From Candidatus Jettenia sp. (GTDB lineage: Bacteria > Planctomycetota > Brocadiia > Brocadiales > Brocadiaceae): DNA of 64,000 nucleotides. The stretch lies in NCBI GenBank assembly GCA_021650895.1, contig CP091278.1, positions 1,641,659 through 1,705,658 of the forward strand, in the 5' to 3' direction. The translations under genes and the position numbers were made by a program. The notes beneath the pieces were generated by a model that saw nothing but the letters and a program-made list of their open reading frames with translations, ran no database searches and was not told where the DNA came from. Below, in pieces: positions 1 to 64,000 of the stretch (the first letter of the stretch is position 1; the number at the start of each line of letters is the position of its first letter).

Positions 1-4
1 CTGC

Positions 5-3000
5 CTTTCATTGAACCTATAAGGAATTGAAACCGAGGAACGGCATTAGAATATTAGCGCGGGGGCGAGCTTTCATTGAACCTATAAGGAATTGAAACGG
101 TAGATGCGAAAAGCTGCTGTTGGCCAAACAATACCTTTCATTGAACCTATAAGGAATTGAAACGAAATACAAACAATATAAAACCGTAAAAAGAATTTAT
201 CTTTCATTGAACCTATAAGGAATTGAAACGTTTGGCTTTCAGGGATACGTAATCAGCAATAAGGCTGCTTTCATTGAACCTATAAGGAATTGAAACAGCA
301 ATAACAGGATATATGCGGCTAAGGCGGCAAGCTTTCATTGAACCTATAAGGAATTGAAACCTGTTTGGGCGTTTTTTATTATAATAGGTAGGGGTTCTTT
401 CATTGAACCTATAAGGAATTGAAACTTTATCGACACAATTAACTCCAATTTCATAAACTTTCTTTCATTGAACCTATAAGGAATTGAAACACAATAAGAT
501 CATAGTTACCTAAGAAAACTAAAGAGCCTTTCATTGAACCTATAAGGAATTGAAACGAATATGTTGTACGTGCTCAGCGTCGTTCAATGCTTCTTTCATT
601 GAACCTATAAGGAATTGAAACAAGTGTATAAGCGTCTGAGTACGGATGCGAGGAAATCTTTCATTGAACCTATAAGGAATTGAAACACAACAACAGAAGA
701 TACAGAGCGAAAAGCATACCCTCTTTCATTGAACCTATAAGGAATTGAAACGAGCCTTGCCTGATCTTTGTCGATCAGCAAGTTCTCTTTCATTGAACCT
801 ATAAGGAATTGAAACATCTCACTTTCTTCATTATTTATCTCTCCTTTCTCGTCTTTCATTGAACCTATAAGGAATTGAAACGCAGGAACCGTATAGAATC
901 ATATGGATTGTTAGACTTTCATTGAACCTATAAGGAATTGAAACTTGTAGCCTTGTACAAGAAATATAAAAATAATCCCCTTTCATTGAACCTATAAGGA
1001 ATTGAAACGAGAGAATGAACATTGGTTTTTCGTCCAGATCGTCCTTTCATTGAACCTATAAGGAATTGAAACCGGTAAAACAAACTGCTTTCTTGCTTCT
1101 CAATCAACTTTCATTGAACCTATAAGGAATTGAAACGTTTAAGATTACAGCGCCAAAGGTGGTGTACCGGAACTTTCATTGAACCTATAAGGAATTGAAA
1201 CTCTTCATCATCGTATACTTTTCGATAAACGCCTTCACCTTTCATTGAACCTATAAGGAATTGAAACTAGCCCTTACACAGGAGCAGAAGGAAAGCAGGA
1301 TACTTTCATTGAACCTATAAGGAATTGAAACAGCTGTGGGAGCTACCGGTATGGCTGTGTTATCGTACTTTCATTGAACCTATAAGGAATTGAAACGCAG
1401 ATACACCTCTGTCTTATCCGCCAGGTAGTTCTTTCATTGAACCTATAAGGAATTGAAACAGAAAAGTTTTAAAATTATATCGGGGTATTTCTCAACTTTC
1501 ATTGAACCTATAAGGAATTGAAACGGGATGCGAAAAATGTGATAGGGGTGTGATTTCATCCTTTCATTGAACCTATAAGGAATTGAAACAGAAATCATTT
1601 GCATATGATTTCTTGCTATACGTGACTTTCATTGAACCTATAAGGAATTGAAACACCTTATAGGGGGTGGGGGTATGCGCAACTACACAACTTTCATTGA
1701 ACCTATAAGGAATTGAAACGCAAAATCAAGGCATACAAGGCTATTTTAAAATAATCTTTCATTGAACCTATAAGGAATTGAAACAGGATAACGTTGGTAT
1801 TCACCACACTAACCCCTCTGCTTTCATTGAACCTATAAGGAATTGAAACTCGTACCTGATTTTAAGGGCAAACCTATCGTACTCCTTTCATTGAACCTAT
1901 AAGGAATTGAAACATGGACTGGCAAACGGTATCTTCACGGTATCCACCCCTTTCATTGAACCTATAAGGAATTGAAACTGAACCCCGTTTGCAAACCGAA
2001 AAGCATCGCTTGTGCTTTCATTGAACCTATAAGGAATTGAAACATAAGTTCATGTTAATATCTTAGGTCTAGATTTTCTTTCATTGAACCTATAAGGAAT
2101 TGAAACATCTTCCCCATTTTCGTCGATTGGTATCGTCCTCATTCTTTCATTGAACCTATAAGGAATTGAAACCTCACAGTGCATGTGTGAGAGGAGCTTT
2201 GTCTTATTCTTTCATTGAACCTATAAGGAATTGAAACCCATACTGATCGATATAAAACCTTCGCCGCTCCTCCTTTCATTGAACCTATAAGGAATTGAAA
2301 CGAGCTTTTTATCTGAATCAGTAATGCCTGTTTGACTTTCATTGAACCTATAAGGAATTGAAACTGCTATTACTGATGCATTTTCCCTTGCTACTACTGC
2401 CTTTCATTGAACCTATAAGGAATTGAAACGGAGAAAGCGACATCTTCAAAGAACCGACATAAATCTTTCATTGAACCTATAAGGAATTGAAACGTTATTT
2501 TTTCTTATATCTTTATGAAGGCTTGTTCTCTTTCATTGAACCTATAAGGAATTGAAACTAATTATTGACAGGCTAATGACTTATACAAAAGCCACTTTCA
2601 TTGAACCTATAAGGAATTGAAACTCTGAATTTAATATTTGTAAGAGGCGTGTTAGTGATCTTTCATTGAACCTATAAGGAATTGAAACGGGATATTTTGC
2701 TTACCGCAAGAAAAGCTCTTCAGCTTTCATTGAACCTATAAGGAATTGAAACTGATTTTTCGATTGTTTCCTTGTCAGCATAGAGAATCTTTCATTGAAC
2801 CTATAAGGAATTGAAACAGCCGTCAAGCTTGATTACCTGTCCAAGAATCCTTGTCTTTCATTGAACCTATAAGGAATTGAAACCGGGACTGCCTCCATCA
2901 CCGGCTTTTAACGTAATTCTCTTTCATTGAACCTATAAGGAATTGAAACGAAGAAAGGTTTAGCCGGTCCACTTCCGGTTGATGTCTTTCATTGAATCTA

Positions 3001-4434
3001 TAAGGAATTGAAACTTTTTACTCCTTGTTATTCTGGCAGCGATAAAGTCTTTCATTGAACCTATAAGGAATTGAAACAGTTTTTGCATACCCATCAACGT
3101 CTGATAATATATCCTTTCATTGAACCTATAAGGAATTGAAACAAGCAAAATTAAGTGCAAGTTCGGTAACTTCTGCACTTTCATTGAACCTATAAGGAAT
3201 TGAAACGGAGCTATTGCAGGATACGCAACAAGTGGTGGCGTTCTTTCATTGAACCTATAAGGAATTGAAACGACTAAACAGGGCAACTGCTTATACGGTA
3301 GATGAGCCTTTCATTGAACCTATAAGGAATTGAAACGGATGAAATCACACCCCTATCACATTTTTCGCATCCTTTCATTGAACCTATAAGGAATTGAAAC
3401 ATGGGATGGGTATCCCATTCGGATGGGATGGTAATGGGCTTTCATTGAACCTATAAGGAATTGAAACCGGCAAATTGAATACCTGTTTGAAAGTGGCCGT
3501 CTGACTTTCATTGAACCTATAAGGAATTGAAACGGTGAGCAGAGGGGAATTTCGATCTTTCTACAATCTTTCATTGAACCTATAAGGAATTGAAACTCGG
3601 TACTGGTAACAATGTCCAGGGTTCCGCATCCCTTTCATTGAACCTATAAGGAATTGAAACATGGATCCGGTCGTTTCTTTTTGTTTTCGCTCATACTTTC
3701 ATTGAACCTATAAGGAATTGAAACAACGAAACGAGAGGTATTGTGCTTATTGGCAATCAACTTTCATTGAACCTATAAGGAATTGAAACATTTTTCTCCA
3801 ACAGTGATTTCTATACCCATATTTCTACTTTCATTGAACCTATAAGGAATTGAAACGGATTATTGATGTTCCTGGCGATGCAGGCACAATTACTTTCATT
3901 GAACCTATAAGGAATTGAAACGCGGGTACCTGGGTGCGGAAAACGGCGGGTATCAGCTTTCATTGAACCTATAAGGAATTGAAACTTTGTTGTATGTTAG
4001 TCTCTACAGAGGGGTTAAAACTTTCATTGAACCTATAAGGAATTGAAACTGGTAAGGAACATCATGCCAGGTGTTTCATTATTGTCTTTCATTGAACCTA
4101 TAAGGAATTGAAACTATGTTGTATGAGCAAAAAAGAAAGTATCAGCGTTCTTTCATTGAACCTATAAGGAATTGAAACTCGATGAAAAAAGGCGAGTCGT
4201 CAGACTACAAGGCACTTTCATTGAACCTATAAGGAATTGAAACGAAAAATAATTAAGTTTCCTACTATCGCAGAGCTTCTTTCATTGAACCTATAAGGAA
4301 TTGAAACCGGATTACCCCCATCACTGATTGCAACCGCAGCCCTTTCATTGAACCTATAAGGAATTGAAACGGGCAACATCGGGTCAACGCAGTATAACCG
4401 GTTTACTTTCATTGAACCTATAAGGAATTGAAAT
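5..4434 (+). CRISPR. CRISPR array, 69 repeats / 68 complete spacers visible, continuing past the left edge
   Basis: A 29-base direct repeat, beginning CTTTCATTGAACC and ending AAGGAATTGAAAC, recurs 69 times with unique spacers of about 34-38 bases. Positions 1-4 are the end of a further spacer, so the array continues left. The repeat ends in ATTGAAAC, the usual 8-base crRNA 5' tag of type I-A/I-B and type III systems, so transcription is inferred to run on the plus strand and the leader should lie left of the window. The last repeat (4406-4434) has its final C changed to T, as expected of the old trailer end. One internal repeat (2986-3014) carries a C-to-T change. No cas genes are in the window, so the subtype is undetermined. 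Short open frames across the array are only repeat translation. Confidence 0.99.
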
Positions 4435-4650
4435 AACTGGAGGTATCATTGGACGTAGAGATACTATAACCAACAATATTTATTTTTTGAAAATTTGTGA
4501 ATGAAAATTCTGTCTGAAAAGTTCAGAATTAAACTAAGGAAAAATTTCCTCTACTAAATTTGCTGAAGAATATCCTACAGGACACCTCATTAATATCTTC
4601 AGAAAAATAGTATAACAATTTCGAAAAAATATATTTTGTAAGAACCTTAT

Positions 4651-4711
4651 GTAGGGTGAACCTTTCGGTTTGCTTCTCTGTAATAGGTACAAGGCTAAAG
4701 CCTCACCATAC
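4651..4711 (+). repeat. Palindromic composite repeat, degenerate copy
   Basis: Outer arms GTAGGGTGA and TCACCATAC enclose two small hairpins, ACCTTTCGGT and AAGGCTAAAGCCT. The order and spacing match the reverse complement of the element at 49113-49187, so the two are copies of one dispersed family in opposite orientation. It lies in the AT-rich stretch between the CRISPR trailer and the nuclease gene; I see nothing else in 4435-4803. Confidence 0.6.
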
Positions 4712-4803
4712 ATTTTTCCTCCGATGTGAATACAAGAGATTAAAACCCTATGGATAAGGAATAAAGAGAAATCAAAAAGACCTGATATCGTTTCCGCAAG
4801 ACT

Positions 4804-5820
4804 TTAATTCATGGTATCGTATATTTCCGTTTTTCGGCTTGTATGAGTTTGATTTTCATGTAAATAACAGTACCCATCAGGATTCTTCGTCTTATTCTTA
4901 CATCTCTTACCAGACTTAGTTACGCTTTTGCATTGCATCACCGCCGTACTTGATTTCCCTACAATATCTGATTTATCGAATCTCCAATTCTTGAGATTTA
5001 ACGTTGATTCGATAAGCTCTTCCTGCTCATCAGGAAGAAGATGAAAAAAATCAATTCCTGTTAACTTTTCAATGTTATCAATCGTTAAAGCATATTTTTG
5101 TAATGATTCATTTGATCTCATATTCGGAATAACAAAACCAATACCCTTAATATCGGGCTCTCTATAATCTAAAATTATCTTATAAAAATATTTCGGTACG
5201 GAAACTTTATTTTTGCCAATGATAGGCAAACCTTTTTTCAAAACAGGACCAGTAACAATATATATTGACCGATTATCCCTTGCCCATTGCCTGACCAACT
5301 CTTCTAATTTTTTCCAAATTCCTCTGTTAAAACCAGGCTCTTGCGGACTAATATTACTATAGTAAAATGATTCCCGCATTGCTACTGACGACCATGCCAT
5401 ATCACCAGCGGGCGCTAAATGACCTTTATCATAACCAAGTCCCTTGTAATCCTTATCATCTGCCGTTTGCCTTTTAACCCTAAGATCAGGAATAAACTTA
5501 TCAGACCTCTCATACATGGCATAGGTCTCTTCTCTCGTTAATTCATAAGCAACCCAACTTGCTTGTTCATGCTCTTCGTTATAAGAAAGGATAAATGCTG
5601 AATAGGTAAGTATTTCATCATTTTGAGTGCATTTTGGAATTTCTAAATGTTGGATAATCCGTGGTTTTAGATTGCAAAGAGGCTCCTTTACCAAACAAGT
5701 GTGAGCTTTATTCCCGCGAGCAAGAGTTTCTTCTTGCACAGAAGGATTACTCATAATAAATAAAATCAAGATACATAAGAGGGTAATGGTTTTTATCGTT
5801 TTTGTTGAATAAGTTCTCAT
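4804..5820 (-). CDS. Secreted DNA/RNA non-specific endonuclease with C-terminal Cys/His motif
   Basis: Predicted extracytoplasmic sugar-non-specific nuclease of the NucA/EndoG beta-beta-alpha-metal family. The 338-residue product starts with a basic stretch and hydrophobic segment (about residues 8-24), a signal peptide or anchor. The catalytic block GYDKGHLAPAGDM (129-141) carries the general-base His134 in a DKGH variant of DRGH, and Asn165 in FNRGIW is the likely metal ligand. After the nuclease domain a short tail has Cys297, Cys307, Cys318 and His321, resembling the small DUF5763-type putative zinc motif. The ATG at 5820 is preferred because GGGAAG lies just upstream; a TTG four codons earlier is possible. 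It sits beside the CRISPR trailer, but nothing in the sequence shows a functional link. Family call firm; role (nutrient scavenging or defence) unknown. Confidence 0.9.
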   Translation of the reverse strand: MRTYSTKTIKTITLLCILILFIMSNPSVQEETLARGNKAHTCLVKEPLCNLKPRIIQHLEIPKCTQNDEILTYSAFILSYNEEHEQASWVAYELTREETYAMYERSDKFIPDLRVKRQTADDKDYKGLGYDKGHLAPAGDMAWSSVAMRESFYYSNISPQEPGFNRGIWKKLEELVRQWARDNRSIYIVTGPVLKKGLPIIGKNKVSVPKYFYKIILDYREPDIKGIGFVIPNMRSNESLQKYALTIDNIEKLTGIDFFHLLPDEQEELIESTLNLKNWRFDKSDIVGKSSTAVMQCKSVTKSGKRCKNKTKNPDGYCYLHENQTHTSRKTEIYDTMN

Positions 5821-6450
5821 AGTTCTTCCCAAATAAAGTTAGTGTTCTAAGTTTTTAATATTCCTGGTACCCACAGTAATATATGAATAATCCAAAGGAG
5901 TTGATTACTTCGGGATTACCCTATTATTAAGAAACTGTCTTTTACCTTTTGACTGATTATGGTCCTCTTAATTTTCCCTTATCAGCAGTAGGCAGAATTT
6001 TTTAGAAAATCAGAGGAGAAGAGGAGGATATCCACCCTGTAAGATAGAAAGCTTATCGGGTAGCAATTTTCTAGTAGGGTAAAGGGAATATCTTCTACCG
6101 ATTTTGGATAATTACGGAATAACTACCTTTTATAGAAAAGTTGGCTCGCAAAGGAGTATCGAAAAATATGTGAGATGGTTGAAACACTGAACTGTGATAG
6201 GATGAGGGTTTGAACTGGCAGATATTGATTGTTGCACAACGAAAAATACTGGGATGCAAGCACACACATGGTGAGAAACAAAAAAAACAAGACTGCCTGT
6301 ATCCTGGATTCGATGAGATGATGAGGATGAGATTCGGATTGATTATAAATATTGATAATCAAAACAGGCCTGTGCTGAGTAGGATATGCTTTAATAAAAT
6401 AATTCTTTATACTATAACACAGAGCTGCCGTTATCAAATGTTTACGTCTC
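5821..6450. other. Intergenic region without a recognised gene
   Basis: About 630 bases between the divergently read upstream side of the nuclease gene and the end of the thioesterase gene. Open frames exist on both strands near 6120-6490 but they overlap each other, have no family features and no convincing ribosome binding site. I see no tRNA or strong repeat here. Confidence 0.5.
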
Positions 6451-6846
6451 TCATTGCAAGAGTTTCTTTAGCTTTTCAGGCATGGCGGTAGGTTTGCGGC
6501 TGGCATTGAGGCAGGCTAGTTTTGTAAAACCTTCGGCGATAAGTTTATTATCGCCTTCGCGGATAATTTTATGTTTAAATTCTACGGTGGCATGTTTTAG
6601 TTCTGAAATGAAGGTCTGAATGATCAGGATATCATCGTAATGGGCAGGCACTCGAAATCGGCAATGAGCCTCAGTAACGGGAAAGTAGATATGCTCCCGC
6701 TCCAATTCGGAATATGGCAATCCAAGATTTCTCAAAAATTCTGTTCTTCCCATTTCAAAATAAACAAGAAAATTGGCATAATAGACAATACCCATCTGGT
6801 CAGTTTCCTGATAACGAACGCGTGTTTTGATTTCGTGAATTTTCAT
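6451..6846 (-). CDS. Acyl-CoA thioesterase, YbgC/4-hydroxybenzoyl-CoA thioesterase family
   Basis: Hot-dog-fold thioesterase of about 131 residues, which hydrolyses acyl-CoA esters in the cytoplasm. The N-terminal signature RYQETDQMGIVYYANFL contains the family's catalytic Asp followed by the conserved MGIVYYANY-like helix; GRTEFLR is also typical. Length fits YbgC proteins. The ATG at 6846 begins MKIHEIKTRVRY, the usual family start; an in-frame GTG four codons earlier lies inside a terminator-like hairpin and is unlikely. No Shine-Dalgarno sequence precedes the ATG, because the hairpin's T-run abuts it. It follows acsE on the same strand, but the terminator separates them. The substrate cannot be read from sequence. 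Confidence 0.9.
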   Translation of the reverse strand: MKIHEIKTRVRYQETDQMGIVYYANFLVYFEMGRTEFLRNLGLPYSELEREHIYFPVTEAHCRFRVPAHYDDILIIQTFISELKHATVEFKHKIIREGDNKLIAEGFTKLACLNASRKPTAMPEKLKKLLQ

Positions 6847-6874
6847 AAAAAAAGGCACGGTTTTAACGTGCCTT
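6847..6874 (-). terminator. Rho-independent terminator-like hairpin abutting the thioesterase start
   Basis: On the minus strand, AAGGCACG pairs perfectly with CGTGCCTT across a seven-base loop and is followed by seven T, after which the ATG of the thioesterase begins at once. It would end transcripts of the acs genes about 90 bases after the acsE stop. The abutting start codon leaves no room for a leader after the terminator. Confidence 0.75.
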
Positions 6875-6967
6875 ATATAAATAGCCGAAATAGTAAACTA
6901 CAGAAGAAAGATAATTGCAGAAAAAAATGTGCCGTGTAAGCCTGAATTCTCTCAATGTTAATCCAAT

Positions 6968-7753
6968 TTACTTTCTACATGCCGTAAGATAGGAATCACT
7001 ATAAACGTGTTGATTCATAATAATCTCTGCTGTTATTGCAGCATCCATTAAATCCTTATCAAGTACATCCATGACAGCAGCGTCCAGTCCGTATGAGATT
7101 CCCATGGTTAAAAATATACGGGCTAAAAGCCTTTTTTCCTTTGTTCCCTGAGAGAAGTTACTGAGCCCTACATTTCGGTGTGGCGGCGGATCAGAGATCA
7201 TTTTGATCTGGTTGAAGATGTCAAACATGAGTGCAGGCTGTTTCTGATCGACATTAATAGGGAAAAGTACGGGGTCTATGTATACCTTTGATAGTTCATA
7301 CTCATGCTCTACCGCCTTTTCCACAATCTTCATAGCAATCTCCATACGCCGTTCAACATCCTGGGGAATACCACATTTATCCATCGTAAGACATATCAGC
7401 GATGCATTGTATTCCTTAGCCAAAGGCATGTATTTATCTAATTCTTCAGGATCACCCTTTGAGGAATTGATTAAGACCTCATTTTTAATCACCGATAAAC
7501 CGGCCTTTACGATATCGAATTTTTGACTGTCGATCGCAATGGGTGTCTTTACTGTATCCTGAATAACCTCAATTAACCATTTCATCGCTCCAGCCGGATC
7601 TGCCGTAGCAGTACCCACATTCACGTCCAGAAAACTAGCCCCGGCCTCTGTCTGCTTTATCGCAAGTTCTTGCACAGCCTTTGGGTCCTTATTTTTTATA
7701 GCTTCACGTACATCTTTAAACATACCGTTGATACGTTCCCCTATAGAAATCAT
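6968..7753 (-). CDS. acsE: Methyltetrahydrofolate:corrinoid/iron-sulfur protein methyltransferase (AcsE)
   Basis: Transfers the methyl group of methyl-tetrahydrofolate to the cobalt of the corrinoid iron-sulfur protein, linking the methyl and carbonyl branches of the Wood-Ljungdahl pathway. The 261-residue TIM-barrel protein matches AcsE length and shows the pterin-binding landmarks IGERING (4-10), DVNVGTA near residue 44, INSSKGD, and GLSNFSQG near the C-terminus. AAAGGG stands about ten bases before the ATG. It is the last gene of the acs run, followed by a terminator-like hairpin. Confidence 0.95.
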   Translation of the reverse strand: MISIGERINGMFKDVREAIKNKDPKAVQELAIKQTEAGASFLDVNVGTATADPAGAMKWLIEVIQDTVKTPIAIDSQKFDIVKAGLSVIKNEVLINSSKGDPEELDKYMPLAKEYNASLICLTMDKCGIPQDVERRMEIAMKIVEKAVEHEYELSKVYIDPVLFPINVDQKQPALMFDIFNQIKMISDPPPHRNVGLSNFSQGTKEKRLLARIFLTMGISYGLDAAVMDVLDKDLMDAAITAEIIMNQHVYSDSYLTACRK

Positions 7754-7830
7754 CGTATGTTTACCCTTTCTCTTTCATAAATTGTCACACCTTAACTTCA
7801 CCGCAAAGTCTTCTATTACGAGAATCTCAT

Positions 7831-7872
7831 GTTTCGTGTTTCTTATTTCCCGTTACACGAGAAATACGAAAC
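7831..7872. repeat. Inverted repeat between acsD and acsE
   Basis: GTTTCGTGTTTCT and AGAAATACGAAAC form a near-perfect 13-base inverted repeat with a 16-base loop. It lies in the 150-base gap between acsD and acsE. No T-run follows, so it looks more like a small dispersed palindrome than a terminator; an effect on acsE expression is possible but not shown. Confidence 0.5.
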
Positions 7873-7907
7873 TCAAAACATCTTTGCGCTGAACTATTAC
7901 GCTTTTT

Positions 7908-8867
7908 TTAGTATAAACGATCAATACATTTTTTTACTGCTGCAACAGCTCTGGGATGATTCATACGAATGATATCAACACCAGATTGCAAAAGGCTGGT
8001 GGCAGTAATGGTTTCCCACATCGGACCTCTTTCTTCCCGCGGTCCCCACTGGGGAACATCGTTATCGTTAGATTTAGCCTCTTTTGATCGCCATGCCTCA
8101 TGACCAACATCGCAGATTACCGGCATAGACATCATTTTATCGCCCGTAAGAGCAGCCAATCGCTCACGTTCCTGAATAGAATAGGTATACTCCAAACCGT
8201 AGCCTAGAGCGCCAGTTGATTGGAACATTACTATTCGGTTGAGTGGAAAATCCATCTCAGACACGAGAATATTAATCTGTTTTCCAATGTTAATATCCAC
8301 AGGCGCCATGGTAATAATACTGTGTCCATCTGCCAGGCATGTAGCTGTAAGTGTCTTATAGTTATCCTGTGATACAATGCCTAATAGACAGTTTTCTCCC
8401 CTGGCAGCCTGGCTCACTTTAGGCATTACCTCGTTATCTTTCTCATCATGCTCACACCCCCAAATAATGAGAGGAACACCTACTGCAGCAAGGATCGATT
8501 TTACCGTTTTTACCGCATCTTCTGCACTTTTATCACCTTTGTCAGGATGGACTCCATCAAGCTTAAGACAGATCAGATCAGCCCCATATTGCTCTACACA
8601 TTTTTTTGCCCATTGTGCCGGATCGTTGATGACATCGGCAAAAGGCTTGGTTAAGGTCTCAGCCCAGTCATCAGGCGGTGTATCATACACATCCATAGCA
8701 ATTACCGGCTTATGGCCAGGATTCCCCTCAAAATCCATAAAAGGAATACATTTTGAGCCACCAACGGTGATCGTCTTTTGTCGGCTACCTCCTTTATCCT
8801 TTGTAGCACCAATAGTAATCTCATTGACACCACTTGTCCACTTGTCCGCTACATTTGGTATTTCCAT
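7908..8867 (-). CDS. acsD: Corrinoid iron-sulfur protein small subunit (CODH/ACS delta, AcsD)
   Basis: Small subunit of the corrinoid iron-sulfur protein; with AcsC it carries the methyl group from AcsE to acetyl-CoA synthase. The 319-residue TIM-barrel product begins with the family pattern of a repeated TIG/TVGG-like segment and PFMDFEGNPGHKPVIAM, and contains DLICLKLDGVHPD, IIWGCEHDEKD and SQDNYKTL, all typical of CdhD/AcsD. The second ATG is chosen because AGGAG lies seven bases upstream; the first ATG is one codon earlier. It lies between the cooC and acsE genes in the acs order. Confidence 0.95.
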   Translation of the reverse strand: MEIPNVADKWTSGVNEITIGATKDKGGSRQKTITVGGSKCIPFMDFEGNPGHKPVIAMDVYDTPPDDWAETLTKPFADVINDPAQWAKKCVEQYGADLICLKLDGVHPDKGDKSAEDAVKTVKSILAAVGVPLIIWGCEHDEKDNEVMPKVSQAARGENCLLGIVSQDNYKTLTATCLADGHSIITMAPVDINIGKQINILVSEMDFPLNRIVMFQSTGALGYGLEYTYSIQERERLAALTGDKMMSMPVICDVGHEAWRSKEAKSNDNDVPQWGPREERGPMWETITATSLLQSGVDIIRMNHPRAVAAVKKCIDRLY

Positions 8868-8993
8868 CATTTATCTCCTACTATCTATCAAAAACGTAAC
8901 TACAGAGTACACAGAGGAAAAACTTTAATAACCTTTGAAACCCAATCCTCAGTAAAATTTTGAAATTTAAGCATGGAACAATATTAAACAATA

Positions 8994-9785
8994 TTATATG
9001 AGATCAGACACCGTCTTCTGAAGCATACTCGCCGGCAGGTGTTTTTGTAAAAACTCACCCAGTTTTCGGTATAATTCATTTTCACGGGAAATCTCAAATA
9101 TGGGTGCCCCACACGCTGCAGTATCATACACCTCCTGATCGAACGGGAATATCGCAGATATCTCAATCCCCAAACTATCTAACTTCTGCTGAAGATTCTC
9201 ATGAATGCCATTTTTCGGTACCCGGTTCAATACACAGAACTTTTGTCTAATCGTAATTGGAAGCGAATCGGCTAATTTAAGGATCCGCTGCATGGTCAAT
9301 GCACCAACAATCGTTGGCTCACTTACAATCATCAGGAAATCTACATTATTCGTAGTCCTGCGGGAGAGATGCTCCATACCAGCTTCATTATCTGTCACAA
9401 TAAAAGGATAGGTTGTTCCTACTTTATCAAGATATTTCCGCAAAAGATTGTTCACATAACAATAACACTTCGGACCTTCGGGCCTACCCATGGTCAAGAG
9501 ATCGAATTTGTCCTTTTCAACAATAGATTCCTCAATAGCATACTCAATGTATCTATCCTTGGACATTCCCGAAAAATCAACCTTCTTTTCTACAATATCC
9601 TCACGGAGATCAGCAACGGTACTCTGTACATGCAATCCGAGCAACGAACCTAGTGAGGCGTTAGGATCAGCATCGACAGCAGATACAGGCTTACCAATCT
9701 CCTCAGTAATATATCGAATAATAAGAGCAGAAAGGGTTGATTTTCCCGTTCCGCCTTTCCCAGCGACTGCAATATTAAACGCCAT
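8994..9785 (-). CDS. cooC: CooC-type nickel-insertion ATPase
   Basis: MinD/NifH-like P-loop ATPase that helps load nickel into CO dehydrogenase or acetyl-CoA synthase. Residues 8-17 form the deviant Walker A AGKGGTGKST, DADPN follows, and the CYC pair in PKCYCYVNN is the metal-binding CXC of CooC proteins that sits at the dimer interface. MIVSEPT is the usual Walker-B-side motif. The ATG at 9785 has GAGG seven bases upstream; an upstream TTG would add two residues only. Two cooC genes flank this cluster, so one may serve CODH and the other ACS, as proposed for CooC/AcsF. That division is an inference. Confidence 0.93.
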   Translation of the reverse strand: MAFNIAVAGKGGTGKSTLSALIIRYITEEIGKPVSAVDADPNASLGSLLGLHVQSTVADLREDIVEKKVDFSGMSKDRYIEYAIEESIVEKDKFDLLTMGRPEGPKCYCYVNNLLRKYLDKVGTTYPFIVTDNEAGMEHLSRRTTNNVDFLMIVSEPTIVGALTMQRILKLADSLPITIRQKFCVLNRVPKNGIHENLQQKLDSLGIEISAIFPFDQEVYDTAACGAPIFEISRENELYRKLGEFLQKHLPASMLQKTVSDLI

Positions 9786-9880
9786 ACACAAACCTCATAA
9801 GCATTATCTAAAATCTATTTATCAAGTTTTTCACTTTCACCCAACTCCACGTTCTCTACAACTTCTGCGGTGAATACTTG

Positions 9881-11809
9881 TTACTGAATTTTCAATTCCT
9901 CTGCTACTGATGGAAATTTTTCGATATCGGTATGAGGTAAAAAGTTTGCCGATATATATTCTTCCATATATTTATTGTTATTCATAAGATCGAAATACGT
10001 CATCTTTGATGCAATCGCCCTCGATACTTCATAAGCATCTTTGGAGAAGAGAGACATTTTAGCACCAATTACAGAGGTATTTCCAACAAACTGAACTTTC
10101 GAAATAGAGATATCAGGCAGCATTCCAATGGTGATTGCACTTCGTACATCCAAATAGTTACCAAACCCCCCGGCAAGGTATAGCTGCTCGATATTGTTTA
10201 TATCCATACCCATAGATTCAATTAATGTGGAAATCGCCGAATAGATAGCAGCCTTAGATCGTATAAGATTTTGAATATCGGCTTGTGTAATGACTATATC
10301 CTTTTTTGTGGCAGTTTCGCTTTTATCTACCAGGATAAACTCATATCCATTATCTGTTTTTCTTAACCGGTCTGTATCTATTCCTTTCTGGAAATTTCCT
10401 GTCCTGTCAATAACACCACTTCTTACAAGAGTGGCCAAACAATCCAGCAATCCTGAGCCGCATATCCCACTCGGAGGAGTATCACCAATTGTCTTGTAAT
10501 TAACGTCAAAATTCTTTGTTATGTTTATCTTTTCTATAGCGCCTTTCGCTGCCCGCATGCCACATGAAATACCACTACCCTCAAAGGAAGGCCCCGCCGA
10601 CGCTGAACAGCATACCATCCAATCTTTATTACCCAGTACAATTTCGCCATTGGTACCTATATCAATAAGGAGTGACAATGCCTCAGCCTTATCTAACCGT
10701 ATAGCAAGAACACCGGATGTAATATCACCACCCACATATGCCCCAACACAGGGCAGTGTATACAGCAAACCCTGATTATTAGTTTTTATACCTACTTCAG
10801 CAGCCCGGAGAGGAGGTATAAAACTGACGGACGGAAGATATGGTTCTTTTCTGATATTCGTAGGGTCTAAACCTACCAGGAAGTGAGTCATTACCGTATT
10901 TCCAGCACAAACAACAGCACCGATATCATGAATACTTAACTTATTCCTTTTAACAAGTGTGGATATCAGATGATTTATATCTTCTATGAGAACCTCTTGC
11001 ATAATGTCCATTGCATCATGCTGCTCAGCATGGATAATTCTCTGGATGTAGTCATCTCCATACTTGATTTGAGAATTATAGGTAGCTTCAATATCAATAG
11101 TCTCTGCGCGACAAAGGTCCAGAAGATGAGCTACCACGGTAGTTGTACCAACGTCTACAGCAACACCGTAGTTATTTGCACTCACATCCCCCGCCTGTAC
11201 CTCAAGGACCTCAACAGAAGAGCCCCGATATCCAAGGGTAACTGTAACCTTCCATTTACTATTCCTCAAAATAGCAGGCAAATGTTTCAGGACGGTGAAA
11301 TTTGTTGTCAAATTTTCTAACGGGATATCTGTCTTAACCATAATATCCTGACAGAGTCTTTCATAATCTGCCATACTATCATCCAGGCTGGGGAGAGATA
11401 ACTCCAGATACAGCTTGCTCACCAGAGGATTTTGCTTAAATTGTTCTGCTCCCAGACTGACCGCTGCAAGTGAACCCGGGAATTGCGGATAATCACTAAC
11501 AAGAATTTGACTTTTATCAAGCCTTGATTCCTCAGGTATTAAAACCTCCAGGTCATCAACTACTTTTGTCCTACAAGCAAGGACATATCCTTGCTTTACC
11601 TCTGCTGCAGAAATATGAGTAGTTGGCATACTATCTACCTTGCCACTTTTCAGGATTACCTTACATTTACCGCAGGTGCCATCACCACCACAGAGGGCAT
11701 TGATAAACAAATCGCCCTTGTAGGATGCATCAAGAATGGTTTTCCCTTCTTCAATATCAACCGTAACTTCACTGGGAAGAAAATTTATTTTATAATGTGA
11801 ATTTTTCAA
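9881..11809 (-). CDS. Reductive activator of the corrinoid iron-sulfur protein (RACo/RamA-like, DUF4445)
   Basis: Uses ATP to drive reduction of inactive Co(II) back to Co(I) in the corrinoid protein. The 642-residue protein has an N-terminal plant-type [2Fe-2S] domain with Cys40, Cys46, Cys49 and Cys79, a linker, and a C-terminal ASKHA ATPase part containing VDVGTTTVVAHLLDL, LLIDIGTNGEIVLG, SASAGPSFEGSGISCGM and AGGFGNYLD. These are hallmarks of the RACo family. The start is a TTG without a good Shine-Dalgarno sequence, so the exact N-terminus is uncertain by a few residues, although the ferredoxin domain requires a start near here. It sits between acsC and cooC, as in acetogen acs clusters. 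Confidence 0.93.
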   Translation of the reverse strand: MKNSHYKINFLPSEVTVDIEEGKTILDASYKGDLFINALCGGDGTCGKCKVILKSGKVDSMPTTHISAAEVKQGYVLACRTKVVDDLEVLIPEESRLDKSQILVSDYPQFPGSLAAVSLGAEQFKQNPLVSKLYLELSLPSLDDSMADYERLCQDIMVKTDIPLENLTTNFTVLKHLPAILRNSKWKVTVTLGYRGSSVEVLEVQAGDVSANNYGVAVDVGTTTVVAHLLDLCRAETIDIEATYNSQIKYGDDYIQRIIHAEQHDAMDIMQEVLIEDINHLISTLVKRNKLSIHDIGAVVCAGNTVMTHFLVGLDPTNIRKEPYLPSVSFIPPLRAAEVGIKTNNQGLLYTLPCVGAYVGGDITSGVLAIRLDKAEALSLLIDIGTNGEIVLGNKDWMVCCSASAGPSFEGSGISCGMRAAKGAIEKINITKNFDVNYKTIGDTPPSGICGSGLLDCLATLVRSGVIDRTGNFQKGIDTDRLRKTDNGYEFILVDKSETATKKDIVITQADIQNLIRSKAAIYSAISTLIESMGMDINNIEQLYLAGGFGNYLDVRSAITIGMLPDISISKVQFVGNTSVIGAKMSLFSKDAYEVSRAIASKMTYFDLMNNNKYMEEYISANFLPHTDIEKFPSVAEELKIQ

Positions 11810-11941
11810 TAGTATTATTTAACATATATAAAATTTTAAATGAGGATAACGGCTTTCACTGATAAACACAGACAATTTCTTTCTTCTTATTAAGATCTAC
11901 ACAATCTGTATCCAATATCACTATTCTATAAAAATATATTT

Positions 11942-13282
11942 TTAAGGCTTCCACACAGTTTTTAGATACGAGGCGAGACCCGATGCCTCCCGCGGCCCAA
12001 CCATTATCTCCCAACCGAGGGTCTCTTGCAATTTTCCAGACATCACAGCTACCAGCCCCGGAATGATAAGTTTTCTGTGCTTTACTTTCGTCTCCACCTG
12101 AGCATCTGCCATAGCCTTGGCAACAACTTTATCATTCAATTTGTCACCAGAATATGCCGTCAACACCGAGGTACCACCGGTATCTACGGATAATATGAAC
12201 GCAGGAATGCGACTTCCCTCAACCTCACCTTCGACCGTATAATAAGTAAGCGAGAAATTTGTTGTGAATAAAACCGGAGAATCTTCCTTAGCGTCCCCCA
12301 CGGCATATAATTTTGGTTCAACCTGAATGGGTTTTTGTGGATCAGTAAATATATTTGTCCTGACAGTAAGCAATGGCATAATTCCCCATGACTCACAATT
12401 ATTGACCACAACAATACCAGCGTACTTTACCAGATAGGTACTGGCCATTGAAATTTCCTGAAATGTATCATCATCACAGGCAAAGGTGATCATAGGAAAC
12501 CCAAGAGCACGGAAATTTTTCTTTAATGCAGCCCTTCTTATCCTGGTTAGTTTCTGAAGTACCTCTTTCGGTTTGTCACCGCTCACATCTAATACAATCT
12601 CTTCAACACCGGCCTTCTTTACCCGTTCAGCCAGATCAGCGAGCTCTTCAAGCGTTGGGGCAGTTACCGTCATAGGGCAATTCTTTTCCTTCGCTAGCGC
12701 CGCCATAGATTCGCAATTTCCTGCATTTGCACCGTGAATCAAAGGCCTCTTCTCAGCGCAGTTTGCCAGAGCTGCTCTCATATTATCAACAGAGGTACTG
12801 CTCAAAATAATATTCAAATGAGAGCCACTACTGATTTTCTTTGCCGCTTCAGCAAATTTTTCTGCACTATTACTCTTGTTGATAATTGCAACGAGATCAA
12901 TCTCGATCTCTGTACCAACACGGGCCATTTTTAAATTATTGATCTTCTTTAAACGATTATCAAAAGCAGCATCATCCAGATCATCATGAATAGTAACGGC
13001 TATGCCTGTAGGATGATAAAATTTTTCTTCATGCCTGAACAATACATTTTCTTCACCGGTCTCCACTTTCCTGGCACCTGTACCGACAGTTACAAGTTTA
13101 ATTGGAGGCGCAGAGGCAGCTCCCAAAACTCTCTTAGCCTCTTCACTCACATCAGGACAATCCGACAGGTTTGCCTTTTTTTGCGCCAATTGCATAGCAA
13201 ATGCCAGACATGTGGGTCTTCCACACTTTTTACAATTTGTTTTGGGAAGTAATTTGTAAATGTCTAATCCAGTTAGTGCCAT
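11942..13282 (-). CDS. acsC: Corrinoid iron-sulfur protein large subunit (CODH/ACS gamma, AcsC)
   Basis: Large subunit of the corrinoid iron-sulfur protein. Cys17, Cys20, Cys25 and Cys42 (TNCKKCGRPTC ... DCPD) bind the low-potential [4Fe-4S] cluster that reduces cobalt, followed by a TIM barrel and a C-terminal cobalamin-binding Rossmann-like region rich in GGTSVLTAY and LIIPG motifs. The length of 446 residues is normal. AGGA precedes the ATG by nine bases. It is separated from acsB by clpP on the same strand. Confidence 0.95.
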   Translation of the reverse strand: MALTGLDIYKLLPKTNCKKCGRPTCLAFAMQLAQKKANLSDCPDVSEEAKRVLGAASAPPIKLVTVGTGARKVETGEENVLFRHEEKFYHPTGIAVTIHDDLDDAAFDNRLKKINNLKMARVGTEIEIDLVAIINKSNSAEKFAEAAKKISSGSHLNIILSSTSVDNMRAALANCAEKRPLIHGANAGNCESMAALAKEKNCPMTVTAPTLEELADLAERVKKAGVEEIVLDVSGDKPKEVLQKLTRIRRAALKKNFRALGFPMITFACDDDTFQEISMASTYLVKYAGIVVVNNCESWGIMPLLTVRTNIFTDPQKPIQVEPKLYAVGDAKEDSPVLFTTNFSLTYYTVEGEVEGSRIPAFILSVDTGGTSVLTAYSGDKLNDKVVAKAMADAQVETKVKHRKLIIPGLVAVMSGKLQETLGWEIMVGPREASGLASYLKTVWKP

Positions 13283-13387
13283 TCTTTACTATCCTTTCGC
13301 ATAAATAACTATTGCCAAAACCTGACCACAGAAAAAATCTTTATCGTTTTACTATGGTCTCTGTATTCCGTCTTTCTCTTATCAAAC

Positions 13388-13436
13388 GAAAAACCACCCA
13401 TTTATCCTCTTTGAACGAAGAGGATAAAGGGTGGTT
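13388..13436 (-). terminator. Strong rho-independent terminator after clpP
   Basis: On the minus strand AACCACCC-TTTATCCTCTT pairs with AAGAGGATAAATGGGTGGTT, about 19 pairs with one bulge, and is followed by TTTTT. It lies roughly 45 bases past the clpP stop and upstream of acsC, so clpP transcripts should end here and acsC should have its own promoter. Confidence 0.85.
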
Positions 13437-13481
13437 ATACAATAATAAATCTTCCATTGGTATTGGGGCAGTTATCATACA

Positions 13482-14096
13482 TTATGCTTTTAAATCATCA
13501 CTCTTCTGTATGATTTTACTGACCAACCCATACTTGAGAGCCTCTTCTGCAGACATCCAAAAATTCCTCTTAGTATCTGTTTCTACCTTTTCCACGGATT
13601 GCCCCGTTTCTGCTGAAATTAACCGATTAATCTTTTCCCGGCATTTGAGTATTTCATTCGCTTCAATTTGAATATCAGAAGCAGTTCCATGAATACCGGT
13701 AGAAGGCTGATGAATCAGAATACGCGCGCTGGGCAAGCTAAACCGGTTTTCTTTTCTCGCTCCGAGAAGGATAATTACAGCAGCGCTAGCAACAACTCCT
13801 GTACAGATAGCGTTTATTCTTGGTTTGACAAACCGCATCATATCGTAAATTGCAAAACCAGCATCCGCATCGCCGCCGGGGGAATTGATGAACATTTTAA
13901 TATGATCATCACTTTCCGCTTCAAGAAGTAAGAGTTGCGTCATGATCTGTTGCGCCATTTTCTTACTCACCTCATCCGTTACCATAACAGTGCGAGTTTT
14001 TAATAATTTTGAAACAAAATCTCCGCCTCGCTGCTTTTCCTTTTCTTCTCCGGCATCTTCATCTTTATTTCCTAATAATGGCATAGTAAAAATCAT
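13482..14096 (-). CDS. clpP: ClpP-family serine protease with a Ser-His-Asn triad
   Basis: Proteolytic ring subunit of an ATP-dependent Clp protease, 204 residues. Ser104 in TGVVASAAV and His129 in RILIHQPS align with the catalytic Ser and His. The third triad position, in DTKRNFWMS, is Asn178 where Escherichia coli ClpP has Asp171 (DTERDRF). Listeria ClpP1 is a known ClpP with Asn there and depends on partner ClpP2 for full activity, so this one may act in a mixed ring; that is inference. GGAG lies seven bases before the chosen ATG. The gene is oddly placed inside the acs cluster, with its own terminator. Confidence 0.93.
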   Translation of the reverse strand: MIFTMPLLGNKDEDAGEEKEKQRGGDFVSKLLKTRTVMVTDEVSKKMAQQIMTQLLLLEAESDDHIKMFINSPGGDADAGFAIYDMMRFVKPRINAICTGVVASAAVIILLGARKENRFSLPSARILIHQPSTGIHGTASDIQIEANEILKCREKINRLISAETGQSVEKVETDTKRNFWMSAEEALKYGLVSKIIQKSDDLKA

Positions 14097-14199
14097 GAAT
14101 AAACTCCACAGGTAAAAACAAAAAATATTACCAGCACAACACTCAATTTATCAAGATACTATAAAGCTGGCTATCATTAATATTGTTTAAGATAAATTT

Positions 14200-16023
14200 T
14201 TAGAACATCGGCGCTAGAACTAATGCAGGGTGATTAACCTTTTGCATGTACGTCAAAACCTCTTCCTCAGTCTGTGCAACGGTCTCATCGGCTATTTTAT
14301 TGAGAAAATCTTCAAGACCCATTTCTTCTGCCGTCTTAATAAGAGTTTCTGCTAACTCTTCCTTCAAGGCTTTAGGCATCCAAACAACACGCGCAAGGCC
14401 TCCGTCCGCAGAAATAAATTTTCTGCTACCCAAATAAAACTTGCTATGCCCCATAAAACCAGGGGTTTGCAATCCACCACCAACTGTTCCAGCAAGTGTG
14501 GAGAATTTCATACCACAAGGGGTCATTTCAGCAAAATCACGATCTACCACCATGATTCCATTGGTCATAGGTAACATAGCAGAAATACATTCAAAACATC
14601 CACAACTCGTCATCGGGTCTGTCATAATGCTGTACAAACTTACCTTTTCAAGCGATCTGTTCGAACCGTTGAATATAAACGAATTGGTACCTTCCCACTG
14701 CCCCAGTCTTTCATCAACAGTTTTTCCTCTTTCTATTGGTTGGTTTGGACCGGTGGGATTAATCTCATATCCAGCCTTTCCGTCCAACCAGCTAACAGAA
14801 CCACACAAACCAGAACGTTCTGGAGTAACAACACAAATGTGAGTAGGCGCAAAACTCTGACAGAGTGTACAGCTATAAAACATGCCAACCGAATCATCGG
14901 TCATACCTTTTAACCGTGCATCGCGTTCTGTGTATGCGGCACGCACATCTTTCAGAAGTCTTTCCACATCTTCTTTTTTCGTATATAAAGTCACCTGCAC
15001 CTTATCCAGAATGGCACCAAACTCACCATGGAATTTAGCATGAATGATATTCCCTATATGCTTGATCCTAAAACCTGCTTTAAAGGCTTCTTTACTGATA
15101 CGGTGACGAATAATATCCCTCTGGCCCATATGGAATAAACCCTGAGCTTCACCGAGGAATCGATGCATTTGCCGTTCAAAAATAGGTTCAAAGTCTGGCT
15201 GCATTTTTCGACCAGACACCTCAACCATGATACCCAAAGACACACCGGGGCCAGCGGGAATCTCATCCAAATCCGGACCTATAACCTGTATCTTGCCATC
15301 CTCAACCTCATCGATTTCTTTGGTGCACACATATTCAAAAGCAGGTACGCCAGGACCGCCAATCTCAATTTGCATATCCTCTTTCCGTATGCGTTCACCC
15401 TCAAAGGCAGGGCCATACGGGACAGGGATATCCAACTTATGAATTGATATCTTTAAGCCACGTACCTCGACACATTTATCAACAATCTTATCAACAGGCA
15501 CTTTAGAAACCACATGCTCATAGGTACAAACACCGGTAGGTAATATTTCAGGAATATCGATATTGGTAATCGTTGGAAAGCCATAGTTAATCGCACCTGC
15601 AGCATTTGCATATTGTTCATCAGTAACTTTAGTGCCCAATGCAAGGACAAAAGCAAAGATACGGTTCTTATTATACAGAAGATTCCTTTTAAAATCCCCC
15701 GGCGGGACATTACCAAACGAGAGAGCTGCCCTATTGGCAAAACCTAAGGCATATACTGCAGCGGAGGTCTCTTTTCCAAAAGGCACAAGACGAGTATCCC
15801 ATCCCATTTGGACACCTTTTTCAGCTAACTGTTCGGCAAAAGATACACCAAAATTATCAGATTGTATAAACACATAGAGATTTTTTTGCTGAAGCTCTCT
15901 TGCAATCTTGACGGCTGTATCTGCATCAGGAGCACACCCTACTATAGCAGCAAACCCTGGCGCCGTACCATCCACAAATTCAATACCCCGTTCACGCATA
16001 ATAACATCATCTGCTGCCCCCAA
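14200..16023 (-). CDS. acsB: Acetyl-CoA synthase subunit (AcsB), main part downstream of a frame break
   Basis: Catalytic subunit that joins CO, the corrinoid-bound methyl group and CoA into acetyl-CoA. This frame holds the central and C-terminal domains. The A-cluster ligands are present: the spacing C-x2-C-x8-C-x9-C in CTLCQSFAPTHIC and GLCG for the [4Fe-4S] cluster, and the CGC motif in TSCGCFEC for the distal nickel. The first residues of the real protein are in another frame at 16035-16382, and the two read as one AcsB of normal size if one base is added near 16038-16046. The TTG taken as start here is artificial: homology continues upstream in this frame as PVDGIWLGAADD. Either an assembly error or a disrupted gene. 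Confidence 0.93.
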   Translation of the reverse strand: MGAADDVIMRERGIEFVDGTAPGFAAIVGCAPDADTAVKIARELQQKNLYVFIQSDNFGVSFAEQLAEKGVQMGWDTRLVPFGKETSAAVYALGFANRAALSFGNVPPGDFKRNLLYNKNRIFAFVLALGTKVTDEQYANAAGAINYGFPTITNIDIPEILPTGVCTYEHVVSKVPVDKIVDKCVEVRGLKISIHKLDIPVPYGPAFEGERIRKEDMQIEIGGPGVPAFEYVCTKEIDEVEDGKIQVIGPDLDEIPAGPGVSLGIMVEVSGRKMQPDFEPIFERQMHRFLGEAQGLFHMGQRDIIRHRISKEAFKAGFRIKHIGNIIHAKFHGEFGAILDKVQVTLYTKKEDVERLLKDVRAAYTERDARLKGMTDDSVGMFYSCTLCQSFAPTHICVVTPERSGLCGSVSWLDGKAGYEINPTGPNQPIERGKTVDERLGQWEGTNSFIFNGSNRSLEKVSLYSIMTDPMTSCGCFECISAMLPMTNGIMVVDRDFAEMTPCGMKFSTLAGTVGGGLQTPGFMGHSKFYLGSRKFISADGGLARVVWMPKALKEELAETLIKTAEEMGLEDFLNKIADETVAQTEEEVLTYMQKVNHPALVLAPMF

Positions 16024-16034
16024 CCATATCCCGT

Positions 16035-16382
16035 CTACCGGGTGGGCCCGATTAAATATTTACAGGCCTCATAGATCTCTTCTGCAAAAAGTGTTGCCAT
16101 ACCCGCATCTAAGGTGTGACCCAGGTATGGAACCCAGTGTTTTTCAGCAGGCAATGGAGGTAACATACTCCTTGCTAAACCTATCACATGTACACAATCC
16201 TCTAAGGTTTTTACCGGAATACCCGTCATGGAATAAATGATAGGCAAATAATAGGCTGTATTGGGAAATTCCACTTTACAACCAGCTCCCTTTTGTGCAA
16301 TTGCTTCAGCAAGCTTTTTATCAGCTTTATCTACAATTTGGTATGCACCGCGAATAGCGGCGGAACAGATGATTTTTGACAT
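16035..16382 (-). CDS. acsB: Acetyl-CoA synthase subunit (AcsB), N-terminal fragment
   Basis: The 115-residue frame begins MSKIICSAAIRGAYQIV and contains EFPNTAYYLPIIYSMTG and WVPYLGHTLDAGMATL, the characteristic N-terminal domain of AcsB that docks on CO dehydrogenase. It stops at KYLIGPTR because the frame is lost in ACCCGGTAG. Adding one C there gives KYLIGPTPVDGIWLG and joins the main part. The real start is well supported: AAGGGG lies eight bases before the ATG. The gene begins 27 bases after the CO dehydrogenase stop, so the two are probably co-transcribed. Confidence 0.92.
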   Translation of the reverse strand: MSKIICSAAIRGAYQIVDKADKKLAEAIAQKGAGCKVEFPNTAYYLPIIYSMTGIPVKTLEDCVHVIGLARSMLPPLPAEKHWVPYLGHTLDAGMATLFAEEIYEACKYLIGPTR

Positions 16383-16409
16383 AAAAAATACCCCTTTAAA
16401 TCTTTTTTC

Positions 16410-18374
16410 TTAATGATGTCCAGGAACAGGTTTACACTCCCTTTCCAATGCTCTTCGTTCTGCCATATCATAGAGTTTTCTCTCTTTTGCCGTGTTTATA
16501 CCAAGCGCATCTCTCTTTTTCTCTATGTGATCCATCATCATCCTGCCTATCTTCTTCAGATCACGCTCGAAATCCCATCGCGCACCAACCATATCTTCCA
16601 TCTCTTTGGTTAATAACCTTTGCATATCGGGCGCACCAGCTACCGGAGAATTCATGCCAAAGACGATATAAATACCAGATGCTACAAAATACTGACCAAT
16701 AGCAATTGCCTTTTCGCTCATCCATTCCAAACATGCACCGGCAACCGGCAAATCACTAATATCGTTTCCTAAACCGCCTTCTTTTGCCATTTCAGAACAG
16801 GCTATCAAAATACGGCTATTATCGACACAGGCACCGGAATGAAGGACAGGTGGTATACCTACCGCTTCACAAACTTCCCGGAGCCCTTTACCGCATTCAT
16901 CTTTTAATTCAGGGATCATCAATCCACCGGAAGCGCATTGCCCCGCAGCACAACCCGTCGCCACTACTAATATGTTGTTGGCTATGAGTTCCCTTACCAG
17001 ATTTACGTAGTTCTGGTCACATGCGCCTGCCCTGGGGCTTGTACAACCGGCAATTCCCACAACACCGCGAATCCTTCCGTTTATGATATTATCGTTCAAA
17101 GGACGGTAACTTGCACGAAACCTGCCGCCTAACATATATTTAATTGTCTCATGGCTAAAACCAGCGATAAGGTTCGGCTCGGCACTACTCGGAATAAACA
17201 CCTTATTATTATCGCGGTTTTTATAGTTATCGATAGCCATCATAATAATCTTCTTTGCTGCTTCGAGGGCATGCTCATCGGTAAACTCTACATGTTCCGC
17301 ACCATCAATCTTTGCCTTTGATAAGGTCGTAACAAGCTTTGTATGGAAGTGCTTTGCAGTTTCAGCTAAAGCCTGCATCACACATTGTATATCAACAACC
17401 ATCAACTCCACCACACCAGTCGCTATAGCACCCTCCTGTATGGTCATATGGCCGGCCATAGGAATTCCATGCCGGACAAGAAGCTCGTTTGCAGTACAAC
17501 ACAGACCAGCAATCACAAGACCTTTTGCCCCCGTTGCATGTGCCGCTTTTATGACATCCGGATCACCCGAAGCAAGGACGATGGCTTCGGCAAGCTGAGG
17601 TTCATGCCCGTGAACAACGATATTTATATGGTCTTTTTTCATAACACCTAAGTTTGATCTTCCCTGTACAGGCTTCGGCGTACCGAACATAATATCCTGC
17701 AGTTCGGTTGCTATCATACAACCACCCCAACCATCCGCTAACGCCACGCGCATGGACTGCTTGGTAAGGTTCCGATAGTCCTGATCACCGCCCATCCCTG
17801 TTCGGTGCAAACTCTCAGTAACCTCACGGTCAATTGCTCTGGGCGCAATGCCTAATTTTTCCCATATCTTTTGACGCGCTTCCGGCGCCCTTTTAAGGAA
17901 CAACAAAGTACCATAGGGTTTTCCAAACTCCATTAATGCCATCTCGCCAACTTCTTCAGCGATTTCATTTATCTTGCGATCCTTTGTCTTCACACCAAAA
18001 CACTCAGCAACCATCATAAGTTTATCCACATCTTTAATACGGTAACCTGGTGCTTCACCCCTTGCGGTAGCAACTAAAAGGTGAGCTGCGGCACGCGCAT
18101 GGTCAGAGTGGCATGCAGTGCCAGCACCATTCATACGAAGATAATGCCGGGCCGCAAAGGTATTAGCATCAGCTCCGCAAACACCTTTCTTTGGTCCATT
18201 TCCAAAAGGATCGATATTGCATGGTCCATAGTTACAATGACGACAACACAATGCGAGGCTACCATATCCACACTGAGGAAGCTGGGCCTGGTATCTGTCA
18301 TACATGGTTTCTACTTTAATTTCTTTCATCCGATCAAGCATTACCTGATCCACTGTTTTTTGTTTTTCTTCCAT
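16410..18374 (-). CDS. acsA: Nickel-iron carbon monoxide dehydrogenase catalytic subunit (AcsA/CooS)
   Basis: Reduces CO2 to CO for acetyl-CoA synthase, or oxidises CO. The 654-residue protein has the N-terminal cysteine array for the D and B clusters (Cys35, Cys43, Cys44, Cys47, Cys52, Cys66 in CGYG, CCRHCNYGPC and GVCGADA) and the HSDHAR helix. Further on are GLCCTANELL, GIAGCTSPRAGACDQNY, ATGCAAGQCASGG and HSGACVDNSR, which supply C-cluster and proton-relay residues. The start is the ATG at 18374, because GGAGGA sits seven bases upstream inside a longer open frame. It is directly upstream of acsB, and a cooC precedes it. Confidence 0.96.
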   Translation of the reverse strand: MEEKQKTVDQVMLDRMKEIKVETMYDRYQAQLPQCGYGSLALCCRHCNYGPCNIDPFGNGPKKGVCGADANTFAARHYLRMNGAGTACHSDHARAAAHLLVATARGEAPGYRIKDVDKLMMVAECFGVKTKDRKINEIAEEVGEMALMEFGKPYGTLLFLKRAPEARQKIWEKLGIAPRAIDREVTESLHRTGMGGDQDYRNLTKQSMRVALADGWGGCMIATELQDIMFGTPKPVQGRSNLGVMKKDHINIVVHGHEPQLAEAIVLASGDPDVIKAAHATGAKGLVIAGLCCTANELLVRHGIPMAGHMTIQEGAIATGVVELMVVDIQCVMQALAETAKHFHTKLVTTLSKAKIDGAEHVEFTDEHALEAAKKIIMMAIDNYKNRDNNKVFIPSSAEPNLIAGFSHETIKYMLGGRFRASYRPLNDNIINGRIRGVVGIAGCTSPRAGACDQNYVNLVRELIANNILVVATGCAAGQCASGGLMIPELKDECGKGLREVCEAVGIPPVLHSGACVDNSRILIACSEMAKEGGLGNDISDLPVAGACLEWMSEKAIAIGQYFVASGIYIVFGMNSPVAGAPDMQRLLTKEMEDMVGARWDFERDLKKIGRMMMDHIEKKRDALGINTAKERKLYDMAERRALERECKPVPGHH

Positions 18375-18536
18375 ACAAAAATCCTCCATTATTATTTTTT
18401 ATGAATATCAGTACAACCCTAAGTTAGCTTATGCAGCTATACTGAATATTCACTCCATTTCTCTATTTCTTAATGATGAATGGAATGATACATTATAATT
18501 GTAAATGCATTATAAAATCAAGGGAAAATACAAACT

Positions 18537-19313
18537 CTAGCTGCCTTTTATACAATCTTCCAGCTTATCTTTTATTTGCTCAACTTCTGATAGCAATTGC
18601 TTATTTTCGGCGAAAGCTGCCCGCCCATCAATATCCGATTCAAGAATCCTGTCGCTATAGGAAATAAATCCCAAGACAGGCACACCGTTCAATCCTTTTT
18701 CGATCAATACTTTATGCTCTTTCGATGCCACCTTATTGCCCACTGCATAAATCGACTTAAGACCTATATCATCTGCTAATTTTTTGACTTGAAAAGCTGT
18801 TTGTATACTCTTCGAGCCAGGTTCTACTATTATAATTAAGGCATTTACTGCCCTTACCGTGGCACGACCAAGATGTTCTACTCCAGCTTCCATGTCCACA
18901 ATCACAACCTCATCCCGTTGCAAGATTAAATGACTCAGTAATGTCCTTAAGAAGGCGCTTTCCGGACACGCACAACCACCTCCGCCTCTTTTTACTGCAC
19001 CCAGTACCATGAGCTTTATACCATCTTGTTCCAGTGAAAATTTATCAGGCAAATCGGAAACAGTTGGATTTAACTGAAAGAACTTTCCGTATTCTTCAGA
19101 AGTAGCACCTGTACGCTCCTTTATCAATTCCTTCATCTGACTGATTGGTATTATTTCTGTTACATTTTTAATCCCCAGAGTTGCCGCTAAATTTGACACT
19201 GGGTCTGCATCTATTGCTATAACCCTTTTCCCACACTCTGTAAAAACCTTTGCCAATGCAGCCACGAAGGTTGTTTTTCCAACGCCTCCCTTGCCTGAGA
19301 CCGCTATTTTCAT
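18537..19313 (-). CDS. cooC: Second CooC-type nickel-insertion ATPase
   Basis: P-loop ATPase of the CooC/AcsF group, 258 residues. Walker A is SGKGGVGKTT (6-15), IDADPVSN follows, and GGGGCACPES contains the CXC metal-binding pair. VDMEAGVEHLGRATV is the conserved Walker B region of CooC. The ATG at 19313 is used; AAGGG precedes it by nine bases. It lies upstream of the CO dehydrogenase gene on the same strand and is the first gene of the cluster. It differs clearly from the other CooC at 8994-9785, so the pair is not a recent duplication. Confidence 0.93.
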   Translation of the reverse strand: MKIAVSGKGGVGKTTFVAALAKVFTECGKRVIAIDADPVSNLAATLGIKNVTEIIPISQMKELIKERTGATSEEYGKFFQLNPTVSDLPDKFSLEQDGIKLMVLGAVKRGGGGCACPESAFLRTLLSHLILQRDEVVIVDMEAGVEHLGRATVRAVNALIIIVEPGSKSIQTAFQVKKLADDIGLKSIYAVGNKVASKEHKVLIEKGLNGVPVLGFISYSDRILESDIDGRAAFAENKQLLSEVEQIKDKLEDCIKGS

Positions 19314-19504
19314 AATCAATTACCCTTTTCGTTCAAACCAATATTTTAATGAACACTATGCCAGCTATTTGTATTATGTAATCATTATTATTTACCAATA
19401 ATATTATGTATAAAGTTTAGCAAATAACTAAATAATAACCAAGAAAATTTCAAAAATAACCATTCATTATTTGATCTATTTTTCTTTTTATACACTTCCA
19501 TAAA

Positions 19505-19960
19505 TTAATTCTTTGAGAGCATTGATAAAACAGCCTTTTTACAATCCATAAGATTAGAAATGGTCAAACCAAAAATACGTTGCCCAAAATTAGGAGTCCA
19601 TGCCCTTGCGGATAATCGGCAATGCCTCTGCTTGTTTTCCTTTGGAAGAGATGGGTAAATCGCAATATCGTACCCCGATGCCTTCCGCAAAATATTCTCA
19701 TGTTCTCGATGCCAAACTTGTTCATCAATCTCCAAATCCAACCCAAACTTAATAAAATGCTCACCAAGTGGCACCTCACAATACAGCCTGTCTTCTTTCA
19801 GATCATCTCTGAACTTTATCAGAAATACCCCGTTCCAATTTCCATCAAAGGGAAAATCCTCTGATTCCAGCTTAAAATCATGCTTGGCACATGCAAAATC
19901 AAGGAGTTGATTTCGCATGGCCTCTAAATCCGATCTATCCGGCCTTCTTTTTTCTCTCAT
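19505..19960 (-). CDS. Hypothetical protein
   Basis: I do not recognise this 151-residue protein. It has no signal peptide or membrane segment and is rich in charged residues (MREKRRPDRSDLEAMRN start). The middle, WNGVFLIKFRDDLKEDRLYCEV, looks like alternating beta strands, and the C-terminal part ISNLMDCKKAVLSML an amphipathic helix, so a small soluble alpha/beta protein is likely. The start at 19960 is chosen because AGGG stands six bases before that ATG; an ATG nine codons upstream is also open, with GGAGGA lying inside it. It lies between a GGDEF protein gene and cooC. Confidence 0.6.
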   Translation of the reverse strand: MREKRRPDRSDLEAMRNQLLDFACAKHDFKLESEDFPFDGNWNGVFLIKFRDDLKEDRLYCEVPLGEHFIKFGLDLEIDEQVWHREHENILRKASGYDIAIYPSLPKENKQRHCRLSARAWTPNFGQRIFGLTISNLMDCKKAVLSMLSKN

Positions 19961-20031
19961 AACGTTCCCTATTCCTCCAAAAAACAAAAGAGAACCAATG
20001 CTTTTATTTTACCCGAATGTATTAGTTTTCT

Positions 20032-22374
20032 TTATCCTTTTTGCTTCCCCCGTTTCTGCTCATACATTCGCTTATCTGCTTGCACAAGCAATTCGTCAAT
20101 AGAACACGGACGTTCAGGATTATAGTAAGTTATACCCATACTAATCGATATCGTAAAGGAACGATTTCTTTTTTTATTGTGCAGATCGATTTTTTCCTGC
20201 AAACGGTTATGAACAATATTACCGTCAGTATCGGTATTTTCCATCATGAGAACCACAAACTCATCCCCACCAATACGGGCACTAATATCCGATTCACGAA
20301 AGGTCTCTTTCAGTATATTTGCTACATCAATCAATGCAAAGTCTCCTTCCTGATGACCCAGCGTATCATTAATCCTTTTCAGTCCATCTAAATCAATAAA
20401 AACCAACCACATTCCTCTTTTAATCCTGTTAGCAGTTTTTAACTGTTGTCCGGCAAGGGTTAAAAATCCACGACGGTTATTAAGGCCGGTAAGCTCATCA
20501 ACAAGTGATAAGACACGGAGTTCTTCCTCCATTCGCTTACGCCCAGTAATATCACGGATAATTGCTGTATAAAATGTTCCCTTTCCCGTCTTCCAATCGC
20601 TGATGGAAAGCTCCATTGGAAATTCACTGCCATCTTTCCTCAGCCCGTGTACCTCAATGGTTTTACCAATAATCTTTTTTTTGCCCGTTAAGTGCATACG
20701 CTCTATTCCCTTGATATGAGCATCCCGGTATCGTTCGGGCATCAGGGGAGTTATTGACTTGCCAAATACTTTTTCTTCTGAATAGCCAAAGATACTCTGA
20801 GCTCCTTTGTTCCAGGATATAATATTCCCACTGCTATCTGCTAAAATGATTGCATCTGTTGCTGTTTGCACTACGGTACGGAATCGCTCTTCACTCTCCC
20901 GTAACAATTTCTCTGTATGCTTTTGCTGTATGCCGAGAGCAATAGTATCCGCTACGGAGCCTAATGCTTCTAATGTTGATTCCTTAAGCTGTTTTTTACT
21001 GAACATCGCCATGACTCCTACAACACTACCTTCAATAATGAGCGGATAGCCAGCAAAAGCAACTATTCCTTCCTGCTTCACCCATTCCTGATTATGGATA
21101 TGAGAATCACCGATGATAGCGTTCGTCAAATATGGCCTGCGGTTTTTGGCTACAAGTCCAATTTTAAATTTACCAACAGGCACACGGCTATGGGCTCCGT
21201 CAATATGAGCATACATCCCTGCACTAGCCTGTAATTCCAGATTTGCATCCTCTTTATTAAGGGTCCAGATACGCGCAAGCGCTGCATCCAGATGTTTAAC
21301 CATAGATGTAGCACAGCCTTGTAATACATTTTGTAAGGTTTTACCTTGTGTAACAACAATACCTACATCAGCAATGAAGGCCGCCAGGCGCATTCGTTCT
21401 GTAAGCTCATCATTCACACGCTTATGCTCAGTTATTTCATGCATCAATTCACGGTTAACCAAATTGATTCCCTTTGCACGCGTTTGAGCTGTCTGGGCAA
21501 AATAAACGAGCATGGCAAGTAAAATGCTTATAAAAATGCCGGAAATTAAAAAATATTCTGGAATATAAGAGCGTATTTGTGCAAATCGCTCTGATCCTGG
21601 CCAAACACGTACAAGCCAGGTAATTCCATAAAGGTTAACGCTTACTTCCCGGCCCCATTTCATTTCATGCAAATTGTTGTGCACTTCTCGTCTGTATATT
21701 TCTTCATTATCCTCAAAAATTGCAAGTGAATAGCCAGGGGTAATATTCTTTAATTCGACATCAAAGAGCGTTTTAAAACGAAATACACCTACAATAAATC
21801 CATCAAAATCCTTGCCCTTAAATACCGGCACATAACCCAGAAATCCCTTCCCACCCTGAGCAAAATCTATAGCAGGCGTTATCGTAATTTCTCCTGTAGC
21901 ACGAGCCTTCTCAAGCGCAATACTTCTCTTCTTCCCATTTAAAAGATTAAGGTCTAGAGCAACTTCATTTCCTCCAAGCGGCACAATCCATCGTACCAGC
22001 GATGAACGGTCTACCCATTCAATAGACTGAAAACCCTTGAGATGTTTAAGATAAAACAGCGCATCCGACTCCCACGCCTCTTTTGGTGTACCACCCTGTA
22101 TCTCCCAGCGTTTAGCCATGCGCAGGAGTGATGACATTTTATAATCAATACGAGCTAATAACTCATTTTTCGCAATAAGTAATTGCGACTCAGTAAGTTG
22201 CTCAATTTGAGAATTCTCATGTCGTAACACTATATGCCATGTAAAAAGAGTTCCTATTATAGCACTTAGGCCGATAATAATAGGGAGTAGTACTTGTAAA
22301 ACTTTTCCTTTCACTTTATTCTTTGTCAATACTTTAGCTACTTCCATTTCTATAAGATTTATTTTCTTAACCAT
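20032..22374 (-). CDS. Membrane-anchored diguanylate cyclase (CHASE-like/GAF/PAS/GGDEF)
   Basis: Predicted c-di-GMP synthase of 780 residues. Order: cytoplasmic start, transmembrane segment near 25-47, periplasmic CHASE-like sensor domain to about 270, second transmembrane segment near 275-297, GAF domain about 345-490, PAS domain about 500-615 ([18 protein letters not shown]), and a GGDEF domain. The active-site motif GGDEF is intact, and RESD five residues before it fits the inhibitory I-site for product feedback. The frame starts inside the last codons of hemB (16-base overlap); a second ATG nine codons later lies after the hemB stop, so the start is uncertain. The ligand sensed is unknown. 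Confidence 0.93.
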
Positions 22375-23351
22375 TGAGCAGCATCTTTTGCCCAGTACGT
22401 TAAGATGATATCAGCACCGGCACGTTTGATGCTTGTCAAAATTTCCAGCGCTACACGTTTTTCATCGATCCAGCCCTTCTCCGCTGCAGCCTTCACAACA
22501 GAAAATTCACCGCTCACATTGTAAGCTGCAACAGGATAATTGAATTTATCTTTTATTATACGGATAATATCAAGATAGGCCAACGCCGGCTTTACCATTA
22601 CAATATCGGCTCCCTCTTCTATATCCAGCGACACTTCGCGAAGCGCCTCAGTAGCGTTGTGAGGGTCCATTTGATATGATGAGCGATCGCCAAATCCGGG
22701 TGTAGACTCAGCGGCCTCCCGGAAGGGACCGTAGAAACCTGATGCGTATTTGGCAGAATATGCCATAACGGGAATGTGCTCAAAACCATTCTCGTCGAGT
22801 CCCTGTCGAATCGCACCTACACGGCCATCCATCATATCACTGGGAGCTATAATGTCTGCGCCTGCCTTTGCATGGGAAATTGATTCTTTTACCAGCAGTT
22901 CCAGAGTCATATCGTTATCTACTTCAAAATGACCTGTCCTGCCATCCGTTCTAACGAAACCACAGTGGCCGTGATTAGTATATTCACACATGCAAACGTC
23001 GGTAATCACAAGGATATTTTTTACTTCTCTCTTAAGAGCAATAATTGCTTTCTGAATAATACCTTCATCTGCATATGCATCGGAACCCATTTCATCTTTT
23101 TTCTCGGGGATCCCGAATAAGATAATGCCGGGAATGCCAAGTCCCTCCAAAATTTTCATCTCTTCAACCAGCTTGTCAACAGACATCTGAAAATTTCCAG
23201 GCATAGAAGGTATCGGCTGCTTAATACCTTTTCCAGGACGGACAAAAAGGGGCATAATCAAGTCATCTATCGATATCTGTGTTTCTCGTACCAGCCGTCT
23301 TATATTTTCATTGCTGCGCAATCTGCGTAAACGTCGTTCTGGGAATCCCAT
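22359..23351 (-). CDS. hemB: Delta-aminolevulinic acid dehydratase (porphobilinogen synthase)
   Basis: Condenses two 5-aminolevulinates to porphobilinogen for heme and corrinoid synthesis, both in heavy demand in an organism with c-type cytochromes and a corrinoid protein. The 330-residue sequence has the zinc-type cysteine triad Cys120, Cys122 and Cys130 ([13 protein letters not shown]) and the two active-site lysines Lys201 ([13 protein letters not shown]) and Lys254 ([10 protein letters not shown]). Length is typical. It is divergent from mazG, with a shared 200-base upstream region, and its 3' end overlaps the frame of the GGDEF gene. Confidence 0.97.
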
Positions 23352-23547
23352 AATATTTTCTCTTATAAAATGTTTGAAGAATCATGTTCCCGAACCTCAT
23401 CAGGAACAGGTTTTAAAATACGTTAATATATTATCATCTGGATGTTTGACTTCAATAAAAATAATTGCTAAAATCCGGTATTACATTTGTGAGAAGGTAC
23501 ACCACAAAGAGTTATTACGAAAAATTTTATATACGGGTATAGTATCA

Positions 23548-24354
23548 ATGAACACACCTGAGGTTAAACCCATTTCCTTATTACAAGATTTGATTGAGCT
23601 GACGCAGAAATTACGCAGTAAAGATGGATGTCCGTGGGATAAAGAACAGAGTCACATGTCTTTAAAGCCACATTTAATAGAGGAGGCATATGAGGTAATA
23701 GATGCAATAGATTCTGGAGACCCGTCTAAACTCAAGGAAGAACTTGCTGATCTCTTTTTTCATATTATCTTTCATTGCCAAATTGCCAGGGAAAAAGGAC
23801 AGTTTGATATAGGCGGTGTAATGACACTATGCCTTGATAAGATGACACGTCGCCATCCGCACGTCTTTGGAGATGCCACAGCAACCACTCCAGAAGAGGT
23901 AATTCATCAATGGGAGGAGATCAAAAAAAAGGAGAAGGGATATGAAGAAAGAAAATCTGTTGTAGATGGCTTGCCGAAATATCTCCCGGCACTTCAAAAG
24001 GCTCAGAAAGTACAAAAAAAAGTTGCAAAAGTAGGTTTTGATTGGACAAATATCAACGATGTAATCGCCAAAGTGGATGAGGAACTTGCGGAGGTCAAAG
24101 AGGCAATCCGTGAAAAAAAACCGGAACATATAGAAGAAGAGGTTGGAGACCTCCTGTTTTCCATGGTAAATCTCTCCCGTTTTTTGAAGCTCGATACGGA
24201 AAATGTACTCCACAAGACAATCTATAAATTTGTTGATCGCTTTAAAAAAGTTGAAGCAGAACTTGCTTCTATGGGAAAAGATATTGAAGCATGTACCTTA
24301 GAAGAAATGGATGCTGTTTGGAATAAGATAAAGGTAAAAGATAAAAAATCTTAA
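23548..24354 (+). CDS. mazG: Nucleoside triphosphate pyrophosphohydrolase MazG
   Basis: House-cleaning enzyme that splits NTPs to NMP and pyrophosphate. The 268-residue product shows both MazG repeats: the first with CPWDKEQSH, LIEEAYEVIDAI, LKEELADLFFHIIFH, and the second with VDEELAEVKEAI and EEEVGDLLFSMVNL, each holding the EExxE...EExxD magnesium motif. The ATG at 23548 gives the normal length; the open frame upstream (to 23311) overlaps the hemB 5' end antisense and lacks family similarity. No strong Shine-Dalgarno sequence is seen. Confidence 0.95.
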   Translation: MNTPEVKPISLLQDLIELTQKLRSKDGCPWDKEQSHMSLKPHLIEEAYEVIDAIDSGDPSKLKEELADLFFHIIFHCQIAREKGQFDIGGVMTLCLDKMTRRHPHVFGDATATTPEEVIHQWEEIKKKEKGYEERKSVVDGLPKYLPALQKAQKVQKKVAKVGFDWTNINDVIAKVDEELAEVKEAIREKKPEHIEEEVGDLLFSMVNLSRFLKLDTENVLHKTIYKFVDRFKKVEAELASMGKDIEACTLEEMDAVWNKIKVKDKKS

Positions 24355-24673
24355 ATCTACGAAGAAAAGATACGGAAATATTACGGACAGATTATAGCTT
24401 TGGTATCTTTTATAATGCAAGTTACAAAGCCTTCGGCAAACATTCAAGCTGGTGGTAGAACGGGGTTAGTCAATATATTTACGGCTTTCCTTCTTCTTTT
24501 ATCTCTGCTATTTTACCCCTTAATAAATACGTACACTCTTTTTTCTCTATTCTCTCATAACTTATAATATCCAGGTGATAAGACATATTCCTTGATTTTA
24601 AACTCGAATTCTGATATTTTCATAAAGTTCCAATTATAAAGGTTTTTGCTGCCTTTGGCAGTAGCTTCGCAGG

Positions 24674-24781
24674 TTCAACTGCCCTCGATTAAACCATGCG
24701 TGTGAACCCAGCCAGGAAATTTGAGCTGTGCTCACAGTGGTAACCATACCGAATGTTTTAATTCAATCGAGGACAATTGAA
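24674..24781. repeat. 108-base inverted-repeat element of unknown type
   Basis: Arms at 24674-24690 (TTCAACTGCCCTCGATT) and 24765-24781 are inverted repeats with two differences. On a plus-strand RNA these would be C-A mismatches; on a minus-strand RNA they become G-U pairs, hinting that a minus-strand transcript may fold. Next to the left arm, a separate small hairpin CTGCC-TTT-GGCAG lies just outside. I cannot assign it to a known RNA family. The rest of 24355-24823 shows no gene. Confidence 0.45.
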
Positions 24782-24823
24782 TCAGCATTATGGAGTTGTT
24801 TTGCATTTGTTATCCTACACAAG

Positions 24824-25945
24824 ATGGAAAAACTACTGAGACAATCATCAATATATAACATCCTCAAAAAGGCGGAAAGTGGTGAACGGCTCACTTTTGA
24901 TGATGGAGTGCGGCTTTTCAGGTCCAATGATATTCTCCATATTGGCCATACAGCAAATAGTATCCGTGAACGGAAAAATGGTAATGTGGCATATTATATT
25001 ATCAATCGCCACATTAACTATTCCAATATTTGTGAGAATCGGTGTAAGTTCTGCGCATTCAGCCGAGATAAAGAAGAAGCAGGCTCATATGTCATGGATA
25101 CGGAAGAAATTCTGGAAAAGGCTATAGCTGCTACAGAGGAAGGCGCAACAGAATTACATATTGTAGGCGGATTACACCCAGACCTCCCCTTCGACTTTTA
25201 CAGAAAGATGATTCACGAAATTCATGAAAGATGTCCTGAAGTACACATTAAGGCATTTACCGCTGTAGAGATAGAACATTTGTCCCGACTGGCAAAACTC
25301 CCAGTGCATCAAACGTTGAAAATACTCAAAGAAGCAGGACTTGGTTCCTTACCGGGAGGTGGCGCTGAGGTATTTTCTCCAAAGGTACGTGAGCAGTTGT
25401 GTCCGGAAAAACTCAGTGGCGAAGGTTGGCTGCAAGTAATGCGTGAGGCTCATAATTTGGGATTACAGAGCAATGCGACTATGCTTTATGGTCACATTGA
25501 AACGCCCGAAGAAAGGGTTAATCATCTTATGAAGTTACGAGAGCTTCAGGATGAGACAGGCGGCTTTATGACTTTTATTCCGCTAGCGTTTCATCCCAAA
25601 AATACTGAATTATCGAATCATTTCAGTACCACAGCAATGCTGGACTTGAAGATCATCTCAATCAGCCGATTAATGCTGGATAATTTTGATCATATAAAAG
25701 CGTATTGGATTATGCTGGGAATTAAACTATCCCAGATCTCTCTGAGCTTTGGAGTGGATGATATTGATGGAACGATACAAGAAGAAAAAATTACCCATGC
25801 TGCCGGTGCTGATACCCCGGAGGCATTATCTGTTCATGAGATTACTACATTAATTAAAGAAGCCGGTCGCGTTCCCGTAGAACGCGATACCCTTTATAAT
25901 TTGGTAAAAAGAAAACAACAAAACATCATACTTCAAAAAGCATAG
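24824..25945 (+). CDS. mqnE: Aminodeoxyfutalosine synthase (radical SAM, MqnE)
   Basis: Radical SAM enzyme that adds a carbon radical of SAM to the chorismate-derived enolpyruvate substrate, giving aminofutalosine in the futalosine route to menaquinone. Cys70, Cys74 and Cys77 (CENRCKFCAF) bind the SAM [4Fe-4S] cluster. IVGGLHPDLPF, IKAFTAVEIEHL, LPGGGAEVFSP and FIPLAFHP are MqnE/MqnC family landmarks, and LGSLPGGGAEVF favours MqnE. The ATG at 24824 gives 373 residues, normal for the family; the upstream extension of the frame runs through the inverted-repeat element at 24674-24781 and is rejected. Confidence 0.92.
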   Translation: MEKLLRQSSIYNILKKAESGERLTFDDGVRLFRSNDILHIGHTANSIRERKNGNVAYYIINRHINYSNICENRCKFCAFSRDKEEAGSYVMDTEEILEKAIAATEEGATELHIVGGLHPDLPFDFYRKMIHEIHERCPEVHIKAFTAVEIEHLSRLAKLPVHQTLKILKEAGLGSLPGGGAEVFSPKVREQLCPEKLSGEGWLQVMREAHNLGLQSNATMLYGHIETPEERVNHLMKLRELQDETGGFMTFIPLAFHPKNTELSNHFSTTAMLDLKIISISRLMLDNFDHIKAYWIMLGIKLSQISLSFGVDDIDGTIQEEKITHAAGADTPEALSVHEITTLIKEAGRVPVERDTLYNLVKRKQQNIILQKA

Positions 25946-26117
25946 GTTAATATTCGTAGAGTATTCACCACAGAATTGCACGGAATAACATCGAAGCATA
26001 GAAAAACTAATAAATTTTAATAATTCCCTTATTCAAAATTTTTATCATTTTCTGTAACATTCTGTGTCCTTCCGTGATAAACCCTTATACATTTGAATGA
26101 GGAGGTCTTTCAGATCA

Positions 26118-27734
26118 ATGACTATATTTCCAAAACTCTTTAGTCCTTTTAAGATCGGTTCTCTTGCTATAAAGAACCGCATGGTAATGTCGCCTATGGA
26201 AACTCATTTGTGCGATAAAGAAGGTTTTGTAACAGAAGAGATTATCGCCTATTACAAAGAGCGTATATTGGGAGGGATAGGTTATATTACTCTGGAAAAC
26301 ACCTCTGTAGAACCAGCCGGCAGAGTTAATGACGGCATGCTGTGCATACATGATGACAAATTCATTTTGGGATTAAAAAGGCTGACGGATTCTATACATG
26401 CTATAGATGGAAAGATTGTTATACAATTGAGTCATGCAGGAAAGGAGGCTTTACCTTATTTTACTAATTTAGAGCCTGTGGCCCCTTCCGCTATTCCCAG
26501 TCCTTTAACGAAACAAATGCCCAGGGAATTATCTGCCGCGGAGGTCAGATCCATGGTCAATAAATTTGCCGAGGCTGCTGACCGTGCCGTTAAGGCCGGG
26601 TTCGATGGTGTTGAAATCCATATGGCACATGGCTATCTGGTTAACCAGTTCCTTTCTCCTGAATCCAATATACGAACTGATGATTATGGAGGGGACACAC
26701 ATCGCCGTTCACGTTTTGCGAAGGAAATCGTTGAAAGTATCAGAAAATGCGTTCCCAGAGATTATCCTATCATCTGCCGTATTAGTGCGGATGAATATAC
26801 CGATACAGGACTCAAATTAGAGGAAAGCAAAGAGATCGCAAAGGTATTAGAAAGGGCAGGCGCCAGTGCTATTCATGTTTCTGCATGTAATTATGCATCC
26901 GCTTTCTATAACATACCGTGCTACTATCTGGAAGAAGGATGCTTTATTCATCTTGCAGAAAGCATTAAGTCTGTTGTAAAAATACCTGTGCTGGCAGTAG
27001 GCAGGATCATAGACCCTGCTATGGCTGAAAATACGCTAAAAGAAAATAAGGCTGACCTTATTGTATTCGGCCGTGTCCTTATTGCAGACCCACACTTTCC
27101 TAATAAGGTGAGAGAAGGCCAGATGGCTGATATAAGGACTTGTCTGAGTTGTAACCGATGCATTGAGAGTATTTCTGATAAAAAGCTTGTATGTACTGTT
27201 AATCCTTATCTCGGAAAAGAAGGGGTCTCTCATTTACAAAAAACTGCACGTCCAAAAAAAATACTAGTTGTTGGTGGCGGACCAGCAGGGTTATCTGCTG
27301 CATACCTATTGTCTGCCCGCGGACACGATGTTACGTTATGGGAAAAAGAATCGCAGCTGGGAGGAAGTTTTCGTTATGCCTCTATGGCGCCCAAGAAAGA
27401 CCCTATGAGGAAGTTTCTCGATTATTTAATAAATCAGGTGAAAAAAACAGATACGGCGGTGTATCTTAATAGAGAAGCTACTGAGATGTCTATTAAGCAA
27501 TTTGCGGCTGATGCAGTCGTTCTCGCTCATGGTGCCAGTAACATTCCTGTAGAAATCAATGGCACAAAAAACAATGGCGTACTCAATGTTAAACAGGCCT
27601 TTTCAACAGCCCATTCATTGGGGAATACTATTGCAATTGTTGGAGGAGGACCTGAAGGTTGTGAACTTGCAGACTTCCTTGCATCCCAGGGTAAAAAGAT
27701 TACCCTTATAGAAATGAGACGCGTTCTGGATTAG
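26118..27734 (+). CDS. Old-yellow-enzyme/2,4-dienoyl-CoA reductase-like oxidoreductase, N-terminal part before a frame break
   Basis: Cytoplasmic flavin/iron-sulfur oxidoreductase of the NADH:flavin oxidoreductase family with an appended FAD/NAD(P) module. Residues 1-340 form the FMN TIM barrel (LFSPFKIGSLAIKNR start, FDGVEIHMAHGYL, LSPESNIRTDDYGG). CLSCNRCI and a later Cys in KLVCTVNP match the usual C-x2-C-x3-C...C cluster site. The dinucleotide-binding module begins at ILVVGGGPAGLSAAY and a second GxGxxG is IAIVGGGPEGCELA. The frame ends at RRVLD; the expected continuation is in another frame at 27737-28042. GGAGG lies 11 bases before the chosen ATG. The physiological substrate is unknown. 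Confidence 0.9.
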   Translation: MTIFPKLFSPFKIGSLAIKNRMVMSPMETHLCDKEGFVTEEIIAYYKERILGGIGYITLENTSVEPAGRVNDGMLCIHDDKFILGLKRLTDSIHAIDGKIVIQLSHAGKEALPYFTNLEPVAPSAIPSPLTKQMPRELSAAEVRSMVNKFAEAADRAVKAGFDGVEIHMAHGYLVNQFLSPESNIRTDDYGGDTHRRSRFAKEIVESIRKCVPRDYPIICRISADEYTDTGLKLEESKEIAKVLERAGASAIHVSACNYASAFYNIPCYYLEEGCFIHLAESIKSVVKIPVLAVGRIIDPAMAENTLKENKADLIVFGRVLIADPHFPNKVREGQMADIRTCLSCNRCIESISDKKLVCTVNPYLGKEGVSHLQKTARPKKILVVGGGPAGLSAAYLLSARGHDVTLWEKESQLGGSFRYASMAPKKDPMRKFLDYLINQVKKTDTAVYLNREATEMSIKQFAADAVVLAHGASNIPVEINGTKNNGVLNVKQAFSTAHSLGNTIAIVGGGPEGCELADFLASQGKKITLIEMRRVLD

Positions 27735-27736
27735 AG

Positions 27737-28042
27737 TTGGTTGCACATCCCCGCTATCATATTGGTGAACGCCTTAAAAAGATGGGTGCTCAACTACATC
27801 TGAATACGAAGGTAACTGAGGTTGGGCAGAACTACATAATCATCAGCCGTCGAAGGGAATCAGATCAAAAACTCGAAGGTTTTGATACTATTATTATTCC
27901 CACACTCCACCAACCCAATAACACCCTTGCAGCATCTCTTCAAGGCTCTGTGCAAGAAGTATATACCATTGGTGATGCCATAGGAGGCCGTACTGCACTT
28001 GAAGCTGTTGCAGAAGGTGTAGAGATTGGAATGAAATTGTAA
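27737..28042 (+). CDS. Old-yellow-enzyme-like oxidoreductase, C-terminal part after the frame break
   Basis: Continues the FAD/NAD(P) module of the preceding frame: LVAHPRYHIGERLKKMGAQL, then VYTIGDAIGGRTALEAVAEG, the classic C-terminal FAD-contacting motif with Asp followed by the final helix. The frame is open back to SGLELVAHP, so adding one base near 27716-27726 restores a single protein of about 640 residues, the normal size. It is therefore not an independent gene. Whether the lost base is real or an assembly error cannot be told here. Confidence 0.88.
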   Translation: MVAHPRYHIGERLKKMGAQLHLNTKVTEVGQNYIIISRRRESDQKLEGFDTIIIPTLHQPNNTLAASLQGSVQEVYTIGDAIGGRTALEAVAEGVEIGMKL

Positions 28043-28054
28043 CAGATATTCCAA

Positions 28055-29395
28055 ATGAATAATCATGCAAGGAAAAAAACAATTGTAATCGGGTTGGACG
28101 GCACCCCTTATAGCCTCATCTGTAAATTAATACAACAAGGTGTATATCCAAATTTATCCAGCTTGATCTCTATCGGCTCATTACGGGAAATAAAATCTAC
28201 ACATCCACCCATATCCTCCGTGGCATGGACATCTTTTATAACAGGTATGAATCCGGCTAAACATGGAATTTTTGGCTTTGTAGATAGAATTCCCCATACT
28301 TATGATGTGTATTATCCAAATTCCCGCCACGTAAAGAGTGAACCAATTTGGAACATCCTTCGTAAGCACAACATGCGATCTGTTCTCATTAATATACCAT
28401 CAACATATCCAGCATCAGAGATATATGGCATACTTATTGCTGGTTTTGTAGCCATAGATCTTGCACGTGCAACGTTCCCAAATTCAATTGTCCCTGTTTT
28501 AAAAGAAATGGGGTACAAAATTGATGTTGATACACAACTCATCAATGAATCTGAAGACCGGTTAATTCAAGACTTATACCTGACATTAGAAAAAAGAATA
28601 CAGGCAATCCTTCACTTCATGAAGAGTGAGGCCTTTAGTCTTTTTGTTGCAATTTTTACCGAGACAGATAGATTGCACCACTTTTTCTGGGAGTCTACTA
28701 TAAGAAATAACATAAAATACAGTTCCTTATTTTTGGATTATTACAAGACAATTGATCTCTTTCTTGGTAAGGTTATGGAAAACATTGATGGCGATACAAC
28801 CCTCATAATTTTATCAGACCACGGATTTTGTGAATTAAAACAAGAGGTATATATAAATTACTGGTTACAAGAGGAGGGATATTTAAATTTTAAAATAACC
28901 CCTCCTAAATCTCTCCACAATATAGGAGAAGGTTCGATGGCTTATTGTCTAGATCCGGGAAGACTTTATATCAATTTAAGAGGCAGAGAGCCCAATGGAT
29001 GTATAGAGGCCGGCTATCATTACGAGCAATTGAGAAAGATGCTTATATCCAAACTTACAGAAATAAGAGATCCCACTACCAATATACCTATCATAGATAG
29101 GGTCTATAAACGGGAAGAGATTTACCATGGAATATACTTTGATAAAGCACCCGATCTTGTCATCAAGCCCAGACAAGGCTACGATTTAAAAGGCGCCATG
29201 TATCATACAACACTATTCGACAAAGGTATTTTTCGCGGTATGCATACGTATGATGATGCCTTTGTATATATTAATAAAAAAAATATTATCAAGCACTCGT
29301 TGGAGATTATTGATGTTACCGCAACTATTTTAGCATCACTGGATATTCCAATACCCGGCGATATGGACGGTATCAATTTTATAAAATGGAATTAA
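28055..29395 (+). CDS. Alkaline-phosphatase-superfamily protein (type I phosphodiesterase/nucleotide pyrophosphatase-like)
   Basis: Predicted metal-dependent phosphodiesterase or phosphotransferase, 446 residues. The N-terminal VIGLDGTPYSLI gives the metal-binding Asp, HPPISSVAWTSFITGMNPAKHGIFGF the nucleophile-containing segment typical of this group, TETDRLHHFFW a second metal site, and LIILSDHGF the Asp-His pair. No signal peptide is visible. It begins 12 bases after the oxidoreductase gene and overlaps the next gene by ten bases, so these are one operon. Substrate unknown; similar proteins occur near polysaccharide and phosphonate genes. Confidence 0.85.
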   Translation: MNNHARKKTIVIGLDGTPYSLICKLIQQGVYPNLSSLISIGSLREIKSTHPPISSVAWTSFITGMNPAKHGIFGFVDRIPHTYDVYYPNSRHVKSEPIWNILRKHNMRSVLINIPSTYPASEIYGILIAGFVAIDLARATFPNSIVPVLKEMGYKIDVDTQLINESEDRLIQDLYLTLEKRIQAILHFMKSEAFSLFVAIFTETDRLHHFFWESTIRNNIKYSSLFLDYYKTIDLFLGKVMENIDGDTTLIILSDHGFCELKQEVYINYWLQEEGYLNFKITPPKSLHNIGEGSMAYCLDPGRLYINLRGREPNGCIEAGYHYEQLRKMLISKLTEIRDPTTNIPIIDRVYKREEIYHGIYFDKAPDLVIKPRQGYDLKGAMYHTTLFDKGIFRGMHTYDDAFVYINKKNIIKHSLEIIDVTATILASLDIPIPGDMDGINFIKWN

Positions 29396-30153
29396 CGATT
29401 ATTGGTTCTGGCACAGGAATGCCTTCTAAAACAAGGGCATATCCTTGTATATATCTCAAGATAAAAGATAAACACCTTATTTTTGATACAGGCCCTGGCT
29501 CTCTGCGTCAACTATTCCTTATTGATGTTACCTATTTGGATATCAATCACATATATTATACCCATTTTCACCTGGACCACTCATTAGACCTTGCATCTAT
29601 TCTCTTTACTATGCGGTATAATCAACCTGTAAGAACCCAGCCTCTTTATATTACAGGTCCAATCGGTTTAAAGGCATTTTATGAGAAATTATTATCGGCC
29701 TTTGGGGAAACGATAAAACCAAAAGATTTTCATGTATATCTTGAGGAGATCGATAAAGGGGAACTGGTCTATGATGAATGGAAGATCATTGCGGAACCTT
29801 TACAACATTCAATGCAAAGTATTGGCTTCCGGATAGAGTCACCCCATGGTAAAGCAATGGTGTATTCCGGAGATACAGATTATTGCGATGGCATTCTTCG
29901 TTTAGCCAAAAGGGTTAATACCCTGGTTCTTGAATGCTCTTTTCCTGATGACCAAAAGATTCAAGGGCACCTTACGCCCCGATTGTGTGCCCAGATTGCG
30001 CATGAATCACAATGCGATAGATTAATACTTACCCATCTTTATCCAACCTGTGATAGAATCATAAAAGAAAATAAAAATTTGTTAAAAGAACTAAAAAAAA
30101 TTTATCATGGCAAAATTGCCTTCGCAGAAGATTTTGATAAATTTACTCTTTAA
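29386..30153 (+). CDS. Metallo-beta-lactamase-fold hydrolase, RNase Z/AtsA-like
   Basis: Predicted zinc hydrolase of 255 residues. The signature H60-F-H62-L-D64-H65 (THFHLDHS) and the GDTDYCDG segment near 158 give the binuclear metal site, with LVLECSFPD and a terminal ILTHLYP histidine. The N-terminal GSGTGMPSKTRAYPCIYL is typical of the RNase Z/arylsulfatase-like branch. The start ATG overlaps the end of the preceding gene by ten bases, implying translational coupling. It could be tRNA 3' processing RNase Z, but lacks the clear exosite arm of that enzyme, so a small-molecule hydrolase is more likely. Confidence 0.87.
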   Translation: MELTIIGSGTGMPSKTRAYPCIYLKIKDKHLIFDTGPGSLRQLFLIDVTYLDINHIYYTHFHLDHSLDLASILFTMRYNQPVRTQPLYITGPIGLKAFYEKLLSAFGETIKPKDFHVYLEEIDKGELVYDEWKIIAEPLQHSMQSIGFRIESPHGKAMVYSGDTDYCDGILRLAKRVNTLVLECSFPDDQKIQGHLTPRLCAQIAHESQCDRLILTHLYPTCDRIIKENKNLLKELKKIYHGKIAFAEDFDKFTL

Positions 30154-30165
30154 TAGGGATGAAAT

Positions 30166-30705
30166 ATGGGCGCATTAAACAAGCCTGAAGAATCATATGC
30201 CATTATCATAGCCGATATGTTGAACGATTTCGTCAATGAGCATGCCCCTCTTGAAGTACCCAAATCAAGAATGATAATTGATCCTATTAAGGAAGAAATA
30301 AAAAAGGCGAGAAAGAAACGGATCCCTATAATTTACTGTTGTGATGCACACAAAAATAATGATCGGGAATTTCAATTATGGCCAAGACATGCCGTGAAAG
30401 GAACGAAGGGCGCACAAGTCATTCAGCAGCTTGAACCTCGGAAAGAAGATTATATGATAGCAAAAACGAGCTATTCTTGTTTCTATAAAACATCGTTGGA
30501 TACATTACTAAGGAAATTGGGGATAACCGGAGTAATAATTACTGGTGTTGTAACAAATATTTGTGTTTTATACACAGCGGCAGAGGCTTATATGAGAGGC
30601 TATAAGATTATGATACCTCAAAATTGTGTTACAGCGCTTACCCAAAGCGAGCATCAATTTGCTTTGCAACAAATGAAGCGTATTTTCCATGCAAAGATAG
30701 TATAA
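30166..30705 (+). CDS. Isochorismatase-like cysteine hydrolase (nicotinamidase type)
   Basis: Cytoplasmic amidohydrolase of 179 residues with the full catalytic triad: Asp17 (IADMLNDF), Lys100 (MIAKTSYSCFY) and Cys133 (TNICVLYTA). The cis-peptide motif GVVTNIC is standard. Length is close to PncA-like nicotinamidases, but the metal triad typical of PncA is only partly evident (DAHKNNDREF), so the substrate is left open. AGGGA stands before the ATG. Last gene of the operon, followed by a terminator hairpin. Confidence 0.9.
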   Translation: MGALNKPEESYAIIIADMLNDFVNEHAPLEVPKSRMIIDPIKEEIKKARKKRIPIIYCCDAHKNNDREFQLWPRHAVKGTKGAQVIQQLEPRKEDYMIAKTSYSCFYKTSLDTLLRKLGITGVIITGVVTNICVLYTAAEAYMRGYKIMIPQNCVTALTQSEHQFALQQMKRIFHAKIV

Positions 30706-30756
30706 TTTTCTCAATAACAAAAAAATATCTACATAAAAATACTAAAATACAAAACG

Positions 30757-30801
30757 AAGAGGGCATGTAAAACGTGTATTTCACATACCCTCTTATTTTT
30801 T
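30757..30801 (+). terminator. Rho-independent terminator, possibly bidirectional
   Basis: AAGAGGG-C-ATGT pairs with ACAT-A-CCCTCTT and is followed by a run of T on the plus strand. It lies about 50 bases after the isochorismatase-like gene and between two converging genes, so it may also end the cytochrome transcript from the other side. Confidence 0.75.
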
Positions 30802-30842
30802 GCCGCTATGGATATTGAATTACCAATATATTTTTCAGCAAA

Positions 30843-31223
30843 TTATTTTGTTGCAAAATTTCTTACAACCATTGCCATCTTTTCAATCATTTCAGGTGAC
30901 ATCTTTCCCTGATAACCGGGGCATTTTCCCTTCCCCTGATTGATATGCTTTACGAGTGCTTCATCAGTCCAGGCAGACTGGAAGCCAGCATCGGTAAAAT
31001 CAGGTACGCCGTATTCATGTCCTTTAGCAGTTCCCTTACCACCGTTTCCGTGGCAGTAATAACAGCTCTCTTGAACTGCAAAGCCCAAACCTGCGAAGAT
31101 CGTATATGGGCTCTTCGTAGTATCACCAGCCTTGTGCTCTGTTAAGGCCCAGGTGGAACTAGCTAAAGATAATCCCAATCCTGCAACGATGGGTACGATA
31201 TACGATAGGCGAAACATTTTCAT
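30843..31223 (-). CDS. Periplasmic class I-type monoheme cytochrome c
   Basis: Secreted small electron carrier, 126 residues. Signal peptide to about residue 26 (hydrophobic core IVPIVAGLGLSLASS, then TWA). Heme is bound at Cys54, Cys57 and His58 (SCYYCHG), and Met108 in GKMSPEMI is the likely distal ligand, as in class I cytochromes. TDEALVKHINQGKGKCPGYQGKMS is the usual C-terminal half. GAGAGGAG precedes the ATG. It sits 45 bases after another cytochrome gene on the same strand, so the two form a unit. Partner enzymes are not in the window. Confidence 0.92.
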   Translation of the reverse strand: MKMFRLSYIVPIVAGLGLSLASSTWALTEHKAGDTTKSPYTIFAGLGFAVQESCYYCHGNGGKGTAKGHEYGVPDFTDAGFQSAWTDEALVKHINQGKGKCPGYQGKMSPEMIEKMAMVVRNFATK

Positions 31224-31268
31224 AATTCAACTCCTCTCATTTATGATTATTAGTAAACACTTAAGATA

Positions 31269-31685
31269 TTACGGAACGAGCTTTAGTTCTGATTTATAAA
31301 TCTTATGGCAATTTCTGCAGGCAATGGTAAGCCTTCTAAACTGTACCTGGATTTCTTCTAAATCCTTATTAGAAGCCGCCTTTTCAATCTCATTTGCATG
31401 ATAGATAGCTTCTTCATTTAAAACTTTGTAATTCTTATCTGGTGAAATACTGTCCATGGAGGTCTTTGAATCTGAAGAGATTGACTTTGCATGTTCAGTG
31501 AATTTTGCAAATTGAGCATCATCTGCCGCTGAAAGTCCTGTCATTGCCCTCATTCCCTGAAAGTTATCCCACATCTTTTTGCATAATTCGCTCTGGGTCT
31601 GCCCATAACTAACCGATGCCATTGCAGTAACGAATAAAGCAACTGTCCCGGCGAAAATACTTTTTTTTAGCCTCATTTTTCCCAT
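31269..31685 (-). CDS. Periplasmic cytochrome c'-like monoheme protein
   Basis: About 138 residues with a signal peptide ending near AMASVSYGQ. The only heme motif, Cys123-x2-Cys126-His127 (ACRNCHKIY), is near the C-terminus and preceded by long amphipathic helices, the layout of the cytochrome c'/c-556 four-helix bundle. Such proteins bind NO or act as small electron carriers; which applies here is not shown. The ATG at 31685 has AAGGA seven bases upstream; a GTG two codons earlier and an ATG three codons later are alternatives. Confidence 0.88.
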   Translation of the reverse strand: MGKMRLKKSIFAGTVALFVTAMASVSYGQTQSELCKKMWDNFQGMRAMTGLSAADDAQFAKFTEHAKSISSDSKTSMDSISPDKNYKVLNEEAIYHANEIEKAASNKDLEEIQVQFRRLTIACRNCHKIYKSELKLVP

Positions 31686-32398
31686 CCTCACTTTCCTTTT
31701 AAAATAACTTATATGCTTAGCACTATTTCTACAATTATTAAACTTTTCTATAACTATTTTTTTGGAACAAGACTATTTAAACTGTAGATAGGGCACCTAT
31801 TCTTCAGTTAGCATCTCTAAAATTTAGTTATAAGCCCCCGTCTTCAGACCTTCCACTTCACCTCCCTTCATACCAAAAATATATGGAATAGCATTGAGCA
31901 GTATAGAACAACTTAGCACTCCGCAAACAATCTAAATAACCAAGCTAATTTGTTATATTCAAGGATCCTCAATAATCAAGTATAATGAAACAGGTACTGC
32001 GACTATTTTGTTTAACCTATCTGCTATGAAATTTCTACAGATTTAGGTATTAAGGTGGAAATAGACTTCTGCGCTACAAGATTATTTGATTATTTTGATA
32101 AACCCTCACTAATCTAGAATCACAAAGAAGCACATAAATGCGAAGAACAAAGTAGTTAGAAGCTAACTCGTAATTGTAATGATTTTTCCTGAATTAGCCC
32201 TACTACAACATCAAAGGATTGCCATGCGGGATTTTTGAAACAATACTTTTGGACTAATTTTAAAAACAAAATTTTTGACAATATATCATTGAACACAAGA
32301 TGAGTCAAGCAAAAATTTTGTTTGCACAACTGCTGAAAGAATTTCAAAAATCCATTTTCCTTTTTAATAAATTTGATCAATAAATCTGATATCTGCTG
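31686..32398. other. Long intergenic region, nothing recognised
   Basis: About 700 AT-rich bases upstream of the cytochrome pair. Only short frames without family features are open, for example one near 32156-32380 on the minus strand. It probably holds the cytochrome promoter, but I cannot point to a clear motif. Confidence 0.45.
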
Positions 32399-32938
32399 TT
32401 ACCAATCTTTTGGAACACTCGGCTCCTTTGGCGCAGGAATCTCTTCCTGTCCGGGTTGTAACTCATTCTTTTTGCCTGGATATAATTGCGGATAAATATG
32501 AATACCTAGATGCTTATGACATAAGGCGCACGTTTGCCTTAACCGCCGGACCTGCCATTGAGAATCCTCCAAAGAACCTTGTTCATCCTTATGCTTTACA
32601 ACTTCAAGCATTTTTTCAGCCTCTGTTAGCATTGTCTTATTAAGGTCCTGATACTTTTTATCATCAGGACGGGGAAACTTACTAATGATTATTTTTGTTT
32701 GCTGTACAATATTAGCACTTGCTTCAGCGATAAGATCCCAATCATTATTCGTATATTTATAATATCCTGATATTTGTTCTACAGCCTTGTAACTTTTATC
32801 TATCTCACCCATAATCTTGGCTAATTCGCTCTTTTCCTTATCGCTTTTAGCAGGTGATTCTTCAGCAAACGCGCAAATCACCATACCACAAGTACCAATA
32901 ACAATTACCAATGCCGCTAAAAAACCTTTTCTAACCAA
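32399..32938 (-). CDS. Periplasmic monoheme cytochrome, c'-like, with Pro/Glu-rich tail
   Basis: The 179-residue product has a signal peptide (FLAALVIVIGTCGMVICAFA, residues 6-25), a helical region, one heme motif Cys137-x2-Cys140-His141 (TCALCHKHL) and a C-terminal tail rich in Pro, Glu and Lys after residue 150. The helical layout with a late heme motif resembles the cytochrome c' fold of the protein at 31269-31685 (both have QVRRL or QFRRL before the heme), so they are likely distant paralogues. The start is TTG with GGAGGT eight bases upstream. It lies downstream of the NapH-like gene on the same strand. Confidence 0.85.
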   Translation of the reverse strand: MVRKGFLAALVIVIGTCGMVICAFAEESPAKSDKEKSELAKIMGEIDKSYKAVEQISGYYKYTNNDWDLIAEASANIVQQTKIIISKFPRPDDKKYQDLNKTMLTEAEKMLEVVKHKDEQGSLEDSQWQVRRLRQTCALCHKHLGIHIYPQLYPGKKNELQPGQEEIPAPKEPSVPKDW

Positions 32939-33239
32939 CGTCCTTTACCTCCGTCAAAGAATAAAATCAATCTCTTATGAAATCAAAGCACTCATAATAG
33001 CTTCAATTCTTATCCCAAATAGCATATGTCGTACCAAAATAAGTAAAAGAACCAACATGTTTCATATCAATAGTTTAACACTACTAGTTTAAAGCGAACT
33101 ATGTAATTTATAAAAAAAATGGCTTAAATTAACCACACAAATAGAGATATATACCAAAATCAATTATGCAAAATAACAAAATGGTCATTATAAAAAAATT
33201 TTAGTATATGTCAAATATTTAATTTAACTGGAAGGTTTG

Positions 33240-34562
33240 TTATTCTGTCTCAAATTGACCCGCTTTGTGAAGATATTTTGGCTGATCAAGTTCTGATATC
33301 CTAAGTATATATTCTGCATCTGAAATCTTGGTATACCAATGTCCAGTAATACGGGCTACATTTGTTAAAGCAACGTAAAACCCGATTAGCATAAGGGCAT
33401 AAAGTCCATAATGAATTTTCTTTCGGTCTCTAACGAGTTTCATATCTAATGCTCCATTTACCGGACAAGCATTAACACAATCATAACACGCTACACACTC
33501 ATGAGTCAGGACATGCCTCTTTTTCTCTACAACAATATGTGACGGACATGCTTTGGTACATTTACCACAGTCAATACACTTTTTCGCATCTCGTGCAACT
33601 CTGAAAGGACTCGCATAAGCAATAATACCTAACAAAGCGCCGTAAGGGCAGAAAAAACGGCACCAAAAGTTTTTGTTAACAAGTGAAATGATCAGAATTG
33701 CCAGTATAACCGATAACGCCATGCCAGACATATTCGTGAAAAATTTCAGCATTTTAACATCCGCTACACGAATAAAAGGCACACGCGTGTACATCATTTC
33801 CAATTGCGCAATAGGCATTTTGATAATAATGACCTGGATAAAAAAGGCAAGAATTGCGTATTTCCATGCCCGTGCAATTATGTCATTAACTTTATCTGAC
33901 CAGAATCTTCTGGGTACGGCAAATGGCAATACTATCGCCAAAACATAGGCAGGAATGAGATGCCTGAAAATAGGCAATTTGAAAGATTCCATGGTCAATA
34001 CTTCTAAAATCAGCAAGGCAATAATGGGTACGAAAATAAGGCTTAAACCCGCTGTGAATCTTGTGGGCACATTCCGCACTATATGAGAAACTCGTTGCGG
34101 AAGTTTTTTTAAAAACCAATCCCCCAATCGCCATTCCCATTCAGAAATAGTGCCGATAGGGCAAATCCAACCGCAAAAGCCTCTCCGGAAAAACAGGGCT
34201 GTTAAAAGTAGTGTCCCAAAAATAACAAATCCTGCTGGATGAATAGAACTAATCCTCCCTGTACCAAAAAAGTATTTTGTGCTCATAAGCGCACTAATTG
34301 GCAAAAAGGACTCTACCCCTGGCGGCCTCGGCATGTAGAATCCCTTTCCACCTGACTCACAATAGCTAACGAAGGTATAAAACTGCCAACCAATAATACA
34401 TACTACAATAAGAAATGCTAGTTGTGTATACCATCGAACTCTTTGAGAATTCAACTTTTTCTTTTTATTTTTAACAGTCTTTTTGGTATTTGATTTTTTA
34501 ATTTCCATAGAGAGGTCCTGAACTAGCACAGACGTAGAATATTGTTGTTTCACTTCTTCCAA
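33240..34562 (-). CDS. NapH/MauN-like membrane protein with 4Fe-4S ferredoxin domain
   Basis: Quinol-linked or periplasm-facing electron-transfer protein. After a lysine-rich cytoplasmic start come several transmembrane segments. Two CxxxCP motifs, CGWICPIG and CRFFCPYG, are the NapH/NosR/CcoG signature. A bacterial two-[4Fe-4S] ferredoxin domain follows (CIDCGKCTKACP and CVACYDCVNACP), then a last membrane segment. The start is taken as the TTG with GGAGG seven bases upstream; an ATG at 34508 with AGGA is an alternative. It is read together with the downstream cytochrome gene, suggesting electron flow between the quinone pool and periplasmic cytochromes. The exact pathway is not shown. Confidence 0.88.
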   Translation of the reverse strand: MEEVKQQYSTSVLVQDLSMEIKKSNTKKTVKNKKKKLNSQRVRWYTQLAFLIVVCIIGWQFYTFVSYCESGGKGFYMPRPPGVESFLPISALMSTKYFFGTGRISSIHPAGFVIFGTLLLTALFFRRGFCGWICPIGTISEWEWRLGDWFLKKLPQRVSHIVRNVPTRFTAGLSLIFVPIIALLILEVLTMESFKLPIFRHLIPAYVLAIVLPFAVPRRFWSDKVNDIIARAWKYAILAFFIQVIIIKMPIAQLEMMYTRVPFIRVADVKMLKFFTNMSGMALSVILAILIISLVNKNFWCRFFCPYGALLGIIAYASPFRVARDAKKCIDCGKCTKACPSHIVVEKKRHVLTHECVACYDCVNACPVNGALDMKLVRDRKKIHYGLYALMLIGFYVALTNVARITGHWYTKISDAEYILRISELDQPKYLHKAGQFETE

Positions 34563-34713
34563 GTAACATCCTCCATATTTTTGTTTAAGCATCACTAAAG
34601 TGCTTGATTCACAGCAATCGAAAGTTTAGAATACTAGGTAGTAGTTAATTATGTAAAATATTATATTAATCAAAATTAACCTATGTATGCAAGCAATTTT
34701 GGCGCAGAATGGT

Positions 34714-35613
34714 ATGGAATTAAATAAAAAAAATTTCAAGTCAGGTTATGTGGCTATTGTAGGCAAACCCAATGTAGGCAAATCAACTCTTATTAACGAC
34801 CTTTTGGGATGTAAATTATCTATCGTCACTCCGAAACCACAAACAACAAGAAAAAAGATCATGGGTGTATTAACCAAGGAAGATTATCAGATTATCTTTT
34901 ATGATACACCAGGTATTATTGAACCAAGATATGAGTTACAAACATATATGGTAAAAACAGCTTACAGTGCAATAGAAGATGTGGATGTAATTTTGTTGAT
35001 GGTAGAACCATGTAAACCATCTACCGATAAAGACAGAGAAGTTCTCAAAAAATTATCTCAGGTAAATGTACCTGTTATTTTAGTTATTAATAAAGTAGAT
35101 CTGGTAGAAAAAGATAGTCTTATACCCATTATCTCGGCATATGATGCCCAATTAAAATTTGCAGAAATCGTACCTATCTCGGCCCTAAAAGGAGTCAATA
35201 TAGATCTCATGCTCTCCCTTATTGTAAAATATCTGCCCGAAGGAGAGCCTTTCTATCCAGAGGACTACATGACTGACTACAACGAAAGATTTCTTGCTTC
35301 TGAAATCGTCAGGGAAAAAATCTTCGAATTTTACGGTGAAGAAATCCCATACTCTACAACTGTGGAAATTGAAGAATTTAAGGAACGGGAAATAGGCAAG
35401 GACTTTATCAGAGCTATTATTTATGTGGAACGTAACTCTCAAAAGGGAATTATCATCGGGGAAAACGGTAAGGCTATTAAGCATGTTGGCGTTATTGCCA
35501 GAGAAGAGATAGAGAAGCAAATAGGCAGGAAAGTATATCTTGAGCTCCAAGTCAAAGTTATGGAAAAATGGCGGAAAGATAAAAGCAAGCTTCAGAAGTT
35601 AGGATACAAATAA
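34714..35613 (+). CDS. era: GTPase Era
   Basis: Ribosome-assembly GTPase that binds the 3' end of 16S rRNA. G1 is GKPNVGKST, G2 lies in PQTTRKKIMG, G3 is DTPG, G4 is NKVD and G5 is SALKG. The C-terminal KH domain has IIIGENGKAIKHVG, the GxxG RNA-binding loop of Era. 299 residues, normal. The ATG at 34714 gives the family start; the frame is open for nine more codons upstream without support. Divergent from the NapH-like gene. Confidence 0.96.
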   Translation: MELNKKNFKSGYVAIVGKPNVGKSTLINDLLGCKLSIVTPKPQTTRKKIMGVLTKEDYQIIFYDTPGIIEPRYELQTYMVKTAYSAIEDVDVILLMVEPCKPSTDKDREVLKKLSQVNVPVILVINKVDLVEKDSLIPIISAYDAQLKFAEIVPISALKGVNIDLMLSLIVKYLPEGEPFYPEDYMTDYNERFLASEIVREKIFEFYGEEIPYSTTVEIEEFKEREIGKDFIRAIIYVERNSQKGIIIGENGKAIKHVGVIAREEIEKQIGRKVYLELQVKVMEKWRKDKSKLQKLGYK

Positions 35614-35772
35614 CAAGGTTAAACAAAGACTCCCGTTTTTAGGTAAAACTTACCGGATAAAATTCAGGTATAAAAGGATTTTAAAGTTTCCGTATCCTAC
35701 CAAAATCTTTACTCATGGTCATTCAATAACTCATGTAACTCATGCGTTACTATAAGTCATACACAAGTATTT

Positions 35773-37343
35773 ATGCTTAACCTCAATAAATATCCTTCAA
35801 ATTGTTTTTCACATACCTACCGACTACTTATCAGCTCCTTATACGATAACATACATGTAGATTTAAATGGCTATTCACCTCTGTTTATTCTTGAAGGTAC
35901 GGAAAAACTCATCAAGGAAGAATTGGTTCGATGTATCTGGTTTGGACAGCATATTAAAAAAGATAAACTCTATACCGATGATGGCTTACGCCTGGAAGTT
36001 CTATCACCAGGGTGGTGGAATTCTGAGGGAGGACCCGATTTCAAACATGCAGAAATTCTTCTCGAGGGTAAGGGACTTGTAAAGGGTAATATTGAGATTC
36101 ATGTGTTTGCATCTGATTGGACGGGACATCAACATAATAAACAAGAAACATATAATAGTATATGTTTACATGTCGCTATGTGGAATGATAATGAAGGGAA
36201 ATATATTAAAAATTCTTTGGGACAAACAATTCCACAATTGACTCTGTCCCAATACCTAGACGCAGAGCTCAATGATATAATCGATATAATTGATATCGAA
36301 TCCTATGTAAAAGGTGGAAAAGTAAATCCCGGACATTGCCATAGAGAAATAGAAAAGCAGAAGATAGATGAACAATGGATTGGTCGTTTCCTTGATCATG
36401 CCGGGGATGAACGTATTCTTCAAAAGGCAAAAAGATATGAGGCATGGTTAGAGAAAAAACCATTTGAGCAAACAATCTATGAAGCAATTATGGAATCGCT
36501 GGGATATAAGGAAAATAAAGAACCGTTCCTCATGTTAGCTACTCTCATATCTCTGGAAGATTTCCGTTCCTTAATTCCCGATGATCTCCCTATCCAAACG
36601 AAGAAGCTACATACCCAATCTTTATTGCTAGGTATGGCAGGTCTGCTACCCCACCAGAGGAATGTAGAGAGATCATATAATGAAGAAACAACAAAATACA
36701 TAAACGATATCGAAGGTACATGGAATGCAATTCAAGCAAAAATCGATAAAGTTTCTATGATAAAAAAAGATTGGACTTATGCAAAGATAAGACCTGCAAA
36801 CTTTCCAGAAAGAAGAATCGCGGCTATTGCCAATATCCTCTCTGAATGCGCACCAAATGGTATCTTCCAGCGCATCTTATGGATATTTCAAACAAAAGAG
36901 GATTCCACAGAAAAACATATCAATACATTAATCAATAATATTCAGTCCCTTTTTCTCGATATTCATGACCCTTATTGGTCGTACCATTATACCCTAGGCG
37001 GAATAAGGCTTAAGAATCCACAAAAATTACTTGGGAAAGAAAGAACTCGAACATCTTCATTAATGTCATTATTCCAATCCTGCTTATCTATGCCAGGAAG
37101 CATAACGATGTCAGGCTAGAGAAAGTATTACATCTTTTGTACAGAAATTATCCACCACTTCCCATAACAAGCGTAATACGGTTCATGGAAAACCGTATCT
37201 TGGGACAGTCAAAGGTATCAAAGAAAATTATAAACTCTATCAGACGACAGCAAGGGTTATATCAGATCTTTAAGGATTTCTGCGAGAATGACAATATTAG
37301 CTGTAACAAATGCGTTTTGTACCTGTCCATGGTTGAAAGCTAA
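35773..37343 (+). CDS. DUF2851 family protein, frame broken near the C-terminus
   Basis: Protein of unknown function typical of Bacteroidetes and related phyla. The first frame (35773-37119, 448 residues) carries the family landmarks LEVLSPGWWNSEGGPDFKHAEI, GNIEIHVFASDWTGHQH and CLHVAMWND. After about residue 425 the reading becomes non-homologous and stops at MSG. The expected end is in another frame: NVIIPILLIYARK through RQQGLYQIFKDFC to CNKCVLYL, finishing at 37343. One added base near 37040-37050 joins them. A cysteine cluster at the end (C-x4-C-x2-C) is usual. No enzymatic role is established. Confidence 0.87.
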
Positions 37344-37361
37344 ATTCACTATTTTTATTTG

Positions 37362-37572
37362 GGACGCAGATAAACGCAGATTATCAGGATATCAAAAACA
37401 ATAACGATGGTTCAATCTGCAAGATTGAACCTGCCGTCCTTACCATAGCTTTGTTTTGAGATATCTTAGTACGATCTCGCATGATAAATGCATATCGTGA
37501 CATGGTACTAGATGAGAAGGTTTTGCTAATCTTAGGGAATAAGTCTGTGTATATCTGTGTAAATCCGCGTCC
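37362..37572. repeat. 211-base MITE-like element with 20-base inverted ends
   Basis: Ends GGACGCAGATAAACGCAGAT and ATCTGTGTAAATCCGCGTCC are inverted repeats matching at 17 of 20 positions. Inside, 37409-37431 is a 23-base palindrome with arms GGTTCAATCT and AGATTGAACC. The same kind of palindrome appears twice in the element at 45883-46316. No transposase gene is inside. It fills the gap between the DUF2851 and DUF374 genes. Confidence 0.55.
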
Positions 37573-37583
37573 TAACTTATAAA

Positions 37584-38225
37584 ATGAAAAAGTTAAAATT
37601 TTTAATTATAGGAATTTTTGGTTCCTGGCTTATAAGATTATTGGCCTTTACTATTCGTATCAGTGACAATCCCAAAGGATTTAACAAAAAAACCAAAAAT
37701 CTTCATGCCATCTATGCCTTCTGGCATTGCATGTTGCTTATCCCTGCTTATATAGGCAAGGGCAGTAATATCCAGGTGCTCATTAGCCAACACTCCGATG
37801 GCGAATATATTGCGCAGGTAATTCAGAGGCTCGGCTTTGGTGTTATACGAGGCTCGACAACAAGGGGTGGTATGAGGGCCGTAAAGGCCCTGGTAGATAA
37901 GGCTAAAGCAGGATATCCCTTAGCAATAACACCTGATGGACCTCGCGGACCCCGCTTCATTGTCCAGTCAGGAAGTATTTATCTCAGCAAAAAAACGCAA
38001 TTACCTATTATCCCAACTGTTGTGGGATTATCCAGCTATTGGGAACTTCCCAGTTGGGACAAATTTCGTATTCCCAAACCATTCTCCCGTGCATTAATGA
38101 TATACGGTGATCCTATCTATATTCCTCCTAATCTCAGCGAAGAAGAAATGGAACATTACCGACTTTTATTAGAAAAAACCATGAAGGAAATGGCAGAAAA
38201 GGCGGATAATTTTGTGATAAGATAA
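37584..38225 (+). CDS. Lysophospholipid acyltransferase-like protein (DUF374)
   Basis: Likely inner-membrane acyltransferase of lipid A or phospholipid metabolism, 213 residues. An N-terminal hydrophobic segment (LIIGIFGSWLIRLLAF) anchors it. The catalytic His block is AFWHCMLLIPAY with SQHSDGEYIA, followed by RGSTTRGG and TPDGPRGPR, which define DUF374. No Shine-Dalgarno sequence is obvious. Together with the polysaccharide locus this fits a lipopolysaccharide-bearing outer membrane. Confidence 0.9.
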   Translation: MKKLKFLIIGIFGSWLIRLLAFTIRISDNPKGFNKKTKNLHAIYAFWHCMLLIPAYIGKGSNIQVLISQHSDGEYIAQVIQRLGFGVIRGSTTRGGMRAVKALVDKAKAGYPLAITPDGPRGPRFIVQSGSIYLSKKTQLPIIPTVVGLSSYWELPSWDKFRIPKPFSRALMIYGDPIYIPPNLSEEEMEHYRLLLEKTMKEMAEKADNFVIR

Positions 38226-38439
38226 CAGGTAACTTGGCATTATTTATTTTTAAATATTTAAAATTAAATGGAAATGATATAATTAATATTCATAAAAAGA
38301 GGATTTTGGGTGCTTTTTTATAAATAGTTATTTTTGTGTTTGTTATGAATACAATTGCCTGTTTTATAATATCTTACCATATTTTTATCTTCCTGCTGAT
38401 TCCATTACACTTCTCTCATTTTCTCATGAGTTGGTGACA

Positions 38440-38572
38440 ATGCGGTGGCCGGGTATTGCCTTTACTGAAGGCACAACAGGACGAAGGGCGCGGATTGCAG
38501 GCACAGGCATTGAGGTCTGGGAAGGTTATTGCAACATACAAAGGTGTTGATGAAGACCTTAATCGCTTGTAA
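38440..38572 (+). pseudogene. DUF433-type antitoxin remnant
   Basis: Starts MRWPGIAFTEGTTGRRARIAG and continues GIEVWE; one extra base then shifts the frame, after which VIATYKGVDEDLNRL reads in phase and ends at a TAA. This is recognisable as the DUF433 family with an N-terminal GRRA segment, usually an antitoxin next to a PIN-like toxin. Beyond 38572 the plus-strand reading KAYHWL still looks DUF433-like, but that stretch is also the antisense of the vapC end, so the true limit is unclear. No toxin partner follows. Confidence 0.65.
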
Positions 38573-38972
38573 AAGGCTTATCACTGGCTACAAAGTAATC
38601 TATTGCAACAACTTGATGTGAGACAATTGCAATTGCAAGTTAAATAGCATCCAAAGTCCTTAAGTTTATTTGGTAGGCACGGCTGTCAAGAAGTTGTATC
38701 GCAAAACTCTTTATCATAGTATCCACTTCAACCACATTGAATATCTGCAAGTCCTTATCAAAGGCTTCAAAAACCTTTTTCACCATCTCTAATGTAATCT
38801 CTTTTGTTCTAACTCGCTTCAGAAATGTTGAATAAAACTCTATTTTTGAGAGATCTGCAATGGTAATAATTAAATCATGGGCATGCTGATTCAATTGATT
38901 TGTGAGATTCTCAGTACCTGCTTCATGGTGATAAAGCTTCACCAATGCACTGGTATCTATGAACAGGTTCAT
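38559..38972 (-). pseudogene. vapC: VapC-type PIN-domain toxin, interrupted by an in-frame stop
   Basis: PIN-domain ribonuclease of a type II toxin-antitoxin pair. The first 110 codons read normally: FIDTSALVKLY gives the first catalytic Asp, SKIEFYS the Glu, and NLRTLDAI the third acidic site. There TAA (38640-38642) replaces what should be a Gln codon. Reading on in the same frame gives LAIAIVSHQ and YFVASDKPF, exactly the expected VapC C-terminus with its last Asp, up to a stop at 38559. A single C-to-T change therefore explains the truncation. Lost residues include the final active-site Asp, so the toxin is probably dead. Confidence 0.8.
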
Positions 38973-39175
38973 TTTTGATTTCTTTCAGTTTCAATTTCTT
39001 CAGAAAGGTTGTCCTTAATAGATTCGGTTAATTTCCTGATGTCAGGAAACGACATCTTCGTTAATGTGACTTTTGGAATAACAAATATCTTCATCTCAGT
39101 TTCATCAGAAAAGGGCACATTATCTACCTCCAGATGCCCTTTCTTTACGCGAGTTTCTACAACAAATTGACGCAT
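38969..39175 (-). CDS. vapB: VapB-type antitoxin
   Basis: Small acidic 68-residue protein whose stop overlaps the vapC start by four bases (ATGA), the usual antitoxin-first arrangement. The N-terminal beta-rich part (VVETRVKKGHLEVDNVPF) and an acidic helical tail (IRKLTESIKDNLSEEIETE) fit a DNA-binding plus toxin-neutralising layout. The exact DNA-binding family is not clear. A palindrome upstream at 39244-39261 may be its operator. Confidence 0.75.
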   Translation of the reverse strand: MRQFVVETRVKKGHLEVDNVPFSDETEMKIFVIPKVTLTKMSFPDIRKLTESIKDNLSEEIETERNQK

Positions 39176-39243
39176 GACAATTACTCCTATTTTACTTTGT
39201 TTACCAAGTACTAAAAGAAAATCCGAGGGGTTACATAATATTA

Positions 39244-39261
39244 ATACTGATTATTCAGTAT
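39244..39261. promoter_or_regulatory. Candidate operator palindrome upstream of vapBC
   Basis: ATACTGA-TTAT-TCAGTAT is a perfect 7-base inverted repeat about 70 bases upstream of the vapB start. VapBC complexes usually bind such palindromes to repress their own promoter. Function is inferred from position only. Confidence 0.4.
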
Positions 39262-39404
39262 AATAACTCAAGCTCGTTTTTCACCTTAAATGTTTTGAAA
39301 AAGAAAATCCCATAGTAATATCTTATCCATATCCATGGAATATCTCAACTCATATTACCAAAGAGAAAGGCAATTAATATATAAGGTACTAGTCCTGCTT
39401 CTAT

Positions 39405-40105
39405 TTAATTTTTCAACATATGGTATTTGCTTTTAAGCTTTTCACGAGCAGTGTCTTTCGTAAATTTCCAGGTTACCGTTGTGCATTTTCTATTACGATT
39501 TTCAGCCCATGCAAGAACCTCTTTTTCTAAGGTCTCCTTATCGGCAATACGTCGGTCGAGGCATTGCCGAGAAAGAGCAGAAAACTCTATTTCGGCCATA
39601 TTCAGCCAACTCCCCTTTTTGGGCGTATAGTGTACCTGAAATTTTTCAGCAAGATCAAAAGCTTCTTCAGGTGGAAATACTTCATAAAAAGAACCAGGTG
39701 TATGGGTATTCAAATTGTCTTGAACAAGACGAATACATTCTACCCCAGGATAATATACCTGAACGAATTGTTTCACAATTCGGCATAGTCAACTGCAGTA
39801 CGCCTTTCTCTTACTTGAACATAACGAAAGCCAGTATGGGGTTCAAAAGCGAGTAAAACACAACAACTACCATTGCGCTCGTACTCATAATCTTCCCGTT
39901 TGAGTTTTCCCGGCTTCATGGGTATTGGAACAATACTATCACCAAGAAGCTGACACGGCCGTTCATCAAAACAGATCAGAGGACGCAAAGGATCATAGGG
40001 TTGAGCATACTGATGGAGAACATCTTCCATATGCCAGATATAATCGCCCGTTATTTTCCCTATACACCATCGCTTCTTCAGCCACGGTTTCAGTTCGTTT
40101 TTTTT
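39405..40105 (-). pseudogene. IS630-family transposase, catalytic part (OrfB) with a second frame break
   Basis: Catalytic DDE domain in two frames. The first (to 39773) has ICFDERPCQL with the first Asp, and ends at TAVDYAEL. The second (from 39776) begins KQFVQVYYPGVECI and has VQDNLNTHT with the second Asp and KKGSWLNMAEIEFS with the Glu. The joint at 39773-39780 needs one added base (TTG-TGA to TTT-GTG). All three catalytic residues are present. Unlike the upstream joint, this one has no slippery run, so the copy is inactive unless the base is an assembly loss. Confidence 0.85.
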
Positions 40106-40530
40106 AAAGCCTTTCTTACACTTTCTAAACAAAGGGATTCTACTACTTTTAACTCTACCAGTTTCTCCCCTATTAACTCCAGTGTCCATCGTACAGCCCC
40201 TTGGGGAGGCTCTGAACAGGCTATCATGGAAACAGCAGATTCCACCCTCTTATCTACTTTGAGAGGCTGGCCGCTTCGAGGCTTCTCTTGTAGCAATTCC
40301 ACGATAGTATCAAACTTGCTTTGCGTGAACTTCTTCCGCATTTTATATATGGCTGTTCTACAAACCCCTAATACACTGATTATTTCGTCATCGATCTTAC
40401 CCTCATTTGACAGTAATAAAATACGTGCTCGATTTATTGCTCTGGCTGATTTTTTCCCTTGTTTTACATACGTTTCTAACTCTTCTCGTTCTCTTTCGCT
40501 TAATTGAACATTATATATTTTTTTTGGCAT
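40090..40530 (-). CDS. IS630-family transposase, N-terminal part (OrfA)
   Basis: 146 residues holding the helix-turn-helix DNA-binding region of an IS630 transposase (SEREREELETYVKQGK, ARILLLSNEGKIDDEIISVLGV, CRTAIYKMRKKF, RSGQPLKVD). The frame ends in TTA-AAA-AAA-ACG-AAC-TGA. T-TTA-AAA within an eight-A run is a textbook minus-one slippery site, and the next frame continues the protein (KNELKPWLKKRW), so programmed frameshifting is plausible. A missing A would also explain it. Confidence 0.88.
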   Translation of the reverse strand: MPKKIYNVQLSEREREELETYVKQGKKSARAINRARILLLSNEGKIDDEIISVLGVCRTAIYKMRKKFTQSKFDTIVELLQEKPRSGQPLKVDKRVESAVSMIACSEPPQGAVRWTLELIGEKLVELKVVESLCLESVRKALKKTN

Positions 40531-40640
40531 AATCGCATCCTTCCTTGGAAGAAGTATACCAAAATATATTTATAGGTGCAATTTAAATAGAAGCAGGACT
40601 AGTTTATCGAGAAGGTTGAAAAATTAACAAGGTTTACCGA

Positions 40641-40883
40641 ATGCCAAATAAAACACTGCCTGACAAATGTCACTCTGTGGTGGTACTAAAAACCAGAAAA
40701 AACTATCTTTGCAGTAGATTTAGGATTTGGTATTGTAGTGGTGAGGGATGTACTGGCAACAGTATGCTCACAGTGTGGTGCTGATTGGATTGAAGATGCT
40801 ATTGCATCGAAGCTAGAGGATATTGTGATGATGCACGTAAGAAATATCATCTCGTAGTAGAAGTTACAACACTCGCTGTTTAA
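40641..40883 (+). pseudogene. YgiT-type zinc-finger antitoxin, frame broken three times
   Basis: Stitching three frames gives MPNKTLPDKCH, a CGG turn, then PEKTIFAVDLGFGIVVVRDV, VCSQCGADWIEDAIASKLEDIV and DDARKKYHLVVEVTTLAV. The two Cys pairs (C-x2-C at each end) and the middle strand pattern match the YgiT/MqsA-like zinc-finger antitoxin family. Each joint is repaired by one added base. No complete toxin gene is adjacent; the IS630 element ends 40 bases upstream and may have removed it. I see nothing else in 40884-41050. Confidence 0.7.
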
Positions 40884-41050
40884 GAAATGTCCTTGATTAC
40901 CTTATTTGGGTTAAATATTCTTAAAGGTGAGTTTTTACCTTTTACGGATATGTGGTTACTGCGAAGAGTGTAGAGAATGCAGAGAAATAAGATAAAACAG
41001 TGCTTTGTAGAAATAGGCAAATTGATCAGGCTAAATTTTAAAATTTACCT

Positions 41051-41626
41051 TCATTCTTTTAACCTCTCAACTTCGAAAATTTCCCAGAGATTTATCTCGA
41101 CCCCTTCAAGCGATTTACATGAAAATACTTCATGAGGACCGAAAATTTCACCTTTCGTATACATTGCATCAGCATCTAACCAAAATCTTTCTATATATTC
41201 TTCAAGAGGATCGACGACAAGATATTCTCTTACCCCACATCTTTCATAAAGTTGTTTCTTTTCTCTCAAATCTTTCAAAGCCGTGAAAGGCGAGAGTATC
41301 TCAATCACAAAGTCGGGCGCTCCTTGAATATTTTTATCGGTAATCTTATTTTTATCACATACAACGAAAACATCTGGCTGGGCAATATCATATTCGGTAA
41401 GAATTACATCAACAGGGGCTATAAAAGGTCTGCATGGTTTGTTTGTTAGTTGTTGCTCTAAACGACTAAAGAATTTGCCTGCTATAACCTGATGTTTTAC
41501 TGTTGGAGCTGGTGTCATATTATAGGCCACACCGTCAATTATCTCCCACCGTTCATCATCAGGCCAGCTAAGGTAATCATTCCATGTATATTTTCTGGCT
41601 GATTTTTTTATTAAAGGATATACCAT
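41051..41626 (-). CDS. Uma2 family endonuclease (DUF820)
   Basis: Predicted PD-(D/E)XK-type protein of 191 residues. Landmarks: WEIIDGVAYNMTPAPTVKHQ near the N-terminus, EYDIAQPDVFVV (Asp of the active site), PDFVIEILSP (the E-x-L core) and KKQLYERCGVREYLVVDP. The Uma2 family is abundant in cyanobacteria and planctomycetes and found in accessory regions, but its role is not established. No partner gene overlaps it. Confidence 0.92.
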   Translation of the reverse strand: MVYPLIKKSARKYTWNDYLSWPDDERWEIIDGVAYNMTPAPTVKHQVIAGKFFSRLEQQLTNKPCRPFIAPVDVILTEYDIAQPDVFVVCDKNKITDKNIQGAPDFVIEILSPFTALKDLREKKQLYERCGVREYLVVDPLEEYIERFWLDADAMYTKGEIFGPHEVFSCKSLEGVEINLWEIFEVERLKE

Positions 41627-41819
41627 TTCTTCTTTCTTGAAATGGGAAACAAAAAGGAATTTGCAACTATTTAAATATACGAAAATTAATTTTTTACTTA
41701 ATACCTATTTCTCATTTCTTTGAAAAATGATAAAAAAGCATAAAAGCGATTACACTGAGCTATATGCAATTATTCAAGCATCCACTTTTTTCTATAATAA
41801 ACAAAAATTAAGATAAAGT

Positions 41820-42031
41820 TCATAAAAGTTTTTTAAATTCTTCAATACCAAAACCTGCATCCTTTACGATACCAGCCATGGTAAAAGCATCAATCGGATT
41901 TGCCCTTGGAATAGTAATGATACGGTTTCCATCTGTCATTACAATGTGCTTCCCTTGCCGTGTTATCCAAAAGCTTGCTTTCTCCAGGGCTTTCACTGCC
42001 CGATGGTGATTTTGCCTGGTAGTTTAGGCAT
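41820..42031 (-). pseudogene. hicA: HicA-type mRNA interferase toxin, frame broken near the N-terminus
   Basis: Starts MPKLPGK three bases after hicB. One added base in the A-run near 42010-42013 then gives NHHRAVKALEKASFWITRQGKHIVM, with the HicA double-stranded-RNA-binding fold and the catalytic His in QGKHIVM, followed by ITIPRANPIDAFTMAGIVKDAGF and a stop. The restored length of about 69 residues is normal. As written the gene stops after 12 codons. Whether the base loss is real decides if the pair is active. Confidence 0.8.
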
Positions 42032-42034
42032 AAA

Positions 42035-42229
42035 CTATTTCACTTCTACATAACGGGATTCTTTGTCTTTACTCAATTCATCAACGGTTTGCAGATATGC
42101 CTGTATAGCATCTTTTATATTCTCTAAAGCCTCCTCTTCTGTTTTACCCTGCGACCAGCAACCTGGCATACCAGGAACCCAGACGGCATAACCTTCTTCT
42201 GTTTTTTTAATATTAACTTTGTATTTCAT
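42035..42229 (-). CDS. hicB: HicB-type antitoxin
   Basis: 64-residue partial-RNase-H-fold antitoxin: YKVNIKKTEEGYAVWVPGMPGC is the HicB strand pair, and SQGKTEEEALENIKDAIQAYL the following helix. There is no C-terminal DNA-binding domain, so it is the short HicB form. It precedes hicA by three bases on the same strand. Confidence 0.9.
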   Translation of the reverse strand: MKYKVNIKKTEEGYAVWVPGMPGCWSQGKTEEEALENIKDAIQAYLQTVDELSKDKESRYVEVK

Positions 42230-42396
42230 CTGATAACTTTATTCCCTCTATAATGACCTTAATTCAAACTTTTCAAAATTTGGATTTTTTATCCATTCTT
42301 TCCATATCTGATTATCTCATATTATGGTGTTTATTGCTGTTGCTGGCGAGCGATAAATTGGATTTCCATTATTGATACACTGAAGTTGCTTAATTC

Positions 42397-42806
42397 CTAT
42401 AGTTCTTCAATAAATTTTCGTGGTGTTAATATCTTAAAACTATAAGGTAAATTCTTCAGACTAAGAAGATCTCTGTCGCCTGTTATCAGAATATTCGCAT
42501 TTGCTTCTATACAGCATTCAAGCAGTACATTATCTTCGATGTCTCTGCATACAAATATCTTTTTTCCCAGTTGAACAATCTTTGCCTTTGCCACAAAAGC
42601 CGCTATACCTGAGATTAATACTTCTAGCTGAATACGATCAATCTTTCCTTCAGACTCAAGTGTTAGTGAACATCACGACATTCATTTAAGAGTTCGGGAG
42701 ACACATATATATCTGCTTCTGTGAATGCTTTCTTAACAGCTTTTCCTGGAATTCCACCGAAGACGAATGCAGAAATAAGTACATTTGTATCAATAACTAC
42801 TTTATT
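42397..42806 (-). pseudogene. PIN-domain toxin (PIN_3/VapC-like), frame broken in the middle
   Basis: The first frame reads NKVVIDTNVLISAFVFGGIP ... YVSPELLNECRDV and ends at a TAA; the second continues LTLESEGKIDRIQLEVL, ISGIAAFVAKAK, FVCRDIEDNVLLECC and ILITGDRDLLSL to the stop at 42397. One added base near 42666-42672 joins them into a normal PIN toxin with all acidic residues (Asp in VIDTN, Glu in ELLNE, Asp in CRDIEDN, Asp in TGDRD). No ATG, GTG or TTG precedes NKVVID in frame; the start should overlap the stop of the antitoxin gene. Third toxin in a four-gene run. Confidence 0.78.
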
Positions 42807-43002
42807 TCTTTTCTTCGTAGGCTTTTCTCCTTACTCGTTTAACAGCACTATCTATATCTTTCATTGTTAGTTTTGTCTTTTTAAAGGCCTCTCTGGCAAT
42901 CTTAAGGGTTGCATCAAGCCTTTCTTCAGGGGAAAGCACTGAAAGAATATAATCTTTGGGGTTGATTATTTTTGCTCTCTTAATTGCTGTATCAGTTTTC
43001 AT
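42802..43002 (-). CDS. Small antitoxin-like protein paired with the PIN toxin
   Basis: 66 residues, basic and helical (LSPEERLDATLKIAREAF, TMKDIDSAVKRVRRKAYEEKK). Its stop overlaps the beginning of the PIN toxin reading, and its start overlaps the TumE-like gene by four bases. It resembles the short helical antitoxins found before PIN_3 toxins; exact family not recognised. Confidence 0.75.
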   Translation of the reverse strand: MKTDTAIKRAKIINPKDYILSVLSPEERLDATLKIAREAFKKTKLTMKDIDSAVKRVRRKAYEEKK

Positions 43003-43373
43003 GTTAAACGATTCAATTTTTGCCTTACAAAAAGGAGAAATTCTCTTAAACCCTCATCTGGAATTTCATTTATATTACTCTCGATAACTTTTTCTTCCTC
43101 CCCATCATGAAAATGTTTTGGAAATGTTCTTGTATACTGCCATTTTTTATGAGGGGCATTATCATGTCGATATATCGATCCGTCTATATGTTTCCTTTCC
43201 CAATGGTAACTATACCGTCCACTGATTTTTAAGGAATACCATACATCGATAAAACTACTATCTTTAAGGACAATTCTACATTGATTAACATCTGTAATTA
43301 TCATATCTTCAACAATATCACTAAATTCAATTTCTGCTATTTCTTTGAGCTTTCCGATATTAACTATCATCAA
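42999..43373 (-). CDS. TumE-like toxin (DUF6516)
   Basis: 124-residue protein with the hallmark HDNAPHKKWQYTRTFPKHFHDG of the TumE/DUF6516 family, preceded by CRIVLKDSSFIDVWYSL and YHWERKHIDGSIYRHD. Family members are toxins of small mobile toxin-antitoxin pairs; the molecular target is not established to my knowledge. Start and stop overlap the neighbouring genes by four bases each (ATGA), so translation is coupled through the run. Confidence 0.85.
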   Translation of the reverse strand: MMIVNIGKLKEIAEIEFSDIVEDMIITDVNQCRIVLKDSSFIDVWYSLKISGRYSYHWERKHIDGSIYRHDNAPHKKWQYTRTFPKHFHDGEEEKVIESNINEIPDEGLREFLLFVRQKLNRLT

Positions 43374-43657
43374 AGAGTCCTCAAGGCTTTCTCAAGCTCA
43401 TCTTTTTTGAACTCAAGATGATCAAACCTTTGGAGATCCTGCCAGGTGTCTTTCTCTTCAACCTCACCTTTTCTGTACAACTCCTCAAACTCTTTAACAG
43501 AGGAAACGCCATATTTTGTTTGTATCTTAAATATCTCAGTTTTTATTTCCCTCAATTTCCTTTCCAGGAAAACCTTTAGACTTTCCCTTATCATCTCGTC
43601 CTTTGAAAGGTTGAGCTTCTCAGCTAAAGCATCTAATTCTTTCATTTCTAATTGCAT
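43370..43657 (-). CDS. TumA-like antitoxin
   Basis: 95 residues. The N-terminal part LDALAEKLNLSKDEMIRESLKVFLERKL looks like a ribbon-helix-helix DNA-binding domain, followed by a charged helix and VSSVKEFEELYRKGEVEEKDTW, a likely toxin-binding tail. First gene of the four-gene toxin-antitoxin run, overlapping the TumE-like gene by four bases. Confidence 0.8.
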   Translation of the reverse strand: MQLEMKELDALAEKLNLSKDEMIRESLKVFLERKLREIKTEIFKIQTKYGVSSVKEFEELYRKGEVEEKDTWQDLQRFDHLEFKKDELEKALRTL

Positions 43658-44055
43658 GCCTTATCCTCCTGATATAAACCTGGTAGATACACTTTGCTTT
43701 ATTATAAGTTTCCCTGAATCATTTGTCTATTTTATCTTATCAAAACAAAGACTCTAAACACTCTAACAAAAGGTGTTGCGTATAATTCACTGGTTATTTT
43801 GTCTTTCTCAAAAAGGTATACATCTCTTAATTGATATTGTCTTCAAATTCACGCTCTATGCTAAGAGACCATCTGAAAAGGTTAGAGTAAAGGGAAATAT
43901 GTCGCTCCGCTGGAGCTAAAAATATATATGAGATATCGTTTCTATTTTAATATCTCCTTTTTGTTGAAAAAGGGTCTTTATTCAGTTATAGTTAGTATCG
44001 ATCTGATATTATAGTTAATCTTTTAAATACTTTCTTTAGGATTCTCTAATCCAAA
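43658..44055. other. Intergenic region between divergent toxin-antitoxin units
   Basis: About 400 AT-rich bases between the TumA-like gene (minus) and the DUF433 gene (plus). It should carry both promoters. I see no gene and no clear operator. Confidence 0.45.
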
Positions 44056-44285
44056 ATGAAATATCAAGAAATAATAACGATTGCGATTGAACCTGGTAAA
44101 CGCTGTGGTAAGCCTTGTATTCGTGGTATGCGCATTACAGTATATGATATATTATCGTATTTGGCTGCTGGCATGACTACAGGGGAAATTCTAAAGATCT
44201 CCCCTACCTGACAAAAGAAGACATCCAGGCGTGTCTGAGCTATGCTGCAGACCGTGAGCATCAGCTACTGATAGCGCAATCATGA
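44056..44285 (+). pseudogene. DUF433 antitoxin, frame broken
   Basis: Begins MKYQEIITIAIEPGKRCGKP, then CIRGMRITVYDILSYLAAGM and TTGEIL. One added base near 44191-44197 (an AAA run) restores KDLPYLTKEDIQACLSYAADRE and the end LLIAQS. This is the classic DUF433 (VapB-like helix-turn-helix) antitoxin, and its stop overlaps the start of the DUF5615 toxin (ATGA). As written it ends after SPT. Confidence 0.85.
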
Positions 44286-44743
44286 AACTTCTCTTCGATC
44301 AGAATTTATCACCAAGATTGGTTGATGGGCTCGCAGATATATTCCCTGATTCAACACATGTTTCCTTAAAGGGACTTGATCGTGCTACAGATGATGAGGT
44401 CTGGAAATGGGCGCTTGAACACGGGTTTACCATTGTGACTAGAGATGCTGATTTCAACGAATTCAGTACATTGCGAGGTTTCCCTCCCAAGATAATCCGG
44501 ATTAGAGTAAGTAATTGTACTACTAGCCAAATCGAGAAATTGATACAAGCACATTACGAAACTATACAACAGATGCAAAAAACCCAACAGCATTCTTTGC
44601 GCTATCTTCCAATAGCCTGCTTTTTCCAAGACTTTCACTGCCCGATAGTAAAATCTTTCAATACCCCTATCAATCAGGCAATTTTACTGTATATTATATT
44701 CAATACAAATTTTCTCATATTCCTATACAATATCCCCTGTTGA
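44282..44743 (+). CDS. DUF5615 PIN-like toxin with abnormal C-terminal extension
   Basis: Residues 1-106 match the DUF5615 toxin family: MKLLFDQNLSPRLVDGLADIFPDS with the first Asp, DDEVWKWALEHGFTIVTRDADF with the second acidic pair, then PPKIIRIRVSNCTTSQIEKLI. The family normally ends just after QKTQQHSL; here the frame runs on for about 47 residues through the antisense of a hicA fragment and into the ndk 3' end (20-base overlap). So the true C-terminus was lost by a rearrangement near 44600. The core may still be active. Confidence 0.82.
   Translation: MKLLFDQNLSPRLVDGLADIFPDSTHVSLKGLDRATDDEVWKWALEHGFTIVTRDADFNEFSTLRGFPPKIIRIRVSNCTTSQIEKLIQAHYETIQQMQKTQQHSLRYLPIACFFQDFHCPIVKSFNTPINQAILLYIIFNTNFLIFLYNIPC
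44599..44656 (-). pseudogene. hicA fragment
   Basis: On the minus strand this reads DFYYRAVKVLEKAGYWKIAQR after one shift, very close to RAVKALEKASFW of the hicA at 41820-42031. The first shift again falls at CGGGCAGTGAAAG. It is fused to the 3' end of the DUF5615 gene, marking a recombination joint. Confidence 0.6.
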
Positions 44744-45193
44744 CATATCATAAACCCACTGAATATCCGTTAGGTTGTACTCAAAGAGTTCTTCTTTCTT
44801 AAAAAAGATACCGATTTCTTTTTCGGCAGAAGCAGGAGAGTCGGAGCCGTGGATCAGGTTGAAACGGTTACTGATGGCATAATCGCCACGGATCGTGCCG
44901 GGTTCGGCCTTAGAGCCAAAGGTGGCTCCCATCATCTTTCGGACGATTTCTATGGCATTCTTGCCTTTAAGCGCCATAACTACTACCGGGGCAGAAGTAG
45001 TGTATCTAATCAAAGGTTCGAAGAAATCCTTACCTTCATGTGGGGCGTAGTGTTGTCTCGCTAAGGATTCCGGAATCTGCATCATTTTCATCCCTAGTAT
45101 TTGAAATCCCTTCTCTTCAAATCGAGCAATGATCTTTCCTAACAAGCGACGTTGAACAGCATCTGGTTTCAATATAATTAAGGTCTTTTCCAT
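44723..45193 (-). CDS. ndk: Nucleoside diphosphate kinase
   Basis: Transfers the gamma phosphate from ATP to NDPs through a phospho-histidine. His115 in FNLIHGSDSP is the catalytic residue, and the N-terminal TLIILKPDAVQRRLLG, RYTTSAPVVVMALKG and GTIRGDYA are the usual Ndk landmarks. 156 residues, slightly longer than average because of the C-terminal FEYNLTDIQWVYD tail. Confidence 0.97.
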   Translation of the reverse strand: MEKTLIILKPDAVQRRLLGKIIARFEEKGFQILGMKMMQIPESLARQHYAPHEGKDFFEPLIRYTTSAPVVVMALKGKNAIEIVRKMMGATFGSKAEPGTIRGDYAISNRFNLIHGSDSPASAEKEIGIFFKKEELFEYNLTDIQWVYDMSTGDIV

Positions 45194-45328
45194 AAGAAAT
45201 TTATTCCTCTATTAAAAAATTAACCGTAGAAAACTTTATAAAAGAGCAAGAGACAAGGGTCACGGTTGTAAGGATTTAATTAACCCTTTTAAACTCTCTC
45301 CATTACCTTGTCCCTTGCTACTTGCCCT

Positions 45329-45877
45329 TTACTTTTGACACCTTTTTTTAAGTTTCTTCACATAGACTTCCCTTACCTTGAGGAAAAAGTTTTGATAATC
45401 AACACTCTTGTAATCTGGAAATGTCCATGGAAAGGCCTCGTATCTTCCACCACGATAATTAAGAGTTACTTCGGCATATATTCCATCTCGCAAATAAATA
45501 CGGTGGGAAAAATCTTTCGTAGAGGCCAGAATGAGTCTGCTTTCATTAAGGTAACCAGGATCAATATTGATGGGTCGTTGTACAGGGTATTTCTTTGATG
45601 AAGCAATGGTTTCTTCCAACGTATTGGTCTGTACTTTAATGAGTGCTATCTCGTCTGGCATAATCAGTTTTTTAAAACTATAGAACTGCCTTTGAATGCC
45701 TTTACCCATTTCCTCGTTATAATACTCAGTAAAGGTAAAAGGTAGGATATCACTTCGAATGTCTATAGGGCAGAAATATTCTTCCAGTATCTTGTCTATT
45801 TGAAATAAAAGCTCAGGAATGCTTGTTAGTATACCAATAATTAAATTTGCAGGTTTTGGTAAAGAGATTTGCCCCAT
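45329..45877 (-). CDS. DUF4416 family protein
   Basis: 182-residue protein of unknown function, recognised by PKPANLIIGILTS at the N-terminus, LPFTFTEYYNEEMG, RPINIDPGYLNESRLILAS, TKDFSHRIYLRDGIYAEVTL and GRYEAFPWTFPDY. The family is common in planctomycetes and deltaproteobacteria. The ATG at 45877 is used; the open frame runs 11 codons further into the left arm of the MITE-like element and that part is only repeat translation. Confidence 0.88.
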   Translation of the reverse strand: MGQISLPKPANLIIGILTSIPELLFQIDKILEEYFCPIDIRSDILPFTFTEYYNEEMGKGIQRQFYSFKKLIMPDEIALIKVQTNTLEETIASSKKYPVQRPINIDPGYLNESRLILASTKDFSHRIYLRDGIYAEVTLNYRGGRYEAFPWTFPDYKSVDYQNFFLKVREVYVKKLKKRCQK

Positions 45878-45882
45878 AGAAG

Positions 45883-46316
45883 TTAGCCACGAATTAACAC
45901 GAATGGACACGAATGAAAAAATAAATTAACCACGGATTAACACGAATAAACACTGATAAAAACATTTAAAGAGTACTTTAATCTGAACATACCAAGAGAT
46001 ACAAATTTCTTAGTTGTACTATTAATATCTTCAGTCTCTTTTGTTAGAGAAAATTCAGAGATGTATTGATATGAGATAGCGTTTCACCCCTTGCGGGTTC
46101 AATTTTGTAAATTGAACCTATAGAGTTTGTACGCTCGATAGCTTATATCGTCCTCATGGTCTAAACACCATGGAAATATTTCAAATTGTGGGTTCAGGTT
46201 ACAAACCTGAACCTGCCCAGGAATGAGACAGTATTTCACTATTATGTTCGACAGGAAAACAAAGATGCTGAAGACCTCATGTAAGCCGATTTTCATTCGT
46301 GTTAATTCGTGGCTAA
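45883..46316. repeat. 434-base MITE-like element with 23-base inverted ends
   Basis: The left arm TTAGCCACGAATTAACACGA (from 45883) and the right arm (ending 46316) are perfect inverted repeats over 23 bases. Two 23-base palindromes lie inside, at 46096-46118 (arms GGTTCAATTT and AAATTGAACC) and 46191-46213 (arms GGTTCAGGTT and AACCTGAACC). A second partial copy of the end motif is next to the left arm. No gene is inside. It ends two bases from the proS stop codon. Confidence 0.7.
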
Positions 46317-46318
46317 TT

Positions 46319-48034
46319 TTAAGGTTTTGATAACATTTCAAATAGAGATTTTACTCTTACTCTAACTTCTTCTGGAGATACCAAGAATGTTTCGCCACTT
46401 TTCCTTAATTTTATTTCAAGTTCTTTGGTTTCTGTAAATTTCTTACCGATGACAATTTTTATTGGAATACCAATCAAATCGGCATCCTTAAACTTCACTC
46501 CCGGTCTCTGATCTCTATCATCCAGCAATACTTCAATGTCTGCATTATTCGTAAGATCATCATAAATTTGATTTGCCATCTGCATACTGGGGGTATCGTT
46601 GACATTAACAGGAATGATAATAACCTTGTACGGAGCCAATGATAGTGGCCATATAATCCCATTTTCATCATGTGATATTTCAATAAGGCCTGCAATAATA
46701 CGGTTAACTCCAATCCCATAACACCCCATAATCATAGATTTTTCTTTACCAGTGGCATCCAGGAATTTAGCTTTAAGCGCATCGCTATATTTTGTTCCTA
46801 ACTTAAAGACATGTCCAATTTCAATACCTTGTGAGATATCGATTTCATGATAACATTTTGGGCATCTGTCACCCTTGGCTACATACCGAACATCAGCAAT
46901 TTGGTCAATAACAAAATCCCTTTCCGGGTTTACATTAAATAAATGCATATCTGGTTTATTAGCCCCTGTAACAAAATTACAAAGCACAGATGCTGCCTGA
47001 TCGGCAATGATTTTTACTGGCAATCCCACAGGACCTGCAAATCCCACCGGTGCACCCGTAATATGTTCAATAGTGTTATGGTCTGCAAGCGCAAGGGTTT
47101 CTTGCCCTAAAACCTTAGTTAATTTAGTTTCGTTAACCTCGTGATCACCCCGCAAGAGAATGGCAATGGGTTGTCCATTCGAAATATAGATCATTGTTTT
47201 CACCATTCGGTTCTGCTTCACCTGTAAGAAATCACTAACCTCCTGGATAGTCCGTTTATTAGGGGTTGGGACTTCTTTCAGTAGTTGAGGAGTCATGTGA
47301 TTTTCCGGGGGGATAGGTGCAGCTTCAGCGCGTTCACGGTTGGCGCTGTATCCACATTGTAAGCACCTGATGAGAACGTCCTCACCTACATGACTTGGAA
47401 CCATAAACTCATGGGAGACGTCCCCTCCCATAGCACCAGAATCTGCCTCAACTACAATATAATCCAGGCCACACCTGTCAAATATACGGCAGTACGCATC
47501 GTACATGGATTTGTAACTCTTATTGAGTCCTTCATAATCCACATCAAAACTATAGGCGTCCTTCATAATAAATTCCTTGCTTCGCAGAACTCCAAACCGC
47601 GGTCTTGTTTCATCACGAAACTTGGTTTGAATCTGATACAAGGTGATCGGGAGTTGTCTATATGAACTAATCTCATTCCTTACAATATCCGTAATAATTT
47701 CCTCATGGGTAGGGCCTAATGCAGTTACTTTGCCGTGCCGGTCTTCAAAGGTAATCAAATCATCGCCAAATATGCTTAAGCGCCCGCTCTCTTCCAGAAG
47801 ATCTAACGGTTGAAGTGCAGGAAGAAACACCTCGACAGCCCCTGCACGATTCATTTCTTCCCTCACGATATTAATAACTTTGTTCAAAACCAGTATTCCC
47901 ACTGGCAGATAAGCATAAGCCCCTGCCGTGATTCTTCTGATAAGACCCGCCCGGATCATGAGTTTATGACTATCAATTTCAGCCTCTGAAGGACTCTCCT
48001 TCAAAGTAGGAATTAGTGTTTGAGACCATTTCAT
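46319..48034 (-). CDS. proS: Prolyl-tRNA synthetase, bacterial type
   Basis: Charges tRNA-Pro. Class II motifs are clear: motif 2 in QIQTKFRDETRPRFGVLRSKEF, motif 3 in GIGVNRIIAGLIE. The inserted editing domain of bacterial ProS lies between them (FLQVKQNRMVKTMIY, RGDHEVNETKL, GAPVGFAGPVGLP), and the C-terminal anticodon-binding domain includes DDRDQRPGVKFKDADLIGIP. 571 residues, standard. Confidence 0.97.
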   Translation of the reverse strand: MKWSQTLIPTLKESPSEAEIDSHKLMIRAGLIRRITAGAYAYLPVGILVLNKVINIVREEMNRAGAVEVFLPALQPLDLLEESGRLSIFGDDLITFEDRHGKVTALGPTHEEIITDIVRNEISSYRQLPITLYQIQTKFRDETRPRFGVLRSKEFIMKDAYSFDVDYEGLNKSYKSMYDAYCRIFDRCGLDYIVVEADSGAMGGDVSHEFMVPSHVGEDVLIRCLQCGYSANRERAEAAPIPPENHMTPQLLKEVPTPNKRTIQEVSDFLQVKQNRMVKTMIYISNGQPIAILLRGDHEVNETKLTKVLGQETLALADHNTIEHITGAPVGFAGPVGLPVKIIADQAASVLCNFVTGANKPDMHLFNVNPERDFVIDQIADVRYVAKGDRCPKCYHEIDISQGIEIGHVFKLGTKYSDALKAKFLDATGKEKSMIMGCYGIGVNRIIAGLIEISHDENGIIWPLSLAPYKVIIIPVNVNDTPSMQMANQIYDDLTNNADIEVLLDDRDQRPGVKFKDADLIGIPIKIVIGKKFTETKELEIKLRKSGETFLVSPEEVRVRVKSLFEMLSKP

Positions 48035-48267
48035 GAATTATTTATTCCTTAAAAGAATTACTATAATATCCTCTTTATTATAAGGTTAACCGTGTAAGCA
48101 CTAGATTATAGTTTTTTATTTTTCTCTTTCAAGAATTAAAATGATTGATCCGGAAATAGCTCCTTAGGAATTTCTTGCTTTCTTCATCTATTTGATGGTA
48201 TCATTTTACCCTTGGAGGTAAATTCCGGCTGTCTTGAATTAGGAGACAGAAATTTTCAATCAATACT

Positions 48268-49050
48268 ATGGAAAAACTTTCCGTTACTATCATAACACTC
48301 AACGAAGAAGAAAATATCCGCGATGCCTTAGAAAGCGTTACATGGGCTGATGAGATCATTATTGTCGATTCTGGAAGTAGTGATAAAACCATCGATATTT
48401 GCAAAGAATACACTGAAAAAATATTTTACAATCCATGGCCAGGTCATATAACTCAAAAAAACATTGCTATAGATAAGGCAGCCTATCTATGGATATTATC
48501 AATAGATGCTGATGAGCGGATCACTCCTGAGCTTGCCAAGGAGATAAAAGAAGTGCTGCAATACCCAAAAGCCGATGCCTATGCTATGCCGCGCCATGTC
48601 TTTTATTTAGGCAGATGGATATACCACTCCGGATGGTATCCTGACTATAAAGTAAGGCTCTTCAAGAAAAATAATGCTAGATGGGGAGGGGTAAACCCCC
48701 ATGATACAGTTATTGTAGATGGGAAGCTAGGACATCTTAACGGTAACCTGGTTCATTACTCTTACAAAAATATTTCACATCATGTAAATACAATAAACAA
48801 TTTTACTACCATTAGTGCCGGAGAATATTTAAAACTAGGCAAAAGAGCCAGCTTGTGGAATATTACATTGAGGCCAGCCGGTACATTTCTCAAAAAATAT
48901 ATCCTGAAACAAGGCTTCAGGGATGGACTTCCAGGTTTTATCATAGCTGTATCTTCGGCTTATTATGTGTTTTTAAAATACGCAAAACTCTGGGAGTTAA
49001 TTAATATAATCGACTACCAGGACACAAAGAAAGGTATAAAGAAAAGATAA
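48268..49050 (+). CDS. Family 2 glycosyltransferase (WaaE/KdtX-like)
   Basis: GT-A-fold transferase of 260 residues that likely adds a core sugar to LPS. SVTIITLNEEENIRDAL, DEIIIVDSGSSDKT, and LSIDADERITPEL with the metal-binding DAD are diagnostic; GWYPDYKVRLFKKNNARWGG and VHDTV-like VNPHDTV are typical of the WaaE group. A C-terminal hydrophobic helix (GLPGFIIAVSSAYYVFLKYAKLW) binds membrane. First gene of the surface polysaccharide locus. Confidence 0.93.
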   Translation: MEKLSVTIITLNEEENIRDALESVTWADEIIIVDSGSSDKTIDICKEYTEKIFYNPWPGHITQKNIAIDKAAYLWILSIDADERITPELAKEIKEVLQYPKADAYAMPRHVFYLGRWIYHSGWYPDYKVRLFKKNNARWGGVNPHDTVIVDGKLGHLNGNLVHYSYKNISHHVNTINNFTTISAGEYLKLGKRASLWNITLRPAGTFLKKYILKQGFRDGLPGFIIAVSSAYYVFLKYAKLWELINIIDYQDTKKGIKKR

Positions 49051-49112
49051 ATAACGATAAAAGACTTTGCTTTTAAATTAGGCCTTCGGCGACTTTTGTT
49101 CTTTATTAAACT

Positions 49113-49187
49113 GTAGGGCAAGGCTTTAGCCTTGCTTCCCCGCTGGAATGTACCTGGGTAAGAGCAACCCTAAAGGGTTGCCCTACG
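49113..49187. repeat. Palindromic composite repeat
   Basis: Outer arms GTAGGGCAA and TTGCCCTAC enclose two hairpins, AAGGC-TTTA-GCCTT and AACCCT-AAAGGGTT. The reverse complement aligns with the degenerate copy at 4651-4711. It lies in the 350-base gap between two glycosyltransferase genes, where I see no gene. Confidence 0.65.
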
Positions 49188-49398
49188 GAATTGAAATTCC
49201 TATACATTAAATTAGGTTAGGTTTTAAAAGACAAAACTCAAAGAATTTTCTTTTTTACCCACCTCTAAATCCCCTCCCAAGAGGGGACTTTTTATTCTCC
49301 TGTAGAGACGCAAGATTTTGCGTCTCTACAATCAGGGTTAGGGGTATGTTAACGGTATAATGGAAAACTTTGAAATTCCTATACATTTAAAGTAGAAA

Positions 49399-50448
49399 TT
49401 GAAAATCCTCCACATAAATACTGAAAAGACCTGGCGAGGCGGAGAACAGCAAGTTCTTTACCTGGTTAAGGGATTGAGAAATCGGGGATATGAATCAGGC
49501 ATCATATGCCAGCCTAATAGTCCTCTAGCGGAAAGAGCAAAGGCAGAGAAACTATGGGTTGATGAAGTAAGGATGAGGGGCAGTGCCGACCCCTGTGCCA
49601 TCTTCTCTCTAGCTAAATTATTGAGAAGAGGCTATGATATTTTACATCTCCATACATCCAATGCCCATACTCTGGGGCTTCTAGCATCCATGCTAACGAA
49701 AGGCCATAAAACAGTAGTCTCAAGGAGGGTCAGTTTTCCTATCAAGCATTCTTTGAGAAGGCTTAAATACATGGGTATTGATAAGGTAATTGCTGTATCT
49801 GAAGATATAAGAAAGAGCCTCATACATTGCGGCATCCCTCCTCAATTAGTAGTAACGATACACAGCGCCATAGACCTTAATCGTTACAAAAAAAGAAATT
49901 GTGAGCCATCAGAACCCGTAGTAGGAATTGTTGCCCATCTTGCCGAACATAAAGGACATAGATACTTTTTGGAAGCTGCAAAAGAAGTCTCAACCATTAT
50001 TCCTACTGCACGTTTTTTGGTGATTGGTGATGGAGAGAAAAGAGAAGAGTTAGAGCGATATGCAAAGAATTTGGATATTGCTGAGAGGGTATCATTTCTT
50101 GGTTTTCAAAAGGATATTCCTCAGGTAATTTCCCTGTGCACAATTACCGTCTTATCTTCCATTAGTGGTGAAGGCTCGCCAGGTGTGCTTAAGGAATCAA
50201 TGGCTACAGGCGTGCCGGTTATTACAACGAATGTTGGAGGAAGCGTGGAGATTGTGGAAGATGGTATTACTGGTCTCGTAGTTCCCCCTATGAACTCAAA
50301 AGCCCTGGCATTGGCCATGATAAAGCTCTTAACCAATGATAAATTAAGGAAGAACCTGGCACATGAAGGTCTCAGGAAAGTAAATGAATTTTCCGTAGAT
50401 AGAATGGTTGAAAAGACCGAAGCTGTGTATAAAAGCCTTTTATCATAA
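49399..50448 (+). CDS. Family 4 glycosyltransferase
   Basis: GT-B-fold transferase of 349 residues. The N-terminal acceptor domain starts KILHINTEKTWRGGEQQVL, and the donor domain has VGIVAHLAEHKGH, FLVIGDGEKREELE, VSFLGFQKDIPQV and SGEGSPGVLKESMATGVPVITTNVGG, the family 4 EX7E region. Start codon is TTG. Likely acts at the cytoplasmic membrane in LPS core or surface polysaccharide synthesis; sugar specificity unknown. Confidence 0.92.
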   Translation: MKILHINTEKTWRGGEQQVLYLVKGLRNRGYESGIICQPNSPLAERAKAEKLWVDEVRMRGSADPCAIFSLAKLLRRGYDILHLHTSNAHTLGLLASMLTKGHKTVVSRRVSFPIKHSLRRLKYMGIDKVIAVSEDIRKSLIHCGIPPQLVVTIHSAIDLNRYKKRNCEPSEPVVGIVAHLAEHKGHRYFLEAAKEVSTIIPTARFLVIGDGEKREELERYAKNLDIAERVSFLGFQKDIPQVISLCTITVLSSISGEGSPGVLKESMATGVPVITTNVGGSVEIVEDGITGLVVPPMNSKALALAMIKLLTNDKLRKNLAHEGLRKVNEFSVDRMVEKTEAVYKSLLS

Positions 50449-50450
50449 CC

Positions 50451-50567
50451 ATGAAAATATTTCTTACATGGAGCAAATTAATGATATATAACTGGTATAG
50501 ACGAGAAATAAGAAAAACTTTATCTCGCCACCTACCATACATCAATCTATTTTACGCCGGAGTGTAA
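50451..50567 (+). CDS. Small open frame filling the gap between glycosyltransferase and kinase genes
   Basis: A 38-codon frame starting MKIFLTWSKLMIYNWYRREI, rich in Arg, Lys and aromatic residues. It begins two bases after the preceding stop and ends two bases before the next start, so it fills the gap exactly. No family recognised. The tight packing suggests it is translated or is a remnant of a once-longer gene; there is no strong Shine-Dalgarno sequence. Confidence 0.35.
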   Translation: MKIFLTWSKLMIYNWYRREIRKTLSRHLPYINLFYAGV

Positions 50568-50569
50568 CT

Positions 50570-51397
50570 ATGGATTTTGTTAAATTTTACCGGGATGGAT
50601 ATAAGCTTTCTATTGATGAACGATTTCAAGGTATTACAAAATGGCTCCTGGAAAATATTTATAAAAAAGAATCACATCCTTTTCATACATCCCGCCATTC
50701 CATAGTCTGGAAGACTTATTATCCTGCACTTGGTGAATTGTTTATAAAAACCTTCAAGTCTGAGGGCTTTTTATTTAAGATAAAAGACCTTTTTAGAGGA
50801 TCCAGGGCCTATCGGGCATGGAAAGCGGGGGAAATGTTAGAGAGTAACGGCTTTTGTGCTCCTGAGGTAGTAGCTATTGGAGAAAAAAGGAGTTTTGGGT
50901 TATTACAGGAATCTTTTTTGGTTACACTTCCAGTCAAAGGGTCTTCCCTCATGGAGGCGTTCTCATCACTTACTAGCCTTAAGGCAAAACGTGAAATGGT
51001 GTATCAGTTAGGGAGGGAAATAGGAAAGTTACATAAATTTAGCATTATCCATGGAGATCTCCTCCCAGTAAATATATTTATTGTAATGGCTGAAGGAAGA
51101 TATCTTGTCTATCTTCTCGATAACGAGAGAACAAAACAGGTCTCTATCATTACAGCAAAACATCGGATTAAAAACCTGGTACAACTCAATAGAATGGTAG
51201 TCCCCGGGATAACCGCTTCTGACAGGATAAGATTTTTCGATGCTTATTTGGAAGAAAATCAGTCCCTTAAATCTGATAGAAATCGGATACTAAAAAGAAT
51301 AGGAGAAATTACGGTCAAAAGGGTTATGAAGCATAGAAAAATACCCTTAGAGAAGAGGAATGGGATAACTTTCAGAGCACTTATGGCCTGGAAGTAA
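50570..51397 (+). CDS. LPS kinase-like protein (KdkA/WaaP family)
   Basis: 275-residue protein with an eukaryote-like kinase fold that likely phosphorylates Kdo or heptose in the LPS inner core. The catalytic loop is IIHGDLLPVNIFI with His161, Asp163 and Asn168; YLLDNERTK provides the metal-binding Asp. The N-lobe lysine is in FIKTFKS. A second family member occurs at 53591-54382. Adds to the evidence for a lipopolysaccharide-bearing outer membrane. Confidence 0.87.
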   Translation: MDFVKFYRDGYKLSIDERFQGITKWLLENIYKKESHPFHTSRHSIVWKTYYPALGELFIKTFKSEGFLFKIKDLFRGSRAYRAWKAGEMLESNGFCAPEVVAIGEKRSFGLLQESFLVTLPVKGSSLMEAFSSLTSLKAKREMVYQLGREIGKLHKFSIIHGDLLPVNIFIVMAEGRYLVYLLDNERTKQVSIITAKHRIKNLVQLNRMVVPGITASDRIRFFDAYLEENQSLKSDRNRILKRIGEITVKRVMKHRKIPLEKRNGITFRALMAWK

Positions 51398-51440
51398 AAT
51401 AATACGAAGAATTTTAACATCAAGGATCTTATAATAAAAT

Positions 51441-52421
51441 ATGCGAGTTGCAGTAATAGGATATGGCACTGAAAATACGGCAAGCACGGTTTTCCGATAC
51501 CGCGCTTGTCAGAAGATGTGGGCTGAAGATGGCCATCTGCTCGATATTTATTATATCAAAAAAGTTACTAAAGATTTCTGGTCACGAATAAAATCTTACG
51601 ATGCTATCATAAATCAAAAAGCGCTTTTAAGGCCGTCATTTGGACGGAAACTATTCGCCATCGGTATACCCGTATTCTTCGACTTTGATGATGCTATATG
51701 GACTCGGCCAAAAAAACCTTATTCGTGGTTTACCCAACTCAAAGTAAATTGTAGAATTAGGTATTGGTTTAAGCACGTTGGAATAATCACAGCCAATCGA
51801 GTCCTGGCAGATTTTGCCAATACATTTACCGACCGTGTTTATGTTGTGCCGATGGCCCTTGATTTAAGTATTTGGAAACCAGCTCCAAAATTACCGAAAA
51901 AGGAGATTATTATAGGTTGGGCAGGCTCTCCCGGAAATCTCTGGCATCTGGAAAAACTTCAAAGCGTTCTTGAAGAAGTCCTTACAACATACCAACAGAC
52001 ACGCTTAGCTGTTTTTTCAGGAAAAAAGCCTGATTTCACTATCCCGTTCGACTACTATAAATACGAACCCGGTAAGGAAGCAGGATTTATTCAATCACTC
52101 GACATTGGATTGCTCCCCCTTGAATACGAACCATATTCAATGGGCAAATCACCACTTAAGGCCTTACAGTATCTCAGTTGTGGAGTTCCTGTCGTGGGTA
52201 ACATTAAAGGAGCTGCAAGCGAATTCTTAACTAACAAGAATAGTATTTCGGTAAACTCAATAACTGAATGGAAAGCGGCTTTAGGACGATTGATTGAAAA
52301 TCAGGCAGAAATTAACCAGTTAGGAAATGCAGGTATAGAATATATCCGGAAGCATCATAATTTATACGATACATCGAAAGAGCTCCAAAATATTATTGGT
52401 AAAAAATTAAGCAGCGTTTAA
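51441..52421 (+). CDS. Family 4-like glycosyltransferase
   Basis: 326-residue GT-B protein. N-terminus RVAVIGYGTENTASTVFRYRAC; the acceptor domain includes FDFDDAIWTRP, a motif common in polysaccharide glycosyltransferases of this type; the donor domain has IIGWAGSPGNLWHLEKLQ, DIGLLPLEYEPYSMGKSPLKALQYLSCGVPVVG. The usual EX7E is less clear (second Glu missing or moved), so activity is probable rather than certain. Confidence 0.87.
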   Translation: MRVAVIGYGTENTASTVFRYRACQKMWAEDGHLLDIYYIKKVTKDFWSRIKSYDAIINQKALLRPSFGRKLFAIGIPVFFDFDDAIWTRPKKPYSWFTQLKVNCRIRYWFKHVGIITANRVLADFANTFTDRVYVVPMALDLSIWKPAPKLPKKEIIIGWAGSPGNLWHLEKLQSVLEEVLTTYQQTRLAVFSGKKPDFTIPFDYYKYEPGKEAGFIQSLDIGLLPLEYEPYSMGKSPLKALQYLSCGVPVVGNIKGAASEFLTNKNSISVNSITEWKAALGRLIENQAEINQLGNAGIEYIRKHHNLYDTSKELQNIIGKKLSSV

Positions 52422-52446
52422 ATTTATTGAATGGAGCAGGTAAGGA

Positions 52447-53598
52447 TTGAAAATTGCCCTGGTCTATCCGAAATATACCACACATGGAGGCACTGAACGA
52501 TTTATCTTTACCTTTGCCAGACAACTCCTTGATATGGGACATGAGGTGCATCTTATCGTAGGGAAAATTGATAAGCCAATTGACGGAAGGATTGTTGTAC
52601 ACAAGGTCCCCATCATTAAACTTGGCAGGTTTTTAAAGGTACTAAGTTTCCTGTTGTTCTCTCAACAGGTCCTTAAGAAGCACCGGTTTGATATTATTCA
52701 GGGTTTCGGAAGAACGATAAAACAGGATGTTTTTCGGGCAGGCGGCGGCTGCCACAAAGAATACAGGAAAAACGTTTTGCGGAAAATTAAGAACCCATTA
52801 TTACGATACTTCAAATTGTCTCTACCGTATCAGTTGCTCCTTCTCTACATCGAAAAGAAGCAGTTTTCAAAAAGAAATTTCAAGAAGATAGTAGCCGTTT
52901 CAAACCAGGTTAAAAAAGAGCTTATCGCAAACTATAGAATATTAGAAAAAGATATTGAGGTTATTTATAATGGCGTTGATATAGACACGTTTCATCCATG
53001 CAACAGGAAAAGATACTTCTCTGAAGTAAGAAAAAGGTTTCATATAAAGTTGCATGAGAAGGTAATCCTTTTTCTTGGAACGGGGTTTGAGAGAAAAGGT
53101 TTATCTTCTCTTATACAGGCGTTTGCAATAATAAAGAATGATTATCCGGATACAAAGCTTGTTGTCGTTGGCAAAGATAATACTACTCAAAAGTATGTGC
53201 ATTTTTCAGAGAAACTAAATCTGTCTGGCAGTGTTATTTTTACAGGCCCGCAATCGGATGTAAAAACATTGTATGCAGCAGCGGATATCTTTGTGCTTCC
53301 AACCCTCTATGAGCCGTTTGGAAATGTGTGCCTTGAAGCAATGGCGAGCGGTCTCCCTGTGATAACAAGCAGGGCAAACGGGGTTTCTGAAATAATGGAA
53401 GGGATGGATTATTTGTTACTGAACAATCCAGGCGATATTGAAGACATGGCGAGGAAAATACGATTCCTTTTAGCAAATAACATCGAAAGAGAGAAATTTT
53501 CTCTTGCTGCCAGAAGAATAGCTGAAAACTACACCATTTCTAGAAATGCTCAGCAATTTATACATGTATACCAGATTATTTTGAGATGTGATGTTTGA
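52447..53598 (+). CDS. Family 4 glycosyltransferase (WaaG-like)
   Basis: 383-residue GT-B protein. KIALVYPKYTTHGGTERFIF at the start, the WaaG-like QGFGRTIKQDVFRAGGGCHKEY segment, VIYNGVDIDTFHP at the domain joint, and FLGTGFERKGLSSLI, VVVGKDN, LPTLYEPFGNVCLEAMASG with EX7E in the donor domain. WaaG adds the first glucose to the outer core; this similarity is by motif only. TTG start. Overlaps the next gene by eight bases. Confidence 0.92.
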   Translation: MKIALVYPKYTTHGGTERFIFTFARQLLDMGHEVHLIVGKIDKPIDGRIVVHKVPIIKLGRFLKVLSFLLFSQQVLKKHRFDIIQGFGRTIKQDVFRAGGGCHKEYRKNVLRKIKNPLLRYFKLSLPYQLLLLYIEKKQFSKRNFKKIVAVSNQVKKELIANYRILEKDIEVIYNGVDIDTFHPCNRKRYFSEVRKRFHIKLHEKVILFLGTGFERKGLSSLIQAFAIIKNDYPDTKLVVVGKDNTTQKYVHFSEKLNLSGSVIFTGPQSDVKTLYAAADIFVLPTLYEPFGNVCLEAMASGLPVITSRANGVSEIMEGMDYLLLNNPGDIEDMARKIRFLLANNIEREKFSLAARRIAENYTISRNAQQFIHVYQIILRCDV

Positions 53599-54382
53599 AT
53601 TCATTAAGATAGAAGGCCATAAAGGTATAATAGAAGAAGGTTTTAAAAAAGTAGCTGAAAGTATTATCTCAACAGTTAACAGAAAACCGCCTGGAATTAA
53701 GGTTATCAAAGAAACACCCAAAACAACAATCGTTGATTTTACCATTAGTAACCTTCCTATTATTGTTAAGGTACACAAGTATCCATTTTTATCCGGCATG
53801 CGAAGAATATCAAAATCAAAAAAGGCCTTTCAAGCATTTCAACATCTTAAGGTCCTGGGTGCAAATAGTCCCAGACCACTTGCCATATTAGATAAAAGGA
53901 GATATGGACTTTTACGTGAGAGTTGGTATGTAACAGAGAAGGTATCCAATACTGAAAAACTCGATTGGTATTTTACAAAATGGTTTTTGGGTAGCATAGA
54001 CATACCTCATGGAAAATGGAAAAGAAGATTAATACAGGATTTAGCCCAATTAATAGCCCTGCTCCATACAAAAGGAATATATCATAATGATCTGAAGGCA
54101 AGCAATATACTCGTTCAAGGCAAAGAATCAGACTGCGAGCTATTCCTGATCGATCTGGAAGGTGTTAAATTCAACACCTGTGTTAGCAAGAGGCGCAGGT
54201 TAAAGAATCTTGCACAAATCATGTTGTCAATGGACAATCTCTTTACCAAATTTGATATCTATCGTTTTTTTATTACCTATTGCAATGAGTGCAAGGAAAG
54301 AGATGTGCATACCTATATAAAAATGGTTGAAGGTCTTGTTCAAAGAAAGAAGGAGATAAAAAAAAAGAATAATGTACTGTAA
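53591..54382 (+). CDS. LPS kinase-like protein (Kdo/WaaP family)
   Basis: 263-residue kinase-fold protein. Lys in IIVKVHKYPF, catalytic loop GIYHNDLKASNILV (His, Asp, Asn) and FLIDLEGVKF as the metal site. C-terminal lysine tail. The start ATG lies inside the last codons of the preceding gene, and the end overlaps the O-antigen ligase-like gene by eleven bases, so three genes are translationally coupled. Confidence 0.87.
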   Translation: MFEFIKIEGHKGIIEEGFKKVAESIISTVNRKPPGIKVIKETPKTTIVDFTISNLPIIVKVHKYPFLSGMRRISKSKKAFQAFQHLKVLGANSPRPLAILDKRRYGLLRESWYVTEKVSNTEKLDWYFTKWFLGSIDIPHGKWKRRLIQDLAQLIALLHTKGIYHNDLKASNILVQGKESDCELFLIDLEGVKFNTCVSKRRRLKNLAQIMLSMDNLFTKFDIYRFFITYCNECKERDVHTYIKMVEGLVQRKKEIKKKNNVL

Positions 54383-55598
54383 GATTACTACGACTGCGAT
54401 AGAAAAATTTGGGGATGTTTTATTCAAGAGCAGCCTTATTTTCTTTGTAATTTCTCTACCCTTATCGATAGCGGTAAATGAAGGAGCATTTTGGCTAGCT
54501 TTGATAGGCTACACTATCAACAGGTTCAGTGATAAAAAGCCGTTATTTTGTATCACCGGGATTGAAAGACCTATGGGCATCTTTATGCTAGCCTTAGTTC
54601 TTACTTCTTTATTTTCAATAAACCCTCTCTATAGCTTATCCTCAATTGGTAACCTAAGATATTTTCTCCTTTATCTTATGCTTGCAAGTTACCGGTTGGA
54701 AAGGGACTTCATAGGAAGGTTAGTCGGCCTCATTATTCTTATGGCAACAGCCTGGTCTGTTTACGAAATCTTCAAGTACTTTCAAACACAGTCTTCTCGA
54801 TTAGATACCTATACAGCTCATATAAATACTTTCATTATTCCATTCATAATCGGCCTTTTGATTATGGATCAAATCGGAAAAAGAAAACAAGCTTTTCTCT
54901 TGTTCTCCCTCTGTGTTCTTCTTATAGCAAGCTTTTTGAGCTTCTCAAGAATAGCATGGTTGGGTACCTTTAGCAGTGTAATATTGGTACTATTTTACCG
55001 AAATTGGAAACTATCATCATTGTTTGTATCAATGATAATATTAGCAGCTTTTATTATTATACTATATCATCCAGATTCTACAATTGGCAAGCTCATAAGC
55101 AGTATCATCAACCCTTTTCAACAAGGAGGAATACGGCTGGGTAGTAATCTGGAGCGGTTACAGATGATAAAAGATACCGTATCAATTTTGAAAAAAGATT
55201 TACTTACCGGTATTGGTCCAGACGCATATAAATTTGTCTCCACAGATAAACACATGAGAATATCTATGGATTATGTTCAGATATTGGCTACATCAGGTTT
55301 GGTTGGCTTCTCGGCATATGCATGGCTCATATTTGCCTTTATTCAAAGATGCTTTCTCATCGAAAAGGAAAATCGTAAGAGAGAGGCGTTTAGTTTTTAC
55401 CATATCCTCTCTATCTGCTTTTTTGCAGCATTTATAGGCTTTCTGATGTGCGGGAGTTTTGAGCCAATGTTTTTTTCCACCAAGAGACTCAGGTTTATCA
55501 TGTTACTGTTAGGCATGAATGAATGCCTATTTAAGTTTTATAAGCATGAGAGCAACATGGAAACAAACAGGCAATTTACTATTGTTCCTCATGGTTAA
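54372..55598 (+). CDS. O-antigen ligase/polymerase-like membrane protein (WaaL/Wzy)
   Basis: 408-residue protein with about ten hydrophobic segments and a larger periplasmic loop (about 255-310) containing RLGSNLERLQMIKDTV and LLTGIGPDAYKFV, the typical RxxxW-like and GxG-like region of the Wzy_C domain. SFSRIAWLG is the other landmark. It would attach or polymerise O-chains on lipid A-core. The last gene of the plus-strand block. Confidence 0.9.
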   Translation: MYCKITTTAIEKFGDVLFKSSLIFFVISLPLSIAVNEGAFWLALIGYTINRFSDKKPLFCITGIERPMGIFMLALVLTSLFSINPLYSLSSIGNLRYFLLYLMLASYRLERDFIGRLVGLIILMATAWSVYEIFKYFQTQSSRLDTYTAHINTFIIPFIIGLLIMDQIGKRKQAFLLFSLCVLLIASFLSFSRIAWLGTFSSVILVLFYRNWKLSSLFVSMIILAAFIIILYHPDSTIGKLISSIINPFQQGGIRLGSNLERLQMIKDTVSILKKDLLTGIGPDAYKFVSTDKHMRISMDYVQILATSGLVGFSAYAWLIFAFIQRCFLIEKENRKREAFSFYHILSICFFAAFIGFLMCGSFEPMFFSTKRLRFIMLLLGMNECLFKFYKHESNMETNRQFTIVPHG

Positions 55599-55653
55599 AG
55601 GCTTTACTTCGATACCATTTTCTTGTTATATCAAATAGTATATTGGGATCTCT

Positions 55654-56508
55654 TTAAAAAAGAAGTTTTTTTACTAATCGAGGAAGAGACCCTATCCACG
55701 CCTGAGGCCCTAAATTATGTATCAGTAACTTATTGTTAGAGAAAAAATCACTGAACCATTGTGCCTTTTTCGACTCACGGCTTCCACCAAAAGAAACCTC
55801 ATGATGAATGATAATAGCATCTCCTAAATATTGCCCAAATTTACCCTCTCGGGCCAGCCGTAAACCGAAATCTGCTCCAAATCCCCACGCATTTCCTCTA
55901 AACGCTTTATTAAATCCGTTAAATTTTAAAAACAACTCGCGCCTTATGCCCATGTTGCCCTCTCGTGGAGAATTTATTTTGCAGGTTCCTGGCTGATCGA
56001 AATTTGCAAAAATTAATCCAATCCAATTGATCCAACCAACTATACGTCCCTGTAATTTCTTATCACATCCTACAAATAATCCGAAAAACCACTCTATCAT
56101 AATCCGGAACCAGTCTGAAAATGCGGATCTCCCTTTTGTCGATCTTATCTCACGACCAGAAGTATAGACTAAACCAGTATCTCTCGTAAAAGCTGCTACA
56201 TGGGCCTCAAGCCAGCCAAAACAGGGAACTGCATCATCATCCAGGCTTAATATAATATCAGCCTGAGAACTCAAAATACAATGATTCAATGTCCCGGTAG
56301 TACTGGGGACTGGCAATACTTCAACTCGCATACAGGGGTCGCTTTCTAATTGAGCCTGAAAATCCTGATCTGGCTTTTCACCCTGTAATCCCAAACAAAT
56401 GTTAAGATTCGGATACAACATCCTCACCTGTTTCAAAGTATTTCTCAGAATGCTTAATCTATTATAACTTGGAATAACCAGTTCCACTGTTAAACTTTGT
56501 TCAATCAC
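55654..56508 (-). CDS. Family 2 glycosyltransferase
   Basis: 284-residue GT-A protein: VELVIPSYNRLSILRNTL, ILSLDDDAVPCFGWLEA with the metal-binding DDD, GNMGIRRELFLKFNGFN and WGFGADFGLRLAREG. The start is the GTG at 56508 with AAGAGG seven bases upstream; the frame is open for 11 more codons without support. It converges on the plus-strand block and heads the end of the minus-strand one. Confidence 0.9.
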   Translation of the reverse strand: MIEQSLTVELVIPSYNRLSILRNTLKQVRMLYPNLNICLGLQGEKPDQDFQAQLESDPCMRVEVLPVPSTTGTLNHCILSSQADIILSLDDDAVPCFGWLEAHVAAFTRDTGLVYTSGREIRSTKGRSAFSDWFRIMIEWFFGLFVGCDKKLQGRIVGWINWIGLIFANFDQPGTCKINSPREGNMGIRRELFLKFNGFNKAFRGNAWGFGADFGLRLAREGKFGQYLGDAIIIHHEVSFGGSRESKKAQWFSDFFSNNKLLIHNLGPQAWIGSLPRLVKKLLF

Positions 56509-56553
56509 CTGCAATCCTCTTATTGGCAATGTGTTTCTCAATCGTTGCTGAAT

Positions 56554-57726
56554 TTAAGAAGATAGTATCATATTAATGTTATCTTCTAATAGTTTAAATC
56601 TTTTCGTCCAATCCTGTTTTTCAGCAAAGTTAATATAAGGTGCCTTATCCGGCTTGGTAAATAAGACGTCTTTAATCTTTTGCACAAATTCTTCTTTGGT
56701 ACGATATAATATTGCAGGACTGTTAATTTCTTTAAGCTCTTCCCATTCGGTGGCCACCACTGGCAGACCGCAAGCCATATACTCATAAAGCTTCAGTGGA
56801 TTAATGCTGTTGACGAGTTCAGGATATCTTGCAATGTTAAAGGGAATAATACCCACATCGGCATGGTAAAGATACGAGGGAATTTCGGTGTAGCTTCGTT
56901 TTCCAAATAGGTATAAATTTGACCGGGGTATAAGTTGTTTCCGTGCTAATTTATCAGGGCCAATGATAATAAAAGATGCCTCTGGTAAACTTTTTGTCGC
57001 ATAGTTAATGACATCATAGTCAAACCAGTAATCTATTGAACCAACATATATTACAATGGGTCTTTGGATTTTTTTATATTCATCAGGAGTGTGTTTGTTA
57101 CCGTTGGCAAAGTGAAAAAAATTGACTCCGTTCGGTAAATTTAAAATGCGCTTTGGACCCATATCATCAACATAACATTTGAGATTTTTTGCAGTATAAA
57201 GTACTAAATCTACAGATTTAGCCAATGATCGTTCCAGTTTCTGCACCTCCCTATTGTATACCAGGAAACTGGAATATTTATCAGCAACACGATAAACAGA
57301 CATCTTGTGTTTAATGACGTCAAGCCAAAATGCCTGTCTTGGCTCACTAAAGTAAAGGACATCAACTTCTGTAAAGCCGTTTTGAGAAACAACCTTTACC
57401 ACATTGGGCAGAGTCAATCTCTGCCAATAATTATAAATCCACCTGCTCCGCAAAAATAGTTTGTTTTGAGGAGCAAACAATGTCCCAGGCACATAACTCC
57501 ATATATGGCCGTCCATATCCTTTATACCACCAGACCGGTAAGTATTAAATCTGTCACGAAGATCGGAAGTAACTCCTGCAAAAAGGTGAAAAGGTGAAAT
57601 AGGATTGGAAATGTATGCTACATCCCACTGGGCCTGAGCAAATTTACGAGCAAGATGATGGTCTCCTAACTGAATTGGCGAGTTCCAGTAAGTACTGCAT
57701 ATCATCAAAATCTTTCTCTGTTTCAC
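56554..57726 (-). CDS. Family 4-like glycosyltransferase
   Basis: 390-residue GT-B protein: ILMICSTYWNSPIQLGDHHLAR start, VLYFSEPRQAFWLDV, LNLPNGVNFFHF, VIYVGSIDYWFDYDVI, and YPELVNSINPLKLYEYMACGLPVVATEW with the donor-site acidic residues. The start is the GTG at 57726: GGAG stands five bases before it and it overlaps the previous stop as GTGA. Translation is coupled to the heparinase-like gene upstream. Confidence 0.9.
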   Translation of the reverse strand: MKQRKILMICSTYWNSPIQLGDHHLARKFAQAQWDVAYISNPISPFHLFAGVTSDLRDRFNTYRSGGIKDMDGHIWSYVPGTLFAPQNKLFLRSRWIYNYWQRLTLPNVVKVVSQNGFTEVDVLYFSEPRQAFWLDVIKHKMSVYRVADKYSSFLVYNREVQKLERSLAKSVDLVLYTAKNLKCYVDDMGPKRILNLPNGVNFFHFANGNKHTPDEYKKIQRPIVIYVGSIDYWFDYDVINYATKSLPEASFIIIGPDKLARKQLIPRSNLYLFGKRSYTEIPSYLYHADVGIIPFNIARYPELVNSINPLKLYEYMACGLPVVATEWEELKEINSPAILYRTKEEFVQKIKDVLFTKPDKAPYINFAEKQDWTKRFKLLEDNINMILSS

Positions 57727-60059
57727 TTTGTCTCCACGATCTCTGCCAACCACCGAATACTGTTTTGAGTACTTTGTAATTTTACCAACTGACAATTTTG
57801 TATTATCCCATATCCAGGAGAATGAAACGACTCGTGCACTGACCACTCACCTGTTTCTGCAGACAACCTTACTTTCAACTTGCCATAGTGTAAATCAAGT
57901 CTGCTATCTCTCTGTGTCATATAAATTTTTACCCCAGACGCAATGTGGAATACGACAGTTTTTTTCTCACTCAGATTGCACTCATCAAAACCATGAATAT
58001 ACCGTTCATGAATATCAAGCAAACGCCTGTGAACAGTGCCAAAACCACGGTGTTCACCAAGAAATTTATGCGTATTTATCTCAACAACTTTTGCCTTCGC
58101 ATGATCAAGCATTCCAAATAAACCCGATCTACCTTCGTGCCAGGTATTTTGCTCTTTTCCTGATACCGATAGAGTATTGTGCATTGCTGTAGATCGGAAC
58201 AAATTACGTTTTTCTGGCAACGGGGTGTACAGATAAGTACCTGGATCGACAATAATGGGAACCCCATGTATTGCAAGTTCGATGGAAAGCTGATCATTAT
58301 GGGCGTGGCCACCATTTCCATTCTGGCCGATATGCCCGCACCGTACTGCAAGATATAAAAATTTGGATTTGTAGATATAGAGACCAAAACCGGGATACGT
58401 GTAAAGCTCTAATCCATTATCCGATGTATCATGTTCCTTATAATTATTCTTCTTTTTAGAACAGTAAGAAAAGAATCTCCCGTTATTGCACAATGACTTT
58501 ACGATATAGTATTCGAGCTGTTTCTCTGTGGCAAAATCAGCAAAATCGTGTCGCTGAAAGATCCCGTTTATAGCAGCGGCCAAATGCCGGTGGTCAGCAT
58601 GGTCTTCATACCAATAGACTGTATCATCCGGGAGCACATTGTACGTATCTAAGTTATTATAACACATCTTCGCTCCTGCAACAGTCATGCTTTGATAGAC
58701 CGGCTGGAGCTTCAAAAAACGACCACTGTCATTATCGCCAATTTGAGGGACATGACCATCGGGCATTGTGATGTGCATGGCAAATTCGGCCATTTTCTCA
58801 AGCCTTTCAAGATATCTTACCGGAAAAGGGGTCTTTTCTTCACTCCCCTCTAAAGAATAAAGTGTCGTTGGGGCAGGTCTTAATTTAGGAATACTATGGT
58901 GGAGCCGGTAATCGTAGTCTTTTAAAGCCCTTAGTTTTTCAGACGGCAGCGCCATTATCAAGGCTGTTCCATAAACTACCATCTCAGCAGCAAGCCGGTG
59001 GTAGCTGGTTGATGCCTCAAAATTTACCCCGTCAGATGTGAATTGATATTCCACCTCGTTTACCAACTCTTGCATGGCAAAGGCCAGCCAAACATCTATC
59101 TCAGGCGTACACGGCAGATAGGCTGCCACAAACAAAAGCCCAATGATATTTGCAAGGTAATGATTTCCGTGTAATTGGGGATCCCATTCTAAATTGTTTA
59201 CAATATGCAGGCCATGCTCATAGATACTTTTTAAAAACAGTGAGTCAAATTCTCTATCAAATTCGGCGCCATATGCCTTAAATAAATCATACGTTACCAG
59301 CCAGTTTGATACCCGTATTCCGACATCCATGGTACATCGCCAGTTTACCCCAAAGCGTGGAGGATTGGTTGCAATAAAGTCCAATACTTGATTACAAAAC
59401 TCACGGCGATAAACATTATATTGATGAAAACCTTCCCTGCCATTTTTACTCAAGGAATAAGCCCAAACCAGAAGTGCCAAATGCTGCATCCGGGCAAGCT
59501 CCCAGGGCACTTTAATATCCACGCCTGGCTCATGGCCATACGGGATACCTTGAAACCAGGTATCTCCTGACCAAAGATAGCCAGATTTGAAATCTAAATG
59601 CCAGTTAATAGGACTATAATCTCCGTCTATGAAACGCCAAATACGCTTCGATTCTGTTACATTTGCCCTATTTATTCGACCTTCAAGCCAGTGGCCGTCT
59701 TTATCAGGCGTTACCTCCCGGCCTGCATAATACACATGCCCTTCAACCCCCCTGCATCTCATTCCATGCCTAACCTGTACCCATCCTGAACCAAGCAGGT
59801 CAAACCTGTGGGCAAGGTAGTGTTCGGTTACAGCAATAATCCAGTCTTTGTGAGGTAATAATAACTCCACCGGAACGCATTTAAAGAAACTGCCCAATTT
59901 ATCATGAGAAGACAATGCCTTCGTAAAGGTCGGGAGTTTCATATCATGTTGCCGCCGACGGACAAACTTCACTTTACGGGCAATCTTGTCTGATATCTTC
60001 TTTATTATTATGTGTGGAGGCAGAGATACAGCGCGTTTCAGATAATGCTTGATGTTCAC
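57723..60059 (-). CDS. Heparinase II/III family protein
   Basis: 778-residue predicted polysaccharide lyase or polysaccharide-processing protein. The alpha-helical toroid has LHGNHYLANIIGLLFVA and GVNFEASTSYHRLAAEM with the catalytic Tyr/His region; the C-terminal beta-sandwich has GGHAHNDQLSIELAIHG, IIVDPGTYLYTP and MHNTLSVSGKEQNTW. Such proteins often sit in exopolysaccharide clusters. The start is the GTG at 60059 with GGAGG six bases upstream, inside the end of the previous gene. No signal peptide is obvious. Confidence 0.9.
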   Translation of the reverse strand: MNIKHYLKRAVSLPPHIIIKKISDKIARKVKFVRRRQHDMKLPTFTKALSSHDKLGSFFKCVPVELLLPHKDWIIAVTEHYLAHRFDLLGSGWVQVRHGMRCRGVEGHVYYAGREVTPDKDGHWLEGRINRANVTESKRIWRFIDGDYSPINWHLDFKSGYLWSGDTWFQGIPYGHEPGVDIKVPWELARMQHLALLVWAYSLSKNGREGFHQYNVYRREFCNQVLDFIATNPPRFGVNWRCTMDVGIRVSNWLVTYDLFKAYGAEFDREFDSLFLKSIYEHGLHIVNNLEWDPQLHGNHYLANIIGLLFVAAYLPCTPEIDVWLAFAMQELVNEVEYQFTSDGVNFEASTSYHRLAAEMVVYGTALIMALPSEKLRALKDYDYRLHHSIPKLRPAPTTLYSLEGSEEKTPFPVRYLERLEKMAEFAMHITMPDGHVPQIGDNDSGRFLKLQPVYQSMTVAGAKMCYNNLDTYNVLPDDTVYWYEDHADHRHLAAAINGIFQRHDFADFATEKQLEYYIVKSLCNNGRFFSYCSKKKNNYKEHDTSDNGLELYTYPGFGLYIYKSKFLYLAVRCGHIGQNGNGGHAHNDQLSIELAIHGVPIIVDPGTYLYTPLPEKRNLFRSTAMHNTLSVSGKEQNTWHEGRSGLFGMLDHAKAKVVEINTHKFLGEHRGFGTVHRRLLDIHERYIHGFDECNLSEKKTVVFHIASGVKIYMTQRDSRLDLHYGKLKVRLSAETGEWSVHESFHSPGYGIIQNCQLVKLQSTQNSIRWLAEIVETK

Positions 60060-61653
60060 AGCATTCCTCCAATTTTTCAATAATTTTTCGTGTATGTTCT
60101 TTCCAGGTATATTTCTCGATTACTTCTTGCCTGGCAGCATTTCCCAACCTTTGCCGGAGTTCGTTATCATCAACCATCGACTTTAAACCATACATCAGGG
60201 ATTCTGGATCTCCTGGTTTTACCATCCAGGCAGTTTGCCCATGTTTAAGAACTTCACCAATTTGATCCAGGTCAGATGCAACAATTCCTTTTCCCATGGC
60301 CATATACTCAAACAACTTTGTAGGAGAACCAAAAAAAGGCGTGCCATCAGGATTCGGCACATGCGGGGAGACAAGAATATCACAAACCGCCAGATAACCT
60401 GGCCCTTCCTCCTGGGGAACCAGACCCGTAAACACACAAGCATCGGTGATGTTATATTTCTGCAAGTTCTTCTTAACCTGTGGCATGGTTTCTCCATCCC
60501 CGATCATGAAGAGCTGTACCTGATCCGTATACTCCGGAAATTCATGCAGAAGCCTCCCGAATGCCTCTGCCAAGACCTCTGCGCCATGCCATCTACCAAA
60601 GGTACCAATGAAACCGACGGTTGTTTTCCTGTTAAGATTATATTGTTTGAGTATCTTCGAACCATCCACGTTGGGAAAATATTTATTGGGGTCGACGCCA
60701 TTAGGGTTAACCAAAATTTTATCCACCCCGATTCCTCTTGCTACCAATTCATCTTTCATCGGCTGACTTACCACCACCACGACATCAGCCGCCTTGAGAT
60801 TAAGGAGCTCGATGCGTTCAGATAAAAATTCATATTTTAAAGGTTTGCCCCAATTTCGATTTATCCATATTTCTGAGCCATTATATTCGAGCACAAAGGG
60901 AACACGATAATACGTTGACAGCTTGACTCCTGAATAGTTATTTATGCTGTATCTTTGATAGATGAAGGATAATTTTTTATTATTCAAGAGCTTACGCGCA
61001 TTTTGGCCGAAGACCTCATTAAACTGAAAGCTTGGCAGTTCTTTAAAATTCCAATAGGAGTTGTCCGGCAAAATTACATGAGTTTCTATCCCGGTCCTGA
61101 CGGTGGGAATTGTATCGGTTGTCAAAAATACAGGCTTGTCAGCAAATTCGCCTAAGTTATTTAAAACACCTGCAATATGCCCTACCGATCCTCCTGAACG
61201 CACGCCGAACCACAGATCAGTGCGCAAATAAACAGGCGTTGCCAATAAATCGACCCTGTGTGAAGACTGAGGTTTTCCTGTAGACTGTTTTATTAAGTCT
61301 TCGACTTCGCAATGAACTTTCTGGATTAATTTAGGCTTCCGTCTATAATCCTTTATTAACTGCCAGAAAAGTTGAGATAAAAAACGAATCGTAATTGCAC
61401 AGCGGAATCCTTGTTCATCCCTGAAATGGCAGGTATTTCTACTTAACAATTTAAGAAGTACTGCTGTTTGAAAAGGTTTGGGAATAATCGCCAGATGATA
61501 TGTTAAAATTTCTGCTTCCTGATAACCAAAGAGATGTTTAATAATTTTGCCTTGTTTAATCCAACTTTTCAATTTATCAAATGTAATGATTGTAGTATTG
61601 TCAGATACTTCAGGTTTTTGAATTGCGTCTTTAAGAATTGTAATCTTTTGCAT
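59974..61653 (-). CDS. Family 4 glycosyltransferase with long N-terminal region
   Basis: 559-residue GT-B protein. The donor domain has LVNPNGVDPNKYFPN, VGFIGTFGRWHGAEVLAEAF, LFMIGDGETMPQV and GTPFFGSPTKLFEYMAMGKGIVASD with EX7E. The first 150 residues are not typical of the family and may be a separate helical domain. An acceptor-domain glycine loop SGGSVGHIAGVL is visible. Its end overlaps the heparinase-like gene by 86 bases, an unusually long overlap. Confidence 0.9.
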   Translation of the reverse strand: MQKITILKDAIQKPEVSDNTTIITFDKLKSWIKQGKIIKHLFGYQEAEILTYHLAIIPKPFQTAVLLKLLSRNTCHFRDEQGFRCAITIRFLSQLFWQLIKDYRRKPKLIQKVHCEVEDLIKQSTGKPQSSHRVDLLATPVYLRTDLWFGVRSGGSVGHIAGVLNNLGEFADKPVFLTTDTIPTVRTGIETHVILPDNSYWNFKELPSFQFNEVFGQNARKLLNNKKLSFIYQRYSINNYSGVKLSTYYRVPFVLEYNGSEIWINRNWGKPLKYEFLSERIELLNLKAADVVVVVSQPMKDELVARGIGVDKILVNPNGVDPNKYFPNVDGSKILKQYNLNRKTTVGFIGTFGRWHGAEVLAEAFGRLLHEFPEYTDQVQLFMIGDGETMPQVKKNLQKYNITDACVFTGLVPQEEGPGYLAVCDILVSPHVPNPDGTPFFGSPTKLFEYMAMGKGIVASDLDQIGEVLKHGQTAWMVKPGDPESLMYGLKSMVDDNELRQRLGNAARQEVIEKYTWKEHTRKIIEKLEECCEHQALSETRCISASTHNNKEDIRQDCP

Positions 61654-61670
61654 AAATTCCGTGACAAATT

Positions 61671-62483
61671 TTAGTTTTCACTGTGAGAAAAAGAGCCTTC
61701 AGTATCTACCAGGCATTCGACAAAAAAACCAGACGCCAGCCTGGGAAACCATTTTACCAGTGCACAATTTAACTGCATAATTGGCCGTATGCCAGTAAAT
61801 AAAAAATTACTAAAGGGTCCGGCGAAAAGTACAGAGCCCGAAATAGCAACTACTTTAAAATGATGTTTCCGGAGCAACTCCTGGATAGATTTAAAAGTAA
61901 AACGTTGTACGTGAGATGAAGCAGAAAGGGTGGAAGAATACGGCGATTCGAAGTCAGTGCCAACTATTACATGTTTAATTTTATTGACCACACGGGTCAC
62001 TTGTGTCCACTCCAAAAGTTTGCCAATTCCAACCTTAAACCAAAGAAAGCTCTCTAATTCAAACCAACCGTATCCGTTAGGAACCGTGACAAGTAATTTG
62101 CCCCTGGGTATAAGTTTATTGTAAATTTTAGTAAGAGTAATACCCAAATCCTTATCTGGCATATGCTCGAATACTTCGGAAGCAATAATAATATCTGGAT
62201 TAATGTCCAGCTTCTCTATGTTTGAAACTTTTAGTATCTCGGGACTGGTTCCTTCCTGGCTAAAAACCCTTTGTCCAAATTCAATACTCGATTTATCCGT
62301 ATCAATACCAATGATAGAATAATCTAACTTCGCCAGAGGAAGAGTGATCATACACCCGGTTCCGCAGCCCAACTCGATGATTGTATCATTTTTTTTGATG
62401 TTTGAAAGAATCCATAACAGACGTTTGGTATGCCCATAAATATTTTCTTTAGGTATAATATTTGTAAGTTTTGCATCTTTCAC
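61671..62483 (-). CDS. Class I SAM-dependent methyltransferase
   Basis: 270-residue protein. Motif I is IIELGCGTGCMITLP, motif II region IIGIDTDKSSIEFGQ, motif III IIIASEVFEHMPD, then GKLLVTVPNGYG. Start is GTG overlapping the upstream stop as GTGA, with GAGG seven bases before it. In this locus it probably methylates a sugar or a chain end. Confidence 0.9.
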   Translation of the reverse strand: MKDAKLTNIIPKENIYGHTKRLLWILSNIKKNDTIIELGCGTGCMITLPLAKLDYSIIGIDTDKSSIEFGQRVFSQEGTSPEILKVSNIEKLDINPDIIIASEVFEHMPDKDLGITLTKIYNKLIPRGKLLVTVPNGYGWFELESFLWFKVGIGKLLEWTQVTRVVNKIKHVIVGTDFESPYSSTLSASSHVQRFTFKSIQELLRKHHFKVVAISGSVLFAGPFSNFLFTGIRPIMQLNCALVKWFPRLASGFFVECLVDTEGSFSHSEN

Positions 62484-63301
62484 TTAACTGCCTCAATAAT
62501 TACATACCAGCCAAACTTTTTTGCTAATCTTTCGAGTATCTTCCTGGGTATATATTTACCCAGGGAAGCAATATCGTCAGCAATTAAATGATTTATTGAT
62601 GATTGAATTTTGTGAAAACCGGCAATAGAGAACATAGCAGCAAATTTTTTCCTTGTATAAAGATGGACTACTATATTCGGGTTGTCATTTGGATACTCAA
62701 TTCTGCTCAGTCGTCCCTTTAAGCTTTCACGCCGAAACCCTCCTTTAAAAACCCAGTCTATCAGAAATACAGACCACCAGAAAAAGATTGAATTTTTATG
62801 ATAAACCGTTATCCAGCATTTGCCGCCTGGTTTTAATACCCGATGTATTTCAGAAATTATTCGTTGTATATCTGGTGAATGATGAATAACTCCAAACGAA
62901 TATACAACGTCGAACAAATTATCATCATAGGGTAAATTTTCAGCATCACTAACAAGAAGTTCTGATTTGAGACCATATATCTCAAACCTTTTCCTGATAA
63001 TTTCAAGATTTCGTGGAGTTAAGTCAACTCCGTGCATAATACCACCTTGTTTTGCTAAGGAAAGGTGGTCGGTTCCCATACCAAAACCAATCTCCAACAC
63101 TTTTTTACCTTTCAGATCGAATCTTTTTATATTCTCAAGTATCCATGGATGAGTACAGTAACGATGCCTTTCGACTTCCTCAAAAAATTCATTAGACATC
63201 AATTCCTTAGCAGAATAGTTAGAACCACATGGAGCAGACATCCAATGTTTCTGTGCCTGTTTTTTGTATTCTTCTGGATCATGAAAAGTTCTCGTATCCA
63301 T
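62480..63301 (-). CDS. Class I SAM-dependent methyltransferase (Methyltransf_11-like)
   Basis: 273-residue protein. Motif I VLEIGFGMGTDHLSLA, GVDLTPRNLEII as the acidic SAM-contact strand, DVVYSFGVIHHSPD and RVLKPGGKCWITVYHK are typical. The ATG at 63301 is chosen for the AGAGA before it and the normal start; a TTG 15 codons earlier has no better support. Coupled to the next gene by a four-base overlap. Confidence 0.9.
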   Translation of the reverse strand: MDTRTFHDPEEYKKQAQKHWMSAPCGSNYSAKELMSNEFFEEVERHRYCTHPWILENIKRFDLKGKKVLEIGFGMGTDHLSLAKQGGIMHGVDLTPRNLEIIRKRFEIYGLKSELLVSDAENLPYDDNLFDVVYSFGVIHHSPDIQRIISEIHRVLKPGGKCWITVYHKNSIFFWWSVFLIDWVFKGGFRRESLKGRLSRIEYPNDNPNIVVHLYTRKKFAAMFSIAGFHKIQSSINHLIADDIASLGKYIPRKILERLAKKFGWYVIIEAVK

Positions 63302-63414
63302 TATTCTCTCTACAAGATTTTTGCTAATGGCAATAAAATCAAACAACCTCTACTACAACCAGATTTCACTACTACACTGTCAACTTAATTTATCATAATA
63401 GACTCTCTCGTATT

Positions 63415-63497
63415 TGTCATTGCGAGGGGTATTTTCCCGAAGCAATCTCTTTTAAAATATCCAGGAGATTGCTTCGGACAATACCCTCGCAATGACA
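63415..63497. repeat. Large palindromic repeat (REP/MITE-like)
   Basis: TGTCATTGCGAGGGGTATTT and CCCGAAGCAATCTC on the left face GAGATTGCTTCGG and ATACCCTCGCAATGACA on the right, giving a stem of about 33 bases with two small bulges and a 15-base loop. Repeats of this TCATTGCGAGG...GAAGCAATCTC kind are widespread in bacterial genomes. No gene is inside. Confidence 0.8.
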
Positions 63498-63644
63498 CAG
63501 CCCCATGCAGTTGAACCGATACAAACCATATTATCATGAATTATATTGACAGTGTACTACCATGCCTTTTTGTTGATGGACGTTAATACCTGGCGCAACC
63601 ATTTGAGACTGCCAAATGCGTTTTCTTTGATTTTATCCACAATA

Positions 63645-64000
63645 TTATGATTTCGTATATTGTTGACAAACGATTGCTAAAACTTCTCTTGTATCAGGTA
63701 TAGCAAATTGTATTAAAGTTTCCAGAGGCTGAGCAATAAATCGCCGGAAAAAATTGTTTTGCGCAGAGTAATTGAAATATAATTCTTGAACAATAGCAAG
63801 TTTTGATAGTTTTGCCAAATCTCTTAATTCTCCAATGGTAAATTCGTGATGATGACCAATAAAAGGAACTTTTGATTTATAAATTTCCTGGAGTTGCACA
63901 AGAGGTGTTCGTCCAAAAAGTAAGCTTATTCTTTTTGGCCAATAAGCGATATTGGGAACCTCAATATACAATATCCCTTTAGAATTTAGCATAGAAGTAA
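63645..64000 (-). CDS. Class I SAM-dependent methyltransferase, partial at the window edge
   Basis: The C-terminal part of a methyltransferase: SMLNSKGILYIEVPN is the strand after motif III, then FIGHHHEFTIGELRDLAKL and the end REVLAIVCQQ. The frame is open to the right edge (TS before the Met), so the Met at 63992 is internal and the SAM-binding part lies outside the window. Just after the stop another frame reads HNIVDKIKENAFGSLKWLRQ to a stop at about 63544, which could be a shifted C-terminal continuation or chance. Confidence 0.85.
   Translation of the reverse strand, partial: TSMLNSKGILYIEVPNIAYWPKRISLLFGRTPLVQLQEIYKSKVPFIGHHHEFTIGELRDLAKLSKLAIVQELYFNYSAQNNFFRRFIAQPLETLIQFAIPDTREVLAIVCQQYTKS

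What the first reader, a model, noticed from the sequence alone, without database searches (positions are those of the whole stretch)
1525..3371. Two CRISPR spacers are reverse complements of each other
Spacer 1525-1560 (starting GGGATGCGAAAAATGTG) and spacer 3337-3371 (starting GGATGAAATCACACCCC) are exact reverse complements over 34-35 bases, with ends offset by one or two bases. The same protospacer was captured twice, in opposite orientation, 27 spacers apart. That argues against strict strand selection at uptake. If the effector cuts RNA only (type III), just one of the two can act. The offset ends also reveal one or two flanking bases on the 3' side of each protospacer (C and CC).
Basis: seen in the sequence. 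Interest (0 to 1): 0.6.

Follow-up and report, generated by a model that had tools for sequence, protein, structure and literature searches.

The report
Same phage site captured both ways
An anammox bacterium's 334-spacer CRISPR memory holds the same snippet of presumed phage DNA twice, once in each direction, which is an ordinary result for a DNA-targeting type I-B system that takes its snippets beside a short CC motif on either strand.

Summary
Spacers at window 1525-1560 and 3337-3371 are exact reverse complements over 34 nt, with 27 spacers between them. The window holds only the old end of the array: 335 identically oriented repeats and 334 spacers lie downstream of a type I-B cas operon (Cas6-Cas8b-Cas7-Cas5-Cas3-Cas4-Cas1-Cas2). 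This is a DNA-targeting system, not type III, so both spacers can act if each has a PAM. A third spacer (no. 79) is a diverged copy of the site, oriented like the 3337 spacer and with the same 5' end. Its seven differences are all synonymous, so the target encodes GCEKCDRGVISS and was captured at least three times independently. A prophage in a sister species matches 19 of the array's spacers (14 on one strand, 5 on the other), and with a second region of that genome fixes the PAM as 5'-CCN (18 of 23). The best reading is a protospacer bracketed by CCN on both strands, 37 nt apart. PAM-directed sampling predicts about one such pair in an array this size, and a related array has another. The target itself was not found, so a "flipped" integration remains a rival. 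Ordinary biology; modest interest.

The parts
1525..1560 (+). Spacer 290 of 334 (window spacer 24): sense orientation of the target ORF; frame +2 reads GCEKCDRGVIS
3337..3371 (+). Spacer 318 of 334 (window spacer 52): reverse complement of spacer 290 over 34 nt; antisense to the target ORF
5..4434 (+). Trailer (old) end of a type I-B CRISPR array: 69 of 335 repeats (CTTTCATTGAACCTATAAGGAATTGAAAC) and 68 of 334 spacers. The array begins at genome position 1624392, about 17.3 kb upstream of the window. The last repeat (4406-4434) ends in T instead of C.
1137..1172 (+). Spacer 284: matches the prophage of the sister species (G016) with 4 mismatches and 5' flank CCG; supports the CCN PAM
2238..2272 (+). 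Spacer 301: matches the prophage terminase gene with 1 mismatch and 5' flank CCG; homologous terminase sites in several IMG/VR contigs also carry CCA or CCG
4371..4405 (+). Spacer 334 (oldest): matches a prophage tail gene with 2 mismatches and 5' flank CCT

Best explanation
[quoted passage not shown] The Cas4-Cas1-Cas2 machinery anchors the 5' end of each spacer next to a 5'-CCN PAM and trims the other end loosely (34-39 nt). Here a CCN most likely lies just outside the 37-nt site on both strands (CCN-37-NGG), so the same duplex can be captured in either direction. Both crRNAs would direct Cascade/Cas3 against the same double-stranded DNA, one pairing with each strand. Shown: the pair, the third capture (no. 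79), the I-B operon, the CCN PAM, capture from both strands of a prophage, and the expected frequency. Inferred: the CCN on both sides of this particular site, the phage origin of the target, and activity of both crRNAs.
For: Exact 34-nt pair. I-B operon upstream of the leader. Spacer 79 is a diverged copy with the same 5' end as 318; all 7 of its differences from the site are third-position and synonymous. PAM: 18 of 23 prophage and element matches have CC at -3/-2 (binomial P about 4e-18; zero control hits), and overlapping spacers independently reveal CCT (55/68), CCG (51/252) and CCA (relative G008, spacers 5/10). The prophage is hit on both strands, 14 and 5. 5' ends are fixed and 3' ends vary in 31/47/165 and 79/318. 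In the prophage and a second region of the G016 genome, 5-9% of PAM sites have an opposing PAM exactly 37 nt away. Simulated PAM sampling for 334 spacers gives 0.5-1.25 full-length opposite pairs for 120-400 kb of target DNA. The same thing occurs in a related array (G006 spacers 43/63).
Against: The actual protospacer was not found in IMG/VR, GenBank phages, 33 family genomes or GTDB contigs, so the CCN on both sides of this site is not seen directly. Spacers against the prophage lean to one strand beyond PAM availability (14 of 19 where 29% is expected, P = 6e-5; several are neighbouring spacers and not independent), so sampling is not perfectly strand-neutral.
Confidence: 0.82

Rival explanations
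1. Flipped integration: one of the two is a mis-oriented insertion of a prespacer that has a PAM on one side only. Spacer 290 is the likelier flipped one, because 79 supports the orientation of 318.
For: Flipping of prespacers is documented in type I systems (PMC5059440). The ends of 290 fall within 1-2 nt of the ends of 318.
Against: The reported rate is below 0.5% of spacers in a type I-F system (PMC5059440). With about four same-site capture pairs in this array it predicts about 0.04 such pairs, against 0.5-1.25 for two-sided PAMs.
Confidence: 0.1
2. The target carries the sequence twice as an inverted repeat, and each copy was sampled once.
For: Not excluded, because the target genome is unknown.
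Against: The site is protein-coding, with only synonymous divergence, which is unusual for one arm of an inverted repeat. No second copy is needed to explain the data.
Confidence: 0.05
3. Assembly or recombination artefact: a duplicated or inverted piece of the array.
For: The array is long and repetitive, and a tandem identical pair exists elsewhere in it (82/83).
Against: All 335 repeats share one orientation, neighbouring spacers differ, and each spacer has end bases absent from the other. Spacer 79 shows the site was captured independently.
Confidence: 0.01
4. Type III (RNA-targeting) array in which only one spacer works.
For: A Cmr2/Cas10 gene is present in the genome at 3200480.
Against: An array of a different 36-nt repeat lies about 14 kb from that Cmr2 gene. 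This array adjoins a complete I-B effector operon and shows a strong PAM. 13 of 19 prophage-matching spacers are sense to the mRNA and could not bind it.
Confidence: 0.02

Closest known systems
Type I-B CRISPR-Cas with CCN PAM (Clostridioides difficile, PMC8406132; CCN listed for I-B in PMC8482600)
   Same: Same effector gene set with Cas4; 5'-CCN PAM at acquisition; variable spacer length; spacers taken from both DNA strands
   Different: Host is an anammox bacterium; the array is very long (334 spacers); cas1 is frameshifted in this assembly
Large type I-B CRISPR locus of 'Ca. Kuenenia stuttgartiensis' (PMC7709395)
   Same: A large I-B array in an anammox bacterium, growing at the leader end
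   Different: The large loci there hold roughly 80 spacers or more each; in the passages read, neither a PAM nor opposite-strand spacer pairs were reported
Flipped spacers and priming in Pectobacterium type I-F (PMC5059440)
   Same: The same sequence could enter in either orientation
   Different: Flips there are rare errors (<0.5%); here a PAM on both sides suffices

Membership tests
Type I-B CRISPR-Cas | Cas8b, Cas7b, Cas5b, Cas3 and Cas6b effector genes in one operon beside the array | tested here: met
   PADLOC hits Cas6b 4.8e-52, Cas8b 8.8e-20, Cas7b 1.9e-41, Cas5b 5.5e-55, Cas3b 1.5e-205 at L010:6495-14970
Type I-B CRISPR-Cas | Cas4-Cas1-Cas2 adaptation genes | tested here: met
   Cas4, Cas2 and Cas1. 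Cas1 is split by a one-base frameshift relative to two congeners, which are open there.
Type I-B CRISPR-Cas | 5' PAM of a known I-B type (CCN) | tested here: met
   18 of 23 protospacers with CC at -3/-2, no 3' motif, no control hits
Type III CRISPR-Cas | Cas10 beside this array, no PAM, antisense bias | tested here: not met
   No Cas10 found in the operon; the Cmr2 match is at 3200480, about 1.6 Mb away; strong PAM; 13 of 19 sense to the mRNA
Flipped-spacer acquisition error | PAM present on one side of the protospacer only | tested here: inconclusive
   Protospacer of 290/318/79 not found in any collection
Two-sided PAM protospacer (CCN-N37-NGG) | CCN immediately outside both 5' ends | tested here: inconclusive
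   Predicted from the PAM and the 37-nt spacing; not seen directly

The most novel reading that the evidence does not exclude
Opposite-strand spacers in one array pose a natural self/non-self test. crRNA 290 perfectly matches 34 nt of the DNA (and of the array's own pre-crRNA) at spacer 318, and vice versa, but with the leader-side end of the repeat as flank (GAA and AAA in the PAM position) instead of the usual tag-derived flank. Such pairs could mark arrays whose crRNAs are kept away from the co-resident III-B complex, or could make the two crRNAs anneal and silence each other.
Probability: 0.08. Interest if true: 0.5.

Novelty: new member of a known kind. Interest (0 to 1): 0.27.

Why it matters
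The pair shows from sequence alone that this I-B system draws spacers from both strands. With spacer 79 it marks one conserved phage-like coding site sampled at least three times as its sequence drifted. The follow-up gives a CCN PAM and a targeted prophage for an uncultured anammox lineage, which makes its host-phage links searchable. The pair also offers a clean natural case for asking how a crRNA avoids a reverse-complement spacer in its own array.

Tried and rejected
(1) 55 IMG/VR contigs matched a 20-mer of the thrice-captured spacer 31. They share only 22-23 nt of one conserved gene and not the rest of the spacer, so this is a chance match. (2) Exact and degenerate searches for the 290/318 target in IMG/VR, 33 family genomes and GTDB contigs found none; the 8 GTDB hits read in the wrong frames or contexts. 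(3) GenBank phage searches gave only background. (4) The G016 prophage, its second targeted region and 17 related IMG/VR contigs lack the GCEKCDRG motif. (5) Overlapping pairs 236/329, 71/314 and 260/305 share 13-14 nt and are at chance level.

Full report
WHAT WAS CHECKED. Window 1525-1560 is GGGATGCGAAAAATGTGATAGGGGTGTGATTTCATC and 3337-3371 is GGATGAAATCACACCCCTATCACATTTTTCGCATC. They are reverse complements over 34 nt, with one and two extra bases at the ends. Among all 334 spacers the next-best opposite-strand exact match is 19 nt (127/130), and beyond that sharing falls to 11-13 nt, the chance level.

THE ARRAY. The window cuts a much longer array. The genome (one contig, 3.82 Mb, with hydrazine synthase, hence an anammox bacterium) holds 335 repeats in one orientation at 1624392-1646092. 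The low-coordinate end carries the leader and the cas operon; the window holds the trailer end, where the only two variant repeats lie. The finding's spacers are nos. 290 and 318 counted from the leader, so 318 is the older. The operon reads Cas6b-Cas8b-Cas7b-Cas5b-Cas3-Cas4-Cas1-Cas2, which is type I-B. A III-B Cmr2 gene lies elsewhere, with an array of a different repeat about 14 kb away. A further array of a third repeat lies near another cas1.

A THIRD CAPTURE. A mismatch-tolerant comparison of all spacers found that no. 79 (CGATGAAATCACCCCTCTATCGCATTTCTCACAGCC) is a diverged version of the same site, with the same 5' end and orientation as 318. Read on the strand of 290, both versions encode GCEKCDRGVISS, and all seven differences fall in third codon positions. 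The target is therefore a protein-coding site under purifying selection, sampled at least three times (twice antisense, once sense) and from at least two target lineages.

PAM. A prophage in a congeneric genome (G016:C3, about 1656000-1692000; primase, integrase, terminase, portal, scaffold, tape-measure and tail genes) matches 19 of the array's spacers at up to 9 mismatches, 14 on one strand and 5 on the other. A second region of that genome adds 4 more. Of these 23 sites, 18 have CC at -3/-2. There is no motif on the 3' side, and reversed control spacers gave no hits (binomial P about 4e-18). Overlapping spacers independently reveal CCT and CCG in this array, and CCA in the related G008 array. 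The PAM is 5'-CCN, a published type I-B PAM (PMC8406132, PMC8482600).

WHY BOTH ORIENTATIONS. Repeated captures share exact 5' ends while their 3' ends vary by a base or two (31/47/165 and 79/318). The 5' ends of 290 and 318 are 37 nt apart on opposite strands. The simplest reading is CCN-37 nt-NGG. In the prophage and a second region of the same genome, 9% and 5% of plus-strand CCN sites have an opposing CCN at exactly this spacing. A simulation drawing 334 spacers from CCN sites of 120-400 kb of target DNA predicts 1-4 same-site pairs (observed 4, without the tandem 82/83) and 0.5-1.25 near-full opposite pairs (observed 1 exact, 2 with spacer 79). A related array in another genus (G006) has its own opposite pair (43/63), with two further diverged captures, 26 and 125, of a site encoding SAWACDPCGENH. 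No special strand rule is needed. The alternative, a flipped insertion, occurs at below 0.5% in Pectobacterium and predicts about 0.04 such pairs here.

STRAND BIAS. Capture is not strand-strict, but matches to the prophage favour the strand that is coding for most of its genes beyond PAM supply (14 of 19, 29% expected, P = 6e-5). Several are neighbouring array entries (177, 178, 180-183), which looks like primed acquisition, so the events are not independent. Thirteen of the 19 are sense to the mRNA, so there is no sign of selection for RNA targeting.

SELF-TARGETING (sequence reading, inference). The crRNA of each spacer matches the other's DNA. The bases in the PAM position are GAA (290 on 318) and AAA (318 on 290), neither of them CCN, so type I interference should not be triggered. 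If III-B complexes used these crRNAs, the array transcript itself would be a target.

LIMITS. The protospacer itself was not found in any collection available here, so the two-sided PAM is a prediction.

VERDICT. A correct and well-spotted observation, with an ordinary explanation.

Noticed in passing
Genome 1622573-1623564 (L010:17573-18564), outside the window: The cas1 gene of this I-B locus is split by a one-base deletion (TATTATCCCGCGAA against TATTATCCCCGGGAA and TATTATCCGCGAGAA in two congeners, which are open there). Either acquisition at this array is dead or it is a sequencing error.
   Followed up: partly
Array spacers 31, 47 and 165 (genome 1626363, 1627399, 1635061): One protospacer captured three times in the same orientation, with unrelated neighbours and a one-base length difference in one copy; target unknown.
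   Followed up: partly
G016:C3:1681031-1681972 (L129:6031-6972): A minor-tail-protein-like gene in the sister species' prophage is matched by six spacers of this array (181, 182, 183, 237, 284, 334), from the oldest to mid-array: a long-lasting target.
   Followed up: partly
G016:C3:1656000-1692000 (L128, L129): Matching spacers favour the mostly-coding strand far beyond PAM availability (14 of 19 where 29% is expected, P = 6e-5), partly from runs of neighbouring spacers that suggest priming.
   Followed up: partly
G006 array (L103), spacers 26, 33, 43, 63, 125: Five spacers in a related genome's array hit versions of one coding site (SAWACDPCGENH, a CxxC motif) in both orientations. The 290/318/79 site also encodes a CxxC motif.
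   Followed up: partly
L010:7522-7986 and 17000-17497, inside the cas operon: Two 23S-rRNA-intervening-sequence/bAvd-like four-helix proteins lie between cas genes, the second overlapping the end of cas4.
   Followed up: no
window 4804-5832 (-): A DNA/RNA non-specific endonuclease (Endonuclease_NS, 6e-56) with a DUF5763 tail is the first gene after the old end of the array.
   Followed up: no
Genome 582143-582457 and 1877131-1877445: Two hydrazine synthase alpha (PF18582) matches with the same score but in open frames of different length (826 and 549 aa): a duplicated, perhaps truncated, key anammox gene.
   Followed up: no
Array spacers 82 and 83 (genome 1629676-1629774): Two adjacent identical spacers, either a tandem slip of the array or back-to-back capture; a similar adjacent pair (130/131) is in the G006 array.
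   Followed up: no

Follow-up and report, generated by a model that had tools for sequence, protein, structure and literature searches.

In Listeria monocytogenes, the peptidase LmClpP1 carries Asn in place of Asp172, is described as forming mostly inactive heptamers when alone, and becomes active in a heterocomplex (PMC5361862). In Pseudomonas aeruginosa, ClpP2 forms the accessory ring of a ClpP1/ClpP2 heterocomplex; its homotetradecamer is reported to be inactive, and PaClpX to act through PaClpP1 only (PMC9823225). Arg171 and Asp170 of S. aureus ClpP are described as an inter-ring salt bridge (PMC6110781), and the Pro at the triad site of Pseudomonas plecoglossicida ClpP1 is reported not to be the main cause of that protein's low activity (PMC12900304).

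Here we describe ClpPn, an accessory ClpP encoded within the CODH/ACS (acs) gene cluster of Candidatus Jettenia and its relatives in the order Brocadiales. In anammox bacteria carbon enters through CODH/ACS, an oxygen-labile enzyme. All Wood-Ljungdahl genes of Scalindua profunda are reported to be highly expressed, with CODH/ACS in a single cluster, scal02484-02491 (PMC3655542). The accessible text of a Kuenenia transcriptome study names responses of acsB and acsD, and no ClpP of the acs cluster (PMC12053348); full-text searches of mainly open-access papers for anammox or the Wood-Ljungdahl pathway together with Clp showed none that names this ClpP.

The clpPn gene and its surroundings

The window, a 64,000-nucleotide stretch of Candidatus Jettenia contig CP091278.1, comes from a genome assembled as one contig, and the acs cluster and ClpPn of that genome share 95-100% identity with those of Candidatus Jettenia ecosi. 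An initial sequence-only reading had placed clpP between acsB and acsC, and there it lies, as an intact open reading frame, all three genes being on the minus strand:

18537..19319, minus strand: cooC-like MinD-type ATPase, head of the cluster
16410..18389, minus strand: putative acsA/cooS (CO dehydrogenase)
14200..16382, minus strand: acsB (acetyl-CoA synthase), with a 1-nt frameshift that breaks the frame in this assembly; the frame is open in the genus's two other genomes
14125..14154, minus strand: promoter-like site 5' of clpP (TTGATA, 18 nt, TAATAT, with TG), a consensus match only
13482..14096, minus strand: accessory clpP paralogue (ClpPn), 204 aa; S104/H129/N178, and K176-R177-N178 where S. 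aureus has D170-R171-D172
13392..13436, minus strand: intrinsic terminator hairpin 3' of clpP, U-rich tail at ~13383-13391
11942..13282, minus strand: acsC (corrinoid iron-sulfur protein, CdhD-type), the next gene after clpP
9881..11809, minus strand: acsV/RACo-type corrinoid-protein activator
8994..9791, minus strand: second cooC-like ATPase
7908..8870, minus strand: acsD (CdhD family)
6968..7753, minus strand: acsE-type methyltransferase (Pterin_bind)

Promoter-like sites number 44 in the region against a shuffle mean of 37.4, barely above chance. The acsB frame breaks within 16020-16050 (minus strand), where a C run differs from that of L005 by one base; in the other two genomes of the genus the frame is open (736 and 743 aa). 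We rejected a true breakage of acsB, since the 1-nt C-run difference is unique to this genome within the genus and clpC is similarly broken, being split near 1672-1770 of L080 (G000:C1:2917000-2922000) into frames of 271 and 589 aa. The acsB split is likely a sequencing or assembly error, and the split clpC a probable second indel error. Upstream of the cluster, at 19505-19987 (minus strand), lies a gene for a 160-aa protein with no Pfam match, which stands near acs only in several loci of the family.

ClpPn matches Pfam CLP_protease (PF00574, S14) at 233.7 bits (cut-off 20.2). Against the housekeeping profile NCBIfam TIGR00493 it scores 203.5 bits, below the curated cut-off of 308.6, which the housekeeping ClpP of the same genome also slightly misses (302.8 bits). 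Its score of 257.9 bits against PRK12553 (NF009205) exceeds the curated cut-off of 228, a match that does not discriminate because the housekeeping copy scores 263.8; against PRK14512 (NF011089) ClpPn reaches 237.2 bits, under the curated cut-off of 251, and the housekeeping copy 167.8. Pairwise dN/dS of 0.163 (against L005), 0.051 (L006) and 0.042 (L007) shows that the gene is under purifying selection.

Active-site residues, phylogeny and predicted structure

In alignment with S. aureus ClpP, S104, H129 and N178 of the window protein occupy positions 98, 123 and 172, so that ClpPn has Ser-His-Asn where a Ser-His-Asp triad would be expected. The substitution of Asn178 for the triad Asp had been proposed from the window and is borne out. 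We rejected a different Asp as the third triad member: in the alignment, read with its invariant and nearly invariant columns, D174 falls on the conserved non-triad Asp four residues before the acid. The Ser-His-Asn arrangement is no bar to membership of the ClpP superfamily, as other Asn members are known.

The same residues recur in every acs-linked protein compared. Over 43 rows (the window, L005-L043, L062, L069 and L115; L044 was left out because its contig ends before the triad acid), S. aureus positions 98, 123 and 170-172 read Ser and His followed by K-R-N (36) or R-R-N (7). Ser and His are thus invariant, and all 43 have Lys or Arg two residues before the Asn, at the site of the S. 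aureus salt-bridge residue Asp170. Among the ClpP docking-pocket positions, that of S. aureus Y61 is Lys or Arg and position 93 is Ala, Thr or Ser in 43/43, and the hydrophobic pocket is partly retained in ClpPn at positions 83, 91, 115 and 190. The N-terminal axial-loop motif of S. aureus ClpP and two housekeeping ClpPs is absent from the ten P2 proteins compared.

A tree of 64 rows, computed with columns 170-172 omitted, splits a P2 clade (ClpPn, LmClpP1, PaClpP2 and others) from housekeeping ClpP at 100/99. Within the tree, 18 Brocadiales rows form a clade at 99/96; the acs-linked group including outgroup L115 stands at only 65/25, the weak point of a single origin of acs linkage. Asn is found in 9/9 unlinked Brocadiia homologues, with Thr, Arg, Ala, His or Lys at position 170; the other P2 rows (n=30) have Asn in 7 (5 D-R-N, 2 E-R-N) and Asp in 23, and parsimony gives three changes at residue 172. 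Since all nine unlinked homologues in the class share it, the Asn is older than acs linkage, and we rejected the idea that it is an adaptation to the acs setting. Conservation of the Asn in relatives, raised as a point to check, thus holds for the acs-linked proteins without marking that setting.

The best PDB sequence matches of ClpPn are LmClpP1 (4jcq/4ryf, 195.9 bits) and PaClpP2 (178.6), with S. aureus ClpP at 171.9 or below. Its AlphaFold model (pLDDT 87.1, 32-row alignment), with residues 1-20 disordered and a short C-terminal helix, has as best fold matches the LmClpP1 chains of the Listeria ClpP1/2 heterocomplex (4ryf); third comes chain T of 9ndj, in which the P. aeruginosa ClpP1/ClpP2 heterocomplex is bound to ClpX. 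Tree, profile and predicted fold all group ClpPn with the accessory subunits Listeria ClpP1 and Pseudomonas ClpP2, and the comparison with Listeria ClpP1, first drawn from the Asn, extends to phylogeny. Like LmClpP1 (4jcq, 4ryf, mutant 4jcr), it has Ser-His-Asn, lacks the chaperone-binding motif at the N terminus, belongs to the P2 clade and is accompanied in the cell by a housekeeping ClpP; Listeria ClpP1, however, keeps Asp at position 170 (D-R-N), whereas ClpPn has K/R-R-N and sits in a carbon-fixation operon. With P. aeruginosa ClpP2 (7m1l, 9ndj) it shares a locus apart from the housekeeping clpP as well as the clade, although the triad acid there is Asp (E-R-D in the alignment).

Clp partners in the genome

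A second clpP and the ATPase genes clpX or clpA had been named as partners to look for, and the second clpP, clpX and clpC are present. The housekeeping copy encodes Ser-His-Asp and adjoins tig, and we accordingly rejected ClpPn as the genome's sole ClpP. There is also one each of what we take, from sequence features, to be ClpX-, ClpC-, ClpB- and HslU-like ATPases. Housekeeping clpP accompanies ClpPn in 50 of 57 genomes and was not found in the other seven; tig is missing from six of these as well and lies at a contig end in the seventh, so an assembly gap is the likely cause.

Gene order within and beyond the order

ClpPn matches were found in 57 of the 62 genomes of the order (best E-value 1.7e-65 or better), acsC in 57 and acsB in 56. 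ClpPn is followed by a same-strand acsC no more than 1 kb away in 56/57 genomes, and has acsB within 1 kb upstream in 54/57. The exceptions are a genome with the ClpPn gene itself cut by a contig end (G054), two with acsB on another contig (G019 and G050), and one with no acsB match and ClpPn near the contig start (G051). None of clpPn, acsB and acsC was found in the remaining five of the 62 (G012, G034, G037, G046 and G047), of which G046 is rated 95% complete. Two genomes, G035 (C2, C3) and G044 (C20, C58), have two acsB copies each, only one of which adjoins the ClpPn match.

Named contigs, which overlap the genome set and are not independent of it, gave 67 distinct loci, 42 of them with acs genes (L005-L044, L062, L069). 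Among these, 40 have acsB upstream and 41 have acsC downstream; in L017, L041 and L044 a contig end accounts for the missing neighbour. The order acsB-clpP-acsC is found in contigs of Brocadia, Kuenenia, Scalindua, Loosdrechtia and Jettenia. One contig titled Neomarinimicrobiota (L042) bears a Scalindua-like acs cluster with clpP; the record is probably mislabelled or misbinned.

A search of the class covered 75 genomes, 13 outside the order, and found acsB in nine of the 13. One, G338, from another family in another order of the class, has acsB-clpP-acsC in the same order, with a ClpP 58% identical. In family f6, acsB runs directly into acsC without clpP in 8/8 genomes examined; six of these have a full-length P2-type ClpP at another locus, G347 has a fragment only, and G340 yielded no ClpP other than the housekeeping type. 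The P2-type, ClpPn-like protein is also present in two genomes with no acsB match (G336 and G339). Because G338 has the arrangement and f6 does not, acs linkage is, as judged by gene order, older than the order and not universal in the class. The order examined in relatives of the window is thus kept throughout its own order and in one sister lineage. At three of the seven unlinked loci examined, a PpiC/SurA-like gene comes before clpP, which may be the older neighbourhood of the ClpPn-type gene:

L124, 7253-8347: PpiC/SurA-like gene preceding unlinked ClpP
L127, 3675-4742: PpiC/SurA-like gene preceding unlinked ClpP
L129, 4203-5240: PpiC/SurA-like gene preceding unlinked ClpP

The clpP-acsC gap and its terminator

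The hairpin behind clpP (13436-13392, minus strand), missed by a generic terminator scan, folds at -27.8 kcal/mol (z -6.56, 0/200 shuffles equally good). Terminator-like hairpins of -14 kcal/mol or better occur in the clpP-acsC gap of 19/23 loci of the window's family, compared with 5/22 acsB-clpP gaps, 1/19 acsC-acsV gaps and none in five other gaps of the same family (n=22, 22, 20, 17 and 16). Most genomes of other families have 2-75 nt between clpP and acsC. The gap is 2-3 nt in L028, L029, L031, L032 and L036, most Scalindua-like loci have about 30-60 nt there, and no such hairpin was found in either set. The strong terminator attributed to clpP is therefore real, though a property of the window's family. 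There it would divide the CODH/ACS genes into separate transcription units; the ancestral cluster was probably one operon, divided later in this one family. In Scalindua rubra (L043, 8568-9242) a 152-codon frame stands between clpP and acsC, presumably encoding a protein of the four-helix-bundle (23S-intervening) type.

Discussion

ClpPn is an accessory ClpP that most likely works in a mixed ring with the housekeeping ClpP. Our data show its paralogy, clade, residues, synteny, purifying selection and the presence of partners; from these we infer mixed-ring assembly, ATPase docking side, co-expression and substrate. A ring of ClpPn alone would have little or no activity, since Asn stands at the triad acid and Lys or Arg at the inter-ring Asp. 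Stacked on a housekeeping (Ser-His-Asp) ring, it would be set into the active form. As ClpPn has no axial-loop motif and its docking pocket is altered, ClpX or ClpC would dock on the housekeeping ring and feed substrates into the mixed chamber; given the hydrophobic pocket positions retained, direct docking of an ATPase on ClpPn may also occur. With clpPn inside the CODH/ACS operon, the mixed protease would be made in step with CODH/ACS, and its likeliest use would be quality control of the abundant, oxygen-sensitive Ni-Fe and corrinoid proteins. To this reading as a whole, an accessory ring fed via the housekeeping ClpP, made with CODH/ACS and probably serving quality control, we give an even chance of being right.

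It is gene order that suggests the tie to CODH/ACS: a near-universal, fixed place in the acs cluster suggests a protease tied to the oxygen-sensitive enzyme. Turnover of oxygen-damaged metalloenzymes, put forward in the initial reading, is a possible task. The main rival, a real possibility that we nevertheless doubt, is a general-purpose accessory ClpP in a strong operon, whose mixed protease would carry out general stress or growth-phase proteolysis while the acs operon merely supplies strong, steady expression. Unlinked homologues with the same residues occur in class members with and without acs; the PpiC/SurA-like folding-factor gene ahead of some of them indicates a general proteostasis setting; and the conserved terminator of the window's family separates clpP from acsC. 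However, five family groups and one outgroup family from beyond the order keep the gene in its place between acsB and acsC, and in the five genomes of the order that have no clpPn, acsB and acsC are missing too, a coincidence that incomplete assembly could explain.

That ClpPn might instead be self-sufficient, an active homotetradecamer fed by ClpX or ClpC in which Asn is tolerated, seems improbable. Ser, His and the overall predicted fold are intact, several pocket positions are still hydrophobic, seven genomes show ClpPn only, and an odd third triad residue is reported to be tolerable (PMC12900304), but the Lys or Arg at the inter-ring Asp site, the missing axial-loop motif and nearest solved relatives that are heterocomplex subunits all speak for a mixed assembly. 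Still more improbable is a ClpPn that works without proteolysis, for instance as a scaffold for ACS assembly or as a chaperone of that enzyme. The operon position and reduced triad might suggest such a role, but the invariant Ser and His of all 43 acs-linked proteins speak against it. The plain insertion first considered for this gene, or an assembly artefact, to which its odd location and two frameshifts elsewhere in the assembly might point, is effectively ruled out by the conserved acsB-clpP-acsC order in the named genera and in 54-56 of 57 genomes.

The accessory-ring reading admits a stricter form, a pathway-dedicated Clp in which ClpPn and the housekeeping ClpP would select damaged, unmetallated or mis-stoichiometric CODH/ACS subunits; we put this forward tentatively, as rather unlikely. 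Azotobacter vinelandii ClpX2 is said to control the levels of nitrogenase maturation proteins, and resembles this reading in joining a Clp component to metalloenzyme biosynthesis, although ClpX2 is an ATPase rather than a ClpP and the metalloenzyme concerned is nitrogenase.

A ClpP fixed in the acs operon across an order would be unusual among compartmental proteases, few of which are linked to a single pathway by gene order. The loss of Asp170 and the change of Asp172 to Asn provide a natural series in which to test what compels mixed ClpP rings to pair. If the pathway-dedicated form were true, protein quality control would be genetically wired into the Wood-Ljungdahl pathway.
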